Assembly (NCBI GenBank): GCA_021234155.1
Contig: JAJEKV010000006.1
Span: forward strand, 11,873,318-11,937,317
DNA length: 64,000 bases
Direction of reading: 5' to 3'
From: Isoetes taiwanensis
Lineage: Eukaryota > Streptophyta > Lycopodiopsida > Isoetales > Isoetaceae
The notes under the pieces are model-generated. The model worked only from the letters and a program-made list of their open reading frames with translations. It searched no databases and had not been told where the DNA came from. The position numbers and the translations under genes were made by a program. Positions 1-64,000 of the stretch are shown here, piece by piece (the first letter of the stretch is position 1; every line of letters begins with the position of its first letter).

Positions 1-239
1 GCAAGAGATCCCTTTATCCACTTCCACAAGAATATAGCTCATCAATCTATCCGCAATAATGTGAGGTATCTACTTTATGCCAACATTGAAGGTGTGTAAT
101 CTTCTTGTTGCACTTTTCGCTTATTTAATTCTCAATATATACCAAATTCTATAAAAGCGTATTACGCTACTCACACGCCAATGTAGACCGTAGAAACAAA
201 TTAGAAAACTTAAGATCAATGTGTGATGCTCCTTAATCC

Positions 240-1130
240 ATACGATGTTCTATCGATAGATACGGGATTCTCCTTCCATGCTTACTAAATCACTATGGCA
301 GCACCATTATACTCTGACTACTTGGGATGGCCAAAGTATCCTGTGAGGAACACTCTGAGGTGTCATTCGCCCCACGCCCTCCAAGTGGGAAAACCCTATA
401 CAGCCGAAGCTGCATACATATACGTTATATTTATCCATACTTGTAATAATATGCCACCACAAAGGGTGGCCCATCCATCATCATTATGGGGAAAAACAAT
501 ACATCCCTAATATCCTAAGATAACACAATAACAGGTGGCGCTACCCCAAGTTCATCTATAACAATCGATATACCTAAGTATAACATTGGCATTGGTCAGC
601 ATAAGACAATGGCTAGGGTTGTCCACTGGCCTCAGCCTCCCCGCGGTATCATCATCACTCTTTGCGACATAGGTCAATCATGCTATGACGGCTTTGTAGC
701 TCCTCACACGCGACCGCTATAGGCCTAAGACACTTAGAGTCTCAGAGGCCATGCTAGGGTGTGACCCTCACCCCCGACATTCACACCTTCATACTCGCTG
801 TCCGGTGCTGAACCACATCATAGCATCCACGCTCGTAGGCTCTTGTGCACAAAGCCGCATTAAGGATCTAACGAAACATCTCTAATCCTAGGAAGCTTTT
901 ATACACTACCTCTTCCCTTAATTCCCAATACATACCTAAGAAGCCGAAAGAACTAATGTATTCTAATCGACTAACCAAAGGTTCCGGGCGAAACCATGGT
1001 CAGGGCATCCATCTCCCTAAACCGTAGGTGTGTGTGTTGGCAAAATGCCTAAGATTAGGCTGCTGGCTACGTTCTTCTTAGTCCCAATTCAAATTTGGGA
1101 GAGAAATGGGGGTAGGACCCCATTCCTAGG
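240..1130. repeat. Diverged LTR-like sequence related to the nested Gypsy LTR
   Basis: Several blocks follow the same order as in the Gypsy LTRs at 18.25-19.80 and 29.29-30.90 kb: a GTCATTCGCCC-type block (near 361-372), a block reading CCATCCATC, a C-rich block before the phrase GGCTCTTGTGCAC (838-849), and a CCATGG block near 995. Identity is patchy with many indels, so this is either an old solo or partial LTR of a related family or a badly corrected copy. Neither internal coding sequence nor a target duplication could be tied to it. The first 240 bases show nothing I can assign. Confidence 0.5.
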
Positions 1131-3900
1131 CCTAAAATATACATGCTTTACGTCGGCGATAAGCCTGGGCGAATCCACCTTCCCTTTTCTAGTTCATCGC
1201 GATTGCCGCTAGTGCTTTTTAGCATGCTCAGAACGGAGCTTATTAGGTTTTATCTTCGTACGCATATTTTCAAAGGCAATCTAGTGCCCCAAGACCTTCT
1301 CCATGCCGTAGCATATCCTACAATCATTGCACTCTTATGTCACTACGCTATGATGTTTCGCATCATTGAATGCTTTGCATGCTCTCTTCCAAATTCCCAC
1401 ATTTTGCATATATATATATCAACAAAGGGCACCCCCACAGTAATAATGTCAAGATGAAGTCCAACACCAATTGTTTACAAGCTCGCAGGTATGCATCTCC
1501 CCATCTCTATGGCATTTGCCAATGCGTATTTCTAACGCCATAAGGGAAAGTAATTTTATCCTGGGCAGAATTGAGTCTAGCCGCGACGTGTCTGTAAAAC
1601 AATCTAAAGCATAATGTCCTTGTCCCTCGCTAGAATATCCTCCAATTATTATTACATTCCAGCAATACTAAATTCGCGTTTTCCCACATCGTGTCAGTAA
1701 ATGCTACGGAAGCCGCTTCCAAGCTGCCTACACATTTGTATACATATCTAATCGTAGAAACCACCAAAACATGTCCACCGAGGCCATACTCTGAATAATT
1801 TGCTCATGAATGCAAATTCTCACCAAAGGAAACCAATATATCCACTTGCTTTTAGGACACCAAGAAAGCGGAATTTTGTCCGGCCTTTATGCCCAAGATG
1901 TCGCGATTGGCGTCATGCAAATCAAAAAACCGCTCTCGTGTTCTCCTCGCCTTAGCATGGGCATTTATGGTCCGCATTCCATGTGAAGCTATCGTGTTTT
2001 GAAACCCTTAAAACAAAGGTGCTGTTTTGATGGAGGGTTGCCCTACAAAGGGCTGAGAATATATTTTCATGTTTCTTGTTGTCGCTTTGTTTTCATGGTT
2101 TTGTTGGGTCATTTTATGTCGGGCTTATTAATGGTTTGAATGTGGGGTTTTGTTTTGTGTTATTTTGTTTTGTTTATGAATTGTACATGGACTAAGAAGA
2201 GGCTTGCAAAGCTCGCCGTTACCTAGATCAATTAGATTGACGGATTATGATCTTTGTCTAAAACATATTAGCCATTTATGAAGAATGCTTTTTGTAGTTA
2301 TATTAGTAATGAAATTGTATTGTAATTCTGTATGAATACATGCTTTCATTTTCTTAGGCAAGTGAATGCATACAAATATAAGAATAGAGTACCCACGGTA
2401 CAAAGGCCAATTCTCGCTTTGCACACATAACAATCCCACTCTAATATAAAAGCGTAAGCGCCTTGATGATGTAGTAATCCTATTTCTAATAGCGCATGTT
2501 TAACTTGGTTGGTGTCGCTTAATGGTTCAAGTATAGTGGTGAACCACTCCTAATCGAAGTCCTCACATTTTCTTGCTCACCCATCGCCCATTCTTCCCCA
2601 ACATCCGCCACCCTAAATTGTAGCCATTTCATTTGTGGAGTCTCTCCTTCCTGCATCGACATGGCCATCGTGGAGACAAGTAAGAGTCTACTCAGAAACA
2701 GCATGAAAAAGAAGCCTCCCTTCCTTATCTCAGACAACATCAGCCCCAATACGGCCGCTATCCACTCCAAGCCCCCGATATCTCTAAGCTATACAAGAGG
2801 AAGGGTTATAGTGTCATCGCTTGTGTCAAGACATAAGTGTAGTGACAACCTTATGATCATACTGCTATATCTTGACACAAATGGTTTTATTGTGTCACGC
2901 ATTTTGTGTCAAAGGTATAGTGTGTCAAATATTTTATTAAGGCAATGACATCTTTTTACCAAGCCTATGTTGCAAAGCTTTAGGTGCATTATAACAAAAC
3001 TTTAAACAATGGTATAATCCAAGTTATGACAATAGTTTCTTATGATTGAAAAACAAAATATTTCTCATCCTTTTATCCAATATTTTGACGTAATGCAATT
3101 CCTAGATTATTATGATACGCTTTTATCCAAATTGTGGCACGCTATCTTAAAATTGCATCTATATAGAGGATAATGCCCAATCTTTAAATACCCTACCTAT
3201 ATCATAAAGTGTAAAGTATTTTTAGCAAATAAGCTTAACAATGTTGCTCATCATATGAACAAATACAATTTCTACCTCGACAAATTTTAATGCCGCTTAA
3301 TTCATTGCTTAGATATAATTAAAGACGCCCAATGCTTTTTGGTGGTTGGAAGTAAGCTTCCTTTGTCTATGGATTAAAATACAAGCATAATATATTTGTT
3401 GGGGTGCTCGCTCACATGTTAGATCATCTATAAAAATAGTGGGAATCAACGTCACCTTTGAGTTCCACGTACCTACAAATTCCTATGATAAACTTTGAGA
3501 ATCAAATGCAATATTTCTATCCCCTACACAACACCACTTAAAAACAAGGGTTTGCCCCTTCAACAAGGTTTCGGTGAGTCAAGGCAAGCAGAACTAAGAA
3601 GTTTTTCTTTATTCCTGCAAGTTGTAATGACATATGCCATATTGTTAAAGTTAATGGAGAGTATGTATTTGATGCTAATGATGAGTATGGCAATGGAGCA
3701 GCTCCGCCAGCCTACGCTTCTTCTAATACTCTTCTTCTACAACTCACCCTAAAAGATGCAAAAGAATTGCCAATACCCACCAGTCACAGAAAAAAAAATT
3801 AGAATTCTAAACTCATTCTTAACCCTAGATACAGTAAGTAATAGATACTAATAATCCCAGATCCTAGTGTGCCACACAATAATGAGCAAAGCAACGTAAT
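1131..3900. other. Unassigned decayed repeat sequence
   Basis: No open frame here carries a recognisable domain. A G/T-rich tract runs from about 2030 to 2170. Between about 2805 and 2935 the short word GTGTCA or its complement recurs many times, as in subterminal regions of some DNA transposons, but no terminal inverted repeat or transposase could be found. The sequence is probably old mobile-element debris. Confidence 0.4.
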
Positions 3901-3910
3901 TATCAATCTA

Positions 3911-4212
3911 AGAGCTTGCTTGGGCCAGTCCACCTATTGCCAAGACCGTAGCACCCTACCCCCGGACACGTCATAAATAAACCCTTCCATTTACTACCAA
4001 AAAGCCTATCCAAGAGTCGGCTTAAATAACCCACCTATTGCCAAGACTTCAAGAAGCACCCCCCACCTCGGCCAAGTAACAAGCCCTTCCACCTACTTAC
4101 TCTCAAAAAGCCTTTTATCCAAGAGCTTGCTTAAATAGTCCAATTTATTAAGACTTCAAGAGGCATCCCCGACCTTTGGACATAACAAGCTCTCCATTTA
4201 CTTACTCTCGTA
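3911..4212 (+). repeat. Three ~105-bp tandem repeats upstream of LINE
   Basis: Three head-to-tail copies start at 3911, 4014 and 4122, each opening with AGAG(C/T) and containing the words TTGCTTAAATA, ATTGCCAAGAC and CATTTACTTACTC in the same order. Periods are about 103 and 108 bp. The array ends directly before the LINE endonuclease remnant, so it may be the monomer-type 5' UTR of that LINE; that link is inferred from position only. Confidence 0.75.
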
Positions 4213-4229
4213 TATTTTACCTTGTTAAC

Positions 4230-4560
4230 CCCTCTCTATGACAGAATGCATTTTAGTCGTGTCACGCCATGGCAAGCTTGCTTCTACTTATGTGGTGTCT
4301 TTTGACTTGGTAATTTGTAATGGCCTCGCAAGCAGCGGCTATTTTCCTCCTATAAGTGCACCAAGCAGACAAGAGAATCGTGGTGGAGGATCTAGTGTGG
4401 TGACCATTCTATTAGTCAGCCGAAAGGCAGATGTACATTTGATCAACCACTTTCTGGGTAGGCACGCATAAGAGAGGAGACCGATCACCTTCCACTCTAC
4501 CGCAGCTTTGCCGGCAGGCCGCCAAGCAACCCATTCGGCCGCGTTCTCCTCGTGATACCT
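4230..4560 (+). pseudogene. LINE apurinic-type endonuclease C-terminal remnant
   Basis: The frame starting near 4238 reads DLVICNG, then an SSVV-type segment (positions near 4390), then residues followed by a shifted H-S-T tract near 4495. This order matches the C-terminal third of the exonuclease-endonuclease-phosphatase fold of LINEs, which nicks target DNA: the ICNG strand, the conserved S-V-V-D-Y segment and the final S-D-H motif. The aspartate of the middle motif and the SDH triad are not intact here, so the copy should be inactive unless the reading is wrong. The stop at about 4469 separates the last two motifs. Confidence 0.6.
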
Positions 4561-5089
4561 CGGGCCATGGCATTGGATTTCATGAGCGTGCAAAGGATTA
4601 TGCCGATATGCTCATAATCTTTCAGAAGCCCTGCAGCCCCACGCTCGAAAGCAAAGAAATGGGTCACCGATTGAGCCTTGGTACCGCAGTAAAGATGTTT
4701 TGGGATAGAATGCCCGGTGAAGTATCACGTGGACCGCAACATTCCTGTAATCGGTGGTTTGATGTCGAAAGTGTAAGGAATACAAATGTCGGGTTCGGCT
4801 TCGCATCACGTATCCTCGCGAACGCTACCACATGCCACACCACACACGCGATCGCGGCTTTCTTTGAAGGCTGCAAAGAAATCTCAAGACATTGCATGTC
4901 ATCAAAGGGAAATATTTCATCCTAGAACCTTTTGGCGAAGGTTCTTCGAAGCGTACCCCACCATGTGAACATCACTAATGAGCAAAGGGGAAAATACTTG
5001 CAAAGAACTCTATGTGATCCTCAAGGACACAGCACTCATACCCCCAATGGTCCGACGTTAGAAATCACAGAGATGATGTTACCCAGACC

Positions 5090-5640
5090 GGGTACGCTTG
5101 GCCATGGAAAGCAACGGACCTCGGATGGTGTATGCGTGTAGAGTTGCTCAAGCAAGGGAGCCTATGGTACCAGTCCTAACCACTATGTTCAACAGAGCTG
5201 CCATAGAAGGATTCCCCGCCAGCGGGACCACAAGCGTAGTTGTCCCATTTACAAGGCAGAGATCCATAGTCCAACCACTAACATCACCATGTCACGGTGT
5301 TTGCCAAATCAAGTATAATGGCATTATTGAGCAAGAGAGTTGACCATGGGCAGAAGCAACAAAGAAGCCTCACGCCAGCGGTTCGCACTCCTGATTCAAC
5401 CATCGATCATATCTTCACAATGGAGGACTTTGTTGAGGACAGCAGAACCGCCTACGATGACCCGTAGTATTGTTGCTTTGTTTGACTTTATGGCTTTTGA
5501 CACTGCGGCTCGAAAGTGGGAAAGATTGCGCAACTTGAGGTTCCCGTGGATATGCAAAATGCGATACAAGTTGTACGAGAGTTGTTCGTGCCGATGCGGA
5601 TGACTAGATAAATCCATTCACTAGCAAAGAGATTGGGGTC
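5090..5640 (+). pseudogene. LINE reverse transcriptase remnant
   Basis: Three frames must be combined. A segment reading EGFPASGTTSVVVP (near 5208-5250) is the classic start of the LINE RT domain. It is followed by a YNGIIEQ-like segment (about 5319-5340), an STIDHIF-like tract in a shifted frame near 5400, and a VDFMAFDTA-like block near 5480-5506, which matches the RT A motif where the catalytic aspartate sits in F-D. The segment ends near VPVDMQNAIQ. The YADD box is not preserved. Function in a live copy would be target-primed reverse transcription of the element RNA. Confidence 0.75.
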
Positions 5641-7098
5641 CGCCGTGGATGTCCTCTTCCCCAACACATTGTTGGTTCTGCATACTGACCGCTTGGAACA
5701 TCGCTCATGACAATGGGGTGGCGTGGACCCAACTTTTGCATCGTCATCGGGGCAACTCATCTATGTAGACGCATGTTGACCTCTTTAGCTCACACCTGAG
5801 ATATGCGCCTCACCTAGATGCCTGATATATTTTCCTCCCGTGCCACGCATATGAACGCTGGAATCCGCCAAGACTAAGGTGGTCCTAATCTCATCCTCAT
5901 GCTTCATCCAGTTCCCCCGGCTAATTCACTTATCGAAGTGTCAGAGGTGACACACCCACCTACAAGTATCCGGGAGTGAGCTCTCTCTCTACACTATGCT
6001 GTCAGGATACTCATAAGATTGCTATTCTAGCAAAGAAGCCGAAAGCACTTTTATGCAATGCATAACAATAACCACAAAGGTAATTATATGATTGGGGACA
6101 TCGTGCACAATCCGTCTGCATTGGTAGAGCCCGGGCTCTTTTGTACTGGTTGAAGTCCTGGGGCCCAAAGGTGTCCCTTTTGCTACTTTGAGTTTACTTA
6201 GAACAGTACGTATTTTCTTAACACGGGCACTCTAGAGGAACTCACGTCCCATATCAAATTCCTTTGTTGCAGGAGACAGTGTTTCCCCACCACTCAAATG
6301 AAGGCCCTTGATAGACACATCGCTCATTTTCGTAAGGTGGCAATATGGAGCCGATGATCGCCTACCAAGACTTGGCTTATGCGCAAGGCAATGGGACCAC
6401 AAATCCACTTAAGAATTGCTGGAAGGATAAAAAGAGTGCAAAGTGGTTGTACCAGATGGAATGTCCAGAGCACATGTGCATCCAAGTAGAAACAGAGGCG
6501 TATCACAACAGATGTTACCTTGATGCTTGTTTCTCCAAATTGCTTTGGGATTCAGGCCTCGAGCAAAGTCAAATAAAGAAGATTAAGCAAGCAAAGACAT
6601 AAATCCTACATTAGAACGAGGCCCACATCGCTACCTACGCTCACATTCAGCTTCATGAAAAGCGCAGCATATCGCTTCCATTCGCATAGGTGCCTACCCA
6701 TCTCCGATTGGACAGCGTCGATGGATTAGGGAGCCATGTCGATAGGGTTTGCCGCCGCCGCATCGGAGTCAAGTATATCGGTGCGTCACACTTTAGCCGC
6801 CTCGACATAGCACTGCATTCGACACGCTTATGCTCGCTGGATTAGACCCTCATGAGCCGCTAAGCACATGATATCAAGTACCCACTTCTCGCGCGCCACT
6901 GATCATACATTCAGGAAGTACCGACTTGAGGGCCCGACATGCCCCTCACCAACCATTTATCGCTGTCGCCAGCCCTATTGCCGCTACGCTTTTCCTCAAA
7001 ACTTCGACGGGGGTTTTAATCCCGCAAAGACGTGATCAGCCGCGCTTTTGTATTGGGTCCCATAGGCCGCATTGGTCTCCTCGTGGACGATAAAACAA

Positions 7099-7137
7099 TT
7101 CTATTCCTATTCTATTCTATTCATTCTATATTCTATT
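7099..7137 (+). repeat. ATTCT short-repeat tail
   Basis: Imperfect repeats of ATTCT follow a 3'-UTR-like stretch of the LINE. Short tandem-repeat tails instead of poly(A) occur in several non-LTR retrotransposon clades, which supports this as the 3' end of the upstream LINE. Confidence 0.65.
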
Positions 7138-7140
7138 AAG

Positions 7141-8570
7141 AACTCCAAAATATTTATTCATATTTAAATGGCAATCATTGGCCATGCACCCGTAAGTAAC
7201 CTTTATTGAATTATCATTCCTCAACTCACCGCTTTTGAGGGACAAAGGTTTGAAGGTGCTTACAAAAATGGGTTTCGCTTCATTCCCTTTGTTAATCAAT
7301 AATTTTCTTATCGCCATCATATTCCTTTCTCAAGTGACTCCACATCGTAGTAAAACCTCTCATAATGTCTCACGCGCGGATTGTGTTGGCATCTTCACCG
7401 ATAATCATACACAACATGTGTCAAGACATGATCTATAACTTGTACCTACTAATGAACAGGATGTCAACAGACGTACTTAGTAATTCCAGCTCTTTATGCC
7501 CACGGTTACACGAAAAATTCCTCGAGCCGGAAAACACAAGAGAAGAGAACGTTGCAAGAACATGATAAGAATACAACAACATGCTAAGAATAATCAGATT
7601 CTCATGACCAGCGCACTTTATACTTGCCTCGCACAAATAAAGCAACTTCTGCTCACTATTAGAGCCCTGAGAGCACTTTGTCTTTACACCTTTCTCAAGA
7701 AACCGCCAAGATCCATGACAAAATAATCGCAGATTAGCAATTGAAGAAATGTAATATGACATCAGACTTAAAGGAGAGATGCTTTGGAGGCAATTAATCT
7801 AGTAATAAATAGGTTAATTTTCTAAGCGTAAAAATGCATAACCTACCTTTTTCCTTCACTATGACGCGATATTTCCTTCAGAACCTCCCCTAACATCATC
7901 ATCACAAATAAGCAGTTCCGCATCTTCTAAAATGAATAAAACCAACCGATTTTCTAATGAATCAAGTGCTTTGATGTCAAATTCATGTCGCTAGAAGGAA
8001 AAATATTCATCTAAAGTTCTACGCAGCTGCATTCTTCCTGTATCCGCAAGTAATAACAGCATCATTAAGATAAATAGATTGATAAAAGCAGTTGTGGTGT
8101 AGCAACTTTATTGATATAGCCATAAAATAACAAATCATTCCATGAAATTGTAGAAGATATAACTACACGTATTGGTCATACATGACCATCTAATGGGTTA
8201 GTAGAAAAACTCAATTGCTATTAGAAAATGGTGTTAAGAGGATCATATGGATCAATTCAAGTGTGGAGCGTGAGAACCAAGACAGTTATGGAAATTTAAA
8301 GGCTTCCTCAAACAAATAGTCCAATCCTACATAATGTGCTTATTACTTACATCTTATAGAAAGCCATTTGAAGTGAAAAGATAGAGTGAGAGAAACCTGC
8401 CATGCTTTCAGACCTTGGGGAACGGTACTTCTTCACGCTTTGTAAACCGCACACAAACGTAGTTTCCGAGATAGTTAAGCTAAAGGAATGTAAAATGCAA
8501 AGAACCATGGCAAAGTACTTTGTTCAACCCTAGGGCCGTAATACGTATTTCTTCCCCACAAATACAGTTG
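7141..8570. other. Unassigned non-coding region
   Basis: Only short shadow-like open frames are present and none contains a motif I recognise. The DNA is AT-rich, with no clear repeat structure inside this window. Confidence 0.4.
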
Positions 8571-8628
8571 TTCACCAGAAGTTGAATACAAAGTCTTCAA
8601 CTTGCCATTCCGGCCACCAAATTTCCAC

Positions 8629-8657
8629 CTCTTCTTCTTCTTCTTCTTCTTCTTCCG
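8629..8657. repeat. (CTT)n microsatellite
   Basis: About nine uninterrupted CTT/TTC triplets. The polyserine and polyglutamate/lysine-like runs in overlapping frames are produced by this repeat and are not evidence for a protein. Confidence 0.95.
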
Positions 8658-8659
8658 CC

Positions 8660-10260
8660 TTTGACCCACCCCCATTTCTAGCTACCCCTTCTGAGACGCA
8701 ACCTCTACCGAATCCAGCTCCCTCCCGGCTTTTATCATTTTTCGACCCGCAACCGCCGGGACATAAATTCTGAAAGGAAAATCTTCCACCCCGCCATCTA
8801 CAATTGGAAGTATCTTGATCCGTAACCAGGGTCGGTGAGTTTACATCATTAGTAGGTTTGATAGCCATCGCGATATCCTAGGTATACATATACCAGATAT
8901 GCCGCCAGCGCAAACCATAAACATGGGTTTGCTCCCCTAGGGGCAACCCAAAAATGTGATTTGATTAACTAAACTTCCATTGCCGAAAAGGCGCGAAGGA
9001 GAAAATCAGCAAGGTATAACTCGCCAAGCCCGCTTATGCAGCCACCAAGGCTGTATTCTCCTCGCCAAGATGAAGATCCCAATTTGATGCATTCATAAAC
9101 CATAGAGTGTAAGTAAGCTCATTGACAAAATAAAATCATGTTGTTGTTACATGACTGCGATTCTTCACACGCCTTCTGCCTCAACCACCCGCATCACCGC
9201 CGAGAAGGCGGCCATAAAAGGACGCTCACAAATTTCAAGAAGCCAAAAGCTTGTAGGTGTAGAAATTTTCATACTTTGGAATAATGATTAAGTCAAATGT
9301 TGAAATTTTCGACTCATGTGAACGATCTCCACATTCTCAACTAAATGGTAAGTGCTTCTAACTTATCAATTATTTAGGTCCATTGTAACATGAAAAATGT
9401 GGCAAAATGCCTTTCGGCCGTGTTTACCTGCCTAGTATTTTATATCGCCTTGTACTTCTACCATTACTTTGAAATTATACCATCCGGCCTATGCAAATAC
9501 AAACGTGATTTTAGTTGTTTTCCTATACTACAAGCATCAACTGAGCAGACAGTATATTGTCCGGTTAACAAAGTCATTTCTCCTAAAGGGCCTGCCCAGA
9601 TATTCCTACTATTTTTTGCATCTTGGCAAAATGTAAATATATACTATTTATTTCTTTGCCAAACCCAAGATATCATAAATCCAAAATATACCCGCTTCGA
9701 GATCCATACATCCGCCATTGGGATCCGCCATATTTGGTAATAGAGTTTGCAAGGCAAAGACGGCCTGCATCGCTTCATTCAAGTAATTAGGTTTTGTCTC
9801 GATGCAACTCCCCGCAAGAATGGAGAGCTTTAATCAGCTTAAAAATGAGGCTTAAATAGCTCTAACTCGAAGGATTTCTTTGTACCTGATTGCTCCTATA
9901 TAAAACGCTTCGGATTCGATCAGAGGCTTTCCTCAATCGCCAAATGCAGCAGGGTCTGCTCTGAGGAAGAGCTAAGAACAAAAAAATTCTTTTTTGGAGA
10001 AAGCTCTTCGGAGATAAGAGTCAGAGAAATCTAATTCTAAGCATTACCATCAGGATATTCCAAGTTCAAAAAATTATGGCCTTTGTGAAACCTTTCCGAG
10101 ATTCGAGTGAGAACCCTTCCTGACAGGAAATTTAAAGGGTTTGCTTTTTTGTTTTTTAATAATAACCCCAATGGAGGGAGATAGTGTGAGTTTTATAGTT
10201 GGGTGAACCAAAAAGCCTCGTGAAAATAATCTCGCCTATTAATCGGCTTCACGTACCGGG
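8660..10260. other. Unassigned non-coding region
   Basis: No recognisable domain or repeat pair. A 116-codon frame at 9390-9740 has a hydrophobic start but no family resemblance I can name, so it is not called as a gene. Confidence 0.35.
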
Positions 10261-10283
10261 CGCCGATATCCTTACCCCGGCTT

Positions 10284-10357
10284 GGGATCCCTGAGGGGTG
10301 ATAATGAGGATCGATCCTCTAAGAGGTGTGGATCCCTGAGGACGGATCCCTGCTATT
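10284..10357. repeat. GGATCCCTGA short repeats around a palindrome
   Basis: The word GGATCCCTG occurs three times (about 10285, 10330 and 10346). A perfect 14-bp palindrome, GAGGATCGATCCTC, lies at 10306-10319. Origin unknown. Confidence 0.7.
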
Positions 10358-10984
10358 AGTTATTAAGAAAAAATCTTGGCCTTATAGGATTTTTGGGGCA
10401 AATTTTGTTGCGGGATTTTCCCTGACCGCAATCAATCGCACGGGATCAGCCTCGTAGCTGGTCGGAATTGGGAGGCAAGGCGAGGAAAGACGCGAGGATG
10501 TGGCTAGCCCCGGCCGTGACCGCCTTTGCCCAATCCGCAAAAAAATGCTAAAACTATAAAAGAAGCAATCGCAAGTTAATCAGATCCCCTCCTCCCCACG
10601 TGAGGAATTTGAGTATCCCTGGAGGCAGATCAACCCAAACCAGGGTAAGTCTATCCTCAACCCTGCTCGCGTTGCATTGAACACCGCCCTCCAAATGCTT
10701 CATTAGTCGGGGCGGCGACATCCTACCAATGAAAACCGAAATGGCCTCAGCAACTACCAGACCAGACGAATTTCGCACTGAAAGGTCGATACATAAGTAC
10801 GGCATGGCACGGCTTGACACGTTATATATATATATCTGACCTTCCTCGGACTACGGAATGCACGTGCCAGAGACTTAAAATGTCTAAGATCTGGACTGTC
10901 CAACCCAAAAGTATGGGTTTAGGGTTATCGCCGCTTATTTATTTTCATGCCAGCACAGGCAGAAAGCTGCAACCTGGTTCAGTC

Positions 10985-11403
10985 ACCACAAATGCAAGCC
11001 ACAGCATGTCTGGCATGCTGCAGTCCCACATCAAAGAATGCCCCACACAGACACTTGTTCTCCACTTCCCACAGCACAAGTGCAATTCTGAGCTGAGGGA
11101 CTCCACCATTCCTGCAAAAACACTACAAGCCACACAACACAAACACGTTGTTGCCCTGTCTACTGGCTGGTTTAATTCATGGGAGTGTTCTGCGCAAATA
11201 TCACTATTATCAACATAAACCACATCACAATTGCTGTTTTAGATGTTTGTGATTCCACTAAGGGCTGTGATGCTGCACATGCTTTTCATCCTCCCTGTAA
11301 ATATAATGTGCTGAATGCTTCCTATGGTGTCTGGGCTGCTCTTGGTATTCCTGATAGTAGCCCCAACCATAGAAGTATACCTGTTACTTGGCATTTTACT
11401 TAA
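10985..11403 (+). pseudogene. Kiwellin / ripening-related protein-like gene, disrupted
   Basis: Kiwellins are secreted, cysteine-rich plant proteins with a double-psi beta-barrel fold; some bind pathogen effectors in the apoplast. The last 75 codons (11179-11403) carry the family signature in order: DVCDSTKGCD, then H-x3-PPC, an N-x4-A-S-x2-VWAALG block, and a final T-W before the stop. Just upstream, VVALSTGWF, another hallmark, appears in a different frame (about 11146-11172). A DTCSP segment (about 11056) lies in the first frame, followed by an in-frame TGA near 11090. At least two compensating frame shifts and one stop are therefore needed to read it. The region before 10985 has only a weak hydrophobic stretch where the signal peptide should be. 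It is either a pseudogene or a real gene damaged by consensus errors. It lies alone among repeats. Confidence 0.82.
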
Positions 11404-13030
11404 TTTCTTGTGTTCCAGCCTGGTACCATCTTATATGTGTATTCTGTATAAATATTCCAATAAGTGAAGTCTATAATTATGATATGTAGCTTAGAATTTG
11501 TGAAACTAAGATGTTCACTGTAACTGGACAGCCTGGAACTTAATTTGCATAACTTCCATATATTAGCAGCATGATTTAAGTTTTCTACATGCTTTCCATC
11601 TTTGTTGCTGTGAACAAATGAATGAGTTTGTTCTATATATATTTGGTGATGAACCATACCTTTGGGCATGCTCGATAGAACAACTTTGGATGCATTCTTT
11701 TCCAGCAGATATTTGAGCCTTCAGAAAACGAAAGCTTTTGTCTTTACCCTACTGGTATCCTGCAAAGAGTCCATGGAGGGGCCAAAATACCAGTACCAGT
11801 GCTTTTGATAAGGTCACTTATGACATAGGAAATTGCATATTGCTGTTTTATAAGGCGCAGGAACTAGTGCGTTCAGCTTAACTTTGATAGACTGCATGCA
11901 TAGAAAAGAGAGAGCAGTTCTAAAATATGCCCTGCATCAGTCAGAACCACTTAGGGGCAATTTAGGCCTAACCATGTTATGCACATTTTGTAGTTATTAT
12001 TTAAATATGCAGTACTTCTTGGGCACGTCAAAAACTTTTTGTGGAGTCTCAATGCGCATATGCAAAATAAGCCACATACAACACAAAAATATAAGAGTGT
12101 CCTTTGTTTTCAAACAAACAATAAGGAAAGCAATAATGACGTCCTATTCCACTCAACTCCATATGTTAGAAGGCCTGAAAACTTAGCTTTTGTTATTACC
12201 ATTCGAGAAGATCAGATCACACCCATTGTCAGCTTCCAGTAAGCAGCTAACAGTAAGTGCATTTTGAAGTTTTGCAGATCATGCATGAGGAGCTACAGTA
12301 GTTCTTGGGTCAGGATTGCAATTTTCATTCCCCTGTGCCAACAGCTGATGCATGATGCAAAACAGCTGCAGAGCAATATCTGCTCATGAGGTTTAACATA
12401 CATGCCAGATCGAGACCCCAAAGCACATATTTGCCCCATTTTAAAGTTTATGCATAATTAACTTACTCTCTTCAAGGAAGGCAACCTGTGAGCATGCATA
12501 GAGCTGCCCCCATTAGACCAGATTATTTTATTTGTGAACACAATTTCCGGCATAATGTAAAAGACTGTTTCTGATCCCTCAATTCCCCCAGAACTTTGTA
12601 ATGGAATATTTGAAATGTTCATACCAGTTTTAGCATGGGAATTCAACATTCAGGCATGACCCTTGATTAAAGAATACAAATAAATGTGGCCAATTCTGAA
12701 TCTCTTCCGAATTTGACATATAGTTGCATGGTCTCCTTTTGATGCATAAGCATTGAAGAGATGGCGCACATAATGCCTATGAGAAACATTAGCTCAATTC
12801 CAAATATGTTTCTGCTTCCCGTGGGCAGCATCTGATGTTATTATTGACAATCTGCAGGAAGCTGGAAGGGAGGTTTTAGGAGACAGAAAAAAACTATGTG
12901 TAAAAGTTCCATGCCAGCAACTTGAAAGCATGTATATCATCAAGCAATATTTGTGTAGACCTAGATTTCCTTGGCAATCTACTCCATGAAAAGCTACATT
13001 TACCAAATTCAAAGCACATTAATGTATCCA
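11404..13030. other. AT-rich flank of the kiwellin relic, no gene seen
   Basis: Unlike its surroundings this stretch looks clean and lacks the GCC/CTCG-rich noise seen elsewhere. It contains only short open frames without recognisable motifs and could include the 3' UTR and downstream flank of the kiwellin gene. Confidence 0.4.
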
Positions 13031-13032
13031 GA

Positions 13033-13150
13033 TGCTATTGTATAACAGTGTTCATGGTCCACACCACTTTGAAAGCTACAAGTTGACAAGTTGCTATTGT
13101 ATAACATTGTTCATGGTCCACACCACTTTGAAAGCTACAAGTTGACAAGT
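13033..13150. repeat. 59-bp tandem duplication
   Basis: Two adjacent copies (13033-13091 and 13092-13150) are identical apart from a G/T difference near position 17 of the unit. Such high identity suggests a recent local duplication. Confidence 0.97.
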
Positions 13151-13340
13151 TGAAAACGAAAAAATATCTTTGAAATTGATGTTTTACTACAAATGCATCT
13201 AGATAAAAGGAGGAGTAGGCCAGATGATAAGGAAATGATTTGGGGTTTTATCTCTATCTTCAACCGTTCTTTCATTTTGTAATATCTTCATATCAAACCA
13301 TATAAGGATGTTCCCCGCTTATTTTCTTTGATGAGAAAAA

Positions 13341-13395
13341 CCGGTTCGACACGCACTTTGAAAAAGCCGGTTCGACACGTACCCTTTGAAAAAAG
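13341..13395. repeat. Short tandem duplication CCGGTTCGACACG...
   Basis: Two adjacent units of 26 and 29 bp start with CCGGTTCGACACG and end with TTTGAAAAA. The GGTTCGA core resembles a tRNA B box by chance; no A box or cloverleaf accompanies it. Confidence 0.85.
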
Positions 13396-14724
13396 AAGGA
13401 AAAAATCCTGGACGCCTTCCCTCTCTCACCGCGGAAAAGCTTCATGTACTACCGCCGCTTCTTCAAGAAATCTATTGATCTTCCTATTTCGTCTCTACAA
13501 TCGGGAGTGAGGCGCCACCGCAGATGGCTCACAAGGCCCTTGACCTTTTGGCGCTAATATTGTGGCTAGTGCAAAATTTCAAAAATTTGAGCAAACGCTT
13601 GCTTTGTCGCCGAATCAGGAAGCTATTAATGCAATGGCAGCCTATTCATTCATAGCCCCTCTCTGTGGTGCTATTTCCAAAACACAAAGGTCCTGCTTCA
13701 TTAACCCATTCACGGGTTAAATTTGAAGTTATGGCAAATGTATTGCTCTTACATGATGGGTCTCTCCCTCAGGGTCCAAATGCCTATTTTTAACTTAATT
13801 GTTTTAACTTCCACCATCTCCTTTTCTCGAGGAACAGAGCAAATACTTCCAAAGACAAATCTTCATAATAGCCTTATTCTCTTTCTTTCACTTATTCTAT
13901 CTTTCTGAATAAAAGTACAGAGTAAGTGCCACTACTAGCCTTTACCTCAAAATTCTTTGCTAAACTTGGGTTCCTGCTTGACTAGCTGCGCCTTCTACAA
14001 CAGCCTCCTAATATCTCGATTAGTTTTTGCTCAAGGATCTCAACCTAAATGCGGCTGTGCTCGTAACTCCGCTAGAAGCTCAAATTTACTCGCCATTTTT
14101 ATTTATGCAAGAGAAGGCGAGGCTAGAACCGCCTCTCGTAAACTGCGGTAAGTTTTTTACCTTTTGTTTCTCTTGATAGAACTTACCTTTGCGTCAGATT
14201 TTAAAGTGCAAATAATTGGCCACAATTTGGGAGCCCGTGAGGCAATTTCGTTTGTTTGCTCCTAAATAGTTACAAAAACAGAGTCAAATTTCTAAATCCG
14301 AAGTTCCTGGCCTCACACTCCGCTTCTCAACCCAAATCTGTGCTTTAAGACATTTTCAGACAATGGTCCCGTCAGCATTGCCATGCTTGGTGGGTTATCT
14401 CTCGGAGTTGGGAACATAGCCATGCAAATTTAAGATCCCTTCCTTCATGATTCAAATGTAACTCCACATTCAGTTCAGCTTGTGCACCAATCCTTATAGC
14501 CGCAAGAAACTATTGCATGAAATTAGTGATACAATTGGGTGTTCCTTTGCATGCCCTGCCAAATTATTCTTGGATTTGTTTTCAAGTACAATTCAGCCTT
14601 TTGGATTTTGTTTTCAAGTATAATTCAGTCTTTTCTTTGTAGCTATTTAATTTTATTTTTACGAAAAAATGAAGCCGTAAAAGATGCGCAAGTGCAGGAA
14701 GATGTGCTTTTGTTCATCACCACA

Positions 14725-15835
14725 ATCATAATTCTTCTTCTCGCTTTCTATATGGCACACTATTTTTGGGTTGCCGCCTGGCGAAGGTTCCAAGCCGCCA
14801 TTTTCGCAAAGAGGTACCGAGAGCAACATGGTTCCAAGCGCCATTGCAAAGATAAGTCGAGAGTACCCATTGCTACATGATCAATATTGTAAGCATCTTA
14901 TGACTATGTGATAAGTAAATGATTGAACATTCATTTCTAAGCTAAAGATGCACATACAAAATTTCAAATCATTTTTTCTCATGACACAAGTGCATGAGGC
15001 ATAGCCGGGACCTTAAATTATTGCAAGGTCATTACATTAAAGGTATAGATTCAAAAGTTTACAATGACGCAGGCATTTTAGGAGGCACGAAAATTCGCAA
15101 GGTATGTAAACTGTCTCAGATAGATAGGGCCACATTAATGGCAAGAGATAGGGCCACAAGAAGCACCCCTGCAGATATTCCAATCATTTATACAACGATA
15201 GTCACATTAGTGTAAGCATAAGTTATTTAGTTGGTCTTCTTTGGTACGCTTATCCGACTTCTTTATGTCCTGCATATCACCACTCTATAAATGTGTCAAC
15301 AGATTACAGATAAGCAGCCAAAGCAACCAATTAGCTGTCTAAATTTGGCATTATTTTATTGTTCCTCGTATGTTCTACATGCACCGTGCCCACTAATCAC
15401 TATATTGTGGATTGAATATAGGAACATGTGTCTAGACTGGCCAGTTGTGGTTGGAAACCTCGTGGCACACACACAAGAACTATGTACTCCATGTCGATTT
15501 ACTAAATGCATGAATACTTAAAAATTTATCACGTGGCATTTTCCTTGGTCAATCAATTATGTCCTCGAGGGCGGCTTGATAGAGGTCACAACAAATAGCC
15601 AGCCTACATTTTTATGTTGCATTTCTTTATGTCTATGCATAATAGTTATGAAGAAGGTGAAATTCCTTCTTTTGTTTCTCTATATGTCACACTATTTTTG
15701 GGTTGTTGCATAAGTAAGGTTCCAAACGCCATTGCAAGATAAGCCGGAGAGCAGCCTACATGCTACATGATCAATATTGTAAGCATCTTATGACTATGCG
15801 AGCAGCAAATGATTGAACATTCATTTCAGATGCGT
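14725..15835. repeat. Direct-repeat pair ~0.95 kb apart
   Basis: A block at about 14743-14935 recurs at about 15680-15830. Shared stretches include CACACTATTTTTGGGTTG and the later CATCTTATGACTATG followed by AATGATTGAACATTCATTTC. The second copy is shorter and has internal deletions. The 0.75 kb between them has no recognisable coding sequence. The pair could be the terminal repeats of a small non-autonomous element, but a primer site and TG/CA ends were not found. Confidence 0.75.
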
Positions 15836-17185
15836 GACAAAAGATGGAGATGTCCGTTAACTAATTTAATTGCAACCGTAGGTGCCAAAATATATATAAG
15901 TCTTAATTTGTAAATGCTTGATGCTGTTTCTCACACACACCAATTATAATATTTGTTCGCTGGAAATGGCATTACTTGTTGGGATGGGAACGTAATAGTT
16001 ATTCCCTGCCCTCTTTTTCTTCCTTCTGGTAGGGTATGTTATCATGGTTGCATTTAAGCCCTCAGCCGCCTACATTTTTATGCCCTGTTGTACCTGGATT
16101 GTGTGGACTATACTTTGTCTCTGTGGTTACCGCGATCAAAATATGCTGAGTTCCCAATAGGCAGCTTGTTCTTAACAACTAGAAGTTTTCTACGTATCTT
16201 TAATCAAAGACCGAGAGCACCGAATTTTAAAGATCTAAACGAGTTTCAATGACTAAATCCAAAGTTCACGCGAGGAAGCACTAATCTTGACGGCGCGCAG
16301 ACCAACACAAGGCAAGCAACGTGGTGCAGTGTCTAAATCGCATGTTCTCAGCATGTAGACAAGTCGCGGCAGGCACGCAACACAAGGGCAAAAAAGTGAG
16401 GTTCAAACACAAGGTGGCAAAAAAAAGAGGAGGTTCAAACACAAGGCAAAAAAAGTAGAGGCCCAAACCTTGCATGTTCCTACCACATATAGAGATGAGT
16501 TGGTAGAAGAGAACACACGCTTAGGCCGCGATATAAGTTTCTTGTATTTATAATACATTTTCTCTCATTCCTCAAACGAAAACAATTACTATAAAGATAA
16601 GTATTTGGGCAAGGAAAAAGTAATTTTAAATAATCATGAACACATATGTCTTTAACTAATGAAATAGTGCATTGCTATTGTGTTGAATTTGTTAAGTGAT
16701 TAGAAATTGTTTTTTAAGAAGATCAAGTTGCAACTGTGGGATTTTTTAATGAATGGCACGCAGTGTTTTACTCAATGAAAAGCTGCATTAACCATGCCTA
16801 GTAAAGCATATATTCAAGAAAGTCTTATTAGTTTATCATGGGGTCATACCCTATGAAATGAAATGACAAGGAATAGACACCAGAAACAGAACTGATATAT
16901 ATCCATGAAATGAATGCTAGGAGATCTAAGAGGCATATAAACCAATGTCAAATATAGCTAATATTTTCTATGACACTTCCAGTGATAGTTGCAGTAACAC
17001 TTTTGTTACGGCGAAATTCCAAAGACCAAATTTTGCCCGCTTGGGATGAGCCAATCAACTGCCTCCCACACCACTCGATCCTTAATCCCCACGCTGATTG
17101 TCATACACCGGCCCCGCCGATGTTAATAACACCTCGACAGCTACCAACACCACAAGTGATCTCGCCCACTCAAGCCGCATCTTCA
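15836..17185. other. Unassigned region flanking the Copia insertion
   Basis: A small three-copy tandem repeat of about 27-32 bp lies at 16381-16468 (units beginning CACAAGG, with an A-run and ending GGTTCAAA or similar). Nothing else can be assigned. The Copia element was inserted at the right edge of this stretch. Confidence 0.5.
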
Positions 17186-17190
17186 TCAAC

Positions 17191-17382
17191 TCCAAACAAT
17201 TTGAGCCAACAATAAGCAAGAATTTGCAAAGAACCGATAATTCATCCGTGGATTCTCTTCTATTTATAGAGATCCGAAATACAACAAAGCCTAATTAAGG
17301 CTCCACTAATTCCCTCATACAACGCTCATATCCTAATTTAAGCCTCATTATAAACTTCGCATATCTGGCTTCGCTTTTAACA
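17191..17382 (-). repeat. Copia 3' LTR (left end)
   Basis: About 192 bp, alignable throughout with 34408-34601. The plus strand shows AACAATTTGAG near the left edge and ends TTAACA. A TTCTATTTATAGAGATCC segment is shared with the other LTR. The first bases read TC instead of the usual TG. Differences between the two LTRs are mostly small indels. Confidence 0.92.
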
Positions 17383-17390
17383 CTCCCCTC
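17383..17390 (-). other. Copia polypurine tract
   Basis: The minus strand reads GAGGGGAG immediately before the 3' LTR. This is the expected position and composition for the plus-strand primer. Confidence 0.85.
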
Positions 17391-17559
17391 GCTCCTGATT
17401 ATAATGACGGCCACCCCAAGATGGTTAGCACATCCGGCCGCATATCTTCAAGAGAGGTACTCCATCCTGTGATAGATCGGGTTCACCACTTTTTCTCTTA
17501 GTAAAATGATGATGAATGGAGATGCGCTTTTGATTCTTCTATGATGGACCTGGGTTCTC

Positions 17560-18246
17560 AAGAAGGGCTATACTACTCTTGTTGTCATTGAAAAATAGTA
17601 GTGGGCTCTTTCTCGTGAATAACCGAAATTCTCTCCCAAGAATTGCCTCAGCCACACGTTTCTCACCAATTTATCGGATGTAGCCATATATTCTCCGCCA
17701 CAAGAAGACAAGGTAAATCGAGGTCCGCTCGAATCATAGTCCACGCGGATCACGCCCATGTAGCATGATGCAAAACTGCTGTTGACCTCCTGTCTTGATC
17801 TCCAGCCCAACTGCGATCAACAAACAGACACTAGTTTTACCATGGGATCGGCCGGAATAAGGTCCATACCTTAATCCCATGTTTGATGTGCCCTCAAGAT
17901 ATCCGATAATTCGCTTTTATCAAGAATCCAATGTCGCCGCCCCCGATTTTGCATGAACCTACTCACGCTTCCTGGTCACAGTAACATCGTGTCCGGTACT
18001 AACCATGATATGCATGAGACAACCTAATGCAACGAGGATTGTGAGGGAATACAATTCATTCTAACCCTCGCTTCATCACTAGATCAGGTGGTTCCATCTC
18101 CTTACAAGTCTCGATATGGATCGGGCCACTGAGTATCTTAGCAAACACCCCTTCATTCCAAACCCGCCGATGCCTAGTCTCACAATGGTGGTTTGTGCCT
18201 CGAAGAATGACAAGGGTTCTCTTAGTTCTATCCCTTAGAACCTGAT
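17560..18246 (-). pseudogene. Copia RT C-terminus and RNase H
   Basis: At 17568-17810 the minus strand reads W-R-S-R-Q-E, then LSSCGGEYMA and NVWLRQFLGE. This is the Copia RNase H core (usual form W-x-S-x(K/R)Q ... LSS-x-E-A-E-Y-x-A ... WL-x-x-L); the catalytic glutamate of the AEY motif survives in GEY. Between 18050 and 18246 an METCK-x-M-E-P-P segment matches the end of the RT domain, usually (M/E)-x-C-K-x-x-x-T-P. Stops separate the two parts. The RT is cut at its right edge by the Gypsy LTR. Confidence 0.85.
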
Positions 18247-19801
18247 GTGATGTCTCGAATATATACGACACACCCAGCCTATACATACGGACTTTCCTCC
18301 CATGGCAGCAAACTTGCCGAGTGGCTCCTCCGGCCTATTTCGGGCCATCTATGAAATGATGCCCTCAAAGAAGGACACGGAGGGGTCATTCGCCCACGCC
18401 TTCAATGGGACTCCTACGTCAAAGGAAGCATGAATACAGAGGGTTAGCACACAAGATAAATCATATGAGGGCCAACCACTCAAGGGTATGATCCATCCAC
18501 ATACCAACGGCAAAAATATGCATCTAAAACTAAGAAAATACCCTAAACCCCGTGTTCTACCCCGCTCGCATCAGTGAGGATCGACCGACTTTCGGGCCGG
18601 GCCTCAAGAGATTAGCGCACCCTGAACCCTAAGTAGCGCGCCAACGCACAGAACATCGGGTTGTCCACTCCATCCGCCTCCTCCTAATTCTTGCGATGGG
18701 TCAATTCACGCCATGGCTTCGCTTACCTTCCTGGGACGCAGTTCAAGGTATCAAATTTTGAGCCTACCTGTGTCTGGCGACTCCCCGTCCCATGAGGCGG
18801 TGCCTGAAGGCCCCCTTCCGTAATCAAGGTTCCATGGGTGAGCTAGAGAATACGCAAGATCGACGACCCCAGAGACCGCATCTCAATTCTCCTTACTCAC
18901 CCTAAATCTACTCAGTACAGATTCCGCGGTCACACCTCCGCACTCCAGGAGTGTCACTCCATACCCCGCCTGCTCCCGCCTAGCTTGGCCGCCTGGCCAT
19001 TAGCCCAGCCCACCAGAGTCTCGTGAGCCTTTTTATGCCCGCAGCAAGACCTCACCCCCACTTCACAGCCCTGAAACCGGTAAAGGTTACCCATAGCATC
19101 TAAGACCCTGTGCGGGCTCTTGTGCACGAAACAATTAAGTGGGACTCTACGGCTTATCTAGGGATATACTACAATACATGGCTCGTAGTTCTCTACCTCG
19201 CATTCCCCCATTTCGCAGCAATACTAGACAAAGAACCAAATAATCCATCCTTTTCTCGTAGCAAAACCAGACCAAATATAAAGAGAACTTACCTTTATGT
19301 CCGCTGTTCCTAGGGAAAACACAAAGAGAACAGAGAAATGAACACAACCAAGGCCCAATAGGGCGCCGAATTCATTGAAAGGCTATCCTAGCCACCCACC
19401 GGAAGCTCCGCCGCTGGAACGCTTACCATGGGGTGCTTCCATCCTTTACCCCAACCAAATTTCTCGCCTCACGTGTTCTACTTGGTATGGTGGCTCGCTT
19501 GGTACATGATGGCGCCAAATTCCCTCACGCTCCTCTTTAAGCATGGAAAACAGGATGTAGGATCAAAGGATTAGCTCAATTTGGAAATCATGCTGGCTAC
19601 ACCCATTGGCCGTATTTTCCAAAACAAAGAATTAGTCTAATTAATCCTATTTCAGTCCTTAATCGCTATAGGTTATTATTCTTAATGGTTAAACGAATCC
19701 TTTAGAGTAAACCCCCAGGTTACAATACCCCATGGAGAGGCTGCATCTTTAGGGGTAAGACGACGCAGGAGCACACGCATGTGAATACATGGAACGCCAC
19801 A
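18247..19801 (-). repeat. Gypsy 3' LTR (left)
   Basis: Aligns with 29288-30897 over its full length. Shared landmarks are AATATATACGACAC near the left edge, TCAGTGAGGATCGACCGAC, GGGTCAATTCACGCCATGG and the right edge GAATACATGGAACGCCACA. Divergence is indel-heavy. Confidence 0.9.
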
Positions 19802-19802
19802 T

Positions 19803-19812
19803 TCTCCCCTCA
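19803..19812 (-). other. Gypsy polypurine tract
   Basis: The minus strand reads TTGAGGGGAGA just before the 3' LTR starts with TGTGGCG. Position and composition fit a plus-strand primer. Confidence 0.8.
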
Positions 19813-20499
19813 AGTAGAAATGTAATGCCAAGCCTCATTGGGGTTAGTTGAGTTGGCAGGAAGCCGTACCCAAGAAAGTGAATTAGAAAGCAATGCCAAA
19901 GGACGCTGAAAGTATAACATTAACACGCTGGAAATTATAGCATTTCGACAAGAATAGACGAAGCTGAAAATATCAAAGTGCAAGCACCACCAAAGTGCCT
20001 TATACAAACTTATCATCAGAGGAAAGTCCGATTTAAAACATCATGGACGCACGAAAATCACATATGTAAACAAAAGGAATCCTAAAAAGGTTGGGTCATC
20101 ATCAGCAACCTTCTATACATGGCAGTCATTTAACTCTCAATCGGGCTCTATTGTCAATATGCCAAGATATCAATAATATTTATTAGATTTGTGGGTTAAA
20201 GTGACCAATTCCCCTATAAAATAAAAAGAAAAATCTATCTATAAGGGAAACCTATGATGCTCATGCGGTTTGCGCTCAATATGCATAAGGAATGGTCTAG
20301 TTCCTCGTAGAGGCCGGTAGATGAACGCAGCTTCATCAACTACACACGCCCGAGAACACAAAGGTGATCTCATCATCGGTTACAGTCATTATAAAATACT
20401 TTACGCATCTACCCCTCGAGCATGATTCTCGGCACTAAGTTTGATGGCTATCAATGTCCTGAGTAAAGACATTGATAGCCATTAAGTAATTTATCATGA

Positions 20500-20890
20500 A
20501 GGAGACATCCCCGAAGACTCCTCGCTCGCATCAAGTATAGGCTAACTCTACCAAATAAAATATAATCCCCATTGTGATTGTTTACTCCATTACATATAGC
20601 TTCTAGAAGCATATTATCTTCGATAATGCTATTGATACGCTCGCCTGACCGACACCGAGGATGGTAAGCCGTAATTCGCTTGGTCCTGATGGTAAGAAGT
20701 CCTTCCTGCACGCACCTCGAAAATTTAGGATCTCCTCGTCCGATACAATTACCTTTTGGCATCCCTGCAACCCGAAAATCTCTTTGCAAATAAAGGCGGT
20801 ATCGAAAGCGCCCCAGGGTTCCATTACGCAAGAAATGAGCCATCTCTTGACAATTTGTCGACCACTACCATTGTAATGCATCATATCCAC
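20500..20890 (-). pseudogene. Gypsy integrase core
   Basis: On the minus strand DTAFICKEIF, then KVIVSDEEILNFRGA, then in a shifted frame TAYHPRCRSGERINSIIED. These match the Gypsy integrase sequence K-E-(I/V)-F-x-L-H-G-x-P-x-x-I-V-S-D-R-D-x-x-F followed by A-Y-H-P-Q-(T/S)-D-G-Q-x-E-R-V-N. The second catalytic aspartate (V-S-D) and the glutamate (G-E-R) survive. One frame shift lies near 20680. Confidence 0.9.
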
Positions 20891-21699
20891 CTGAGATACG
20901 GCTCCACAATGAAATCCATGGTTACATTTCCCATTTGGCGCTAAGCACATCCAAAGGCTGCAACCCCCGAACTCTTAATTGCTCAGCCTTGGTTTGTTGA
21001 CACACCCGCAAAATCGCTTGATGGTCTAGCAATATCCTTCTTGTCAAGGCCAAAAAATAGCCGAGCGATCTAAAGTAAGTTTCTCTTCATAAAACCCGCA
21101 TGTCCAGCTATAGGGTCAAGTAGTGTCATGGAGAATTAATCCTATGCGACTCGAAGCCTTCGTGAACACACACAATCCTATCCTTGTGATATATAATAAG
21201 CGTTCTCTTTCTTATATGAACTAAGGTTTCACGCTCTTTATCTCAGACGTGTTTCTTTACGCAAACTCCCCAAACATCGTAGTGTAATTCGGGATCTCGT
21301 ACGTGGTCTGTTTCGAATCGCTTCCCAAACTCACGTAGTGAAATGGCTTACAATGGGTTCGCTAATAAAGGATGACGTGATAATGCATCTACAATGTCTC
21401 ACATTGTGCTTCCCGCTTGTACATAATCTCAAGTCGTATTCCTCGAGGAATTCCATCCATCTTCTCTCGACCGAGATTGAGATTTAATGGGTGGGATAGA
21501 TAGCTTTGAGACTCCATGATCCGTGATCTAGCTGAAATTTTCTACCGAGAAGGTAGTGCAGTTCCAAATACGAGAGTTTAATAACCGCCAAAGAATCCCC
21601 GACATCATGGGTAGGGTATTTGTACCGCTGGCCCATCTTCTTGAATCGTAGGCAACAATCCCCTCCCTCCCATTAGCACTCCAATCGATAGCTATCTTT

Positions 21700-22750
21700 A
21701 CCAAAGATCCGCGGGCTACTCAGTTTATCCTTTTCGTGATCGGGCAAAGTGCGTGAGACCTAAGTAAGTGATGTTAAAGATCCTTGAGCCTTCAAAGCCG
21801 ACCTCGACTTTGCTTTCCTGCAATGTTCCATCCAATCCTTCACTCTCTCTCATGCTTTGTGAGATTAGTAAGAAAAAGCGCAATTGTTGCAAAATCCTAA
21901 CAAATTCATAATATCCTCGCGAATCACGCAAGAAACTGACTTCCAACATTACCGAATATAGGCCAATCTTTTGCAGTATCGCTCTATTCATTCCGATCTA
22001 GCAATTCCCTCTCATTGTCGATATGCCCCAAAAGTAGCTCCACCTCGGGAGTAAGGCAAACTTGCAGGCATTTAGAGAACTTGCTTAAGAGTCATGGCTT
22101 TAGCTTCGTAGTGCCAAGCCAAGATGTTGTCTGGCGTTGTTGCAAGGTTTTACTATAGACGCAGGAATGTCACAAAGAAAATAACAACAAAGTCATCTAA
22201 GCATTACGAAGATGTCATTCAACCGTACAACTTGTAGTACTAACCCAAAAGGCATAACGGTGAACCCGATAATGCCCATATATCTGGTGCCAAATGCGCA
22301 TTTCTATGAATGTCCTCCTCCTTTATCCGCAGAGATATTTGATGGCAACAAATTCCTGAAGCAGAAATCATCTTGGAGAAATATTTGGCTCCTCGTAACC
22401 GTCCATGAGATCATCCGCCTCTAGGCAAAACATAGCTTATCTCTGATGGTATGCTTATTAAGTTTCTATAATCAACACACACACATCCTCAAGGAGCCAT
22501 CTTTCTTCTTGACAAAAAAGAGTAGGAGAGCGCCAAATGGTGAAACACTAGGGCCGAATAAAACCAGTTTAGTAACTCTGAAGTTGTTTCTTAAGCTCAC
22601 AACTCGAGGACTCCATTCGTATGGGGCCTTGCTGGTAGGCTTAGTAATTGCTCTAGAGCTATCTCACACATTCTACCCCCAAAAGGAGGAAGCCAGGATC
22701 TCATCTGGAAAAAGATCAAGTAAAACCTCGTAAGAAGGGTGGCAATGTCT
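21700..22750 (-). pseudogene. Gypsy reverse transcriptase and start of RNase H
   Basis: The minus strand at 22560-22740 reads a PTSKAPYRMSPRELSELKKQL-type block (the usual P-x-x-x-P-Y-R-M-(S/A)-P-x-E). After it come a V-D-Y-R-K-L-N-K-x-T block near 22450 and an LDD-like region near 22370. From 22160 down to 21725 come a VYSKTL segment (right after the YLDD box), an ELLGHI segment and an RDSRGYYEFVR segment, corresponding to G-H-(V/I) and L-G-L-x-x-Y-Y-R-x-F-(V/I). The YLDD box itself is not readable. Many stops interrupt. Confidence 0.88.
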
Positions 22751-23749
22751 TGTGGCATTACTCCGCTTCCTCGCTAAAGGTCGAATCTGCTAATGGAAGC
22801 AAAGTAATGAGGCAAAAGGAGCTTATCCCTGTATAGCTTTGCAATCGCCGATTGACATAGACTGCATAACAGGGTGTGGAATGGATCTACCTTTATTGTC
22901 ACGCCAAGGTTCCATTAGCGCGCTTGAAGCTGCAACCTCCGCTTTCAGCCTATGTTGGCCTCGCAGATGCCAAAACCTGCGCCCAACAATAAGATCATAT
23001 TTGCTACCGTCCATTAACTCCTGCACTCAAAGGCAACCGCAGGTGCACCCGCAATCGATCTTAAGGTTACCGCGGCGCGTACCGGGATCTACCATCACAA
23101 AATGAACGCCAGGCCCGATCCCGCTTCCGCCCGCAAAGCCATCAGCAAAGCAAAATTTCATGCGCATTTTCACCAGATCCATCAAAATTATGAAAAGGCT
23201 TACCGCCTACGGCCTATTGTAGAAATAACGTAAGGTCGACTTCGGCCATAAGCGCCAATGGTGGCAAGAATATGAGACGACCGCGGTACTGGGAGCCTCG
23301 CCCCTCGAGAAGCGCATTGGACTCCGTGATCTTCCCAATCGAGGTCACCATGCCGCCAAGCGCCTCCTGACGAAGGGCAATTTCCAAGAGATATATAATG
23401 CTCTTGCCGTGCGATACACTCAGAATATGCTTTTGATTCCACGTAGGCTAGATTCCGCCTCTTTTGGGAATAGACCGTAGTAGAGATTCCGTAACTTCCT
23501 GCTACAACATTAGTGGGTCGTCGCATGTTGAAGGTGACTTTCTTTTTCCCCGCTTATCGTGAGGAGTTCTCGGCCGAGAGGCCCCACCGGGTGAGCTGGC
23601 TTATATGGTGGGACGGGCCGTGGTCGGCAGTAAAGGAGCGTGTCGCAGAGCATTGGTTCCTTGGTGTATCCTCTTCTCGAGGCTTACCGCCTTAGCCTCC
23701 TCGCTTGCCTCAGATTTTGGGTCTAGTGCTCCTGGACCATCTGTTTAAT

Positions 23750-24140
23750 GGATGGGGCCAACCCTTCAATGTAGCCTCACCGCCTCTTCTCATTCATCCC
23801 CGGTACATAACCTCAGGCGATGAATTCATCGCTGTAGGCCTGAACATGCCCTTCTCAGTTTAACCTCGTGAAAAGGTTCGATCTGTTGGCATTTAAAGAC
23901 GCAGGCAAATGCAATGCTAGCTTTAAAAGCCTTGGCTTAACTTTGAACTTGCACTTGCTCCTCTGCCTGTGCTGGCTCTGCAACCCCTTCCAAATACTGG
24001 GTAGCCCGTAGGCAACCTTTCGCGTGGTATCATCCTTCTCCGCTATTCCATGGGACTTCCCAAACTCCTTCATATCTCTCGGCCCAACCAGATTCTCAAG
24101 ATTCAGGCCGTATTGGGATTTCCCATCAAACTCGGCCACT
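23750..24140 (-). pseudogene. Gypsy gag remnant
   Basis: The minus strand contains NLFTRLN followed in nearby frames by YSDEFIA, YVPGMNE and IEGLAPSI. These fit the retrotransposon gag domain, which has a (V/Y)-x-x-Y-x-x-(E/R)-F motif and ends in F-x-x-G-L-x-x-x-I. The stretch between this and the RT (22.75-23.75 kb) should hold the zinc knuckle and protease, but only a YDLIVG-like segment near 22995 is suggestive. Confidence 0.75.
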
Positions 24141-24199
24141 TCCTATTCTTCCATATAATAAGTATAGCTGTACTACAACGGCCTTACTAAAGATTCTCT

Positions 24200-27100
24200 T
24201 ATCCTTACGGGGCTTCTGATGGTCACTCACCCATGAAGCGATGACCCGTAAGACACCAGCGGCTGAGTGGAGGAAGTGGCTGGTCCTTAGAGGAACTTGC
24301 GACGCTTTGAAGCATGAGGCCTCCTGGTGCGTGCATGACTGGCCTTGTGGGAGATGAGTCGCTGTGCAAAATGGACTCAATGGTCGCGAGGTAATTCCTC
24401 GTCCGGGTCCTCCTCGGTTTATGCGGGTTGGTATGCAATACATAGGCTCCTCAGACCGGGCCGAAATGCTTTTCTATTAACATCAATTCTGTTCAGGTCA
24501 CTTACCGGCGTTGAGGGTGTTTGCTGTGCTACGCTACGCACCGCCTATAGCGAAAAGCATTCATGAAAGTATAGCGCATTTACAAGAATGTACAATTCCT
24601 TTTAGATAACATTTGGCCGACAAAGGACAAGAAAAATACACAAACAAAACTAATGGGCTTTACCAAATAAGCTGAGTACAACAACAAGTTGATTTGCGCG
24701 CGGTTGGTACAAAGGAGGTATGATACGACTGGAAGTTTTAAAGTTCTACTCGACACACAAGTGAGGTAAAGAACAAAAACATAACCGAGAGACCAAGCCT
24801 AAGGGTTCGGCGAAGGGGTATAGGATCGCCAGAAGCTTTATTACTTCTTCCGTGATGCCTCTAACCAGCTTATAGCGCTCCAAAGCTTGGACAATAATCA
24901 CCGTTGGTATTCCCACGCTGGGCTAACAATGAGAAGATTGAAAAGTTTCTCCGGCAGGAAAGTTGGTTGTGAAGAGTTGCCAAAGGTGGTCATATTTCCC
25001 TTTCAAAAGCCTGTATTCGCTTCATACTTCAATAGTCCTGCACGCGACAGTAAGGCTTTTAAGTCCTCAAAAGCTCTGGCCCCTATGATGTTAATTATTC
25101 CCCAACCCTTTGTCAAAGATTATAGGGTTCTCCTGGGGTTCCATTTCATAGCCTTCATCCCACTGATATTCTATCTCCTCAGCCATAGTCCTCGCTTCCC
25201 GCCAAGTGTCCCAGGATCATCCTCCTAACCATGTCGCAGGTAATCCTCTCCTCATATTCCCAAAGTGGTCTCTTCTCGCAAGATAGTTGAAATGAATATA
25301 GAACATTTTGTAATTCCACTATATTCTAAACGCCTAATACTTTGAAGAGAATTATGAAAAAAAAAAACAATTCACTTTTACTTATCAAGACAGAATCAGA
25401 TTTAATAAGAAATAAGGTACATCATATTATAACATACAAGGGATTTACAACCCAAAATTTCACAACGTACTACAGCAAAAAATGAGTACAATGAAGTTTG
25501 AGAGCCAGGTCCTCCTCTTCATCCGTAGGCCTAGGAGGAGGCGGCCTGTCGCAAACAGAGCTCCCGGGCCTACCCGGCAGCCGCAATAGATGCAACCTCC
25601 ATGGATAGGCAATGGCCAATGGGCTGCCGTAAGCGGAGTTTCATGCTCATCCGCGCAATATTCACTCAAGGCCGTCAGCAGAAGGATCCTACGCATGAAG
25701 TACATAAGTAACGCATTTCCATAGGAAGCTTCTTGTGGCCGCCGTGTAGAGAGAGCACGGAGGGCCCATCATGAAGCTCTCTTTGCAGCCTTCCCCGCCC
25801 TAAATCTCGGCTATAAAAGGACTTGCCTCGAAAAGGGCTGACAAAAAGAACGGGTGAGGTGGGTTTCCGCGACCTTCCCTTTGCTATGGTGGCCCTCAAT
25901 GCCTCTACTCTTTTTATCCAAATCCATAGGGACTTCTTCCTCCCTAAGTTCAAGTGTTCTCCTTCGTATAGATGCGCATATATAAATCCTCTCCCTCATT
26001 ATCCGAAGCCTGAGGGACTTCAACCATGTTGATGTTTGGGACGGAGGTCCCATAGCCGCAGCATCCTAAGAAGGTCAGCGCAGGCCGCTCCTCGATCACG
26101 AAAGTCCCTGGGCATGCAATGTAGTCTCCCCGCCGTCGGTTCCCTTGGCGGAATCGAGGAAAGCCATGCACCTCTGAGAGGAAGCTCGCGAGAAGTGAAG
26201 TCAATGAAATCGCCCATACAAAGATCTCAAGAAGCTCATAAAGTACATGGTCTTGGCGCTTGGCGCCGAAAACCGCCACCAGCCGTGATACCCGTGCATA
26301 ATATCATCCAAGAGAAGGTACTCTGCCCTTGGTGATAAATAACCGAAGGCCGCCTAATCCCCATTGCCTATAGCTTGTTCACGCGCGTACCCTCCACTAA
26401 TTGTTTCCAATCCGCAAAGTCGCCCATACCTATATGTAAGTTGCCGCCCCTCCCTCTGACGACTCCTCGCGCTTTGCCTTTTTCTGCCGTGTGTAAAGTT
26501 TCATCCAAGGGGGCGCCACCTTGTGGAACCCGCCAAAACCACGCGGCATCAATGGGGCTGGAGATACCCCTTTTCCGTGAGTATACTAGGGGTCATAGGG
26601 TTTTGGGATGTTCTTCTTCTAGTTGTAAAACCATACCTAGTGGGTCAAATTTACCATCGAATAATGATACTAGGGGTTTTTGCTACCCTATGCACGCCAG
26701 ATGGCATATCCCTTATAAAGAAGGTGGATCCTGGAGCCAATCTTTTGACGATATCCATGAGGATGGCTAGGGCGGCGTAACTTCCACATATTGCCCGATG
26801 CCGCACTACGCGTTGCCCCATCTGGTGCCTCCCTTCGTAATCATCATAAGCATGGGTGTCCTCGCCAACATCTCCCTCCCTACTACCTCCCGCCTGCTGC
26901 ATACAACCGGGAGGATCCCCAAAAGGAATGCCAATGTAGCGGAAGCATTTCCTCCATGGTAGTCAAGAATCCGGCGAACCGTGTGCCTCCGCATACGGGC
27001 GGTGATGAGGTTCAGGCGTGGCATACAAAGGTCGCAGCCAGGCCTAGGACTTGCGATCCCATTGCTCAATATGGTGTACCAAGTTTATTGCATGTCGGCA

Positions 27101-29270
27101 AGTGTCTATGGCGCTAGAAGTTAAGCAAGGGAGGAGAGAGAGGAAAAAGAAACATTCGAAATGAACTAAAAGTCCTTTAACTCTTTAGCCGATGATTTTT
27201 CATATTTAACACAAAATAATTAAGTTTTTTTTTCCCTAATACAAAATGAAATAGCCACAATGGAAAAGAGTTTTTTTTATTAAATACCAAAAAGGAATAT
27301 TTACAACGCGGAGGTCTTCTGAATATGTGCCAAGGATGCTCTAATCCGCCAGTGGCCAAATCCAGTATTATGGTTACCCCTTGGTGCGGATCGCTAAAAG
27401 ATTGGCAGGTTACCGCGCCACCAAGTAGGCTTCACGCCTCTTGAGTGCCAAGATTGCAGCGCCCGTGTCGAGGTCGGTTCTGGAACAATGGCTTCCCCGT
27501 ACGCCGAAGGTGGAAGCCCGGACGTGGGTTGCGGTGGGACTCTCTCGAACTTGGCGGATTTTTCCGCGAAGCGCCACGTCGCCTGCACCGAGGCTTCCTT
27601 CAGGTTTTGTAGGCGGCCCTGGCTTCGTTAAGTAATCGTTTTAGCTCCCCAACAACCTGGCCGGAGCTATCCAACCTGGCCGGGAGCTATCCACCGCCGC
27701 TTCTCCTGGCCGAAGTCAGCTTCTTCTATTCACAAAGGCCCCGACAGCTCTTAGCTTCTTTATAATGATCACGGCCGCTGCCCTTTCCTTCTAAGTTGCT
27801 TAATGGTCACATGCTCTTTCTTGGTTTCGGGGTCGGGCCCATCGCCTTCGACGCCTCCCCGGCCCCAGGTCCGTACCTGATCCCCGCCAGCCTCCCTCCC
27901 CTCCAAACTCCGCTCCTCCTTCGGGTTCCCCGTGTCTGAACTCGAGCAAAAGTTGGGTCAGCGCCACAGTCACCGGTACCGGCCCGGTGGTCGCAGACTA
28001 CGTCTATCCGAACGCTGTCGATAGGCTCCGCGCCGACATTCGGGATTTCTCCCCATATAAACTCCGGGCCGAGTCCTCATGCCACGCAGATGGGGGGAAC
28101 CTCAATGGTCTCGCAGCATCGGCGACTCAAGCAGCCGCCGAGGTACCTCAGATGCCCTTCCCCGCCGTGATTCCTCGGCCACCCCATGATCATCCCTTCA
28201 CAAATCCCCATTACCTGCCTCCCACCCCGATAAGTGTCTTCCTCCCAGATGGCCTTCCCGCCGAGGATAGAATTTAATGAGCATCATGACCATGTCGCTG
28301 CTCAACAATGCAGAGTCACAAGGTTCAGCCGATCAAGAATGGCTCGAAGATAGATAGGAGGCGAAATCCTATCGCGTTCTCAAACCTATTACTAGCTCAT
28401 CCGTATATGTCAATAAAGCGTCGGGTTCGTAGCCATGTGCTTGGCTTATCATGGCGAAATCTCCACTACATATGCTCAAAGTAGCGGGTCCCGGTTTTGG
28501 TAGCTAGAAGGCCGCAGCAAGAAGGCTCCAGAGAAGCGATCGCTGAGGCCGTATAAAAGGCAAAGGAGGCACTGGGTTTCTCAGACACAAGGGCTTAATG
28601 GGCAATCCCCAAGTCCACGGGTGGGCGATGGCAGCTGCCTCGGGCGGTCAAGGCGCTGAGGGCAAGGCAAAAGAAATGACAAGAAGAATTTTTTAAACGT
28701 CGGTTAACTTTGAAATTTAAAAATTTTCCTATTAACTTTAAATTTTATTAGGCATGTCAGGTACCTACCCGCTGAAACACGCTGAGACATACCGGCCGGG
28801 CCGCTGCATTATACGCGGCTCCCCGCCTCGATCAGTCGCCGAAGGCTACGCTTCCTCGAAGCTGACCTGATGTGCCCGCTGATTCTGCCCCATCGGCCTG
28901 CCACTCCATTTTCTGGCTTTTCTACCATGACTCAGAAAGCTTATAAAAACAAGCGGCTCTCGAAGCTGGTTTTTGGGACCGCCTCTTGACCATTTTTTTG
29001 CCTAGAGATCTAATCGCTCTAGGGTGTCCGATCCAATGGACGACCCGCTCACATTCCAGCCACCCAATCGACATTTACAATGCTTCCAATCTTGGGTCCT
29101 CCAAATGCCTCCCCATCCCCTTTTTAAAGCTGCTACAAATTCTTAATTTAACCTAACACCGCAGCCAAACATCAAAGAGGACTAACAACACATTAACTTA
29201 GCCTCCTCCCCTAACCACCGCATACGAAAGTTAGTGCTTGCCAGCGCTACAAGGATTTCATAAACGTAAA
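24200..29270 (-). other. Gypsy 5' internal region, coding content unassigned
   Basis: Between the primer site and the recognisable gag lie about 5 kb. Minus-strand frames at 25811-26279 and 26651-26902 are the longest and show phrases such as MDIVKRLAPGSTFF and YIACPGTFVIEE that I cannot place in a family. GC-rich sequence with repeated CTGGCCGGAGCTATCCA-like words occurs at about 27655-27700, and two poly(T) runs occur at 27228-27240 and 27270-27280. It could be a long leader, an extra ORF, or further nested insertions. Confidence 0.4.
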
Positions 29271-29273
29271 TCA

Positions 29274-29287
29274 CGGCTCGATACTCA
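29274..29287 (-). other. Gypsy primer-binding site
   Basis: Directly inside the 5' LTR the minus strand reads TGAGTATCGAGCC, close to the Met-tRNA complement TGGTATCAGAGCC and nearly the same degraded form as the Copia primer site. Confidence 0.75.
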
Positions 29288-30897
29288 TCAGGACGCCCCC
29301 AATATATACGACACCCACCGCATATTATACGATTCTTTTCCCATGGCAACCAATCCAAGGCGAGCAGGCTCGCTCATTTCGTGCCATCTAAGTGAAATGA
29401 TGCCCGAAAGAAGGACACTGCGGGTCATCTCGCCCACGCTTCAATGGACTTATGCCGCTGACGATGAATATTACGCAGGTTAGCAATAATACATAAATCA
29501 CATATAAACAACCACCTCGGGTTGGGTGGCGATCCATCCACATACAACGCGAAAAGAATGCATCTAAACTAAGAAAAACACCCCAAACCCCTGTGTTCTC
29601 CTACCCCCCGCCTGCACTTCAGTGAGGATCGACCGACGGGCCGGCCCTCAAGATCAAAGCGCACTCCAGCCCTGGCATGGCGCTATCGGCATAGAACATC
29701 GCTGGCCGGTTCCACCCATCCACCTGCGCACACACTTTGCAGCGGGTCAATTCACGCCATGGCTTCGCTTATACCTCCCAGGACGCAGTTCAAGGCAGGT
29801 ATCACCCTTGAGCCTACTCCGTGTTCACATGACCGTCCGGTATTATGTGCCTGTGGTGGCCGCCCCTTCCGTAATCACAAAGGGTCTGGCCGGGTGAGCT
29901 AGAGAATACGCGGCCGATCACCGACCGCATCCGCATCTCAATTTACTCCACCCTAAAATCTACTAAAGTACAGATGCCCCATGGTCAAAGCACCCTCTCG
30001 CATCTGTGGAGTGTCGTAGCCCATATCACCCCGGCACCGCTCGGGCCTTCAGCCGGTCGTCACACAGGCCCACGCCCACCTGTGAGGAGTCTCTGTGACT
30101 TTTATGTTCCCGTGTGCAAGACCCCACCCCCATTTCTACTTCCACCGGTTCCTTGTCCGGTGCTGCCACCCATAGCATCTAAGGGTCCTGGCAAGGGCTT
30201 CCAGCACAAAGCCGCGAATTAATGGGACCCCGCTGCATTTATCTAGAGCATACTACAATACATGGCTCAGAGGTTCTCACCTCGCATCCTTACTCTGTGC
30301 AGTAATACTGCACAAAGAACTAACAATCCATCCTTCGTAGAGCAAAACCAATCAAATATAAAGAGAACTTACCTCAAGGGTTAGTTCCTATGATTGAAAC
30401 ACAAAGAGAACAGAGAAACGGAACACAAACCAAGGCTAATAGGGGCTTATCTAGAATTCACAGTTATCCTAGCCACCCACCTCATGCCCTGGACCTGCTA
30501 CCATGGGTGCTTCTACTTTGGTCTTGGGGGTTCAGCTCGGGCTCACAGTTCTACTTGGTATGTAGGCCTCCCGCTTGGTATGATGGCCACCTCGCTCCTT
30601 CTTGGGCACTGAGGGAGTCAAAACAGTGATAGATCAGGTTGAAGCCTACCTGAAATCCCATACCGGCCAATCGACAATGTGTGGTCAAAACAAGAGAATT
30701 AGTCTAATTAATCCCATTTAGTCCTTTTTAATTCCCAAGGTTATAGGTTATTATTCTTAATGGTTAAATTAGCAGCTAATTTAATCCCTTTTAGAGTAAC
30801 CCCCTAGGTTGCTGAATAATTCCATGGAGGCGCATCTTAGGGGGACGTGACGATAGATGTATTTTATATATACCGTATGAATACATGGAACGCCACA
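29288..30897 (-). repeat. Gypsy 5' LTR (right)
   Basis: Second LTR copy with the same landmarks in the same order. The exact left edge is set by the adjacent primer site and is accurate to a few bases. Confidence 0.9.
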
Positions 30898-31600
30898 CAC
30901 GGAGCCCCAAAATGTGTCTTGATTTCACCTCCAAACCTATTTATTCCCCACTCTCGCCTCTATGCACGCTTCATGATAGATCCCATCCATGCCTTTGCTT
31001 ACTATAATTGTAGATCATCCACATATACAATCACAATCAAAAACTGATCATTTTTTAAAGAGATATTCCACTTGCCTTGCAGCATCCGTAACCCTAAGTA
31101 GATTCTTTGCAGAAAATCCATCAATGTATTATACAAATTTCCTAAGGCTTTGTTTCAGACTACAAAGCCCGGATCTGGGCACAATCTTTTCTTGATTCGT
31201 TTCAATCCCTCCGCCGCCAAGATGAAAAATTTCCTCTCCTACGTAAAACCCATTCAAGAAAGTCGCTTGTTGACGCCCATTTGGTATTTCCATATCCTCT
31301 TGAGTCGCCAAGGCCAAACTGCTATTGAGTCATTTCACGGGTGAGAATGTTTCTTCAAAGTCTATTCTGGCTGAGAACCCTCAGGGCGACTAGCCGTTTC
31401 TTAAATTTCACAGATCCGCCACTAGCCTCAAGGCTTAATCTTGGAACACCCATCTCGCACTTACCTACTTTCTTCCTTTGCAGATTTTACCAAATCCCAT
31501 GCTTGGAGTTAGATACATGGCATCCATTTCATCTTGCATAAGCCACCAATCGTGTCCGCACAAAAGCTTCAAGCATACATTTAATCGTTCCGTAAATCCC
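30898..31600 (-). pseudogene. Copia reverse transcriptase, catalytic part
   Basis: On the minus strand a segment reading SGLCSLKQSLRKF (about 31129-31170) is the usual YGLKQ-x-PR-x-W box. Downstream a segment reads IVIVYVDDL (about 31004-31030), the Copia RT catalytic box. Upstream, at 31160-31317, MEIPNG and an LGGGG tract correspond to the (D/E)VYM-x-QP-G region. The Gypsy element has inserted about 110 bp past YVDD, separating it from the C-terminal half near 18 kb. Confidence 0.88.
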
Positions 31601-32389
31601 CGAAGCCTAATACATTTCTTCTATGTATGTATCCCACCATTTCCATGAGATTTCAAATAGTAATTCCTCGTTGAAGAGTCTCCATGTACGCAGTACTTTT
31701 TGTTCTTCCATTCTAAACCATCGCTGTGGTGATGCCCCCCAGCACTCTTTTTGTTCCTTCATCATGCGAGCTAGCTTATAGGGACGTAACAGTAAACACT
31801 TCTCGAGCGGCCATGTTCCTGCTCACTCGAGCACTTGTTTCACTGGAGCACTTTGAAATACTTGTGGTGCCGACATTGCCGCCGCCTTTGCTTTTCCCAC
31901 TATGACTGCTCGTTTCATCATGAATTTTCTAACCACGTGACGGTATGTTCTTGATGCAAAATTAACATCGCTCTCAATTTCCCCTGCGACAATCTCTTTT
32001 GAGCCGGCCCCAAACTCCATCGAACCTTACATTATCGCCCGAATGATCTTTTCTGCCCTAGATCCATCAACCTCAGATCCCTACCCGCTCAAGCAAGATC
32101 CAACAACAAAGATACACTTCCTAGATTTATCTCACAGCACCTTATTCCCTTCTCTTTCTCTTTGAACAAAAGTAAAAAGCCGACGGAGACCCAAATACCT
32201 TCAAATGTGCTAGATCCGCTTAACCGCCCGCATTCTCCTCCTGTTTTTTCCGAATCCCTACAAAAAGGTGCTCTGGCTTTGAAGATAGCATGTGCAGTAT
32301 GGCTTCAGCCCAAAATGGTCTAACACCTTGGGCCCATTTCATCATACTTAAAAGCATTCCTTCAACGCTCGGGATCTTCGCTTCCTGCC

Positions 32390-33030
32390 AACACCCCATT
32401 CGATGAGATGCTCATGGTAAGGATTAGACAAAATGCGACTTCTAATTCGTCCTCACAGAACACGCATCAACTCTGCAGACACAAATTCTATCCCATTGTC
32501 ACCACCGGATGGCTCTTTCCAAACTGTGATGTCCAAATTTCCTTCAACTTGTTTCATCCAAATCTTGAATGCGCCAAGACGCCACTCTTTCTTGTGAATA
32601 ATAAATACAAAGCTTTTCCTTGAGAAATCGGGCCCACAATCCACAAGGAAGTATTGACCATTCCCAAACGAATCGATTGGCATTTTTCCATAATTCAAAT
32701 CAGGTGCACCAATCGGCAGTAGGGTTTGTGGCTCAGCATCTTCCTCTTAGTCTTTTGAGTATGTTTATCTATACGTAACCTTCACACATATCAAGTACTC
32801 AAAGACAATCACACCCATACCCTGACCATGTTTCTATAAGTGTTGCACCGTGATTCTACTCCCATTGATGTACAAGTCTCCATGCCAAAGATGCCCCATT
32901 GGGTCCTCCGCCTGAAAAGCTGCATTTACTTTGCATGAGATCCCTCGCTGGCCGAATTCAACTAGTTTGTATAAGAAGCCACTCTCACACCTTCCCCACA
33001 ACCCGCTAGATACATTCATCAAGAGCATCT
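32390..33030 (-). pseudogene. Copia GAG-pre-integrase and integrase core
   Basis: The minus-strand frame at 32453-32698 reads P-I-D-S-F-G-N-G-Q-Y-F-L-V, then DFSRKSFVF, and later a D-N-G-I-E-F segment. This is the integrase DDE core, with the first acidic residue in the D-x-x-S-R-K block and the second in the (D/S)-(R/D)-G-x-E-F block. At 32834-33028 a G-H-L-W-H segment corresponds to the L-W-H-x-R-x-G-H motif of the zinc-binding pre-integrase domain. The integrase strand transfer function is lost by stops between these parts. Confidence 0.88.
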
Positions 33031-33379
33031 CATTACTTTTTGAGACATGCCGTAATTCCCATTATCCGCCATAATTCCGCTGTGGAAACGATTGCGGTAA
33101 GTCTCTGCATATCACAAGACTGTATATTTCTTAACTTATCCGCTAATCCGAAAAGTTACAAAGGTTCTGCTCGCAATCTCAGACCTGAGGCTACCTACCC
33201 ACATAATCGCCAGCTGATCTTCAGCCTAAAATTATGTATTCTCCCCTGTTTGTCATTAAGATGGATAGCAAATGTAATCCAAACTTATCTTTCTTCCACC
33301 TCGACATACCAAAGCTTTCCGCCTCCGTGATGCTTCAACTCAGCCACCAACCCTTGTGGCATAATGCATGTTTCACCAT

Positions 33380-34390
33380 CATCCATGCTTCCTCATCACT
33401 ATCCCATGTACCGCTCTCCCATCCTTGTTTCAAGAAACCTCCAGATTCTTGGGCAGATTTCCATTCCCTTTGGGTTCAAGAAGCATGCCACTTCAAACTT
33501 CACCGCCTCCCTCCTTTCGTGATGGTCACACTCTCCGCCATATGAGCATTCTTGCTGACGACTTGAAGCACCCCCATTGCTCACTTTTTCTTTAGAAGAG
33601 TACCTGGCCTTGTTTTCACTTCTTTCTCCTTTTTTTCTCAAGCTTTTCTCCATCTTCTTTTTTGAATTGCAGTTCCTTGAAATGTGACATTTCTTCCCCA
33701 CACACCACCAAAATCTTTCTTTGTAGACCTCACTTTGGCTACAAATGCCGCTCTCCTCTTCTTTCTTTCTTTAGCGTCGGAGGCTCCAAGAACATCGCAC
33801 TAGTCACAAATTTTCACTTCTCACAATGTACCACTTTGGCATCCTACGGCTTGTTTAATTGAAATGATAATAAAATGGCCATAGCCGTGATCTTCATCAC
33901 TAATGTTATGCTTCAAGGCTCCTAATTGATCCGCCTGTGCTCTCCATGGTAATCGATGTGGTCCGCCTGATCATCTCCATCTCCCATTTTTGCACCGAAA
34001 AACTTCTCTATAAGAACAATTTTTGAGAGGTATCAGGAGTCTCAAACGCCTTCTCGGAGATACATTTCCATTCTCCTTAGCGCTTTTGAGGCCTCACCAA
34101 CTGAATCGGCCCATCCCGCAATCCAAACATCATGGAATGCTTTTGCACGATTATCTTTCTTCTTCCATGCACGAAAAATGCCCTTTCTTCAACAACTTTC
34201 CATTTTTCGCTATTCACCGTGCTTGGGGTCTCGGGTTCATCCCCACTCACCACATCCCAAACGCTCTTTCTTCCAAGACTCATGCATCTTCCAAAACCAT
34301 ATACAAAGGCAGCATTGATCGATCCGCCTCAAGATTCTTGAGATCCATTTGTCATTACCCTAGAACTTCTACTTAGCACAACCTTCTCGT
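33380..34390 (-). pseudogene. Copia gag with zinc-knuckle remnant
   Basis: The 5' part (minus strand, 34077-34283) reads VWDVVSGDEPE, followed by EKWKVVEERAFF, the usual start of plant Copia gag. Near 33670-33715 the minus strand reads WWCVGKKCHISRNC. This corresponds to a CCHC knuckle (C-x2-C-x4-H-x4-C), but spacing and the first Cys are altered. Lysine- and arginine-rich sequence follows. The product would form the element's virus-like particle and bind its RNA. Confidence 0.82.
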
Positions 34391-34394
34391 ATCA

Positions 34395-34407
34395 AGGCTC
34401 ATACTCA
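34395..34407 (-). other. Copia primer-binding site
   Basis: Directly inside the 5' LTR, the minus strand reads TGAGTATGAGCC, a slightly degraded form of the initiator-Met-tRNA complement TGGTATCAGAGCC that primes minus-strand synthesis in most plant Copia elements. Confidence 0.8.
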
Positions 34408-34601
34408 TGAAACAATTTGAGGCCAAATACGTAAGCAAGAATTTGCAAAGAACCGTATACTCCATCTCGTGGATTCTCTTCTATTTATAGAGATCCTAGA
34501 ATACAACAAGCCTAATTAAGGCTCCACTAATTTCGCTATAACGCTCATATCCCAACTCTAAAAGTTCTCATTATAAATTGCATATCTGCCTCGCTTTAAC
34601 A
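34408..34601 (-). repeat. Copia 5' LTR (right end)
   Basis: About 194 bp matching the left LTR. On the plus strand it begins TGAAACAATTTGAGG and ends TTTAACA, followed at once by the TCAAC target duplicate. Confidence 0.92.
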
Positions 34602-34606
34602 TCAAC

Positions 34607-35550
34607 CGAATAAATCTAATTGCTACCATGCAGTTGTCCGGCCTAATCTATATTACAAGAACGGATTCGGTCACGCAAACCGAAGCCTCCTACCAAGTAT
34701 TGATTCAATCAGAGATCAACAATCTCAGAATCGGTTCATTCCAAAAGCCACCATCCATTCCATGACCAATTCGTCCCCCAGACTTTATAATCCCACAAGT
34801 GGTGTTAACCTTAGTTCTACTGAGGCAAATCCGACCCACCTGGCCAGAACTCGACTCCCCATAGCTCCACCGAAAATCTCTTGCCATGGTCAGCGATCAT
34901 GTACTGCTTGCAACAGTCTTCGGACTGCTCCATCGCAACCCTAAATGGTTTTCCCATTTATTTTTCCCATCCAACGGGGTCACGCCACGTGGCTCCTTTT
35001 ATTTAACATTTTATACAATGCATTTTTAACAAAGCTAACTATACACATTAACATTTTAATGTCACACATCAACACCCATTGTTGCCCTAGCACTAGTCCC
35101 CTTGTAACAAACATGCTCCATATTAATATTAACAATTAATATCCATGTCAATGCCCTAGTACCAATATTGGCTACCAAATACCTCGACGCCAAGATTAAT
35201 CCCAGATTAACAATTTCCTTTAGTACTAACCTCAAAGATCAAATTCCTCTCATATTATCAAGAACCATATAGAATCTGATCTATCCTCCTAAAGATCCAG
35301 TCACCTACTGCTCAGTAGTCTGAATCAGATCCAAAGACCCCTAATGCACAACACGACTCTTATATAAAAGAAGTGCGGCATTACAGAGGAGTTTAAGACA
35401 ACGGTATGCTCTTAGGACTAACCACGTTATCCATCTCTAGTATAACATGCATCAGTTGGCTTCTAATAGGATGGATCCTCAAGTCCTATAGTAAGTCCAA
35501 CTCATATGCTGTTATCCAACCTTTTCCACTTTAAAAGATCCTGCACATCA
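34607..35550. other. Unassigned non-coding region right of Copia
   Basis: No recognisable domain. This sequence continues the DNA into which Copia inserted. Confidence 0.35.
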
Positions 35551-35551
35551 T

Positions 35552-35582
35552 AGAATGAGAATGAGAATGAGAATGAGAATGA
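35552..35582. repeat. (GAGAAT)n microsatellite
   Basis: About five GAGAAT units in a row, immediately next to the hairpin at 35588. Confidence 0.95.
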
Positions 35583-35587
35583 TTTTT

Positions 35588-35625
35588 TATCGTCCACTGA
35601 GGCCAATCGGCCTCAGTGGGCGATA
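35588..35625. repeat. 17-bp hairpin
   Basis: TATCGTCCACTGAGGCC at 35588-35604 is complementary to 35609-35625 with one mismatch, separated by the 4-base loop AATC. It lies just after the GAGAAT repeat. Confidence 0.92.
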
Positions 35626-37090
35626 ACCCATTAAGGATCATCAAATATCCACCCTTAAAGCTAAAGGAATACAATCCCATTGAATGGCATGTTCACCCTC
35701 GTCCTAATGGACCTTTGCATCTATGCTTAGTTGCAAACAGAGTTTAAAATGAAACGCACTTATTTAAGAAGTGCGTTTGAAAGATTCCTTTACAAAAATT
35801 AAAAACTTGAAAAAAACACACAAAATAGGGAGCAAAATAGATTGTTGAGCACGAACTGTGGACACCCCCAAAAAGTTAATATTTTGAAGTTTTCATTTTA
35901 AAAGAGGGCAAAAAAAAAAAATGCTTGTTTTGAGGAGTGAGACATTAATTTTGATAACTCAAGAAATATTTATTGTTAAAACAGAGAAATATAGTTTGTC
36001 TTTGCAAGCTTAATATAAGTACTAAGAAAGTCAACATTGGAAAGATAAAGAGGTGAAATCATGGAGCAAGAAAGAGTTATTTCAACTAAGCATCGTTGAA
36101 TATACAAAGCTTTCAGCTTTAAAAATCCTCATCAAAATAAATTATAATTATATAGTTTATAATGAAGTAGTTAAGAACTCAATCAGAGTAAATTTATACG
36201 AGAGGTGGGAGGCCCACCACAGGACTCTCGTGACCCTTTGGGCACCTGGGTCCACCTTATCACATGGAGCATATGCCACCCGCTTAAGATGAGAAGAAAC
36301 ACCCTATATACGCACGCAAAAGTGTTGGAAAACCCCTCCGGGTGGAAAAAATACACTAGGAATGTCAAGAAGAGGGGATTAAACCCCAGTATACGCATTT
36401 AAAACGCCGAGAAACCCCTCCATGCACTCACTAGGTTTATACTTGGCCCTCCGTGTGAACTTGCATGCCTTGGATCCGCCTCAAGTAGCTTACAATGCAG
36501 ACGCCTCCTTCGATCTCCAACCTATTGGCACACAAAAGGCCTCGCCTCGAGCACCAGCTCCAAGTCGATAAACTCCACCTCCTTCATCTTTTCACTGTGG
36601 TAAGTGCCCTTAACATCGGCCGGCACTGCTCTTGCTCCCTCAGCTTCCTGCTTATCAGTGAAAGGATTCGCAAAGAGCTATCCCGTCCCGGCGGAAACTT
36701 ATTTGACCGGGTCTGGCGTTTATCGAGATGGCATGTTTAAGGGCGAAACCGCAGCCTAACTTAAAAGGCATCTAGGATCCGGGCCTGCATGAAACCATCA
36801 GGATCAAATTATTAATAAGCTTGCTTCGATAATGGGACCACGAAATACTTGTCGCAGCGGGTCTCAATTTCTGCAAAAACAAATTGGAACCAACGTACTG
36901 CAGGAGTCTTCATTCTCATGTGTTAAATGAAACCATGGTTTTCAAGGCCCATACCAGAAAATCTATATGAAAATGCTCAAACAACTTACTGCTGCTGACT
37001 ACCACCAGACCCCACTGAGTTGCCTCCCATACAGCAAAGAATTACAAATTAGTAGGAAAGAAACATGGAAAACAAGTTAGCCCAAGAGTG
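35626..37090. other. Unassigned region
   Basis: AT-rich stretch to about 36.18 kb, then a segment with GAGGTGGGAGGCCCACC-type palindromic sequence near 36203, then unremarkable sequence. No gene recognised. Confidence 0.35.
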
Positions 37091-37093
37091 CAA

Positions 37094-39883
37094 GCAGATA
37101 AACTTATACCATCAAGAATTTAATTATAAATATACTACCAAGGTGAAGTCAGATAAATTTATACAGACATTGCTCACTAAAATTATGCCTACTGTTGTTC
37201 CAATTTCAAGACATGTGGTATAAATTTATACCGTGGAGTTACCAGAAAATAAGCTGCTAAATGTACGTTTACCAAACGCAGCTGGCCTACATGTACCATC
37301 TTAGGTTTCATAATCGACATCGGGGTTCAAGAAGTCAATGAAATTATTAATCACATGACTTTAGGCCATCCAAGAAAGAAACCCGACTGTACCCGTGAGT
37401 AAAAGCCTCACAAAAGTGCTATCCTTGATTTTTTGAAGCCATAAGAACATTCAGAATACAATGTAAAGTTTTCGGTTTGTCTGGTGAGTCTCGCACCGTG
37501 CAGTCACTCGAATAAACTTTGTAATCGGGATTCCGACCAATGAAACTTGTATAGTGTCAAACCGGAGGCAAGCACCTCACCCCTGCTCAATTGCCTTAAT
37601 TATGCTCTCTCCTCCTCGCTCCCACGAACTGTGTTTAAAAATCCGCTTGTAGCCCTTCTTCTTGTTCACAGAAGAATAATGTGAGACAAAGGGCACAAAC
37701 ATGAACATATTTTCTCGTGAAACCTACCCAGCTAACGGGTTAATAAGGTTTCCTCTCGATACTATCCATGTGCAACTTGGGTACAAAAAGCTGCACCTCC
37801 CATCTCCTAGTTGAGTCAGCTCATTAGTTCTACTGGCAAAAATAAATATCTTTCTCCATCAAGAAGGGAAAAGTATTGTAAGACAAAGATAGAAAGAACA
37901 CGATGGGCAAGTGAGGCTTACGCCTTAGCTTCCTTAGTCATCTCGTTTAATGAATTCTTTGGCAACTACTTTTTCCAACAAAGTAACAACATTTCTTTGT
38001 TTTTTGAGACCTTTTGAATCGGCCCAGGCATACAATGCTCATATTTTTTGTTTTGATTCAATTCTCCTTTTTTGGTTTCTTTCTCATGGGCGCTAGCTTG
38101 TCTTTTTAAGCTCACCATCCCCGAATATACAAAAATTCTCTTGAAGATCCCACAATCAGAATGGTCAAACGAAGTTTAGTGTTGATTACAAGAGAAAGGA
38201 CATCATGAGCTGGCACCAGATAATTTATACTGCGTCTTGAATGTATAAATTTATATCATGAGTCGGGCATCGCAGAGTAAATTATATCACACCGGGCACT
38301 CAGATAAATTGAGCATCATGACGGGCACTAGAGCAATTCTTATACTCGCCACTGAAGCATACACACTTCTTCTAACCACGCTAAACACACCACAAGATTG
38401 AATTAAGCTTACTTACTTGACCATCTCTCAAAGCGAAATGTAGTAGTTATGGTAATCGCTTGATGTTTGCACGGCTTCTTATCCGAATCATAACTTCAAG
38501 ATTGGTCACATGTGCTTCTCAAGCTCTTGAAGTTTGTTCTTTGTTTTTGAAGTCGCTCTCCATGCACATGTTTGAAATCCACGTACTCTTTTGGTGCATG
38601 AAGTAATCTTGTCTATTAGGCTCATTTTTAGTCTAAAGTCATTGTCGATCAGGACTTACCAAGTAATGACTTTTGCCCTTCGTCTGCCATTTAATGTAAA
38701 TACAAGCGCTTCATCGCTTCCACACTTCGTTACTTTTCTTCCCTTTTGATAGTTCTTTTTCTGCCTTGTAAATCGTGTGCCTATACATAATAGGTGTAAT
38801 CTTCAAGTCCTATTTTTGTAATCTTTCAATTGGTTGCACCGACTTCTATCAACCATCACAACTAGTGGCCACATGCGATGTGAGGATTCCTTCTCATTCT
38901 TTGCTTAAGGATAGCCACATGTGTCACAGACAACTTTCTGGACCTGAAGCACTCCGAATTCCCATCTTCTGTCTTTTAAAGCGCTTTTATAGTGCCTCAA
39001 TGTCAAAGAAATAGTTTGTTTGAGCAAGCTAGTTTCATTAACCTCGCTTGAGAATAGCACTTTGGACTTATCTCAAGGGCTTCACAACGACATTCCGCCT
39101 CCGTGGAGCCTTCAAGAGCTTCTCACGAATTTATAGTCAAGGGCTTTGTTTTTCTAGATTTTTTCTTGGTAGGAGGCTCGTATCTACTACCGTGGAATGC
39201 TTCCGCCTTTCCCTTTGTTACCACCGGGTTCCTCCTCTTCCTCTTCCTCTTCTTCTACTACCTCGCCCTTCTTCCTCTCGATAGTACCACTTTTTCTTCA
39301 ATCGCACTACCCGACATCAAAATTACACTGCCTGTAATGGTGATAAATTTATACTGGCAGGTTTCGATGCAGATAAATTTATACCGCCGAGCACGAGCGC
39401 CAGATAATTTATACCGCCTGTGAACTACATTTGTGATAAATTTAGTACCGCGGGCGCTTTTTACACTCTAACAGATTAAAACAAAAGAGAAACTAAAACA
39501 AGACGGGATAGTAGACTTACGTGGCCATGATAAAGATGGACTCCGGCAGACAGACGCTCTAGAGAGCAAATAAGGGGTAAGTCAGACCGGGCGAGCTTCG
39601 ACACCCAGTCATGATAGAAAATAGTGGCTTAAGGCCGGCTTAAGTACTCTCTCGCTAAGTGTCAGTTCAGAGTAGCGCTTCTCCATAAAGTTTTCAATAA
39701 CATAACCTGCCTGAGTTTTCGCTAATTGGCCAGCTTTTCTATGTTGTCTTCTCCCTCCGTATAAATTTATACCATCTTCCAGATAAATTTATACACCGCC
39801 GCTTCGTTGAAAGTTCTTCTCAGAGCAAATTTATACCATCCATGTGTAAACTTTACCGCCTTTCCGGTCAGATAAATTTATAC
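37094..39883. repeat. Dispersed AT palindrome family, consensus GATAAATTTATACC
   Basis: At least fifteen copies of a 14-15-bp word close to (A)GATAAATTTATACC or the perfect palindrome GTATAAATTTATAC occur in clusters. Examples are 37151, 37218, 38218, 38243, 39342, 39372, 39403, 39434, 39759, 39781, 39824 and 39869. Many are followed by GCC. In the third cluster the spacing is 30-32 bp. Spacers differ from one another. Confidence 0.85.
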
Positions 39884-40034
39884 AAGCAGGACGCTAACTT
39901 TCCGAAAGTATGGCTCGAGAAAAAAGAACTGCAGAGCCTAACCTCCTCGCTCGCAGTGCTTCCCCGCAATGACATTCACACTTCCTCAACCGACACTCGG
40001 AAGTAGCCTCAAAATTCTACCTCCGATATTCAAA

Positions 40035-40175
40035 CCCCCACTGCTGAGTTTACTCCAAAGACGACCACCCTTGCCCACCACTGCGCTTCAATTTACTCCA
40101 CCACACCGGCCTCGAACGTTGTTTGCCCCCACCAATGCGCTTTTACTCCACCATGCACTGCAGAGCCTGCACTAC
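40035..40175. repeat. Degenerate 43-50-bp tandem repeat
   Basis: Three units share a CCACTGCGCTT-like segment followed by TTTACTCCA (at 40049, 40092 and 40142). The overlapping proline/leucine-rich frame at 39969-40208 is a product of the repeat. Confidence 0.7.
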
Positions 40176-40881
40176 CTCCTCCACTTCATTTTAGCACGCC
40201 GCCTATAGTCCACCGTAGGTCGATCCCTGAGGCAAATCATGCCAACTCCATCCATTTCGCTAAATGGTACTACAACAAGTGGGAGCAATGCAGCAACCCC
40301 CGTGTTCTACGACACTTCAGAGCTGGTTTGACCACGCCACCAACCGATTACTTTTCCCCAGAGATGTGGAAGCACCTCCCCTGTGGACTTGCCCACACCA
40401 AACCTCTCAGCTTCAAGGCACACCCTCATGTTGATCTCTATTTAAGAAACACCTCATGTTGATTCTATTTAGGACCCACCAAAAGCCACAAGACTCATGT
40501 TCGAATTCAAAGCCCTCGCAAGTAAGAATCTTGTTGTGAATTCATATACAAGAAAGCATGTACAACCAAGAAGAAAGAAATCATGGATTTAGGCTCAATG
40601 AGGGCAAATATACAAAGTAATCGTTTCTCAACGCTTGTTTATTTAAGATTGGACTGTTAAAGTAGAATTGAGGTTGATTCATGATAGTTACAGTTCAATG
40701 ACTCTGCTAGACCAAAGGGGCTACTTAGCCTTCACATTAGGCCGCATTATGGTGAATAGGTTTACTACAAATTGGTGGCCAATAATCATTCGGGCTAAAC
40801 GTACTTTCAATTTATTCATGCTTAGGGCAACATGACTCCACCGTACTAAGAAAAGGCTTTTCTGACAAGAATCTAGCATTA

Positions 40882-42170
40882 ATGACCATCGCCATTCGTA
40901 GAGGTATATCCAATCTATGCCCTTCAATGTGTTTCCCCGGATGGAAGGTTTCTTTAAGGAGTCTTATGAAACTCCCTGTAACAAATTTCCCCATGTACCA
41001 CTTGAGTGATAATCACCAAAACGAAGTCTACGATAATTATAAGGACATGTGTGTTGAGGCCGGAGAATCTCATGTCCTGCTTACCTTACTTCACCGTTCG
41101 AAAAGAGTTTTCTCAAGGTCCATTCCTAGAAAGCAATTTGATTCTGCTTGTGCTATACATGCCATGAATTAAAAAGCTCAAGACAAAATGCAAGGACACT
41201 TCACACTAAAAGTAAGCTTATCAGACCTCGTTTTTTCCTTAGTTCTACTTAAAGTAGGTTCTTTCCTAACATGTTTTCATTTCGTATGCATTGAAAGAGA
41301 ACCGAATAAGCATGTAGAACAAACAATCTTAGAAAGGAGAAAATTGACAAAACATAGGAAGAAAGCAATCGGAGCAACCCTATTCAACTATACTCATTAA
41401 GTTATTGATGGAATGGACCAGAAGAAGACTCAATTCCTACCACATTTTGTCATCAAAAACAAGAATGTCACTAAGAAGATTTACACCGCATGTTGTTGGT
41501 GCTATGGTATCAACGGAAAACTATCTTGCAAGGCATTCTGAACTATCCAAATATTCATGCTGATCCAAATCTCACTATCACAATATTGAATAAGCTTCTT
41601 CCAATCTAGAACATATACCAATTTGGCTCTATATCTTCGCCTAGACAACACGATAAGAGAAAATAAGAATCGTGCATTGTTTGTCATCATACATAAGTTA
41701 GTTGAGAAACAAATCTCAAGAAGGTGAAGATTGCTCGCCGTTGGTCATACACACGATCAAATTGATCGTATGTCTCGAAGAGGGTTCTTCTAAACGGCCT
41801 TGCTCGAAAAACGCCTCAACCCATCAGCAATGATTGAGGTTATCCAAGATCTTGCCAATCCTCGCCCGTGACATCGAAAGTTATTAGAAGAAACTTAAGG
41901 ATTTCATGAATGGATTTTTCTGAGAGACTAAATGGGTCACCGTGGCTATCGAGTCTTCGAGAAACATTACATTTCAAAGATTTTATCACCTCACTTGTAG
42001 AGGCCACACTTTACAAGGAAAGAAATATGCCACATCCTTGCAAAGATACTCAAAGAATAGTATTCAATCTATTCCACCATCCCAATACTAGTTCCATGCT
42101 CTCTGGAAAAATGCCTCTAAAAAAGCTTGAAAGAAATCACAAGAGAGTAAAAAGAGGGAAGAGCATTTGA
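40882..42170 (+). pseudogene. DUF7869-type mobile-element gene relic
   Basis: Read across frames, the plus strand gives an E-R-R-K-L-T-K-H-R-K-K-A segment (about 41325-41365). It is followed by VIDGMDQKKTQ (about 41402-41434), a LNYPNIHADPN segment (about 41538-41570), a broken D-x-x-x-R-x-N-K-x-R segment (about 41640-41680) and an HTHDQIDRM-like segment (about 41748-41775). This order, I-D-G-M-D-Q then a D-N-x-x-x-E-N-K-N-R block and G-H-T-H-(E/D)-x-I-D, is that of a transposon-borne family now called DUF7869. Its chemistry is not established to my knowledge; an RNase-H-like transposase role has been suggested by the spaced acidic residues and is inference here. The gene is shifted several times, for instance near 41490 and 41670. 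No terminal repeats were found. Confidence 0.7.
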
Positions 42171-42500
42171 CCAAACAAATCATTGGATTTTATTGAGACA
42201 AGTATTCACCGGGGTTTCTAAATCCACTTTGGGGAGGCAGATGCTTTATGGTGGCCCCGCTTTTTTTCCTATAACGGACATGTTGCAAGCTTCATTATTA
42301 GGTCGAAGATTCGCCATATCTAACCGGGCTATCTAGGCAACTCTCCATGTGCAAGTTGAGAATCAAGAGGAACATGTAGAGATATTGGCTAGCTCGTATG
42401 AAGATGACAGAGCTGCTGTACAATCGCCCTGTAGACGCACCAAGACAACAAGTTGCTTATCCGGCCTGGCCTCGAGATCTCGTAAAGGAATGCTCATAAA

Positions 42501-42899
42501 TTGCCCCACCGAGCAATGATGAATCAGTCATTCCTGCTAGCTAAAGCACTGGAGGTAACAAGAGAGGATGGACCCCACCAATTAAAAGTGCAATCGATGA
42601 GAAACGTCGCCAATGCTTTCAAAGGGGAGTTATACTTTGAAAATGGTAAAACAGATGGGAAAGAGAGCAAAGTCCAAAGCAACATAGATCTAGTTGAAGT
42701 AAAATGGTTCTTGTACATGACTTTGTTCTTCGATCAACAAGTAATAAGTTACGTATGGTCACCTGTAAACTTTAATAAGGCTCAGATATGGATTAGAGTA
42801 AACAACCTAGAAAGGTGGCAAAAAAAGATGATGATGAAGACCTTTAATGGTAGACAAAGTGGAGGAAGAAGATCGTTCGAAAGTACATCCGGGCTTTGA
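42501..42899 (+). CDS. Hypothetical 132-codon open frame downstream of the DUF7869 relic
   Basis: An uninterrupted frame about 330 bp after the DUF7869 relic on the same strand. It begins MPHRAMMNQ and contains a REDGPHQLKVQ segment and a lysine/arginine-rich tail. I do not recognise its family. Because it lies in phase with decayed mobile DNA, it may be the C-terminal part of the same element. A standalone host gene is less likely. Confidence 0.3.
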   Translation: MPHRAMMNQSFLLAKALEVTREDGPHQLKVQSMRNVANAFKGELYFENGKTDGKESKVQSNIDLVEVKWFLYMTLFFDQQVISYVWSPVNFNKAQIWIRVNNLERWQKKMMMKTFNGRQSGGRRSFESTSGL

Positions 42900-43860
42900 G
42901 AGTGAAGTCGAGGGATGAAGGCTCAAGACTGATTGTGCTGAGCTCTGGAGGATGAGATGCATCCCGACCACAGTAAATGTAAGTTTGTCCGATGACTAAC
43001 ATGTAAAGAATGTAGCGTGGTGTGATGTAGTGTTCACAAAATGTCCTATATTTTTGACAATTTTGTTCATAATTTTGTACACCTTTCACAACCATGAATA
43101 TACTGTGCCTCTTGTCACTCTACTACCCTTTGCTATTTTTTTAATGCCTTTTGCTATTAAGCACTTATAAAAGTAAGTATTTTTGTTCTAGTTTAGGAGG
43201 ATGAAAATTGCCATTTAAAATTTTTGCATGAAAGTATGTTCAATCAACCCTCAAAAAATGGTAAATTAAATGCATTTAAATTGTCACACTTGTCACAAAA
43301 AAATCTTAAATGGACTTTTGTTGAATTTTGTGGAATCTTTCAAAGATTCCTTTGAAATGCATGCAAAGAAATAAGTACAAGTCATTTTAAACTTTGTTTG
43401 CATAGCTCCTAGCCTTACTTGACTTTTCGCAAACCATGTTTGCATTCATGCAGTAGTGCACGTCTATATTCAAATCACTTCCAGATATTCATGTCTTTGG
43501 ACATGAGTCCGAAGATCTCAACTAGGCCTTGGTTTTATTGCACTCATGTTATAGCAATGAGTGCTAGTAACATGTATCTCATGTTATCTCATGGTTGCTC
43601 ATTATTATCTCACGGTTCACATGATCTGGTTGTGACATGTAGAGGTATCATATTTGGATGCATTCATAATGCTTGGTATTATATTCTCATGATACAATCT
43701 TTGCTCTCTGCTGAGCATATATTTGATGATGATATGGAATACTGACAACATGCACTCTCTTGCAGAAGTTGTTCTATATGAGGATGGTTCTCATAGTTGT
43801 ATTCTTTGATGTATGATGCTTGTGTATAATGTCTTGGCCATTTATTAGCACCCTTAAACC
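42900..43860. other. Unassigned AT-rich region
   Basis: No recognised coding sequence. A 108-codon frame at 43419-43745 has no family resemblance and overlaps what is probably the LTR of the next element. Confidence 0.35.
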
Positions 43861-45530
43861 CCCACTTTAGTCTTCACGACTAACCCCATGTGTTCATGGT
43901 GTAAGCAGATAGACATGAGGCTTGAAGGAACGTCAAGCAGTTCAAAGCCTCAACTGAGTTAGAAATCTGAGAGATCTTTGTGAGCCTTTAGCAAGGCCTT
44001 GTTATTGCCTTATAAAATTTATTAACATGTGGATTCTTCGAGAGCACATGATATTACACCTTTGAGAGCTAATAGGTGTTATTAGATATGGTTTGGATTA
44101 AAGATCCAATTCTTTACCTTGAGTTTGGGTTAAGAATGCTTTTGCATTGCATTGTTCAACTCATGTACACGAACTTGTTATTAGTGTTCATGCAAGCCTT
44201 GATGGGATCTCTGGTTACCTAGAGGGCTAACCTGGCAGGCCCGTTACTATTGGTATCTGAGCGTAGTTAGATCCTTGGGTGAGTCTAGATTCAAGTTGAG
44301 GTTGTTGGATGATGTTGATAGTACTACTTCAAATATATGTAGAGATGATGACCTCATAGGAGGTTTGACAAAATGGTTTTTTGAGGTATGTGAAATTGAT
44401 AACGTGGAATTTCAATCTTGGTTGATTTTCTCTTAGCTAGAGTAATAGACTTCATGAAGGAGCTAACCTTGATTGAGAGTTGCCAAAGTGTGCATAGCAT
44501 GGAAATGAAGCTTGAATGAGATTAAGGTATTCTGTTTCACTTTGGTTACTATTTTCTATAGTTATCAGATGCTCTTATGGTAGATTCTAGTGGCAAAAGT
44601 ACTTGGAGTCAGTGCAGATGTATAATGCAAAGCTATTGAGGTAGAGTCCAGTTTAAATCAATATATTAGCATACTGTTATACCTATAGCAATGGATTGTT
44701 AAGTTGATGGCATTTGAGCTATAGTTGGATAAGGTCACAACAGGATGGTGTCAGACAAGTTTCTGATTGAGGTTAGTATATTTGGATATTATTGGATATA
44801 GATTGAAGATTTGGGAGTCGTGTACAAATAACAAATGTTGAGACATCGAAGGAAATGTCACGATTCTTGTACCATGGCCTTACCTGAGATTTAAAACTAA
44901 TGTGATTCATCTTGTATGGAAGTTACTAAAGATTATGGCTACAGTAGTCTGCGATGGCCTTTGAAGAGTTCCTGGAGCATAAGGAAATTTTTAATGGAAC
45001 AAACTAATTAGGATATGCACCCATGTATAGAGAATGATATTAGCCTTCACGCTATGGTAAATTGAAGAATTGGTGAGCCGGGAGTGTACAATGTTATTTA
45101 TTTGAGGTAAAGAATGTATATGCCTATGAAGTGCTATTTATCCTAATATAAGAGTTGTAAGCATGTCGTCCATGATCAACTAAATGATTTATCTGATACA
45201 TTGAGATGGTGGTAGTGGATAATGATATACAAAGAAAAGTAAGTGTTATATGGAAGGGAGAGTATTTGAACAACATTTGAAAATTCTTGGAGAGATTTAT
45301 ACTACAGCTAAGGAAAGGAGAATTGATCTTGGTAGGATAATATTCAAACCAAAGACATCGTTATTTATATCATGGCCCAATTGAATTTTAGTTATTTATA
45401 GGAAGGAAGTATAAGGTGATGGTGGATAGAAGGACTGACTTGTTGGGCCATGAAGCAAGATTGAAATGTCATGTAACAAGATGATATTGGAATATCTTCT
45501 TAACTTGTTTGATGGACTTGTTTATTGTGC
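43860..45530 (+). mobile_element. LTR-retroelement fragment with primer-binding site
   Basis: At 44250-44264 the sequence reads TTGGTATCTGAGCG, one change from the Met-tRNA primer-site form TTGGTATCAGAGC, directly after a CCCGTTAC segment that would be the LTR 3' end. The upstream sequence (about 43.86-44.25 kb) is then the 3' part of an LTR and the following 1.3 kb is internal. No gag-pol motif could be read in that internal part, and no matching second LTR is in the window, so the copy is truncated or non-autonomous. The LTR start is not determined. Confidence 0.65.
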
Positions 45531-45534
45531 TACA

Positions 45535-45630
45535 TATTCTAAACGAGGTGCACCCTAGACTAACACAATCATCGGATCCGTCGATCATACAGCCCAAATC
45601 GTATGTTGGAGCCTCTGGGCACCTCTCGTT
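45535..45630 (+). repeat. ~100-bp repeat unit, copy 1
   Basis: Begins ATTCTAAACGAGGTGCACC, has a central GATCCGTCGATC, and ends GGGCACCTCTCG. The ends GAGGTGC and GCACCTC are inverted repeats, so the unit can fold back. Copy 2 lies at 49836-49940 in the same orientation. Confidence 0.85.
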
Positions 45631-45999
45631 TTGCCGAGTGCAAATTTTTGGAGGGTTTTTTTAATGTGGGTTTAGAGGGTTTTTCTGTATATAACCGATT
45701 TATAAACGAAATGCTCTGGGTTTTTGTTGGTTCAGGTGTTTAGAGTTGACTCTTCAATGTATACCTATATACTGTATTTACATTTCATAAAGCACCACAT
45801 TCAAGGACTCCAACATTATATCGTGAAACACATGGCTACTTGACCTGATAAAAGTACAATTAAAATTAATATAAACTTATGTCAGCTATATGTTAAGAAT
45901 GTCCTTTAGTTGTACCCCGGTCCTTATAGTTGTATCTTGAAAGGCAAAATGAGCAAGTATATTGAAAGTCTTAACCTTGATGTGATACATTAGGTGTTA

Positions 46000-46320
46000 A
46001 GGAGTAATGTTTTTCCGTTGTTTTCTTGTTTTTCCATTGTTTTCTTTTCATTCAATTGGTCAATTGTCTCTGTTAAGGATGGTACATTGCATCCCAATCT
46101 CAAGGGGTAATGCTTTTCCCTTGATCTTTTTTCATTCGGTTGGTCAATTGTGTCTGCTAACAATGGTACATTGCATCCCAATCTCAAAGCTACGCGTGTG
46201 CACTCAACATGCTGAAGAGAATTGAAATGGTAAGACGACCAACAAGTCAAGAGAATTGGAATGGTAAGATCGATGAGATTCCACCAATATGTCAAGAGAA
46301 TTGAAGCAAGATCGATGAGA
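46000..46320. repeat. Local tandem duplications
   Basis: A 75-85-bp unit is duplicated at about 46025-46105 and 46106-46185; both copies contain GGTACATTGCATCCCAATCT. A smaller unit with AAGATCGATGAGATTCCAC is duplicated between 46265 and 46325. The minus-strand 112-codon frame across this region repeats LRLGCNVP and NEK only because of the duplication. Confidence 0.88.
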
Positions 46321-46676
46321 TTCCACAAAGAATGCTATATTGTCAAGTTGCAAAAGAGGGGCACTGCCATTATATGTTGCAAATAATAATTGGAAGAACC
46401 CCTCAAGGACAAATCCTAAAGCATATAACCTTTATTCACAACTTTTGTCTGTCTCCTTACTACATGAAATAATTATTTCATTGCTAAAAGATCTCGGGTT
46501 ATTTGTCGCATAGATCTTATTGATGCATGGAAATCAGTTCTGCATAGATCTTGTCGATATGTGCAAATGTATCTCCCACGATATAATCGCTAAAGTTGCA
46601 AAATATTATCTTCCTAGATCTACTATGTTGTTGATAAACCCGATAAAAAAAGAAATGGTGGAGAGGTTATATCGCC

Positions 46677-46755
46677 AAAAGGCATAGTCATGAAAGGGTT
46701 TCTCAAACCTTATGATAAAAGGTATAGTCATGAAAGGGTTTCTAAACCTTATGAC
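46677..46755. repeat. 40-bp tandem duplication
   Basis: Two adjacent units start AAAAGG(C/T)ATAGTCATGAAA and end CAAACCTTATGA, the second one base shorter. Confidence 0.95.
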
Positions 46756-47824
46756 ATAGCATGTTAGTCGTGTGTCAAAGAGGTGCAAATCAAAGGTCTT
46801 CTAATTTCAAGACCTCAGAATTTGATGCATAGATTGTTGCACTTTGTGCACCTCCGGAATGATGAACCACATCTCCGCTGGATAAAAGCTCCAAACAAGT
46901 CCCAAGGAGAGGTTTAAATTAAGTCATTCATTCCACGAACAAATGTCCGGTTACTATGCTTCCTCGTGACAAATGCACAAATGTATGTTTACGTATCTTA
47001 ATTGTGCAACTGCTATTTATAATAGATACAAACATGTCTTCAAGTTTTTGTGTCAGTTTTTCCATTTTCCCTCGTGAGCAAAGAAGTACTCGTGTACAAG
47101 TATTGCTGATGTCCTCTCGCTTTCAGTGAGAAAAGGTTAGCGTCAAGTTCACATATTATTGCACACTTATCAACCCCATGCCCTTGCGACTAAATTCTAT
47201 TTTTTTTAGTACAACTATTTTTCCTCAACAATAGATTTGCACTAACATATATCATGTATAGATTTATTGCTAATTGCACTTACCTCAAACTTCCAAACAT
47301 CAATGGATATGCTGCTGCTACATTTAAAGAGCCATGCCATGAGGTCGCAGAATGGAAATAGTATAAGTACATAGTCTCAAAACTCTCATACGCTTTATAG
47401 GCTAATTATTGGCGAAAAGAACATATAATCACCAATTCATAGTAATAGTACGTCGAACTCCACATTAATGTAAGAAAAGCGCCTTTGCATAATTTCCGAA
47501 GGTAGCTTAATTCAAATATATGCAGCATTGTATATAAAACATAGAATGCATCATGGAGCAAGGGCGCCTCAGAACACCATCTAAACTAAGATCGATCAAG
47601 AATGGAGCTTTATGTCTTCACAAGAATAGGGAATAGTAACATTTAGAATTTGTCCAGAGAAAGAATGTGGGCAATACTGCAATGGAGCTTCTCGATCATG
47701 CAAAATAAAACATGAAGAAAACAATCAAGTGTCAAGATGCAAGAACATTAGTATTTCCAAAAACACGACATACAACACTATGGCAATATTCAACCAACAA
47801 CCGGAATAGAATGAATAAAATTTA

Positions 47825-48110
47825 TCGGCTGCTGAAAATACATGCGCCAAGCACTAGGTCCGGGGTAACAAGAACATAAATTTAATGCATAAAATTCCAA
47901 AATATTTTATAATTGTCAGAGATGTGCGCCAAGACTAGGCCCGGATCGTAGTTTTAACATATCTTACACTGTCAGAAAATGGCGCCTGGCTAGGGCCTGG
48001 TTAACGCTTAAAATAATTTTGCTACTTGTTTCAGAGCATAAAGGCCTTTGGCCAAGACTAGACCTAGAATAGGATTTTAAATATCTTGCCACCTGTTTCA
48101 GAAAGATATA
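47825..48110. repeat. Degenerate ~55-75-bp tandem array
   Basis: Four to five units share TGTCAGAAAATGCGCC, then AGACTAGGCC(C/T)GG, then a TTTAAAATATTTT-like AT block. Starts lie near 47835, 47917, 47975, 48028 and 48097. Confidence 0.75.
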
Positions 48111-48708
48111 TACCAAAATTTGTTTGCAAACAAATTTCCGTTGAGCCCAAGCTATCAAGAAAAAAAAGATGCTATCGAACACAAAAGCTTCTCTTCGTTT
48201 TTCAGAGATAAAGCCTCTCTTGCACGTCTTTTCATTTCGGGTAAAGCTTTCATATCATTATTCAGTAAATTTTGTGAACAAGGTTTTATATATGAAGTTC
48301 CTTTAGCTTGCACACTAGAAAAATTGCCTTTTCCTTGAATGGACACCACAGTCAACGCCCATCTTTAATTATGATATGCTAAATGACCTTCCTATTAAAA
48401 AGTCATAGTGCCCATAAAAAATACCATAGTGAACAATACTATCTTACATCCAACAAGCAAGTGAACAATATTGTCTTGCATCCAACATGCAATGTAATGC
48501 CGCTAATATATGGTGTTCATATTTGAATGTTTTGATATATTACGAGCTATGATGAGTAGCTTTTCAAAATATTATAAATTGGTGGCTTGGATGCATGGTG
48601 GCATCAAAGAGTGAGCAGATAGGATAAATTATAAAAGATGGAGACGATGTGGCAAGTGCAACTCAAATACTAAATACCAATCTATCTCAATTTGTGCATG
48701 TCGTGTAG

Positions 48709-49531
48709 TTAACACTGCATACTAGAATTTGGCTGATGCATGTCAGTTATGAGGAAACCATCAGACACTAATACTAAGGAAGGATATGCAACCCATCGTC
48801 TAGACAAGGGATCTCACCAACTGTGTAGAGTTAGGTTTGGTACATCAGCCAAATACATTATACTCTTTGACGATGCTGCCTATGTTGTAAAGGAATATGA
48901 AGTGCCTCCAAAGACCAAGCTATTACAAGAACTGAACCATGTAAGGCCATGTAATAAAGGTAAGATGCCAAGGAAGAATTAAATCCAATGGTTGAAGATG
49001 CAATGCTGAGATTAACTAAGTTCGTAATAAGTCCACCATTGCATTATGTTTCACTTGACAACAAAAAGCCAATGGGAGAAAGATCACATATAAGTTTTAG
49101 TTTTGTTCTCAAAATGTGCAATATATTTGTATTGGCCGTTGAACATATTGGTCCATATGACTAAGGACTTGAAGAAACTGAACTATTTTAGTGGAGGGAT
49201 CAATCCTCGCAACTCATTGCCCTCAAAGAGACTGTAGAAATCCTCTTGCTAGTGGCTCCTCCCACTCCATGGAATGCTTTATAAAATGTATAAATAGAAG
49301 AAGTAAGCTTTGCATAGATGCAGCTCAGGCCTCAACATGTTTTACAACTATATTTCCACTTGTTTTATGTTATTTATCATCATGATTTTTATTAGTCACT
49401 AAGGTGTCTTCGAGCTAAATGACAAGAGTAAATTGGCCAATAATTTATTCTACTGCATGGTAATATTTAAATAGATTCTTGTAAAAACCCTCTATGCCCT
49501 CTTCAAAAAAACCCTCCAAAAAAAAAATCCC
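48709..49531 (+). repeat. Inverted repeat, left arm
   Basis: This segment matches the reverse complement of 63185-64000, from GTAGTTAACACT at its outer side to AATCCC at its inner side. A short open frame at 48740-48982 contains KEYEVPPKTKLLQELNHV. A second coding-like block (about 49040-49160) reads VSLDNKKPMGERSH and ends VEHIGPYD in both arms. The shared, partly preserved protein suggests a duplicated gene fragment or mobile-element gene of unknown family. Confidence 0.88.
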
Positions 49532-49835
49532 CCGTTTTGCCCATGTCATTTAAATACGAGTTCACCTAAGGTTTTGATGGAATATGGAGTCTCTATACGC
49601 TCACTAAGGTTTTAGAATAATCACGGGCTCCTAACCTCTACCAAAATAAATCAACGTCCTAAAACAATCCTTGACCAATATATCCAGTGAGCTAACGCGG
49701 ATTATTTTTATATCTAAATCAGGTTTTTTATAACAACCCATCTGAATTGTTTCGGGGATACGACCTGGTTTTGTGGAATTATTATTTCTTACATCCATTA
49801 TCAAACCCCCATGGAACCCCCCGTTAGTGTGTTAT

Positions 49836-49940
49836 ACATTCTAAACGAGGTGCACCATGGATCGTCATTAGCCATCTGATCCATCGATCCCACGACCCAG
49901 ATCGGGACAAGTTAGCCTCCGGGCACCTCTCGCTTCGCTT
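49836..49940 (+). repeat. ~100-bp repeat unit, copy 2
   Basis: Same borders and central GATCCATCGATC as copy 1, 4.3 kb downstream. Flanking sequence is not shared beyond a few bases on the left. Confidence 0.85.
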
Positions 49941-50545
49941 ATGGTCATTTAAACACGAAAGTTCACCACTACAGAGAATAATGGCTAAACGTCAATAATC
50001 GCCGAGAGTCTTTACAAAATGTATGTACCTACACACGCCTTATTCCTCACGAATGTGTCATCGACGAGTCTATGTGATGCTTGAACATCAAAATAATCAC
50101 GATCATTAATGACATAGTCGATGAATGGTCGCTAAATAGTCAAAAAGTCATCATTCAAAGGATTAAATAGTCATTTTGAATAGTCTAAAATTAGTCATTC
50201 AAATAGTCGCATAATCTGGCTACTGCATTATTTGCAGTTTGTCACCAACAACCGGTCAAAATATTGGTCATCTATTCATGTACTATTAATGCACAGTCGT
50301 AATATTGGTCATTTTATTGGAAATTTCACAATACATAAGGAACTATTTTTTGTAACGAAATAATGAAAGGGTTTCATGAACTAACCGTTAAACCACTATC
50401 CCTATTTATATTCGGGGCCAGATATATAAATAGCAAACTCAAGTAAAACCAACTAACAACAATCATGTGCAAAAGAACCAAATTTTCAACGCCTAAACTT
50501 TACTAGAAAAGGGATTAACAAGATCAATCTCTAACCAGTCTATGA
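49941..50545. other. Unassigned AT-rich region with AGTCA words
   Basis: The words AATAGTCA or TAGTCATT recur about ten times between 50100 and 50215. No gene is visible. Confidence 0.5.
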
Positions 50546-50559
50546 TTACCTTGTTGATT

Positions 50560-52478
50560 GTTTTTTTTTTTTTTTTATGAACGAAAGCCAAAAAGTTTAT
50601 TAATCAAAATGAAAAGTACAAAGTTTTACATGTCTCATCTAACCGTGTAAGCACCCAAGAAGATGCCACAAGAGCATCGAGCCTCGATACAACAATGTGC
50701 TTACCCGTAAAAGCGTGAGATTAACGAAGAATCAATTCGGTGATAATCGGATCCGTATGCATTCCATCATTTCGAAATAAGAAAGGAGCACCTTACAGTC
50801 GTCAAGATTTTTGGCCGTTCGTAATAGCACCATGTATGAACAGCCTCGAAATATGGGGTGTCCGTGACGCCTCCCATATCGACCAGGAGCCAGCAACCAA
50901 CTAAGATGGAATGCCTCTGCTTAGCCGAGGCTGCATTAGGATAGACGCCAAGAGGATGTATCGGCACCAAAGTACCTAAACAAGCCTGCAGCCAAGACCA
51001 TCAAGTGAACTCGACAATCAAAGAGATGAAGGTCAAGACCTCAATGGTCGGGAAGGCGTGAGCTATCTTTATTATGCGAGGGATCATAGCGATGTTCAAG
51101 GCATTAACGCCAAGCAGGACTTGTGGATAACCATAGTACGTAGACTTTAGGGTGGAGCACCACTTCCGCGCCATCGACACAGCGCGCTGTGGAACCTGGG
51201 GAGACACCCCATCCTGCAGAACTGGAGGGGCGTGGATGCTAATGTATATGAGTAATGATCACAGGTGTGTTTGCCTTTGTAAATATTTTTCATGATAAAT
51301 TCTATGGCACTTCTCTTTTCAAAGAATACCAACTTGTACCATAAGAGGCAAATGTTCTGAGACGTGATGGAGGGGCATGGCTGAAAGATGTTTGATCGCT
51401 TCCCATGCCACAAGCCACGCAAAATGGAGAAGCACTTGGAAAAGGCCGCAGTAGTCTCAAATAATGCCCAAGGTAGGGATCATTTGACAACCTTTTGCCT
51501 AGAGGGACATACCACCAAGAGCTTGTTTAAGAAGCGGCGAAACCATTTCTAGGAATCATCTTCATCATTCAGAGTCTCCAAATGAACTTTGAAATAAGGG
51601 ACTTTGGTTCGCAGTTGAGAAGTCCATCACACCTGTAACACCCATTTGGAAGGATGCACTTCACCATGCCACCTTAATCACAACACCTTCCTCGCATTCG
51701 ACCATATGTCCAATCATTGCAATGAACTCATCACGCATTTCTTTGTTCATGGGCTAGCAAAAGATGGGATGCCATATAAACATGGGTACTACTAAGGACT
51801 AACTTGGCCATCGTAGTGCTAATTCAAGAGACAACCTTGCGGTGGGACCACCGTAACAACTCGCTCTCCAAACCCTTAACATCTCCCATGCAGCTCCCAT
51901 AGTAACATGGATGCCAACTAATCCCCAACAACTTGATGGCCTGGCCCATGCGCAAGTAATATGGATAATCATGAACACACGCCTTTGAGTTCCGAGTATC
52001 TAATGTCCATAAATGAGCACCGCCACTCCCACAAGGACACAGAAGGAAAAAGTGTCTAAGAGCGATTTGGCGTACCGTAAGATTCTCCGTGATTAGCGAT
52101 TAGAAAGAGGAACGATCGTCTGTGATATTGATTATAAATCTTCTCGTGGTGCCATCCCCTCCATTGCAAGACCGTGGGAGAAGTCCTCCGTGGTTGTGAC
52201 GGTGAATAACCGTGACAAAGCCTCTCAAGAATAATTATGAAAAGCAATGGTGCTAAAGGCACCCCGCGAATACCACGACCGAAAGTGAGAAAGGCATCCG
52301 ACGGCTCACCATGGAACATAAGCAATAATCGTCATATAGACATGCAAATTTCATAACATCTGATGTGAATTGTTCCCCAAATCCCAGTCTTAACAGACGA
52401 CGACGCATCAATTCCCAGCTAACACTGTCATAAGCCTTTGCAAAATCAAGCTTAAGGTATACAACTGGAAGGTTCTGC
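50560..52478 (-). mobile_element. 5'-truncated LINE with 14-bp target duplication
   Basis: The left edge is a run of about 17 T, the complement of a poly(A) tail, so the element points left. The 14 bases TTACCTTGTTGATT occur directly outside both edges (50546-50559 and 52479-52492), a clear target-site duplication. Inside, on the minus strand, come FAKAYDSVSWE (about 52420-52455), RGIRGVPLAPLLF (about 52230-52270) and the RT thumb/connection region toward 50.8 kb. Truncation falls at the RT A motif, so no endonuclease is present. This is a typical dead-on-arrival LINE insertion. Confidence 0.95.
52040..52460 (-). pseudogene. LINE reverse transcriptase (A and B motifs)
   Basis: FAKAYDSVSW carries the first catalytic aspartate of LINE RTs (usual D-F-x-K-A-(F/Y)-D-S-(V/I)-x-W). 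RGIRGVPLAPLLF corresponds to RG(I/V)RQG(D/C)PLSPLLF; the Q and one more residue are lost. The A(D)D box would lie near 52.1 kb but is not readable. The domain is truncated at its start by incomplete reverse transcription. Confidence 0.9.
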
Positions 52479-52492
52479 TTACCTTGTTGATT

Positions 52493-53560
52493 TGTGATGT
52501 TTCTAATCCAACGAGCATATATTCATTTTCATGCGAAGAGGATCTTATTGTAAAAACTGTATATGACAAAGAAAGATTATCAGAGCAAGAATGTACAAGT
52601 ACACCTTTTCAACAAATTGAGTTGCACAAATCGTAAGAATAAATGCTAAAGCGAGAAAGGAATCAGATATAAATTGATGAAAACCAAGCTTATAAATTAC
52701 AAGGCCTAGATGCAGCGATTTGATAAGGCTAATGCAACTAAGATTTTAAAACAAGGAGCCTGATCCAACTTAAAAATAAAATAATCAAAGCAACAGACAA
52801 ACCGTTCCTCTCTATAACTCATTCCTTTCTGCATTCCAATCAACTGCATAGAAAGAAAACAATACAGCGAAATGAGAAAGGAAAATAAGAAAAAAAAAAA
52901 CAAGAAACATTGGTGCAAACTCCTTCAAAATTCATGCCATGTTCTTCATTTTTATACTGCGTAGTTTTCTTTGACCTTGACTGTCATATGTAACTAAACG
53001 AGAATGCATTTCAATACCTTATGCAAGTATCTTCTGCAGTACTTACAACTCCTTTGAGGTCTAAAATTGCACGGGATTGAAGAATAGGTCTTCCAGCTTT
53101 CTTAGAACAAGCAGAAGATTTCCATTCGATCAGTACCTCCCGTTCTTTGATATGATACATAAGCATCCAATCCATACTTATGATGAAAATAGGGTATATT
53201 TCCTGCATTAGTTGCCGCTACAGAAACTTGAAGATCTATGCAAAACAGGGTTACAATATTACATCCAATTACCTGTTTCATTAGCAACAGCCATAACCAG
53301 ATATCATCACAATATATCCTCATGGCCTGTAACGATCCATTTTGAACCTTATTCCCATTTTCGAGCTAGAAGCATGTTCTGATGGTCAAGAATTTAAAGT
53401 GTCTAATACTCAGAGCTGCATCATTTCTGATTTTCCAAGTCCTTAAAACATGTGCCCATCAAAATTTCCAAATCCAATTGAAATAAAGTATCGCAAAACC
53501 TGATTCGTCCTGAAGCAACTGGCATGTGCAATCCTTCATCGATATATTGAGCCCAATTGT
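52493..53560. other. Unassigned non-coding region
   Basis: AT-rich, only short frames, no recognised motif. It continues the target sequence of the LINE insertion. Confidence 0.35.
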
Positions 53561-53566
53561 CCCAGT

Positions 53567-53655
53567 ATTGAGCCGCCCCCCATCTTTGCTTCTAGGATTG
53601 AGCCCCACCGCCGCTTTGCCTCTGTATTGAGTCACTCCGCCGCTTTGCCTCTAGG
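53567..53655. repeat. 29-30-bp tandem repeat
   Basis: Three units start ATTGAG at 53567, 53597 and 53626 and end CTTTGC(C/T)TCTAGG or a variant. A partial unit starts at 53546. The array lies 160 bp before the RT element. Confidence 0.9.
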
Positions 53656-53810
53656 TAAGATTAAAAGTGCCATGCCTTAACAGTTTGCTTTTGCCGCATT
53701 CAAAAATTTAGACCATTGAGTTTCTTTATTTTTGTTTGCACCATTGGAGCTTGCATTTTGATTTCTGTTCAAAAAATATATGGTCATTGATCTCGCAGAA
53801 TCCGGGGAAA

Positions 53811-55302
53811 ATGAAAAAAGAAAAAGGTAAGGTGACAGTTAGGAAGAACACACGGTACGAAGGACACGTCTTGGGCTTGACGGATTATAAATAACAGGAA
53901 TGGCTTATGCTGGAAATAGAAGAATTCTTAAGAGCAGGGGCCGAAACCCTGCTCTAAAAATGGTAAGGAAGAAGGGAGATCTAAATCTTGCTACACGCAA
54001 GAGATTGGCGGAAGAAAAGAGTAAGGAAGGTGGTAATGTTAAGAAGATTTTTCAGTTTCGTACCTCTGTTATTAGTAAGGGAATCAAGGCTTGCAATACA
54101 GAGATCAATCTTGATGATGGTCCCAGTAATGAAAAGGAGATTGCAGGTTTGAGTAAAAATCCTGTGCAAGCAGAGAAGGATCCGGAGGTAGTAGTAGATT
54201 GTTCCACCAGTAACATGCATGTAGCTGATGAGAATCATGAGCAAATTCAAGATCAAGGCCATGCTGGAGCAAACAAGGAGAAACAGGGAAATAGGATGCG
54301 CATCACTAAGGTTTGATAGGATACAAATTTATTAGATCTATACATATGGAAAAATTGTATATAATATTGTCAATATTTGAGATAGAATTTGGCTGTTAAA
54401 TTATGTGGCCTGGCCTTGTGGATCTTTCTGACCTTCTAATTGCAGGATATTATGGAAATAGTGTGATGTAAAGCATATAATCATAGAATGACTGGATCTA
54501 AATGACCTTCTATGCAGGATTATTTATTATGGAATTAGTGATTTAAGCTTAAGGCATATTTTGATAGAATAAAATATGCAAGTTACTGATTATGGAGATC
54601 TGCATTCATGCTGTGTTTTGCTATAAAATAAGATTCCCAGATTGTCATATGAAGATGTAGCTTTAGAAATGCTATAGTGTATGTAGGCTACATGATCTAG
54701 GGATCTTTGTATTATTGCTATGCTTTCTTTTTCAATTGAATGCTAGCAAGGTGAAAGGGGAAAACCTTAAGAAAGCCCATGACGCCTGCTATCCCATTCT
54801 TGTTCAACCATTCTAATGCTTGTTCTGGTTTGTGGGTGCAGGTAAGAGGCTTTCTTACTCTTTGTTAGTGTATTCTACAACAAAGTATGTAAACAACAAG
54901 CTGGGAGCAAATTTGACCCAGATCTGAAGCTTTATCAGATATTGTGTTAAAATTATACATGTACTTTATTCTATCAGTTCAAAATGGTAAGGATCTTTTG
55001 TTAAATCTTTAAATTTCATTTGGAAAGTTAAAGGTACAGTAAGGGCAAATGATTTTACATTGCCTAAGTATATCAATACATGTGTTACTCTTAAAGAATT
55101 AATGAAAGGAGTTTCTGGCAGTAAGTTTATGGCATTACTTTTGGTCATTAATTTTTGTTAAAAGAAGTCAATATCTATCTGGTCATGGCCTAGTTGTAAA
55201 TAGTACCTGATTATGATTAGGGCTGCCAATTGGTCTTAGTATTTACCTTCCAAAGGTCTTTACTGGACAAAAGTCTGCAGAGGCGGATTTAAAGGTTTTT
55301 TT
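53811..55302 (+). repeat. 1.49-kb direct repeat, copy 1
   Basis: Starts ATGAAAAAAGAAAAAGG and ends GGATTTAAAGGTTTTTT. Matches 59742-61212. It holds the first coding exon and most of the putative intron. No TG...CA ends, primer site or polypurine tract border it. Confidence 0.95.
53900..54310 (+). CDS. RT element, basic N-terminal exon
   Basis: Starts at the ATG in GGAATGG, a good plant initiation context, 17 bp after a TTATAAATA stretch. The 137 codons are highly basic at first (KSRGRNPALKMVRKKGD, then a K/R-rich segment) and acidic later (residues about 75-120). I recognise no fold; nucleic-acid binding by the basic part is only a guess. The open frame ends with a TGA six bases past a possible splice donor AAG|GTTTGA at 54310/54311. 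The donor is in phase 0 with the acceptor at 55422. Confidence 0.6.
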
Positions 55303-55422
55303 ATCGTATTTCAGTTTATTAGTTTTACTAATAACCATGATCAAGATAGTATAATCTTTCAGGTACAATAAATATGGGACCATTGATTTATATACTAAGA
55401 ATTTCTTTCTGTGTGGATTTAG
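54311..55422 (+). other. Putative 1.1-kb intron of the RT element
   Basis: The donor GTTTGA is weak. The acceptor is good: a pyrimidine-rich stretch (TTTCTTTCTGTGTGGATTTAG) followed by GATATTATAC. Joining the exons keeps the frame (ITK then DIIQSEDQD). The interior is AT-rich and has no long frame. A second AG acceptor exists at 54451 (TTGCAG|GATATT), so alternative boundaries are possible. Inference only; transcript data would decide. Confidence 0.5.
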
Positions 55423-56381
55423 GATATTATACAATCAGAAGATCAAGATGTGTATAATCACTGGATCAAGGAGCTTATTATGCTTGAGTATGACAAATGC
55501 AAAATTAGCAGCCCCAATATGGCAGTACAAACCATTATTGGATGTATTAGGAGCAAGGATGTGCATTCGTATATTACTTTCAAAGAATCAAACCTTCTAG
55601 ACAAAAGTCTGTCACCAGTGTCTTACCTGGGATTTAGTGGATGGTTTGCAAGATTCCAAGCAATGAAGAAGGTGAACTTTGAATTCTCAAAATGTAAGGA
55701 TATTTTGGCTGACACTTATAGCAGTATGAGGAGTATTCTGTATCAGAGGACATGTTCGAAAGATGAAGCAGCAAACAAATTTATGATTGGTATCATGGCA
55801 CTGGAAAAAGCCAATGACATTAAGCCTCTTACATTTGGTAAGGAAGATACCTCCAGCAAACAAAAACTCAGCAAGATAAAAAAGGACATGGCAGATAGTT
55901 TATTTTCTGAAGTGGACCTTACTGATGAAGACATGCTGAGTATAGGATACAGCAAGAAGGAGCTGATTTCTCAAAATGACTCCACTAAAAACTGCAGAGA
56001 GGATAACAAAGTACCTGAGCTTAATCTCTCTAATTCCACTTGCTTTCCAGTCATAATCGAACAAACAGTGGAATGTTATGCTGTCTTATATGACCATGCC
56101 ATATGGAAGAGCCAGAATTTTGGCGCTTTAGCACCCATAGATGTTGACACATGGATTGCTCTTGCAGGAATTTCATCTGATGAGATAAGGACTGCCAAGT
56201 ATGCTGCACTTAAATTGGAAAAAACTTTCGAGACTCTTGAGGTAAATCTGCCATTTAAAATGGATTTCTTTGAGCAAAATTGCATAGTGAATGCTCCAAT
56301 AGAGATCAGTCGAAAAGGCCATATGGCTTTCCCAAATATTACCAGAGATGATTTTTTCTTAAAAGAATGTGGAGAACTCAT
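55423..56381 (+). CDS. RT element ORF, middle segment
   Basis: Open without stops from the acceptor (DIIQSEDQD), with the frame continuing to 56493; a shift to the next frame near 56381 restores more conserved sequence. The segment has no catalytic motif I know. Features seen: a GWFARFQ segment near 55640, a lysine-rich stretch about 55850-55890, LAGISSDEIRTAKYAALKLE near 56161-56220, and an ECGEL start of a Cys cluster at the end. The uninterrupted length of over 320 codons, against decayed neighbours, indicates recent selection or a young copy. Confidence 0.7.
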
Positions 56382-57219
56382 TGTCCATATTTTAAATGTC
56401 TATGTGAGAAGACCAAGTTCTCGTACAAGAAGAATAAAGATGATGAATGCAAGTGTGGAATTGTGTGGTTTGATCAAGGCATGTGGTTTCTGATCAACCA
56501 CTTGGAAATGCTTTATCCTGGATCCTCCCCTATGTAAAAAATGGTTATTTTTTCCAAACTGCTGAACAAAGAAATGAGGGATGCTGTTTTAGCATACATA
56601 TCATACCTTGAAGTCAGGAAAAATTTGATCAGCATGACTATATCTTTTGCTAATTACCCGGAAAAAAATCTGAAAGCTCTCTTTGGTAACAACAAAATGG
56701 CAGACATTGCTGAAAAGATGATCAGACCAGTCAGCTTTCTAAAATGCAAGAATTCTGCTAATCGAGCTGAGTTTTGGGATAGAAAGTATTCCAAGATTCC
56801 CAACAACTCAAATGAACAAGGAAAAATCATAATACCTAGGCTGCCACCCAGGATCACCATGGACCCAGGAATGTTGACGGAAAAAGGGCATGGAGCTATA
56901 AAAGACAACAATGCCAAAGACATGGAAGAGTATTCAATTACTAAAGGAGGAAATCAGATTATTTCACTGGATGATGAAACTCTTTCAAAGCTGGATTGTG
57001 TTCCAGACTCTCAATAGAGAGGTCTCTGATTTTCTGATATACCTAGCCAAGGGATGTTTTATCAGTTTACCCTATGTGCTAAGGAAACTTTTTGTAAAAA
57101 ACTGATATACATTTTGTCTGATGCCATTTGGCCTTTAATCCAAATTTTACTTTCTATAATTGAGCTACCTATGTGTTGTACATTAAGTCCTGATTTAAAG
57201 TTTTTTTGTAGGCTGAAAA
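56382..57219 (+). CDS. RT element ORF, Cys-rich module (two to three stops)
   Basis: Reading from 56382 gives CPYFKCLCEK, then ECKCGIVWFDQGMWF, so the cluster has C-x4-C-x-C ... C-x-C spacing and could bind zinc. The frame has a TAA at 56535, then is open to 57017 (158 codons from the ATG at 56541) and has further stops at 57015 and 57027. After these, sequence from 57054 (MFYQFTLCAKETFC ... SIIELPMCCTLSPDLKFFC) is again coding-like to about 57219. The TAA lies next to a run of A, a likely site for consensus error. Confidence 0.6.
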
Positions 57220-57220
57220 T

Positions 57221-57859
57221 ATGAAGATCAGAACGATTGTTAAAGATGTCAACAGATATAGACATCTCAGCACTATCGACACAGACTCAGATAAAAAGAT
57301 AATACATATGACATTTTTGTCAAAGGTATTAGATGCATTTAGCATCAAAAGAATGTTTCATACAGTCCTATATGAGGTGTTGCAGGAAAGAGGTACAGAA
57401 TTAATAGATAACACAATCTTTGCATGGAAGTACATCGATCAAATAAGAGATGTGGTCTACAAACCTTTTATGGTTTTTGCTGATGGGTCTGCTAACAAAT
57501 GTCCTTGTAGCAACCCGAACTTAGAGAGATTCATTGACAAATCTATTGGGCACATTAGAACTACCAACCTGGAGATCATCCATAATGTCAAATTAAGAAA
57601 GGCTTTTTCTTATGGACTAAATCATATTCCAGATCATAGTCTGAGTATACAAGCATTTATGGAAGAATTTGAAACATTATGTCAACAGTTCTTCAACGTA
57701 CATAAGTTTGAACTTCTGGACCTTACTGCTACTGATATTCAGAATATTAATGCAATGCTCCAACAAATAGCTCATGCTGAGATTATGGAGTTAAAAAGTA
57801 CAATGCAGACCAAGAGATTTCTGTGGTTAGACCAAGAGGCCGGAGAAAATAAGAAGTGA
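57221..57859 (+). CDS. RT element ORF, GHIRTT...GLNHIP module
   Basis: 212 codons. It starts KIRTIVKDVNRYRHL, has FADGSANKCPCSNP with a C-x-C pair near residue 93, then GHIRTTNLEIIHNVKLRKAF and GLNHIPDHS. The C-x-C, then G-H-(V/I)-x-T-x-(D/N)-L-x-I-(I/V), then L-R, then a G-(P/L)-N/K-x-(R/I)-x pattern precedes the RT in the related orphan RT ORFs known from animals and protists. Its function is unknown to me; it probably belongs to the same polyprotein. Confidence 0.7.
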   Translation: MKIRTIVKDVNRYRHLSTIDTDSDKKIIHMTFLSKVLDAFSIKRMFHTVLYEVLQERGTELIDNTIFAWKYIDQIRDVVYKPFMVFADGSANKCPCSNPNLERFIDKSIGHIRTTNLEIIHNVKLRKAFSYGLNHIPDHSLSIQAFMEEFETLCQQFFNVHKFELLDLTATDIQNINAMLQQIAHAEIMELKSTMQTKRFLWLDQEAGENKK

Positions 57860-58049
57860 TGAATAAGAATCAGATAAGTTGCAAGATTTATATGCGCAAG
57901 ATTTATTATCGAGATGGCTATATGCAGACTCAAAAGTGACGATTTTGAAAGATGTATACAAAAGCCCTATAGAATAAAAGACAATTGCGTAGCGATATTT
58001 GGAAATTTATCGACACTTTATGTATGTAATGTAAAATTTATCATATCTT

Positions 58050-58504
58050 ATGGCAACATTCAAAGCGCATAAAGGTGAATACAGATGGCTGACGAATGCA
58101 CATAATACACTATACACAGACATAGCTAAAGTTGTCACTGGCATTTTGAATAACTTTATTGAAATATGGCCTAACATTTGCTTCAAGATGACAGCAAAAT
58201 ACAGAATATGGAGTACCAAAAGAATTAATGCATGTTGGATGGTCAACTCATCGTATGATCTGATACTGAACCTCCCAAACAAAGTGCATAATGTCTTCTC
58301 AGCCGACATAACGAAATGTTATGAGAATATCCCTTTATTTGGGGAGGATGGAATCATAGAGATATGCAATGATATCTCTGACATGATTTGGCAATATATG
58401 AGAGAAGAAAAAACATACTTTGACATGTTAATCAAATGCAAAAATGATAATATAATTGTTGTGGGCCAAGATCTTGGAAAAGTAAAGAGTATGTTAGCTG
58501 GAAA
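58050..58504 (+). CDS. RT element ORF, RT fingers and palm A motif
   Basis: A stop-rich gap of about 190 bp separates this from the previous segment. It begins MATFKAHKGEYRWLTNA, the usual K-x-(R/K)-x-x-(I/L)-x-(A/G)-x entry of this RT group, and runs into FSADITKCYENIP at about 58296-58333. The aspartate of ADITKCYENIP is in the position of RT motif A, the first catalytic metal ligand. The frame ends after SMLAGN and the RT continues in the next frame (TTG at 58505), a one-step frame change at a shared junction. Confidence 0.8.
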
Positions 58505-59257
58505 TTGATTCCTAAAGAAAAATTTAAGGATATGAATACTTGGTTGCTATGCAATTGTTATCTGCAGACAGGAAATGACATTTGGAAACAGGTGAAAGGG
58601 ATTCCCATGGGTTTTGCTTGCAGTCCAGCCTGGTGCAACCTATATCTTGCATGGTTCGAACTCAGATTTATTCTAAAACTTGCCCATTATGGGAGAATGA
58701 ATGATGTGTACAGATTCCAGCATACTGCAAGATATATTGATGACCTAATTATCATTAATGGTGGAAAAATTATGGAATTTTTAACAGAGGGTGCTGAACA
58801 TACAATCTACAACATGAAATATCTTGGAATAAAGGAGGAAACGGAATATGCATATGGACGTAATAGTGAATATGCAATAGGCATGAAGTGCAACTTCCTA
58901 AATATTACTATACAGGTCAATGATTACATCAAGGGGATATTCAAAGTCACAAGATATGACAAGAGGACTAAGTTACCTTTTGAAGTCAATAAGTATATCA
59001 GGGCTGACAGCTGTAGACCATTTGGCCAAGCATCTAGAGTCATTATTTCCCAAATTATGCCCTATGTTTATGCCCACTCTGAAGCATGGGATGCTGCTAA
59101 AGACATATATGGGCTCATAGAGGCATTCAACAAGAATGGTTTCCATAAAGCAAAAATATCTGAAATGGTTTTGGATGTTCTTGAAAAAGAAGAGTTTCCA
59201 GGTATTCTCTACTCAATAACAGATATGATTAGGATATTAAAAAGCATTATGGAGTAA
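58505..59257 (+). CDS. RT element ORF, RT palm B/C motifs and thumb
   Basis: The 250 codons hold GIPMGFACSPAWCNLYL (58598-58648, motif B) and ARYIDDLII (58727-58753, motif C with both catalytic aspartates). An FLNITIQV block (about 58900) and VTRYDKRTKLPF (about 58945-58985) follow, then an IISQIMPYVYAHS segment, and the frame ends ILKSIME. All expected catalytic residues of an RT are intact. No RNase H or endonuclease domain follows the thumb. The conserved Y-D-K-R-x-x-x-x-F block after motif C separates this RT from LINE, Copia and Gypsy types. Confidence 0.88.
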   Translation: MIPKEKFKDMNTWLLCNCYLQTGNDIWKQVKGIPMGFACSPAWCNLYLAWFELRFILKLAHYGRMNDVYRFQHTARYIDDLIIINGGKIMEFLTEGAEHTIYNMKYLGIKEETEYAYGRNSEYAIGMKCNFLNITIQVNDYIKGIFKVTRYDKRTKLPFEVNKYIRADSCRPFGQASRVIISQIMPYVYAHSEAWDAAKDIYGLIEAFNKNGFHKAKISEMVLDVLEKEEFPGILYSITDMIRILKSIME

Positions 59258-59280
59258 GCAAGTAATAAAATATAGGTAGG

Positions 59281-59309
59281 GTAGGGCCTTGGTGAGAACA
59301 AGGCCCTAC
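59281..59309 (+). other. Perfect 11-bp hairpin after the RT stop
   Basis: GTAGGGCCTTG (59281-59291) and its exact complement CAAGGCCCTAC (59299-59309) are separated by a 7-base loop GTGAGAA. It starts 24 bases after the RT stop codon at 59257. Possible roles are an RNA 3' end structure or an RT recognition site; neither is shown. Confidence 0.95.
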
Positions 59310-59741
59310 TCTCCTTGTTGTCACCATAAAGACTTTCAAAATAACTGGCCCCCCTGACCTACGGTAGGAGGCAGGGTTTTTTATTATAAGTATAATCACA
59401 TTGTGAAGTACAAATACTAATGTGTAGATTTGAAAGATACAGGAAGCAGGGAAACATCTGCTTGAGAAATGATGCATTGGGAATAGAAGTTTGGCAAAAG
59501 AATTTCTCCCACCATGGGGGTACCCTGGGAAATGAATAAAACAAATACAGAGTTACTACATGACATGTATGGCAGAATAATGAACCTTTGCTTTGTCTTT
59601 TGGACATAGACAATAGACAAAAATATTGGCTTATGGACTTAACATCTTGAAAGTTTTTTTAGGGCAAGAGATATCGATAGCATTGCTTGGCTGCCTGGAG
59701 ATAAACGGATGGAAAAGGGCATCACGAATACCTACATCTTG

Positions 59742-61212
59742 ATGAAAAAAGAAAAAGGTAAGGTGACAGTTAGGAAGAACACACGGTACTAAGGACACGT
59801 CTTGGGCTTGACGGATTATAAATAACAGGAATGGCTTATGCTGGAAATAGAAGAATTCTTAAGAGCAAGGGCCGAAACCCTGCTCTAAAAATGGTAAGGA
59901 AGAAGGGAGATCTAAATCTTGCTACACGCAAGAGATTGGCGGAAGAAAAGAGTAAGGAAGGTGGTAATGTTAAGAAGATTTTTCAGTTTCGTACCTCTGT
60001 TATTAGTAAGGGAATCAAGGCTTGCAATACAGAGATCAATCTTGATGATGGTCCCAGTAATGAAAAGGAGATTGCAGGTTTGAGTAAAAAACTCGCAAGG
60101 CAGAAGTGATCCGGGAGGGTAGTAGTAGATTGTTCCACCTATGAATACAAATAAGGAAATATGAGAATCATGAGCAAATTAAGATCACATATGCCGACAA
60201 ACAAGGAGAAACAGGAAATAGGATGGCGACTACTAAGGTTTGATGATACAAATTTATTAGATCTATACATATGGAAAATTGTACAGTCATTGTCAATATT
60301 TGGCTAGAATTTGGTCATAAATTATGTGGCCTCGGCTTTTGTGGATCTTTCCTCGACCTTCTACTGCGGATATTATGGAAATAGTGTGATGTAAAGCATA
60401 TAATCATAGAACGACCTGGATCTTAAATGACTCTATGTGATTGTCATTATGGAATTAGTGATTTAAGCTTTGGCGTATATTTTGATAGAATAAAATATGC
60501 AAGCATCGATTATGAGATCTTATCTTATGTCACGGTTTGCTATAAAATAAGATTCCCAGATTGTCATATGAAGATGTAGCTTTGTAGTTCTGCCATAGTG
60601 CTGTATATGATCTTAGGATCTTTGTATTATTGCTATGCTTTTTCTTAATTGAATGCTAGCAAGGTGAGAAGACCTTAAGAAAGCCCATGACGCCTCGCCA
60701 TCCCATTCTTGTTCAACCATTCTAATGCTTGTTCTGGTTTGTGGGTGCAGGTAAGAGGCTTTCTTACTCTTTGTTAGTGTATTCTACAACAAAGTATGTA
60801 AACAACAAGCTGGGAGCAAATTTGACCCAGATCTGAAGCTTTATCAGATATTGTGTTAAAATTATACATGTACTTTATTCTATCAGTTCAAAATGGTAAG
60901 GATCTTTTGTTAAATCTTTAAATTTCATTTGGAAAGTTAAAGGTACAGTAAGGGCAAATGATTTTACATTGCCTAAGTATATCAATACATGTGTTACTCT
61001 TAAAGAATTAATGAAAGGAGTTTCTGGCAGTAAGTTTATGGCATTACTTTTGGTCATTAATTTTTGTTGGGTAGTTGGCTATCTATCTCGTCATGGCCTA
61101 GTTGTAGCTAAAATCTTTATTGGCGATTAGGGCTGCCAATTGGTCTTAGTATTTACCTTCCAAATGTCTTTACTGGACAAAAGTCTGCAGAGGCGGATTT
61201 AAAGGTTTTTTT
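59742..61212 (+). repeat. 1.49-kb direct repeat, copy 2 (ends in LINE poly(T))
   Basis: Nearly identical to copy 1 over 59742-60095 and 60690-61066 but patchy and indel-rich between these. The copied first exon (from 59831) is broken after codon 85 (SKKLARQK). It merges at its right end into the poly(T) of LINE B. Confidence 0.95.
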
Positions 61213-61733
61213 TTTTTTTTTTTTTTGAGGGTAAGGTTATATGTATATATTAAATGTAGGAAAATTATGTACAATATGAGTAGAGAAGTAGTTATAGGAG
61301 TCACAACACATGTACTAAAGGGAGCATCTCCTCGTCTCTCCCTAATCGCTAAAATTTATAAGGGAAGTCACCCATTTCACCAAAAGGCGTGTACTATAGA
61401 GAGAAGCAAGCAACTCGCTCCAATCGCTGGATCCCTGCTACATGATATCCTTAGTTCAATATAGAGTACCGCTTGATCATTAGTAGCCCCTTCTGCCCAT
61501 ATTACTTGAAGACAACCTAATGATACTTTGAAGTAGGAGTAGACCGCAAGGTCCCTAGTCTATCAAGCTCTTTTGTTATAGTTTATACCATGCTCTCGTG
61601 ATGGGATAATGCCATGAGCGCAACTCTCCGAAAGGAAAGAGTTTCTTAACTTCATTATGGATGGTCCTCGACCACCCAAGGCCATACCACAATGGTGTTT
61701 TACATGACCCATGCTCCAGTTTACTAGAGGCCT

Positions 61734-62009
61734 CTATACATCACCCATCTCGTGACTGGGCACTCGCCAAACCAATTGGTGTACCATAAGCCCAATAATG
61801 GGACTGACCCATTGCCAACACTCTGTGATCATAGGGCAGAAGAAGAGGTGCCCAATAGATTCAGTGACATGACCGCCAAGTGGACACCTGTCGCCAACCA
61901 CAATACCTTTATTGAATAAGCTTTCCTTTGTACTTAGTCCCCCTTGCAGAGCTATCCACCTGAAGAGTTGTATCTTCCTATAGCACATAGACTTCCAGAA
62001 GTTAGCCAA
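61734..62009 (-). pseudogene. LINE reverse-transcriptase zinc-binding domain (zf-RVT)
   Basis: The minus strand reads W-K-S-M-x-x-R-K-I-Q-L-F-R-W, then L-S-T-K-E-S-L-F-N-K-G-I-V-V-G-D-R-C-P-L-C/G-G, then ESIGHLFFCP. This is the plant zf-RVT pattern (R-I-x-x-F-x-W-x ... L-x-x-R-x-x ... C-x-x-C ... E-x-x-x-H-L-F-x-x-C). The second Cys of the first pair is replaced by Gly. Remarkably intact for 90 codons. Confidence 0.93.
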
Positions 62010-62764
62010 AGCATTGTTGGCAACTGCATGCTCACCCCGAGCCTAGCCTTAGCTATCAAGAGAATAACCTTGCATAATGCACGATAAATCCTGGCCACAC
62101 TATATTCTGTATGTCCTTCAAATAGCCATTGATCACATGGACCCACAATACCGGCCCACAGGACATTCACTAGAACTCTTTAGTACTTTGGCGATCTCTC
62201 TTCACAGGGCCCTGATTTTACGCTTGAATGTGGTCCAACAAACCCATCTACCATTCACCCAAAGATGTTGCAAGGTTGTTATTCCACAATCCTTCGATTT
62301 GATGAAGATACGTGGATGAGAGAGTGCCAATGGGAGACTCTCTCTCCCCCATATCTTGGCATTCCGCACAGGGTCAATCCACCGCCTCCCCCGGCGATCT
62401 TGATAGGTGAACAGTGTTGCATATCTATCCAAGCTTGAGGATCTTTCTCATTACATGAATGCCCATGCCACCTTGAAGCTATAATACAAAAGCCCCACCA
62501 TATCCGAAGCACGGGTTTTCCATGAGCTTACTCTACCGCATTTTAACTTAGGCCTCGGCCGGGAGTCCTGAAGCTGAATAATAAGAGAGCTTTTGCATCC
62601 TAGTCCACCATCCCTTTTATCACGACAAAGCTCCCCCATTCCACTTTTACCATGCCCCCCAGATGAATTCTCTTATGATAACTTGCATTTGCTATATAGA
62701 TCCCTTTCGCAACCATGACTAATGAAGAGTAGATATGAGAGGCAACTAGCACCGCATTAAGCCA

Positions 62765-63133
62765 TCACACACGCCCGTGATAAGCCGTAGTTGCCTTAGA
62801 GACTACAGTCCTACTTTTCTTTTCTCGAAGTTTGTCTAGTATAGTAGCCCCGCAGGCCCTTGAGAATCGCCGAAAAGCACAAGGGGAAGACCAAGAAGCT
62901 TGATCATTCCTACCGCCACAATCAAAGCTCAAATTTATCTCGGGGCTTCCATAGAATCGCTGCGATTTATTTGCATTAAGGTTTACCCATATATGACCTC
63001 GCAAAGGATAAGGTGATCTCCGTAAATGAGTGAAACTGCTATCATCATATCTCGGCGAAACTTTAAAGGTATCATCAGCATATCGCATAATTGTTAGCTT
63101 TTTCGCATCTTCAAAGGAAAGTAAAACCTCCAA
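62765..63133 (-). pseudogene. LINE B reverse transcriptase (motif C onward)
   Basis: 122-codon frame with IMRYADDTFKV, the Y-A-D-D catalytic box of plant LINE RTs, then VNLNANKSQ (usual (I/V)-N-x-x-K-S), a FRRFSRACGATILDKLREK segment, and a stop. Everything before the box (motifs A and B) is missing from the window copy, so the insertion is 5'-truncated. Confidence 0.92.
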
Positions 63134-63184
63134 ATTTCCTTCCTTCCATATCTTTCAGCTAAATCATTCTTGTTAATATTAGCG

Positions 63185-64000
63185 GGATTTTTTGGAGTGG
63201 CTTTTGAAGAGGGCATGAGGGTTTTACAAGAATCTATTTAAATATTACCATGCAAGAGAATAAATTATTACAATTTACTTCATTATTTACTCAAGACACC
63301 TTAGTGACTAATAAAAACGCGATGATAAATACCATAAAACAAGTGGAAATATAGTTGTAAAACATGCTGAGGCCTCGAGTCACATCTATGCAAAGCTACT
63401 TCTATTTCTATACATTTTATAAAGCATTCCATGGAGTGGGAGGAGCCACTAGCAAGAGGATTTCTACAAATTTCAGGGCAATGAGTTGCTATGTGATTGA
63501 TCCTCCACTAAATAGTTCGGCTTCAAGTCCTTAGTCATATGGACCAATATGTTCAACTACCAATACAAATACATTGCACATTTTGAGAACAAAACTAAAA
63601 CTTATATGTGATCTTTCTCCCATTGGCTTTTTGTTGTCAAGTGAAACATAACGCACGGTGGACTTATTACTTAACTTAGTTAATCTCAAAGATTGCATCT
63701 TCCAAATCATTGACAATTTTCCTGGCACCACCTTGCTTCATGCCCCACATGGTTCGGCCAGAATACCAATCTCTTTGGAGGCACTTCATATTCCCTTTTT
63801 ACAACATAGGCAAGCAAAGATCACAAAGAGTATAATGTATTTTGTATCGATGTACCAAACCTAATCCCTGCCACGCCAGGAGAATCTCTTGTCTGGGACG
63901 TATGGTTGCATATATCCTTCCTAAAGATAGTGTCCGATGGCTTCTCTCATAACTCCATATGCATCACTAAATTCTAGTATGCAAAGTGTTAACTACAATG
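63185..64000 (-). repeat. Inverted repeat, right arm (continues past window end)
   Basis: Reverse-complement copy of 48709-49531. On the minus strand a 66-codon frame (63531-63731) begins MVPGKLSMIWKM and ends VEHIGPYD, matching the left arm. The match is still running at the last base of the window, so the true length is larger. Confidence 0.88.

Follow-up and report, generated by a model that had tools for sequence, protein, structure and literature searches.

A 64,000-nucleotide stretch of the Isoetes taiwanensis genome (hereafter, the window) contains a reverse transcriptase (RT) gene that is followed by a second, same-orientation copy of the DNA with which the element opens. The question raised by this locus is whether the repeat is an integral part of a mobile element and, if so, which kind of retroelement carries it and how it would be copied. 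Penelope-like elements (PLEs), the group to which the locus had been tentatively assigned, make up a third class of retroelements in eukaryotes. They probably have a common origin with telomerase, and the formation of their tandem copies is still unclear.

Layout of the element in the window

The repeat reported in the preliminary description was recovered by alignment of positions 53811-55311 with 59742-61221 (90.3% identity over 1522 columns including gaps, with some 300-nt blocks at 99-100%). Its length had been given as 1.49 kb, but alignment to other copies shows that the downstream repeat, R2, already begins at 59377, with T6ATTATAA directly after GGAGGCAGGG, and that the upstream repeat, R1, is 5'-truncated and lacks the first ~365 bp of R. 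R2 ends at 61205 (AAAGG) and runs into a T21 tract; the borders of R are T6ATTAT at the start and AAAGG-T7 at the end (Table 1). In agreement with the earlier view that R is not a normal LTR, it includes a coding exon (E1, MAYAGNRR...) and has no TG/CA ends. By contrast, the supposed absence of a polypurine tract did not hold, as the purine-rich GGTAGGAGGCAGGG lies directly 5' of R2; such a tract precedes R2 at 19 of 23 loci by script, plus C952 by eye. A role of this sequence as a functional polypurine tract would be speculative.

The reading frames of the window copy are broken. The divergence between R1 and R2 at 60090-60700 (dense small indels) is probably due in part to residual nanopore error; nanopore reads and pilon were used for this assembly, according to its description (PMC8566536).

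Table 1. Features of the element and its 3' flank in the window
Feature	Position	Strand	Basis or remark
R1, 5' terminal repeat (pseudo-LTR), 5'-truncated	53811..55302	+	Repeat alignment and other copies
E1, initial coding exon, ATG present (MAYAGNRRILKS...)	53900..54313	+	Candidate 5' splice site AAG/GTTTGA at end, putatively spliced
Best-conserved R block	54688..54934	+	DNA comparison (32 other partial matches at 77-86%)
T7 (U7) tract after AAAGG, R end	55296..55302	+	Putative internal start site of reverse transcription
HP1, 8-bp stem, three-base loop, just 3' of U7	55316..55334	+	Covariation
E4 exon, frameshifted in window copy	55423..57014	+	Alignment with intact copies
E5 exon, reverse transcriptase; stop and frameshift in window copy	57212..59257	+	Alignment with intact copies
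3' structured RNA region before R2, ends in purine-rich GGTAGGAGGCAGGG	59275..59376	+	Crossing helices
T6 tract, R2 start at C-R junction	59377..59382	+	Alignment
R2, 3' terminal repeat (pseudo-LTR), complete	59377..61205	+	Alignment
E1 second copy within R2; frame lost after ~92 aa	59831..60109	+	Exon-like coding sequence
T21 tract, 3' outer border in genomic poly-T target	61206..61226	+	Sequence
Antisense LINE 3' part, zf-RVT 61734-62039	61227..62039	-	Putative extent and tail

A family of related elements in Isoetes taiwanensis

The element is one member of a large family of mobile elements with introns, apparently in the quillwort Isoetes. All 14 coding copies examined in the Isoetes taiwanensis genome have the repeat-coding-repeat (R-C-R) or a tandem form. 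The duplication is not unique to this locus; uniqueness would have spoken against the original proposal. Seven of these copies were chosen with knowledge of R matches (the window copy, C1064, C1076, C930, C1067b, C952, and C922) and seven solely for intact E4 and E5 (C1034, C1027, C1072, C1007, C919, C1038, and C1068). Nine more copies with intact E4/E5 were retrieved without flanks; in two of these, L025 and L036, the C-R junction was not seen within the ~400 nt available. Genome-wide, the junction pattern CCTACGGTAGGAGGNAGG has 274 exact matches (134 on one strand, 140 on the other), compared with one for the reversed control; the repeat-coding-repeat pattern is far beyond chance.

Within one element, R1 and R2 are mostly 95-99.8% identical (99.8% in C1076, 90% in the window), whereas R, which is 1.8-2.4 kb long, differs strongly between subfamilies, and the RTs of the family are 53-92% alike. 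Tandem arrays (C952, C922, and L057-L059) and one solo R were also found, and copies are recently dispersed in the genome. A 650-bp repeat flanking C1064 was considered as a long target duplication and rejected because its left copy is not adjacent.

Coding exons and affinity of the reverse transcriptase

The E4 open frame spans 507-552 aa (17 intact copies aligned) and contains a Cys cluster, CPYFxCxC...CxC; Pfam gives no convincing match for these 17 sequences. E5 encodes the RT of 677-699 aa (20 intact copies aligned), with an RYIDDL active site and, ahead of the RT, a CPC motif that is invariant in 20/20 sequences. The E5 frame opens at TAG/G in 17 of 18 copies and that of E4 at TAG/GA in 15 of 17, and an ATG before the conserved block is absent in 15/17 E4 and 9/18 E5. 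These intron-like splice signals agree with the intron keeping that had been claimed for the locus as a PLE trait, and suggest that introns are retained in the copies and spliced from the RNA. A conserved coding exon E3, for which U7 would have served as 5' splice site, was also considered and dropped, several copies having stops there (by eye). The dN/dS ratio was low (0.04-0.12) in scorable pairs among 11/20 E5 and 8/17 E4 sequences, many pairs being saturated.

Pfam searches detected no GIY-YIG domain in 17 E4 and 20 E5 sequences at E<=1 or in the window E1 at E<=5, thresholds that a very divergent domain could escape. No nuclease domain of any kind was found in the element proteins, and neither RNase H nor integrase was matched in Pfam by E4 or E5 proteins. 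For the E4 and E5 pieces of the window, structure prediction from the single sequences was unusable (pLDDT 32-33).

When the profile of the family RT (A1) was compared with 512 sequences, the eukaryote-like RT L056 ranked first (E 6.5e-22), with a provisional animal RT sequence at 2e-20; the telomerase (TERT) of the same genome (E 0.0019) and a provisional canonical PLE sequence (E 0.0091) were weak matches. A firm affinity to a LINE or LTR family, which would have counted against the proposal, was not seen in this ranking: among the other ORFs of the window, which include short LINE pieces, none scored better than E 1.6. Scans with single RT proteins matched a CRISPR-associated RT model (4e-6 and 1e-5), a group II RT model (7e-5 and 2e-4), another RT model (1e-3), and one unrelated model (0.14). 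Because group II and CRISPR-associated RT models match too, the affinity to PLEs and TERT is not exclusive.

No relatives of the family RT were detected in viral, prokaryotic, phage, or plasmid sequences at the sensitivity of the search, and the provisional PLE and animal RT sequences, used as bait, had no match in viral contigs. In genome contigs, the provisional animal RT pair retrieved one relative, L056; L056 and these animal RTs may be Naiads. Against PDB, the window piece had five chance-level matches, L056 had one, and the profile had none.

Taken together, the R-C-R layout, tandem arrays, solo R, intron-like structure, 5'-truncation, and RT ranking favor the Penelope-like identity, of a type poorly described in plants, put forward in the preliminary description, but the GIY-YIG domain of most PLEs, as detailed above, was not found. 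The family looks like a distinctive Penelope-like branch, a tentative placement derived from a profile ranking in which TERT and the provisional PLE sequence scored weakly.

RNA signals beside the U-tracts

The RNA has two conserved structures with compensatory changes, one just after T7 and the other just before T6. For the first, HP1, 97.1% of the cells are paired and 23 double-change cells were counted, compared with 6.2 in shuffles and 20-56% pairing in slid controls. The underlying alignment (A6) has 13 rows: C930, C1067b, and C952 were omitted as near-identical to C1076, C922 was entered once of four, and L058 has no recognizable HP1. In the 3' region, two helices cross, GUAGGG/CCCUAC and (C)AACAAGG/CCUUGUU(G), with 97.6% of the cells paired, 7 double-change cells versus 1.5, and 32-62% pairing in slid controls. 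This alignment (A4) includes 18 of the 19 matches from 23 loci scanned, C930 being omitted as a near-duplicate of C1076; the scan missed C952 (frame), C1068 lacks T6, and no match was obtained for L025 and L036.

Intact E4/E5 are missing from three tandem arrays, one of which retains an RT fragment. All three keep U7 and the 3' structure, and two of them, L058 being the exception, keep HP1. A further hairpin before T6 (P3, CCUA/UAGG) was dropped by eye because its inner pair is not kept. Rfam searches found no hammerhead in the window (53000-62500, E<=10), where seven sub-threshold matches belonged to unrelated families, and no hammerhead or other known RNA in L010, L057, and L059 (E<=1). The purine tract before R2 and the position of HP1 after R1 also mimic the layout of an LTR element.

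Ends and targets

The 3' outer ends lie in the T-run of R at all 13 readable loci, with 13-30 T in 12 of them, and none of the 13 is in telomeric repeats. The 5' outer start clearly falls at a T-run at 11 of 13 loci, with 10-27 T; of the other two, the start of C1068 is not clear and the window copy is 5'-truncated. C922 and C1038, the ends of which lie beyond the sequences retrieved, are excluded from these counts. In the 64-kb window, there are two runs of >=12 T, one of which belongs to the element itself. The family inserts into T-runs, among them the tails of other mobile elements: the C1047 retroposon shows such targets, with both occupied and empty T-runs, and the target in the window is apparently the poly(A) tail of the antisense LINE, which probably continues beyond 62039. 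The exact C-end motif runs into >=11 T only twice in the genome, compared with the 274 C-R junction motifs, so the usual 3' terminus is U7 rather than U6.

Proposed mechanism and alternatives

Considering these observations jointly, we find it likely that this is a Penelope-like element in which reverse transcription begins within an unspliced RNA, at U7, with poly(A) DNA ends as primers; the U7 start, the transcripts, and their splicing are deduced from genomic sequence. The unit would consist of R (the pseudo-LTR, which holds the first exon and, presumably, the promoter) and C (E4 and the RT exon E5), and the template would be an unspliced tandem-type RNA (R-C-R-C...). The RT would recognize HP1 and begin at U7, immediately upstream. 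Its primer would be a DNA 3' end within a poly(A) stretch, as in a LINE tail that has been nicked, and this end would pair with U7. R, C, and R would then be copied leftwards as far as U6, the boundary that the structured RNA marks; there, the A6 of the cDNA could pair again with the T's of the target. The R copies would match each other because both come from one homogenized source. Internal initiation in the 5' part of the ORF at AT-rich DNA has been measured for a PLE, in the account of PMC11167929.

Translation would proceed from spliced RNA. Since U7 and HP1 both precede the E4 3' splice site, such RNA would contain neither of them; by the same token, templates would be unspliced and introns would be kept. 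Since a single R-C-R has no HP1 after R2, full-length templates would derive from tandem arrays, circles, or template jumping. No nuclease domain that could make the nick was detected in the element.

A broader reading, possible but decidedly tentative, is that of an endonuclease-less lycophyte PLE branch that lives on the poly(A) DNA ends of others, with opened LINE tails as primer. The template would be exclusively unspliced, U7 and HP1 lying ahead of the 3' splice site, and spliced RNA would be translated; the boundary RNA would be of a new structured, perhaps self-processing type, and non-autonomous units would parasitize the system through the same signals.

Alternatively, synthesis could start at U7 on a unit-length RNA, copy R as far as the 5' end of that RNA, jump onto another RNA at its 3' end, and then copy C and R. 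Such jumping would explain the sharp C-R junction without poly(A) and, both R copies coming from similar RNAs, their match. However, template jumps often leave untemplated extra bases, whereas the same structured RNA and T6 are present without such bases at 19 of 23 junctions by script, and tandem arrays yield the same product without a jump; we therefore consider this route unlikely. It is quite unlikely that R is a true LTR that strand transfer generates from one template, minus-strand synthesis being primed in the HP1 region and plus-strand synthesis at the purine tract. This scheme would account for the R1/R2 match within elements (99.8% in C1076) alongside the divergence of R between subfamilies, for the conserved signals exactly inside both repeats, and for the solo R and tandem arrays, but it is at odds with the missing Pfam matches to RNase H and integrase, the absence of TG/CA ends, the outer ends in T-runs, the 5'-truncated R1 of the window next to a complete R2, and a profile ranking that, in a comparison set without verified LTR RTs, places telomerase and PLE next after the closest relative. 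An ordinary retroelement duplicated once by unequal crossing-over, with a repeat that has no role, is highly improbable: R-R recombination or tandem insertion does occur, as the tandem arrays show, but layout, borders, and flanking RNA signals are common to the 14/14 copies examined in a family with RTs 53-92% alike.

At least a hundred-odd matched copies with sharply defined borders are available in this family, along with two RNA signals that covary and non-autonomous derivatives of natural origin; in combination, these point to the sites at which reverse transcription starts and stops. The family would also add to a record of PLEs in plants that is still patchy, and would show a target class, T-runs including LINE tails, for which a dedicated nuclease domain has so far not been detected.

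Comparison with known systems

With Penelope/Poseidon elements, as described for PAc of Anolis (PMC11167929) and Adineta Penelope (PMC3846280), the quillwort family shares the pLTR-ORF-pLTR and tandem layout, a pLTR that holds the ORF start, intron keeping, and 5' truncation; the AT-rich target is shared with PAc (PMC11167929), as would be the proposed internal initiation by the RT, which in PAc lies towards the 5' end of the ORF. The pLTRs reported for two Adineta families are 193-218 bp long (PMC3846280), compared with 1.8-2.4 kb for the quillwort R. The quillwort family further differs from Penelope/Poseidon in that no GIY-YIG or hammerhead was found, the putative start site, U7, is able to pair with the target, and E1, E4, and E5 split the coding part between them.

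The Naiad/Chlamys PLEs have a CxC motif before the RT, pseudo-LTRs, and an N-terminal permuted GIY-YIG; they are biased to simple repeats, are not known to carry a hammerhead, and occur in the green lineage. The quillwort family resembles them in these traits, its CxC-type motif being CPC in 20/20, except that no N-terminal GIY-YIG was found at thresholds that a divergent domain could escape; it also differs in its E4, which has no convincing Pfam match, and in its poly-T target. Naiad/Chlamys elements are the subject of Craig et al. 2021, a work cited in PMC9033089.

EN(-) PLEs are listed for Selaginella in PMC9033089. As characterized in PMC6431247, EN(-) PLEs (Athena, Coprina, and Terminons) resemble the quillwort family in that no endonuclease was found, in having more than one coding unit, in tandem arrays, and in a short primer-complementary stretch adjoining an RNA fold. 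Unlike these elements, which are located at telomeres and pair by telomeric repeats, the quillwort family, in which no hammerhead was found, occupies T-runs within contigs and would pair through U7.

Finally, the quillwort family shares with Copia and Gypsy LTR retrotransposons long matched direct terminal repeats, a purine-rich tract before the 3' repeat, and solo repeats, but it lacks TG/CA ends and an integrase or RNase H match, and is set apart by a coding exon within its repeats and by ends in T-runs.

Copy number, layout and conservation

The preliminary description reported a direct duplication of the 5' end of the element after the RT gene, and this was confirmed: the two terminal repeats (R1 and R2; see the table) match at 90.3% over 1522 alignment columns, and 300-nt blocks within this alignment are 99-100% alike. 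Small indels relative to R1 are closely packed in one segment of the window, which is probably unpolished long-read sequence. The Isoetes taiwanensis assembly, built from nanopore reads with pilon, is described as totalling 1658.30 Mb and comprising 204 scaffolds and 909 contigs (PMC8566536); the sequence searched here for copies comprised 1,658,258,908 bases in 1110 contigs.

The duplication is not unique to this locus. The R-C-R layout, where C is the coding part between the repeats, or a tandem form of it, was found in all 14 coding copies examined, seven of which were picked knowing their R matches and seven solely on intact E4 (Cys-cluster exon) and E5 (RT exon). Loci C952 and C922 are arrays, R1 of C1038 is interrupted and also cut by the end of the sequence slice, and C1047 is a solo R. 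Among nine further intact-frame copies, fetched without flanks, the C-R junction was not found in the fetched sequence of two (L025 and L036).

The family is large, recently active and real. Genome searches yielded at least 144 scored matches among 3157 candidates with an RT fragment and at least 114 among 3145 with E4. Intact frames span 507-552 aa in E4 (17 copies aligned) and 677-699 aa in E5 (20 copies aligned), the RTs being 53-92% identical to the first sequence of the alignment. With 11 E5 and 8 E4 sequences as input, dN/dS was 0.04-0.12 across both exons in the eight listed scorable pairs, in seven of which dS is about 1 or higher. Copies C1076, C930 and C952 lie on separate contigs with unlike flanks and are 95-98% alike in C, and therefore moved recently.

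Coordinates of features in the window and at other loci
Feature	Sequence	Positions	Strand
Element	window	53811-61212 (preliminary description)	+
R1	window	53811-55311 (aligned part)	+
R2	window	59742-61221 (aligned part)	+
Indel cluster	window	60090-60700	
Terminal T21	window	61206-61226	
zf-RVT of LINE	window	61734-62039	-
650-bp stretch, left and right	L009 (reverse strand)	19-672; 8851-9510	
RT-peptidase fusion	L056	1-2640	
RuBisCO large subunit frame	C1052	5415903-5416829	
RuBisCO large subunit frame	C840	20428-21354	

Borders and insertion targets

R starts with T6ATTAT or a near variant, with a purine-rich stretch directly ahead, and in most copies ends in AAAGG-T7. Outer ends were scored at 13 loci, leaving out C922 and C1038, which lie partly beyond the sequence slices. 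The 3' outer end is the T-run closing R at all 13 loci, with 13-30 T at 12 of them; at C1076, T6 is followed by T-rich sequence. The bases preceding the terminal run differ in C930, C952 and C1047. The 5' outer end is clearly a T-run (10-27 T) at 11 of the 13 loci; of the remaining two, C1068 is ambiguous and the window copy is 5'-truncated. Only two runs of at least 12 T occur in the 64-kb window, one being the element's own. The genome holds 274 exact C-R junction motifs, compared with one match for the reversed control, and only two exact C-end motifs that run into at least 11 T. Around the C1064 element, a 650-bp stretch (97.6%) is present on either side, the left one not adjacent.

The T21 of the window is followed by an antisense LINE (zf-RVT, 5.2e-11), and we infer from its position that it is the poly(A) tail of this LINE. 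The T-run in which the solo R of C1047 terminates belongs to a different retroposon (40 scored genome matches, itself counted); in six of six other fetched copies of that retroposon, the T-run, interrupted in one, leads outward into non-R flank, as judged by eye. By the same inspection, the 3' flanks of C930 and C952 contain LINE-like frames in the orientation of the element, which makes LINE tails one but not the sole source of T-runs.

Coding parts

The open frames start in frame at TAG|G for E5 (17 of 18 copies) and at TAG|GA for E4 (15 of 17); branch-point-like CTAAC or CTGAC motifs were seen by eye upstream of E4 or E5 in many copies, and an ATG ahead of the conserved block is absent from E4 in 15/17 and from E5 in 9/18. 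Because of these features, E4 and E5 are read from the sequence as putative exons. In the aligned copies E4 stops shortly past its conserved end, which is why we propose that both may be joined to one shared 5' exon by alternative splicing. In all 20 E5 proteins the RT matches RVT_1 and is preceded by an invariant CPC. E4 contains a cluster of Cys residues; in Pfam, none of the families was matched by more than two of its 17 members.

RNA signals and non-autonomous arrays

Immediately 3' of U7, the U-tract ending R, lies a stem-loop, HP1, with an 8-bp stem and a three-base loop. Over 13 rows, 97.1% of cells are paired (slid controls, 20-56%) and 23 cells carry double-sided changes, compared with 6.2 in shuffles. 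Ahead of T6, the T-tract at the C-R junction, the crossing helices GUAGGG/CCCUAC and CAACAAGG/CCUUGUUG are paired in 97.6% of cells over 18 rows (slid controls, 32-62%), with seven double-change cells versus 1.5 in shuffles. The alternative for this 3' region, a longer simple hairpin, pairs nearly as well (97.4%, three double-change cells), and folds of single sequences chose nested forms; hence the region may form a pseudoknot or a switch, both of which are candidates.

Three tandem arrays, L057, L058 and L059 (periods ~3.2, 3.8 and 2.8 kb, respectively), lack E4 and E5, except that L058 retains a piece of the RT. The T-tracts, U7 among them, and the 3' structure persist in every array; HP1 is kept with additional paired changes in L057 and L059 and is not recognisable in L058. 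U7, HP1 and the 3' structure are taken to be the cis-acting core.

RT relatives and placement

The family RT profile was run against 512 sequences. The top matches were L056 (6.5e-22) and an animal RT (unverified sequence; 2e-20), followed by the plant's own telomerase exon (0.0019) and a canonical Penelope-like element (PLE; unverified sequence; 0.0091); the best other window ORF scored 1.6, the LINE pieces of the window being short and the set containing no verified LTR RT. In hhalign comparisons, the profile scored 98.6% against L056 over 388 columns, including a motif preceding the RT, 69% against the canonical PLE (unverified sequence), 36% against the telomerase exon over 57 columns, and 0.3% against a window LINE piece. 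Single family proteins also match group II RT models (7e-5, 2e-4) and CRISPR-associated RT models (4e-6, 1e-5). The related animal-type RTs are, we assume, those of the Naiad clade. The 3.8-kb contig L056, assigned to a gammaproteobacterial bin, is probably eukaryotic DNA.

Several further observations concern the sequences searched. The RT of L056 carries a ubiquitin carboxyl-terminal hydrolase (UCH peptidase; PF00443, 5.6e-27) as a C-terminal fusion. Telomerase RNA-binding domain matches occur at two genome loci (L039 and L040), and long RuBisCO large subunit frames on C1052 and C840 are possibly plastid DNA in the assembly.

The family is best filed with PLEs. The Penelope-like membership proposed initially is supported by the layout, and the ranking of RT relatives is consistent with it. 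Two features looked for were not found: GIY-YIG had no Pfam match in 17 E4 proteins, 20 E5 proteins or E1 of the window (the first coding exon inside R), and Rfam detected no hammerhead in window positions 53000-62500, L010, L057 or L059. No description of the quillwort family was found in the open-licence literature on PLEs in plants, and the word Penelope is absent from the main text of the genome papers of I. taiwanensis (PMC8566536) and I. sinensis (PMC10541799). Dryads are described in conifers and endonuclease-lacking EN(-) PLEs in Selaginella and conifers (PMC9033089), and Chlamys PLEs in a brown alga (PMC12477816).

Mechanism and comparison with known PLEs

Within C1076 the two R copies match at 99.8%; between C1076 and C1067b, C matches at ~91%, but no R pair above 80% is among the matches listed. 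By this sequence comparison R1 and R2 evolve together, which points to a single template in each cycle, such as would be supplied by tandem RNA, a circle or jumping.

For one PLE, reverse transcription is reported to initiate at AT-rich cleaved DNA from an internal RNA position within the 5' part of the ORF, which is held to account for the genomic tails (PMC11167929). The quillwort family fits this scheme, with U7 as the putative start; unlike the start described for that PLE, U7 has the complementarity to pair with a poly(A) primer. In EN-less PLEs, a short stretch beside an RNA fold is reported to pair with telomere ends (PMC6431247).
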